NCBI GenBank assembly: GCA_017620875.1
Contig: JAGAUH010000235.1
Coordinates: forward strand, 1-10,798
Length of the DNA stretch: 10,798 nucleotides
Origin: Clostridia bacterium
GTDB taxonomy: Bacteria > Bacillota > Clostridia > Christensenellales > Borkfalkiaceae
Direction: 5' to 3'
Position 1 is the first letter of the stretch, and the number at the start of each line of letters is the position of its first letter. The position numbers and the translations under genes are program-made. Of the stretch, positions 1-10,798 are shown piece after piece. The notes under the pieces were generated by a model. The model was not told the DNA's origin. It was given only the letters and a program-made list of their open reading frames with translations, and made no database searches.

Positions 1-3000
1 GTTCTAAACATAATACCAAACTTACCATAATTTTCTGGACCAACGATACCAGTCGTCTTAAAGTCTGCTTCTAGGTATAATCTAGATGAGTTTTCGTTAA
101 TAAAGAATAAGTGGTTGTCTGCTCCGTCGTTTTTGCTTAGAGTAACTTTTCTGTTAGCGTAGTGTACGTTGTCAGAAGCGTAGTCCATACTAACGTCCCA
201 AGTTACACCAGATTGAACTTGTTTGTTACCTTCGATACTACCAAAAGTAGAACCGTTTACTTGTTCAACAACGTTTTTCTTTAATTCTTCCACCTTAGCG
301 TTAACTTGAGTTCTGTCTGTAATATAAGAATAATCTTTTACTTCCATACCAGAGTTAAAGCATAGGAATCCGTAAACTGCTTCTACGTCGTCTTGCATAC
401 CACGTTGTTCTGCACTAGAGAAGAATAATTGATCTTCTAAGAAGAAGTAGAAATAGTTATCTATTCTTGCCATAGCAAGTTTTACGTAGTTACCCGTTCC
501 TTTATATACGATACCAGGCGCGTTTTTAAAAACTTCCGTAGTACCCCAGTCCCAGTCACCACCACCAATCTTACTTTGAGTATAACCAACAGCCATATTC
601 GTATAGTTGTTAGCCGCGTCGATATAGAAGAAGGTACATGCTTGGTCGTTTTTAGCAATAAGTCCTAGTTTTGGCCACTTATCACCCATATAAGATGCAG
701 GCGCGTAAACGTTAATCTTTCCTTCGAAGTAGATAACGTCTCCACTAACGCCCTTAAAGTAAGATAATTGGTCTCTTGGTCCCATTGTCTTAATTGACTT
801 AGTAGTTTTAGTATCGTTTGTTAAATCGTAACCGAAAGTAGTGTTAAATTGAACGCCGTTTGCAACTGCAGAACCAATTGTTTCACCTTCGTAAATCTTT
901 TTAATTGCAGGAACTTCTGCATTTTTATAAGAATAAGGTGTAGCAAGTTTTTCGTCGCTTACAGGAGTTATTGTAGTGTTGTTTTTATTAGCAAGTACCA
1001 TAATTTCGCTAACTTTAAAGGTTTGAGTTGAACCACTAGCATTTACGTTACCTGCAATTTCAATTTCTATTTTCTTTACAGGAAGTTCTGCAAATTCTAA
1101 TATAGCAGATCCACCTGGGTAAACAACGCCCATCATATCGTAGTTGTATTTGCTATAATCAAATTGCCAATCGTCTACGACAACTTGTTTATCTCCGCTT
1201 GTAGATAAATAAGTGATAGTCGTTTTAGTAATAGCGCCATCTAATAAACGACGAGCATACTCTCTTGTAAAGTGTAGCATTATTGCTCTTACGTTTTTAT
1301 ATTCGTTACCAAAGTCTATTGTAATGCTTGGCGCAACACCCGAACTACTTGTAGAACCGTTAAAGTAAACGTCTTGAGTAATAGTACCTATATCAGATGG
1401 ATCGTGATACATAATTAATCCGTCGGTTAAATAACTTAGCGCTGGAGAGTCGCCACGTACTCTGGTTGCGCTTACGTTACTTGCATTTGCAACGTTTTCG
1501 TATCCGCTAACTTCTACAGGTAATGCTTGATATCCGTAAGTAGGTCCGTTACAATATAAAATTTCTTTTCCGTTGTAGTTTACAAATTGAATTTTATCTA
1601 TTGCAAGGGCTCTACCGTTTTGAATAGTCATTCTGTCTTTAAAAGTGTGGTAAGCAATATAAACTTCGTTACCAACTTCGATAAAGCTGTGGTGACCAAC
1701 GCTAGTTACAACGCCGTCCCAATCGTAAGTAGACTTAATAACCGTACCACCACTATATGGATCTAGTTTTGTAAATCCAGAAAGTGGGCTAGAAGAAGTT
1801 GCAAGTCTTACTTGGTAGTTTACGTCTGTATAAGGGTAAATAGAGAAAGTCATCATATAAGTTCCGTTTCTCTTAATCATAAACGGACCTTCGTTAACCC
1901 ATGCGCCAGAACCTCTACCTTCGTGATCTACAAGAGCACCACCTACGGTCATACGGTGAGTTTGACAAATTACGTTTGTAGTTGAGTAGTCTGGAGTTAA
2001 CCAGTCTTTCATTCTTACGCCGTAAATACATTGATTAGAAGAACCTGCTTTACTAGCGCCCCAACCGGAATAGTATAGATACTTAGTTCCGTTGTCGTCT
2101 ACAAATGGAGATGCGTCGATAACGTTAGTACATCTTATATCGCTTGCAATTGCAGTGTTTGCAGTTGAGAAGTCGAATACGGGAGCGTTAACGGATAAAG
2201 ATTTGTTATCGCTATTTTTAATTCCGTTTGGGTGATAGAAAGGACCATTTGGCTCTTTTGCGTATAATACTGATAAGTGTTGAGTTGTTGCTCTATCCGT
2301 ACCAGAAACGAAGTCTTGGCTAGCATCGTATTTTTCTGCGTTGAAGAACATAAAGTAGTGGAATTGTTCGCCACCAATATTCATACCTGCTTCGTCGTAA
2401 ATAATTTCTGGAGCCCAATAGTTTGTATAAGCCCAGTTATTATTAAAGTCTGGTAAGTATACAGGTCCCATATCTTCCCAGTTTACCATATCTTTACTTC
2501 TCCATGCTTGGAAGCCTACACATCCAATTTGGTCAGAAGTACCATAAGCGTAGAAGTATCCGTATTCGGTACTGTTTTTATCGCTAATGTAAATAACGGT
2601 AGGGTCTGCTACTTCGAACTTTAATTCGTTATAGTAGAATAAGTTTCTGTTGTAATCAGAATCTACTTCTCTGTAGTCTTCGTAGTTAAAACCTGTAGTA
2701 GTAGTTTGAGAACCGCCACCCATTCCGTCGTCAGAAGAAGATGAAGTAACTACGCTAGAACTGCTAGGCTTTGCGCTAGAAGAACTAGATTTTTCGCTAG
2801 AACTGCTTGGCTTTGCGCTAGAAGAACTAGATTTTTCGCTAGAACTACTTGGCTTTGCGCTAGAAGAACTAGGTTTTTCGCTAGAACTACTTGGCTTTTC
2901 GCTAGAACTACTTGGCGCTTGGCTAGGAGCACTAGGAGTTTGAGAAGAAGTAGAAGTACTTGGAGGATTACCAGCCCCCGCCTTTTTACAAGAAGCGAAA

Positions 3001-3050
3001 ATTGGTAAAACCATCATTAATACTAAAATTAATGATAAAATTCTTTTCAT
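1..3050 (-). CDS. Secreted GH43 glycoside hydrolase lipoprotein, 3' end outside window
   Basis: An open frame of 1016 codons runs off the left edge without a stop. The ATG follows AAAGGAG at 3057-3063 with a 6-nt spacer. Residues 1-21 are a lipoprotein signal (FASC, lipid anchor at C21), so the enzyme should be tethered outside the membrane. Residues 22-120 are a Ser/Pro-rich spacer. Residues about 145-490 show a GH43 five-bladed propeller: base Asp149 (ADPTV), NYWAPE at 210-215, the pKa-modulating Asp312 (DASPF), acid Glu387 (NEGPF), GHHSF at 452-456 and YHT at 467-469. The family cleaves arabinose- or xylose-containing plant polysaccharides; the exact substrate cannot be read here. About 570-690 resembles an F5/8-type (discoidin) carbohydrate-binding domain. 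About 720-910 and again from about 930 are two related concanavalin/LamG-like beta-sandwiches. Codon choice is biased (Phe mostly TTC, many TAC and AAC), suggesting high expression. Family call is strong; accessory domain names are inference. Confidence 0.93.
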   Translation of the reverse strand, partial: MKRILSLILVLMMVLPIFASCKKAGAGNPPSTSTSSQTPSAPSQAPSSSSEKPSSSSEKPSSSSAKPSSSSEKSSSSSAKPSSSSEKSSSSSAKPSSSSVVTSSSSDDGMGGGSQTTTTGFNYEDYREVDSDYNRNLFYYNELKFEVADPTVIYISDKNSTEYGYFYAYGTSDQIGCVGFQAWRSKDMVNWEDMGPVYLPDFNNNWAYTNYWAPEIIYDEAGMNIGGEQFHYFMFFNAEKYDASQDFVSGTDRATTQHLSVLYAKEPNGPFYHPNGIKNSDNKSLSVNAPVFDFSTANTAIASDIRCTNVIDASPFVDDNGTKYLYYSGWGASKAGSSNQCIYGVRMKDWLTPDYSTTNVICQTHRMTVGGALVDHEGRGSGAWVNEGPFMIKRNGTYMMTFSIYPYTDVNYQVRLATSSSPLSGFTKLDPYSGGTVIKSTYDWDGVVTSVGHHSFIEVGNEVYIAYHTFKDRMTIQNGRALAIDKIQFVNYNGKEILYCNGPTYGYQALPVEVSGYENVANASNVSATRVRGDSPALSYLTDGLIMYHDPSDIGTITQDVYFNGSTSSSGVAPSITIDFGNEYKNVRAIMLHFTREYARRLLDGAITKTTITYLSTSGDKQVVVDDWQFDYSKYNYDMMGVVYPGGSAILEFAELPVKKIEIEIAGNVNASGSTQTFKVSEIMVLANKNNTTITPVSDEKLATPYSYKNAEVPAIKKIYEGETIGSAVANGVQFNTTFGYDLTNDTKTTKSIKTMGPRDQLSYFKGVSGDVIYFEGKINVYAPASYMGDKWPKLGLIAKNDQACTFFYIDAANNYTNMAVGYTQSKIGGGDWDWGTTEVFKNAPGIVYKGTGNYVKLAMARIDNYFYFFLEDQLFFSSAEQRGMQDDVEAVYGFLCFNSGMEVKDYSYITDRTQVNAKVEELKKNVVEQVNGSTFGSIEGNKQVQSGVTWDVSMDYASDNVHYANRKVTLSKNDGADNHLFFINENSSRLYLEADFKTTGIVGPENYGKFGIMFR
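2754..2900 (-). repeat. Tandem repeat encoding the Ser-rich spacer of the GH43 lipoprotein
   Basis: Seven heptapeptide units of the form (E/A)-K-(P/S)-SSSS cover residues 51-99. In the DNA the later units alternate with a period of 42 bases (two heptads), and successive copies differ at only a few positions. The segment joins the lipid anchor to the catalytic domain and probably acts as a flexible stalk through the cell wall. Long near-identical copies of this kind can change number by slippage, and because 21 and 42 are multiples of three the frame would be kept. Confidence 0.9.
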
Positions 3051-3080
3051 ATTTTTCTCCTTTAAAATTTTTTTTAATTT

Positions 3081-3125
3081 ATTTAGTTTACTGCAACTAG
3101 TGCAGAATATCCCTATTTAGTTTAC
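3081..3125. promoter_or_regulatory. Possible regulator site: direct repeat and small palindrome in GH43 leader
   Basis: ATTTAGTTTAC occurs at 3081-3091 and again at 3115-3125, the second copy covering the -10 box of the GH43 promoter. Between them CTGCA and TGCAG form a 5-bp inverted repeat around 5 bases (3091-3105). Sugar-responsive control of such enzymes is common, but these elements match no operator that I recognise, so the call is tentative. Confidence 0.2.
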
Positions 3126-3148
3126 CACAAGTAACGAGTAAAGTGCAA
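3119..3148 (-). promoter_or_regulatory. Promoter of the GH43 gene
   Basis: Read on the minus strand, TTGCAC (3143-3148) is followed after 18 bases by TAAACT (3119-3124), with TGG directly before the -10 as an extended -10 element. Transcription would start near 3112, giving a 5' leader of about 60 bases. No experiment supports it; the call rests on match and position. Confidence 0.5.
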
Positions 3149-3404
3149 GGCTTTTTAATAAAATAATTTATTTTTACATCATTATTTTATAGAAAAATTA
3201 CTTTTTTATATATTTTTAATATATATGCTCTCCCCTTACGCTTTATACTATTTGTCTTTAAATAGGTTTTATCACAAATATCGGATAGGTTTTTTAAATA
3301 AATGCTTATCCCAACCCAAAAATCACACCTTACATAGTTATAGAGTGCATTTTTTAGTTTTTTATTTATAAATTAAAAATTTTACACGAAACTAGGCAAA
3401 AAGA
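3149..3404. other. AT-rich spacer, no gene seen
   Basis: I see no open frame with a ribosome binding site and no convincing promoter in either direction. There are small AT hairpins, such as CTATTT/AAATAG near 3250-3266, that are expected by chance in sequence this rich in A and T. Confidence 0.6.
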
Positions 3405-3410
3405 TATAAA

Positions 3411-3438
3411 AAAACTGCAACCAAAAAGTTGCAGTTTT
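3411..3438 (-). terminator. Rho-independent terminator of the propeller lipoprotein gene (bidirectional)
   Basis: A perfect 11-bp stem (3411-3421 with 3428-3438) closes a 6-nt loop. On the minus strand it is followed by a run of T, and on the plus strand by TTTTGTTTTTT, so it can work both ways. It lies 38 bases past the stop of the 549-aa lipoprotein and separates it from the GH43 gene, which then needs its own promoter. Confidence 0.9.
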
Positions 3439-3476
3439 GTTTTTTAATTAATCTTTATCAAAAGTAAAACTTATTT

Positions 3477-5126
3477 TTAGTTAGAACTAGAAGAACTAGC
3501 GTAGTTAGAAGACATATAACTATTTACAGAATTTTTATCTAATTGTGTAATAGTACCAATTCTTGCATCTATTAACGCGTTTATCGCATCTTCTTTTTTG
3601 TCCGTTACGTTTTTAAAATATTCTTCTACCATTTCGTCTAACTTGTCTTGGTAGTCGCTAGCAGTAACGTCTGGTAGTTCGCTTGCCTTTTCTCTAGCAA
3701 TTTTAGCCTCTAAATCTGCCTCGAAAGCGTAGATATAACTATTATAAGGTTCGCCGTTTAAGTTTAATAGAACGTAATCTACTCCGCTAACGGTAACGAT
3801 TTCTATATTGTACCAACTAGTGTTTGTAGCAACAGGCGTAATTTTAGAAACGGTTGCATTGCTATCGCCAAGTTTTATTCTGTAAACAAGGTTACCAGAA
3901 TCGGTAAAATAAGCGTATCCATTATATATTGTTTTAAAGGTTGGAGAAGTTAAAGTAGAAAGTTTGCTTGCGTAAACTAAAACTTCTGATTCGCCTTGAT
4001 AGTTATAAACTACCAAACCAACTGAATTTTCGTAATAGATAATTTCCGTTTTGCTAGCAAAAGTGCTTGTTTTTGCAATTGCAGTTTTAACGGTTGCGCC
4101 TAAAACGTCTTGTAAATCTTCTTTTAAAGCGTAGTTTGCTTGGTTATCTGCTTTAAAAGTGTCGGACTCGGTATCTAAAACCTTAACGCTTGCTTGAGTA
4201 ACGTCTATAAAGTGATAGAATAATCCGTCTTCCGAACTGTTTACGTTATAGTCGGTAAAGTATAAGCATCCGTTTACGTAGTTAATTGCTTTAAATAAGT
4301 AACCTTTAGTACCAAAATCTCCGTCTTCTATAGCACCGCTAAATAATACGCCTTGTTTTTCTTCGCCTAGTTTGTAAGCGTATAAAGCACCGTATTCTTT
4401 ATCTTGTTCTTCTTCGTCTTTAATTTTGTCGGTAAAGAAGATATATCCTGCATTTTCCGCAACGGTAATTTCGGTTGGGATTGCATAAGAATCGGCTTCT
4501 TCTTTAACGAAAATTTCTGCTCCGCTATTTGCGTCGTACACCTTTAAAGTATAAGTAGAAGCAGAAGAAGATCCGCTACTGCTACTATCGGTAGAAGATG
4601 CGGTTACGGTAATTAAGTAAATATTCTCCCCAACGGTAACGAATTTATATTCTTGACTTAAACTATCGCAAGTAACGAGTTTTTTAGTGTCGGTTCCGTC
4701 TAACTTAGTTTTATAAAAAACTAATTGACTATTTAAAACTTCGCCTTTTTTGTTTGTATCTGAGTTAGGTGAAGCGTAATATACGTAGTCGTTAAAAATA
4801 GTAACGCCGGCATCGTAATAAGAACTTGCAAATAGTTTAGGAACTACAACTTCTGCGCTAGTAGCACTTTTTGGGTTTGCTAGTTCAGATTTTTTCATTC
4901 TTACTAAAGAACCTTTTACAGGGTTACCAAAATCGTTGTTGTCCGTTGCAGTTGCAATACCGTTAATAAAATAAACGTAATCTCCAACTTCTACAGAAAA
5001 TCCGCCGTTAGAAGAAACGGCTCCTCCCTCATAGCCTACTTTCCAATCTTTGTCCGTACAACCAACTGTACTAAACGCTAAAAGTAGACAAAGTATTAAA
5101 CATAACGTGGTGATAAACTTTTTCAA
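3477..5126 (-). CDS. Lipoprotein with beta-propeller-like (DUF5050-type) repeats
   Basis: This 549-aa protein begins at a TTG codon (5124-5126). AAGGAG lies 8 bases upstream (5135-5140), and MKKFITTL then opens a standard lipoprotein signal ending in STVGC, with the anchor at C23. About seven short strands of the type (D/G)YxYF(T/x)D recur, for example at residues 49-56, 113-120, 226-233, 286-293, 361-368 and 403-410. This pattern is typical of DUF5050-like or YWTD-like propeller blades in Bacillota surface proteins. Residues 177-191 are a Ser-rich loop, 468-535 are charged and probably helical, and the end is Ser-rich (SSSSSN). No catalytic motif is visible; a binding or sensing role at the cell surface is a guess. 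It has its own promoter and terminator and is not in an operon with the GH43 gene. The gene is certain, the fold is likely, the function is unknown. Confidence 0.9.
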   Translation of the reverse strand: MKKFITTLCLILCLLLAFSTVGCTDKDWKVGYEGGAVSSNGGFSVEVGDYVYFINGIATATDNNDFGNPVKGSLVRMKKSELANPKSATSAEVVVPKLFASSYYDAGVTIFNDYVYYASPNSDTNKKGEVLNSQLVFYKTKLDGTDTKKLVTCDSLSQEYKFVTVGENIYLITVTASSTDSSSSGSSSASTYTLKVYDANSGAEIFVKEEADSYAIPTEITVAENAGYIFFTDKIKDEEEQDKEYGALYAYKLGEEKQGVLFSGAIEDGDFGTKGYLFKAINYVNGCLYFTDYNVNSSEDGLFYHFIDVTQASVKVLDTESDTFKADNQANYALKEDLQDVLGATVKTAIAKTSTFASKTEIIYYENSVGLVVYNYQGESEVLVYASKLSTLTSPTFKTIYNGYAYFTDSGNLVYRIKLGDSNATVSKITPVATNTSWYNIEIVTVSGVDYVLLNLNGEPYNSYIYAFEADLEAKIAREKASELPDVTASDYQDKLDEMVEEYFKNVTDKKEDAINALIDARIGTITQLDKNSVNSYMSSNYASSSSSN

Positions 5127-5223
5127 TTTTTTATCTCCTTATAAGTATAAATTTTTCAAAAAAACCATATACTGTAAAAAACAAAGCACTATTTTCCATC
5201 ATACGATAATCATAGACTATACT

Positions 5224-5252
5224 ATTATATACTAAAAAAATCAAATAATCAA
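5224..5252 (-). promoter_or_regulatory. Promoter of the propeller lipoprotein gene
   Basis: On the minus strand TTGATT (5247-5252), a 17-base spacer and a perfect TATAAT (5224-5229) predict a start near 5217, about 90 bases before the TTG codon. Confidence 0.75.
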
Positions 5253-5259
5253 CTTTTTT

Positions 5260-5288
5260 TTGCACAATTTTTTTATAAAAGTTATTAA
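5260..5288 (+). promoter_or_regulatory. Likely promoter of the 59-aa gene
   Basis: TTGCAC (5260-5265), 17 bases, then TATTAA (5283-5288) predicts a start near 5295 and a leader of about 35 bases. The -35 box is only 7 bases from the -35 box of the divergent lipoprotein promoter. A second TATAAT at 5309-5314 lacks a -35 and lies against the ribosome binding site, so it is less likely. Confidence 0.45.
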
Positions 5289-5329
5289 GCGTAGTCGTAA
5301 GAAAATATTATAATAATAAGGAAGTAAAA

Positions 5330-5509
5330 ATGGACCTTTTAAAACTATTTAGCGCACTATCCACCCTTTTTGACAAACCGCCCCAAGTTCCACCCAAGCA
5401 AAAAGTGGAAGAACCTAAAAAAACAAACGCGGATAAAGTATCGCATTTTCTATCCGCTCACGATAGGCTTAGTCAAAAAATAAAAGAAAACAACAAAAAT
5501 AAACCTTAA
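5330..5509 (+). CDS. Small protein of unknown function, 59 aa
   Basis: ATG at 5330 follows AAGGAAG (5318-5324) with a 5-base spacer, and the frame ends at TAA 5507-5509. The product begins with an amphipathic stretch (MDLLKLFSALSTLF), continues with a proline-rich hinge (PPQVPPKQ, residues 17-24) and ends in a charged, probably helical tail (SHFLSAHDRLSQKIKENNK, residues 38-56). No signal peptide, membrane segment or cysteine is present, so it should be cytosolic, perhaps membrane-associated through its N-terminus. I do not recognise the family. Support for a real gene is the ribosome binding site, the upstream promoter, the downstream hairpin and protein-like composition. Confidence 0.65.
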   Translation: MDLLKLFSALSTLFDKPPQVPPKQKVEEPKKTNADKVSHFLSAHDRLSQKIKENNKNKP

Positions 5510-5587
5510 CCGTTTAATAAGGTTGCCAAACGAAACTCACAAACGTTTTAACGCTTGCTTTTTAACAAAGGCAAAATATCAACCTAT

Positions 5588-5674
5588 AAAAACAAAAGGT
5601 GTGAAAAAATCACACCTTTTGCTCAGAATTAGGAAACTTTACGTATAATTTTATTGCCTTACGGCTAAAACTAC
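5588..5674 (-). ncRNA. Candidate small RNA, about 87 nt
   Basis: A strong minus-strand promoter would start transcription near 5674 and a strong terminator would stop it near 5588. No ATG, GTG or TTG with a ribosome binding site and useful frame lies between. The 5' part folds as UUUUA-GCC-[GUAA]-GGC-AA-UAAAA, a stem capped by a GNRA tetraloop with a 2-nt bulge (5649-5670). An unpaired middle with UUUCCUAAUU follows, then the terminator stem. It resembles no RNA family that I recognise. It is not a riboswitch leader for a neighbour, because the next minus-strand start is 460 bases away, beyond the terminator. Confidence 0.45.
5594..5620. terminator. Bidirectional hairpin terminator shared by the 59-aa gene and the candidate sRNA
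   Basis: An 11-bp perfect stem (5594-5604 with 5610-5620) encloses a loop of five A. Read on the minus strand, the stem's TTTT runs into GTTTTT, a strong terminator. Read on the plus strand only TTTT follows, so it is a weaker terminator for the 59-aa gene that ends 85 bases upstream. Confidence 0.8.
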
Positions 5675-5680
5675 TATAAA

Positions 5681-5709
5681 AGTATATCACAAATAAAAAA
5701 ACTAGTCAA
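5681..5709 (-). promoter_or_regulatory. Strong orphan promoter driving the candidate sRNA
   Basis: On the minus strand TTGACT (5704-5709), exactly 17 bases, then TATACT (5681-5686), with TGA before the -10 as an extended -10 element. It is one of the best promoter matches in the window, yet no protein gene lies close downstream. Confidence 0.65.
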
Positions 5710-5824
5710 TAGCCAAATTAAATTTTGATTACACTTTCTTTTTATACGATATTAATTTTTTATTTTTGCTTATTTTATATGCATTTTTATGTGTTTTAAA
5801 TTTTATAAGGTGACAATTTGCTTT
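5710..5824. other. AT-rich spacer upstream of the biotin operator, nothing recognised
   Basis: The stretch is very rich in T on the plus strand. An AAGGTG near 5808 is followed by TTG CTT TAA, which stops at once, so it marks no gene. No convincing promoter or hairpin is seen. Confidence 0.5.
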
Positions 5825-5865
5825 AATTTTTGTCAACCAAAACAATAAAATGGTTGACAAAAATT
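5825..5865. promoter_or_regulatory. BirA-type biotin operator
   Basis: AATTTTTGTCAACCA (5825-5839) and its exact reverse complement (5851-5865) form a perfect 15-bp inverted repeat around 11 bases. The core TGTCAAC-N15-GTTGACA matches the half-sites and spacing known for BirA, the biotin ligase that doubles as repressor when loaded with biotinyl-AMP. The right half contains the -35 box of the bioY promoter, so bound BirA would block RNA polymerase. Position in front of a biotin transporter gene supports the call strongly. Confidence 0.88.
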
Positions 5866-5882
5866 ATATTTTAAAGTATATT
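5854..5882 (+). promoter_or_regulatory. bioY promoter
   Basis: A consensus TTGACA (5854-5859), 17 bases, then TATATT (5877-5882). The start would be at about 5889, the A of the bioY ATG. The -35 box is part of the BirA operator. Confidence 0.75.
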
Positions 5883-5888
5883 ACCTTT

Positions 5889-6392
5889 ATGAATAGTTTT
5901 ACCAAAACGATTGCCTACTCTGGTATAAACGTAGCGTTACTAATTATATCGGCGTTTATAATTATTCCCACCACCCCACCAATAACGTTGCAACTATTAA
6001 TGGTTTTAATAATTTGCGGATTATACAATTTTAAAATTTCTTTTTTATCCGTAGCAATATATATATTACTAGGAATAGTGGGACTGCCAATTTTTAGTGG
6101 GTTTAATAGCGGAATAGTTACACCAACAGGCGGATTTATAATAGGCTTTATATTTTTCCCTTTTACAAAACTAATATTTTTAAAATTAAAAAATAACCTT
6201 ACTTTACCGCTTGCGTTTTTAACGGGCTTAACCTTATTATATATAATAGGTTTTATTTGGCTAGGATATTTTTTAAAAGATTATAACTTAGCACTAAAAA
6301 GTTCTTTAATATTTTTACCGCTAGACCTACTTAAATGCTACGTTGCAATAAAAATAGTTTATCTACTAAAAAAACTTAATATCTTTAATTAA
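5889..6392 (+). CDS. bioY: BioY, biotin-binding S component of an ECF transporter
   Basis: BioY is a small membrane protein that binds biotin and works with the shared EcfA, EcfA' and EcfT energy-coupling module, whose genes are not in this window. The 167-aa product is almost wholly hydrophobic, with about six predicted membrane helices. It carries the family motifs IPTTPPITLQ (26-35), YILLGIVGLPIF (58-69), TPTGGFIIGF (78-87) and LPLDLLK (143-149). Length fits the family, though slightly short. An in-frame ATG at 5850 would add 13 residues, but it lies inside the operator, upstream of the predicted transcription start, and has no ribosome binding site. I therefore chose 5889. No clear Shine-Dalgarno precedes 5889 either, which fits a leaderless mRNA. 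Regulation is expected to be repression by BirA at high biotin. It is monocistronic, closed by a terminator. Confidence 0.92.
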   Translation: MNSFTKTIAYSGINVALLIISAFIIIPTTPPITLQLLMVLIICGLYNFKISFLSVAIYILLGIVGLPIFSGFNSGIVTPTGGFIIGFIFFPFTKLIFLKLKNNLTLPLAFLTGLTLLYIIGFIWLGYFLKDYNLALKSSLIFLPLDLLKCYVAIKIVYLLKKLNIFN

Positions 6393-6397
6393 ATTTT

Positions 6398-6424
6398 GCC
6401 GAACTTAAGTTTAGTTCGGCTTTT
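6398..6424 (+). terminator. bioY terminator
   Basis: GCCGAACT (6398-6405) pairs with AGTTCGGC (6413-6420) around a 7-nt loop, followed by TTTT and an AT-rich tail. It begins 6 bases after the bioY stop codon. Confidence 0.8.
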
Positions 6425-6436
6425 ATAATATTAATA

Positions 6437-6465
6437 TTGCAAAAAGTAGTTTATCGTGATAAAAT
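6437..6465 (+). promoter_or_regulatory. Promoter of the STAND NTPase gene
   Basis: TTGCAA (6437-6442), 17 bases, then TAAAAT (6460-6465) with TGA directly before the -10 as an extended -10 element. Start is predicted near 6472, leaving a short leader of about 25 bases that holds the ribosome binding site. It begins just after the bioY terminator, so the gene is independently expressed. Confidence 0.6.
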
Positions 6466-6496
6466 AATAAAAAGCAAACTATTAAAGGGGCAATTT

Positions 6497-9400
6497 ATGA
6501 TAAAAGTATTTATTTCTTCTACGTTTAGCGATATGCAAGCCGAAAGAGATATCCTATTAAAAAGGGTATTACCTAGCGTACGCCAATTTGCAAGAACTAA
6601 AGGACAAGACGTTTGCTTTGTAGATTTAAGGTGGGGAATTTCTAACGAAGAATTAACTTCTACCGAGGCGACTTGTAAAATATTATCGGTTTGTATGCAA
6701 GAAATAGATTCTTGCCAACCATATTTCGTACTTTTATTGGGAGATAGATACGGCACTCTGCCCAACCTAGACGCCCTAAAAGAATTTTTAGCAAAAAACG
6801 ACACGCTAAACTTATCACAATCCGAAAATAAAAGCATAACCGAACTAGAAACACTTTACGCCCTATCTAACAAAACCGTTACGCCAAAAATTATTGCTTG
6901 CATTAGAGAAAATAGTTTTTTACAAGACGTCCCTAAAGAATTAAAACCTTTATACCAAGAAAAAGAAAACGAAAATTTACTTTTAAATTTTAAAAATAGT
7001 ATAAATAACGATAAAAACGTAAAAGTAATATCATATTCGCCTAATTGGGATAGTAACGCACAAAAAATTTGCAACCTACACGATTTAGAAGAAAAATTAA
7101 CTTTAGAACTAATAGAGCAAATATCTCTTAACCTAGGTACAGAACCGCCTTGTATAGAAAAAGACGCCCTTTTATTTGACACTTCTATTTTAAACAAATA
7201 TTCTTCCATCTTTGTAGAGAGAAACGAATATACTAACGAGATTATTTCTTTTACCAATAGCACTAATAACGTTTTAATTTTAACGGGGGACACGGGCAAC
7301 GGAAAAACTTGTTTAATAGCCCAAGCATCTAAACTTTTAACTAATCAAGATAACGTAGTTATTACCCTGTTTTTAGGCAACGGGTTTTATAATGCCACGA
7401 TAGAAAATATACTAACAAATTTAATATACAGATTAAACCAATTTTGTTTATCCCCTATCACTTTGCAACAAGACTACCCGTTAGACAAGTTAAAAAGCAT
7501 TGCAAAAAATATTATAACGGAAATATCAAAAACTAAAAAAGTTATAATATTAATAGATAATTTATCGGCGCTACTAACGGAAGAACGAAAAGAGTTTTTC
7601 TCTTATATACCGCTAAACGATAACGACGATTATAAACTTATAGTTTCCACAAATAGCGTTAACACTTTAAATTTAAACGCGTTAATAACTCACCCTTGGC
7701 AAGAATTAAGCGTTTTGGGGCTAAACCAAACCGAAGTAACTAGCGTTGTAAACGCTTTATTAAAAGAAGAAGGCAAAGAACTAGACAAAAATTCTTTACA
7801 AGAGTTTTATAACGCTTGTCTATTCCGCTCTCCGTTATATATTTCTTTAGCAATAAAAAGACTAATGATACTATCCCAAGCCGACTTTAACAATATTAAC
7901 ATACTATCTAAAGAATTAAAGATAGACGGCGGAGAGGCAATATCTAAATATTTAACTCAACTAATTAAAAATCTACCTTATACGGAAGAAGAACTTGCTA
8001 GCCTTTTAATTGAACACGTTGCAAAAGAATTTGATATAAAAAACTATAAAGAGTTAATTAATTTAATAGTTATTTCAAACGAGCAACTACGCGCCCAAGA
8101 CCTGGTAGAAATTTTAAACGCAAATAGTAAAGAAAAAACCACTTTATTTAGCGTTGTAGGATTCGTTAGGTATTTAGACGAAGTTTTAAGTATAAACTCT
8201 TTTACTAACCGCATACAACTAGCCCATCCAATAGTAAAAAAGCAAACGGAAAGCATTTCCGTAGACGAAACCTTAAACTTATATAACGCGGTTTTTGAAT
8301 ATATAGACCGACTTGACAACGCCGAACCCATAAAAGAAAAACTATATTTTATTTTTGCTTTATACACAAACAACTTTTTTAAAGCGGTACAATTTTTACA
8401 CACCGTACACACTAATAAAACAAAAAACGCTTATACGGAACTAAAAAACGCATTTTCTTTTCCGCAAAACAGAGATTTTTTTATAGACCAATTAAATATG
8501 CTACCTAAAGTAGCATTGGATATAAGCAAAGATTGTTTAAATATTATCTCGCAAGAATTTATTGGCGAAATATTTTTAATTATAAACGGGGTATCCCGCG
8601 GTGGCGGTTTAGAGTTAAAATTGTTAAAACCATTATACAATTTAACGTTTTTAAATCTATATCAAAAAAATGCGTTTAATATCTACAACCGCACGGTTTA
8701 TATGATAGCCGAAAAATGCCTTGTTTGCGCTACTAGTTTAGAGCAAAAAGAAAAGTTTAGCGATATTTTTATAGACCAAAGTTATAACTTGCTAAAACAC
8801 GCAGACGAAAATTATGAGCACTTAGACTTTATCGTTAGCGACCTAGGTTACGCCTACGAAAAAAAGGCGGATCTTTTGCAAGTGGTAAACGACGTAAACC
8901 AAGCCGACAAGTATTATCTTTTTGCGATAGACGCGGTTAGTTTAAACGTAAAAATTAGCACCGACAAACTAGACCTTTTACAATATCAAAAATATTTATT
9001 TATCTATCAAAGATATAAAATGCTAGTAGATAATTTTATTTACGATAAAAAAACGACTTTTAACTTAAAAGGTTTACTTAAAAAAATTAAAACCGATTAT
9101 AAAAATTTACCTACCGAGCTTTTAGCGGTAATAGATTTTTGCAATAAAGCCGTTAAAAATTTTGTACAAGAAGAAAGAAGTATGAGTTTAACTAGTTATA
9201 TAACTCTACTTGCCGATAGCAATTTTACCCTTGCTAATTACTACGGTCTTTTTGACGAAAATGGCAAACAAGCCGATTATTTAATAGACTCGTTGCAAGC
9301 AAACTTACTACTCTACCAAAATTGCGACGGCTTAATTGCGTACGACAGGATAAGACTTGTAGAATTAAATTTAGGATATAACCCAACCATACCAAATAAA

Positions 9401-10756
9401 GATCGCTTAGAATTTTTAAAAAGCGCAAACAATAAAACGAAAGACTTATTAAAAGCCGATTTAACCCAAGCCCAAACAGAAGCGTATAACGGCGTGTTAG
9501 ACACAATAAACGGCGAAATGATAAAAATTTATTTTTCTATTATACACGATAAAGTACAAGTTAACAGCAAAGAGTTTATCCATAATTTTAAAAACACTTT
9601 TTTAAAAAACCTAACCCATATATCTAATAAAAATTTCGAATTTTTGTTAGAAACTTGCTTAGAGTACCTACAAGAAACCAACCTTTCTACAATGCCGTGT
9701 AGCGTAAACTTTAACGAAAGAGAAGAACTTATTATAAAAAACGTACACGTTGCTATGCAAACCACTATTGCTATGCTAATAAATTATGGCATTGGTTACG
9801 TAAAAACCCCTTACTCTTTAATAAAGCCAAAACTAACCTTAAAAGAAGTAAAATTGTTTAAGCAAGTAGCAAATATAAACCAAAACCTTATTACACTAGC
9901 AAAACTTTTTACGGAAAAATATTTAGACGAATATAACAACACGCTTTTTATTGCCTACGTTTTAGACCTTTTAAAACTAAGTAAAACAGCTTATCATAAT
10001 TTATACTTAGCTTGTTGCGACTTATACGATAAAGAAAATAAAGAATATTGGTACTATAAAGAACTTATAGCAAAAAGCGATTATTCTTTTTTCGAAAACC
10101 TAGGTAGACTATACAAAGGCACGGATAACGAGTATATAGAGCCACATAGTCACTATTTTGTACAAGTTATTGCAGATTTAAAACTATTTGCTTTTTGCAT
10201 TAAAAAAGGCGACAAATTGCTTAAAGACTATATACAAATAGCAAAAAATAAAAGCAAATATTGGTACACCCTTTACACCGCCTTAAAACAACAAAAAGAC
10301 TTTTGCTTGCAAGAAGAATTTGATATAGTTGGCAAATATATATGTTCTACCATAGACGAAGTTTCTACCAAACGAATTTGCTATTATAGTAACTTTTACG
10401 AGTGTGTCGCCCTAGAATACGCCTACAAGCACAACTTAAAAAAAATCGCTCATAAAATTGTAGACGACGGATACGATTACTATTTAGAGTTTGAAACTTT
10501 ATATCTACTACGCAAGTACGACAAGCAAAGATATATCACAAAAATTAACGAACTAAAAGAAGTTTGCTTGCTTAAAAGAATTAAAGAAATTAAACACGGA
10601 TATTTTACTAGCAAAACTTATATACAAGAACTTTACGGAAATATTTTCTGTACGGAATTTTTAAACCTAGCAACTATATCTTTAAACGATATAGATTACT
10701 CTAACCCAAAAAATCCGCGTTTAAACCCAACAAAAATAAAACCGCCTTGGGCTTAA
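6497..10756 (+). CDS. DUF4062-STAND NTPase with long helical C-terminus (NPHP3/TEP1-like), 1419 aa
   Basis: ATG 6497 follows AAAGGGG with a 6-base spacer, and the first domain starts at residue 2. An upstream in-frame TTG at 6437 is part of the promoter. Residues 3-130 are DUF4062, a TIR-like fold: VFISSTFSDMQAERD (4-18), VDLRWGIS (42-49), the C-x-EI-x-C-P segment leading to LLGDRYG (80-86), and ITELE with Glu116/Glu118. Residues about 235-480 are a STAND NTPase: P-loop GDTGNGKT (264-271, Lys270), Walker B VIILIDNL with Asp354, LIVSTNS (381-387) at the sensor-1 position, then a helical bundle with the family's PLYISLAIKRL signature. A winged-helix segment follows to about 600, with LAHPIVKK around His577. 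The last 800 residues look like helical repeats without a motif I can name. STAND proteins are nucleotide-driven switches that oligomerise on sensing a ligand. An anti-invader role with DUF4062 as effector is inference. The stop is followed by a second TAA. Confidence 0.9.
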   Translation: MIKVFISSTFSDMQAERDILLKRVLPSVRQFARTKGQDVCFVDLRWGISNEELTSTEATCKILSVCMQEIDSCQPYFVLLLGDRYGTLPNLDALKEFLAKNDTLNLSQSENKSITELETLYALSNKTVTPKIIACIRENSFLQDVPKELKPLYQEKENENLLLNFKNSINNDKNVKVISYSPNWDSNAQKICNLHDLEEKLTLELIEQISLNLGTEPPCIEKDALLFDTSILNKYSSIFVERNEYTNEIISFTNSTNNVLILTGDTGNGKTCLIAQASKLLTNQDNVVITLFLGNGFYNATIENILTNLIYRLNQFCLSPITLQQDYPLDKLKSIAKNIITEISKTKKVIILIDNLSALLTEERKEFFSYIPLNDNDDYKLIVSTNSVNTLNLNALITHPWQELSVLGLNQTEVTSVVNALLKEEGKELDKNSLQEFYNACLFRSPLYISLAIKRLMILSQADFNNINILSKELKIDGGEAISKYLTQLIKNLPYTEEELASLLIEHVAKEFDIKNYKELINLIVISNEQLRAQDLVEILNANSKEKTTLFSVVGFVRYLDEVLSINSFTNRIQLAHPIVKKQTESISVDETLNLYNAVFEYIDRLDNAEPIKEKLYFIFALYTNNFFKAVQFLHTVHTNKTKNAYTELKNAFSFPQNRDFFIDQLNMLPKVALDISKDCLNIISQEFIGEIFLIINGVSRGGGLELKLLKPLYNLTFLNLYQKNAFNIYNRTVYMIAEKCLVCATSLEQKEKFSDIFIDQSYNLLKHADENYEHLDFIVSDLGYAYEKKADLLQVVNDVNQADKYYLFAIDAVSLNVKISTDKLDLLQYQKYLFIYQRYKMLVDNFIYDKKTTFNLKGLLKKIKTDYKNLPTELLAVIDFCNKAVKNFVQEERSMSLTSYITLLADSNFTLANYYGLFDENGKQADYLIDSLQANLLLYQNCDGLIAYDRIRLVELNLGYNPTIPNKDRLEFLKSANNKTKDLLKADLTQAQTEAYNGVLDTINGEMIKIYFSIIHDKVQVNSKEFIHNFKNTFLKNLTHISNKNFEFLLETCLEYLQETNLSTMPCSVNFNEREELIIKNVHVAMQTTIAMLINYGIGYVKTPYSLIKPKLTLKEVKLFKQVANINQNLITLAKLFTEKYLDEYNNTLFIAYVLDLLKLSKTAYHNLYLACCDLYDKENKEYWYYKELIAKSDYSFFENLGRLYKGTDNEYIEPHSHYFVQVIADLKLFAFCIKKGDKLLKDYIQIAKNKSKYWYTLYTALKQQKDFCLQEEFDIVGKYICSTIDEVSTKRICYYSNFYECVALEYAYKHNLKKIAHKIVDDGYDYYLEFETLYLLRKYDKQRYITKINELKEVCLLKRIKEIKHGYFTSKTYIQELYGNIFCTEFLNLATISLNDIDYSNPKNPRLNPTKIKPPWA

Positions 10757-10777
10757 TAATAACGCCACAACACAACG

Positions 10778-10797
10778 ATTGCTTGCAAGCAATTTTT
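10778..10797 (+). terminator. Terminator of the STAND gene
   Basis: The perfect palindrome ATTGCTTGCAAGCAAT (10778-10793) can form a 6-bp stem with a 4-nt loop and runs into TTTTT at 10793-10797. It lies 21 bases past the stop, at the window edge, so the full T-run may be cut off. Confidence 0.6.
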
Positions 10798-10798
10798 A

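Follow-up and report, generated by a model that had tools for sequence, protein, structure and literature searches.

A single gene for a DUF4062-STAND-solenoid protein with NLR-like architecture in a Clostridia bacterium

The DUF4062-STAND gene and its flanks

The window (the whole stretch of DNA that was analysed, 10,798 nt) contains genes for BioY, a lipoprotein and a GH43 enzyme, together with a gene for a large multidomain protein (Table 1). On the forward strand, the open frame of this gene reaches from a TTG at 6437 to 10756, and translation from the ATG at 6497 gives 1419 amino acids. Eight homologues of 1416-1438 aa, with identities of 31-41%, align along the entire query (100%), indicating that the reading frame is real. 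The start residue is common to 11 of the 13 aligned homologues, and P0008 and P0016 are N-terminally longer.

The first-pass annotation had assigned the gene its own promoter and terminator. A promoter-like site ahead of the gene and a hairpin behind BioY were indeed detected, but promoter-like sites were about as frequent (29) as in shuffled sequences (24.2, sd 5.7), and the terminator scan passed over the palindrome downstream of the stop codon (10778-10793, followed by T); terminator-like sites numbered 8 versus 4.1 in shuffles (sd 2.0). The contig ends at 10798, 42 bases beyond the stop codon, so that any downstream partner gene lies out of view. The three visible neighbours showed no defence domain in Pfam. 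The GC content of the gene (31.2%) was inside the range of its neighbours (27.1-38.3%), and this comparison gave no trace of recent transfer.

Table 1. Features of the DUF4062-STAND gene and its upstream flank
Feature	Position	Strand	Basis
Terminator-like hairpin 3' of BioY, between BioY and the DUF4062-STAND gene	6398..6420	+	scan
Promoter-like TTGCAA-17-TAAAAT, TG ahead of second hexamer	6437..6465	+	scan; such sites not above chance here
Shine-Dalgarno-like AAAGGGG ahead of ATG	6484..6490	+	read from sequence
Whole gene, 1419 aa, DUF4062-STAND-solenoid protein	6497..10756 (stop TAA included)	+	open frame, ATG, full-length homologues
TIR-like DUF4062 domain, residues 1-213	6497..7135	+	Pfam; TEP1 chain 11gz_A, E 1.6e-18; AlphaFold2 model
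Codon of R84, equivalent of TEP1 R976	6746..6748	+	alignment to TEP1
Codon of E118, equivalent of TEP1 catalytic E1008	6848..6850	+	alignment to TEP1
NPHP3_N / NACHT-type NTPase core, residues 253-367	7253..7597	+	Pfam; fold match to Avs3, Apaf-1, CED-4
Walker A GDTGNGKT, residues 264-271	7286..7309	+	alignment
Walker B VIILID, residues 349-354	7541..7558	+	alignment
STAND helical and winged-helix part, about residues 425-585	7769..8251	+	model secondary structure, fold matches
TPR-like helical solenoid, best-matched part, residues 683-1066	8543..9694	+	structure model
Conserved C-terminal block (E.YAY..., GYD.YLE..TLY.LR.YD), particular to subfamily	10307..10693	+	invariant columns; profile match E 5.4e-50

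Domain architecture

The N-terminal head matched Pfam DUF4062 (PF13271) at residues 3-122 (6503-6862) with 53.8 bits against a cut-off of 24.7, and NPHP3_N was matched with 25.6 bits, narrowly passing its cut-off of 24.8; NACHT (PF05729) scored 15.9 bits, below its own cut-off of 26.7. The head also aligned with the TIR-like domain whose structure has been solved for human TEP1 (11gz_A), in agreement with the TIR-like effector slot proposed at first pass. Strands and helices alternate over residues 1-213 of the AlphaFold2 model, and the matches listed by the structure search were taken up by the NTPase half.

Conservation was counted after removal of rows that duplicated another row or formed part of one, which left 231 distinct homologues for the head, a set collected by similarity, and 227 for the NTPase. 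TEP1 numbering was fixed jointly by R908, R954, R976 and E1008, with KpSwz (E97) outside the alignment. The E118 column holds Glu in all 194 distinct homologues aligned there (37 of the 231 rows being unaligned), and the R84 column holds Arg in 226 of 231. The position of R908 is occupied by S11 and that of R954 by K61, where Lys or Arg occurs in just 146 of the 191 aligned distinct rows of the wider family. The N-terminal, P-loop and PLY motifs pointed out earlier were all found and are conserved among homologues (SSTF, DLRWG, GDRYG and SPLY at 445-448). In the NTPase, K270 of the P-loop (G264-K270) is kept in 212 of 213 aligned rows and D354 of Walker B in 215 of 216, out of 227 distinct.

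The confident model of residues 1-600 resembles Avs3, Apaf-1, CED-4 and the plant NLRs NRC2, RPP1 and Roq1, with matches across about residues 217-600. In the model, a helical half spans about residues 590-1419 and is a TPR-like solenoid, which replaces the earlier view that the C-terminal half matches no nameable repeat family. This likeness comes from the fold alone, since no Pfam family was matched beyond about residue 430 at E<=1 and no TPR profile matched. The Pfam profiles, the NLR-like model and the helical C-terminal half thus bear out the combination of DUF4062, STAND NTPase and helical sensor in one gene.

Besides the window protein, 15 of 130 homologues carry the conserved block at the C-terminal end, which was seen only in this small, rare subfamily. 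The block profile found its own gene alone in 391 genomes of the class and 396 of the order (overlapping sets), and one further weak, partial match in 398 genomes of the phylum (E 2.6e-4, in a 349-aa frame). Bacterial STAND proteins had been described as having a swappable N-terminal effector and a C-terminal sensor. Support for an exchangeable sensor is confined to the NTPase profile occurring in 222 of the 231 distinct proteins having the N-terminal profile, against the end block in only 15 of the 130 homologues; none of the class, order and phylum searches with the block profile revealed a different effector on the same sensor. A search with residues 600-1419 gave P0001 as its sole match and missed other known family members too, so its negative result on an effector swap is uninformative.

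Distribution and comparison with known systems

Homologues did not occupy the same locus in all relatives: 2 of the 40 relatives searched gave a match, neither extending past query residue 188. BioY was present in 23 of the 40 with 27-43% identity, and is too diverged to mark an empty site for insertion. A single-protein scan of the genome contigs found no relative. Mobile carriage of the window protein's subfamily was considered and rejected; the one relative from the viral scan was a WD40 form outside it. PADLOC has no model for the window protein, and its only match was TRIP13 at E 0.021. The range of defence models matched was wider for the 173 neighbours from 30 related loci than for the 134 from 20 BioY control loci, a comparison of model range rather than of per-protein counts; the control loci also matched reverse-transcriptase (retron/DRT) models.

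The first-pass annotation had compared the domain order with that of animal NPHP3, TEP1 and NWD1 and had called DUF4062 little studied in bacteria. A 2026 preprint (PMC13174449, cited throughout from its available parts) describes DUF4062 followed by a NACHT-type NTPase in human NPHP3, TEP1 and NWD1/2, the order found in the window protein, and overtakes the second statement by reporting a TIR-like NADase with anti-phage activity in a bacterial DUF4062 protein that lacks a STAND module (Swarozyc, KpSwz). Swarozyc connects DUF4062 by a helical stalk with an auxiliary domain (HTH/winged) for binding to the phage portal (PMC13174449). It shares with the window protein a TIR-like DUF4062 head with a catalytic glutamate, whereas its small portal-binding tail contrasts with the STAND NTPase and long solenoid of the 1419-aa protein, which thus departs from the Swarozyc plan. 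Because these two parts stand in place of the auxiliary domain, gating and ligand must differ. Human TEP1 is an NADase whose activity is lowered by a change of R908, while NPHP3 showed no NADase activity in the assay (PMC13174449). Both share DUF4062, an NPHP3_N-type NTPase and a repeat region with the window protein, where that region is TPR-like by fold, but TEP1 carries WD40 repeats and functions in the vault, and the C-terminal block of the window protein had no match among sequences of solved structures.

The structure models of the window protein match the effector-STAND-solenoid plan of Avs (AVAST). It differs from Avs and bNACHT in that the effector is DUF4062, not a nuclease or SIR2, and the PADLOC Avs models were unmatched. 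Plant TIR-NLRs consist of an NTPase-gated TIR-type enzyme with a C-terminal sensor. RPP1 and Roq1 are of this kind and were among the structure matches, but the sensor of plant TIR-NLRs is a leucine-rich repeat, whereas the window protein has a TPR-like solenoid and a head of the DUF4062 branch. In Thoeris, a TIR-type enzyme (ThsB) produces a signal for its partner (ThsA, SLOG-SIR2), as described in the available part of PMC9503650. This likeness bears only on a signalling role linked to RyR domains; the partner domain encoded close to relatives is RyR, sometimes with SLOG, and no partner is visible for the window gene.

Candidate functions

By computation, the domain order was shown together with homology to the TEP1 domain, whose catalytic Glu is retained, unbroken NTPase motifs, a fold like that of NLRs and Avs, and a solenoid. 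The window gene is, with slightly better than even confidence, a single-gene bacterial NLR-like receptor with a STAND-gated, TIR-like NADase as effector that aborts phage infection; we infer its activity, oligomerisation, ligand and anti-phage role. In the resting state, the NTPase module, as an ATP-driven switch, would hold the TIR-like heads inactive; on sensing of phage, the predicted NAD-destroying head would act and the cell would be stalled or killed. Against this stand the visible neighbours, which are not defence genes, the lack of a PADLOC model, a composition without sign of recent transfer, the neighbour test, weakened by the reverse-transcriptase models at control loci, and the residues at the R908 and R954 positions. 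In addition, human NPHP3, NWD1 and NWD2 have the same domain order and showed no NADase activity when purified (PMC13174449), so that the architecture is no guarantee of activity. The head might accordingly serve as an inactive scaffold in a protein that works as a STAND regulator or a platform for assembly, a role that NPHP3 and NWD1/2 may also have. We regard this as unlikely, since the invariant Glu and nearly invariant R84 are what catalysis would demand, albeit in homologues collected by similarity. A role as STAND regulator in the physiology of the cell itself, tied to the adjoining sugar and biotin genes rather than to defence, would suit the BioY and GH43 neighbours and the structure matches of the NTPase module to the TPR-STAND protein 6mfv and to 8bob, which we take to be MalT, the regulator of the maltose system. 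However, Pfam gave no DNA-binding output domain, a TIR-like domain fills the output slot, and none of the 40 relatives matched past residue 188 even though 23 had BioY; this role appears highly improbable.

It is also conceivable, though rather doubtful, that this STAND-gated enzyme, instead of or besides depleting NAD+, produces from it a signal (ADP-ribose or a cyclic form) that is sensed by a RyR protein carrying the real effector. RyR domains (PF02026, above cut-off) were found in 13 of 81 DUF4062 loci and in one (L113) of 15 loci from the window's family and order, but at none of 24 BioY control loci searched with a profile built from three RyR proteins of DUF4062 loci. Of 36 RyR domains in 50 genomes, 12, spread over 10 genomes, had a DUF4062 domain no more than 6 kb away, versus about 0.33 expected, an expectation that ignores the clustering of defence genes; without the three discovery loci, the count was 9 of 33. 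The RyR and DUF4062 genes of L032, L043 and L083 share a strand, in either order, with spacings of 18, 39 and 3 bases. The other domains of the RyR partners vary (TrkA-N, RelA/SpoT and others, sometimes SLOG, LSDAT_prok) while RyR stays constant. RyR-linked members are scattered across a tree that includes truncated duplicates of the same genes and in which the RyR-linked label of L062 is wrong (the RyR gene of that genome is on a separate contig, close to another DUF4062 gene); the remaining labels are still scattered. This proximity, far above chance, hints at an NAD-derived signal in some members. On the other side, 24 of the 36 RyR domains lay away from DUF4062 and 68 of the 81 loci showed none, part of their neighbours being Pfam-scanned. 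The adjoining DUF4062 in L088 and L099 is a short fragment, with the full gene 5-6 kb away, and L028 and L097 have gaps of 2-3 kb. The window's contig, ending shortly behind the 3' palindrome, has no RyR gene, and its genome (58% complete) gave no match in a search that matched in none of the control genomes either. Finally, TEP1 formed no further ADP-ribose derivatives (PMC13174449).

A broader proposal is that bacterial DUF4062-STAND receptors, the window protein included, are a class that converts the detection of phage into a signal of the ADP-ribose type, to be read by RyR (and SLOG) domains, and that the coupling in animals between cyclic ADP-ribose and ryanodine-receptor and TRPM-type domains, like the TEP1/NPHP3 architecture, descends from a bacterial immune module; we consider it speculative and quite improbable. 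RyR and SLOG are reportedly treated in a survey of nucleotide-centred conflict systems (NAR, 2015). RyR is absent from the main text of PMC13174449, and the available part of PMC9503650 has passages on SLOG and mentions neither RyR, DUF4062 nor TEP1. Judged from titles and abstract openings, PMC13174449 was the only paper among those mentioning DUF4062 to be about the domain itself. PMC8195603 does not mention DUF4062, TEP1, NPHP3 or TIR-like domains, and the available part of PMC7159879 has passages on STAND and does not mention DUF4062, TEP1 or NPHP3.

The proteins tested in PMC13174449 were bacterial ones with portal-binding tails and human TEP1. What is missing for comparison is the STAND-coupled bacterial form of DUF4062, in which a single gene has the TEP1/NPHP3 plan. 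From it one would learn how a TIR-like head is controlled by an NTPase switch, what is sensed by the long solenoid and, perhaps, the reason for the apparent inactivity of human NPHP3 and NWD1/2. The RyR association leads to a directly testable claim on a signal made from NAD+.

Domain architecture and a proposed mechanism

The domain order, homology, motifs and folds of the 1419-aa protein were established by computation. Pfam assigned residues 3-122 to DUF4062 (53.8 bits, cut-off 24.7) and residues 253-367 to NPHP3_N (25.6 bits, cut-off 24.8), confirming that a DUF4062-STAND gene is present; no Pfam family was matched beyond about residue 430 at E<=1. The first-pass annotation had interpreted the product as a bacterial NLR-like protein with a little-studied TIR-like effector and an unnameable helical sensor. 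Its architecture was upheld, but not its reading of the C-terminal half or the status given to DUF4062, now described as a TIR-like NADase in the accessible text of a preprint (PMC13174449, dated 5 May 2026).

The sole match at E<=1 among solved-structure sequences was 11gz_A, 'Telomerase protein component 1' (E 1.6e-18, residues 2-189). A single offset of 893 for TEP1 numbering on this chain fitted the letters of R908, R954, R976 and E1008, all four, which align with S11, K61, R84 and E118, respectively. This alignment indicates that the catalytic glutamate is retained, as E118, and that a basic residue stands in place of R954 and R976 (K61, R84) but not of R908 (S11). Among 231 distinct proteins matching the N-terminal profile, obtained by removing duplicate rows, the E118 column held Glu in all 194 aligned (the other 37 alignments end short of it), the R84 column Arg in 226 of 231, and of the 191 proteins aligned at K61, 146 had Lys or Arg; since the set was collected by similarity, these figures describe within-family conservation and are not an independent test. 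Inclusion of the duplicate rows left the picture unchanged.

With a DUF4062 head and a NACHT-type module, the protein is a bacterial counterpart of the TEP1 design. As far as the accessible text of the preprint goes, human TEP1 hydrolyses NAD+ and NADP+ via E1008, no activity was seen for NPHP3, NWD1 and NWD2, and oligomerisation of the head by the TEP1 NACHT module is speculation (PMC13174449). The same text reports phage tests of five bacterial DUF4062 proteins with similar C-terminal auxiliary domains, among which that of K. pneumoniae binds phage portal and then aborts infection, and the location of about 20% of bacterial DUF4062 genes in predicted defence islands (PMC13174449). We infer NADase activity, gating, a ligand and a benefit for the 1419-aa protein. 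In the most likely mechanism, a ligand would bind the solenoid, the NTPase would swap nucleotide and oligomerise, the heads would be brought together, NAD+ would be hydrolysed and the infection aborted.

Distribution and genomic setting

The protein search gave at least 131 homologous proteins from 7991 scored candidates, none named by source; eight align over the full query with 31-41% identity. A profile search yielded 140 proteins at E<=1e-10. Relatives were encoded in at least 467 of 589 stretches scanned in species genomes, and the 80 loci retained from these cover many phyla, judged by titles. DUF4062-STAND proteins are thus widespread. Within the bacterial family of the window the distribution of DUF4062 is patchy: any DUF4062 occurred in 17 of 301 genomes, its own included, 15 of them over cut-off. 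The seven top-scoring matches there are short proteins (frames of 327-360 aa), similar in plan to Swarozyc, a bacterial anti-phage NADase, by size alone; others are long. A weak partial match to the C-terminal block (E 2.6e-4) lies in a 349-aa frame of a distant genome of the same phylum (G1203:C71:56601-56789, L185).

The source is a draft genome (1.28 Mb, 291 contigs, 58% complete), and the window covers bases 1-10798 of contig C48. The locus of the 1419-aa gene gave no pointer to defence: the GH43, lipoprotein and BioY genes beside it are of ordinary kinds, and no PADLOC model covers its product. The GH43 enzyme carries a lipoprotein-like signal followed by a long Ser/Lys/Pro-rich stretch.

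Neighbours of relatives (173 within 4 kb, at 30 Bacillota loci by record title) were compared with 134 BioY neighbours at 20 loci of the same 30 genomes (BioY in 24; 4 loci dropped without anchor). Among the best 25 of 28 families at E<=1e-10, the former matched AbiO, Nhi, LmuA, Qat, PifA-type KAP NTPases, Avs1a, a DRT type, type II methylases, ThsB, viperin and several PDC candidates, whereas the best 25 of 50 control families included mad3, GlgB and a block of reverse-transcriptase models. The comparison is only suggestive, because matches were not counted per protein, one protein may match several models, and the mad2/mad3 models, built on ABC transporter and methyltransferase parts, lack specificity.

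Other associations were seen at individual comparison loci. An inositol monophosphatase-family gene (162.8-177.7 bits) is next downstream of the short DUF4062 gene at four of the seven window-family loci (L114-L120), overlapping it or within about 10 bases. In the same family, a 1440-aa DUF4062-STAND gene and then a 601-aa TIR_2 protein (41.6 bits, weak ThsB match, CxxC close to the start) are adjacent (L108:2244-6563 and L108:82-1884), and another TIR_2 protein (L118:4732-6048, 68.6 bits) is separated from a short DUF4062 gene by about 2.4 kb. A three-gene set recurs in two genomes of one genus (L106:9156-14525, L107:920-6313): a protein of 178-180 aa, a DUF4062-STAND protein of 1272 aa and, downstream, one of 347-370 aa; the flanking proteins of L106 matched no Pfam family over cut-off. 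On a viral contig, a DUF4062-STAND-WD40 gene (L104:7245-11033) stands between tRNA-Pro and a DNA-methylase/tail gene block, placed as accessory cargo would be.

Features of the window and of comparison loci (L)
Feature	Coordinates	Strand	Remark
DUF4062-STAND gene	6497-10756	+	1419 aa
GH43 enzyme	3-3050	-	Pfam
Lipoprotein gene		-	upstream of BioY; Pfam
BioY gene		+	between minus-strand genes and 1419-aa gene; Pfam
Inositol monophosphatase-family gene	L117:8342-9175		downstream of short DUF4062
Inositol monophosphatase-family gene	L118:7636-8409		downstream of short DUF4062
Inositol monophosphatase-family gene	L119:7892-8704		downstream of short DUF4062
Inositol monophosphatase-family gene	L120:8378-9181		downstream of short DUF4062
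RyR-domain protein	L028:4445-5881		near DUF4062-STAND gene
RyR-domain protein	L032:6566-8323		near DUF4062-STAND gene
RyR-domain protein	L043:539-2293		near DUF4062-STAND gene
RyR-domain protein	L053:14125-15906		near DUF4062-STAND gene
RyR-domain protein	L060:1594-3351		near DUF4062-STAND gene
RyR-domain protein	L070:8181-9890		near DUF4062-STAND gene
RyR-domain protein	L072:13924-15729		near DUF4062-STAND gene
RyR-domain protein	L076:2201-5002		near DUF4062-STAND gene
RyR-domain protein	L083:3448-6021		near DUF4062-STAND gene

RyR-domain proteins near DUF4062 genes

Comparison of neighbours with one another revealed a protein of ~586 aa common to three DUF4062 loci, with a C-terminal RyR domain (PF02026; 58.2, 55.5 and 54.7 bits, cut-off 27.4) and, by eye, an HD-like motif. 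Further candidates, chosen by a profile of these three proteins or by genome search, carried RyR over cut-off in both batches examined (10/10 and 2/2); the profile had no match in 24 control loci. RyR was thereby found at 13 of 81 DUF4062 loci (those in the table, L088, L097, L099 and L102), and at one of 15 loci (L113) in the family and order of the window. Outside the RyR domain these proteins differ: RelA/SpoT, alone or joined to SLOG (LSDAT_prok, below its own cut-off in two of three), TrkA-N, AAA, or no named domain. On one strand, gaps of 18 (L032), 39 (L043) and 3 bases (L083) look like operons, with differing gene order; other loci show overlap or 25 bases to about 3 kb. At L088 and L099 the DUF4062 nearest to the RyR gene is a short fragment.

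RyR domains were counted in 50 genomes (50 of 74 loci) chosen for having DUF4062 loci. Over the respective cut-offs, these genomes held 104 DUF4062 domains and 36 RyR domains, the latter spread over 24 of them. The excess in proximity is large in these genomes: 12 of the 36 lay within 6 kb of DUF4062, in 10 genomes, against ~0.33 expected under uniform placement, a figure that takes no account of defence genes clustering in islands. Removal of the three discovery loci left 9 of 33.

The ryanodine receptors of animals respond to cyclic ADP-ribose. Should RyR domains of prokaryotes bind molecules derived from NAD, a number of DUF4062-STAND proteins would be makers of a signal sensed by the RyR partner, a less likely alternative to the mechanism proposed above. 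The other 24 RyR domains lie away from DUF4062, including six strong solitary ones in 102-147 aa frames, and the RyR-linked members are scattered across the DUF4062 family tree. No RyR gene is visible for the 1419-aa gene within the window, which ends 42 bases past its stop codon. Part of the interest of the finding lies in the RyR association; taken to its extreme, signal making would, if true, be a novel case for DUF4062-STAND proteins.
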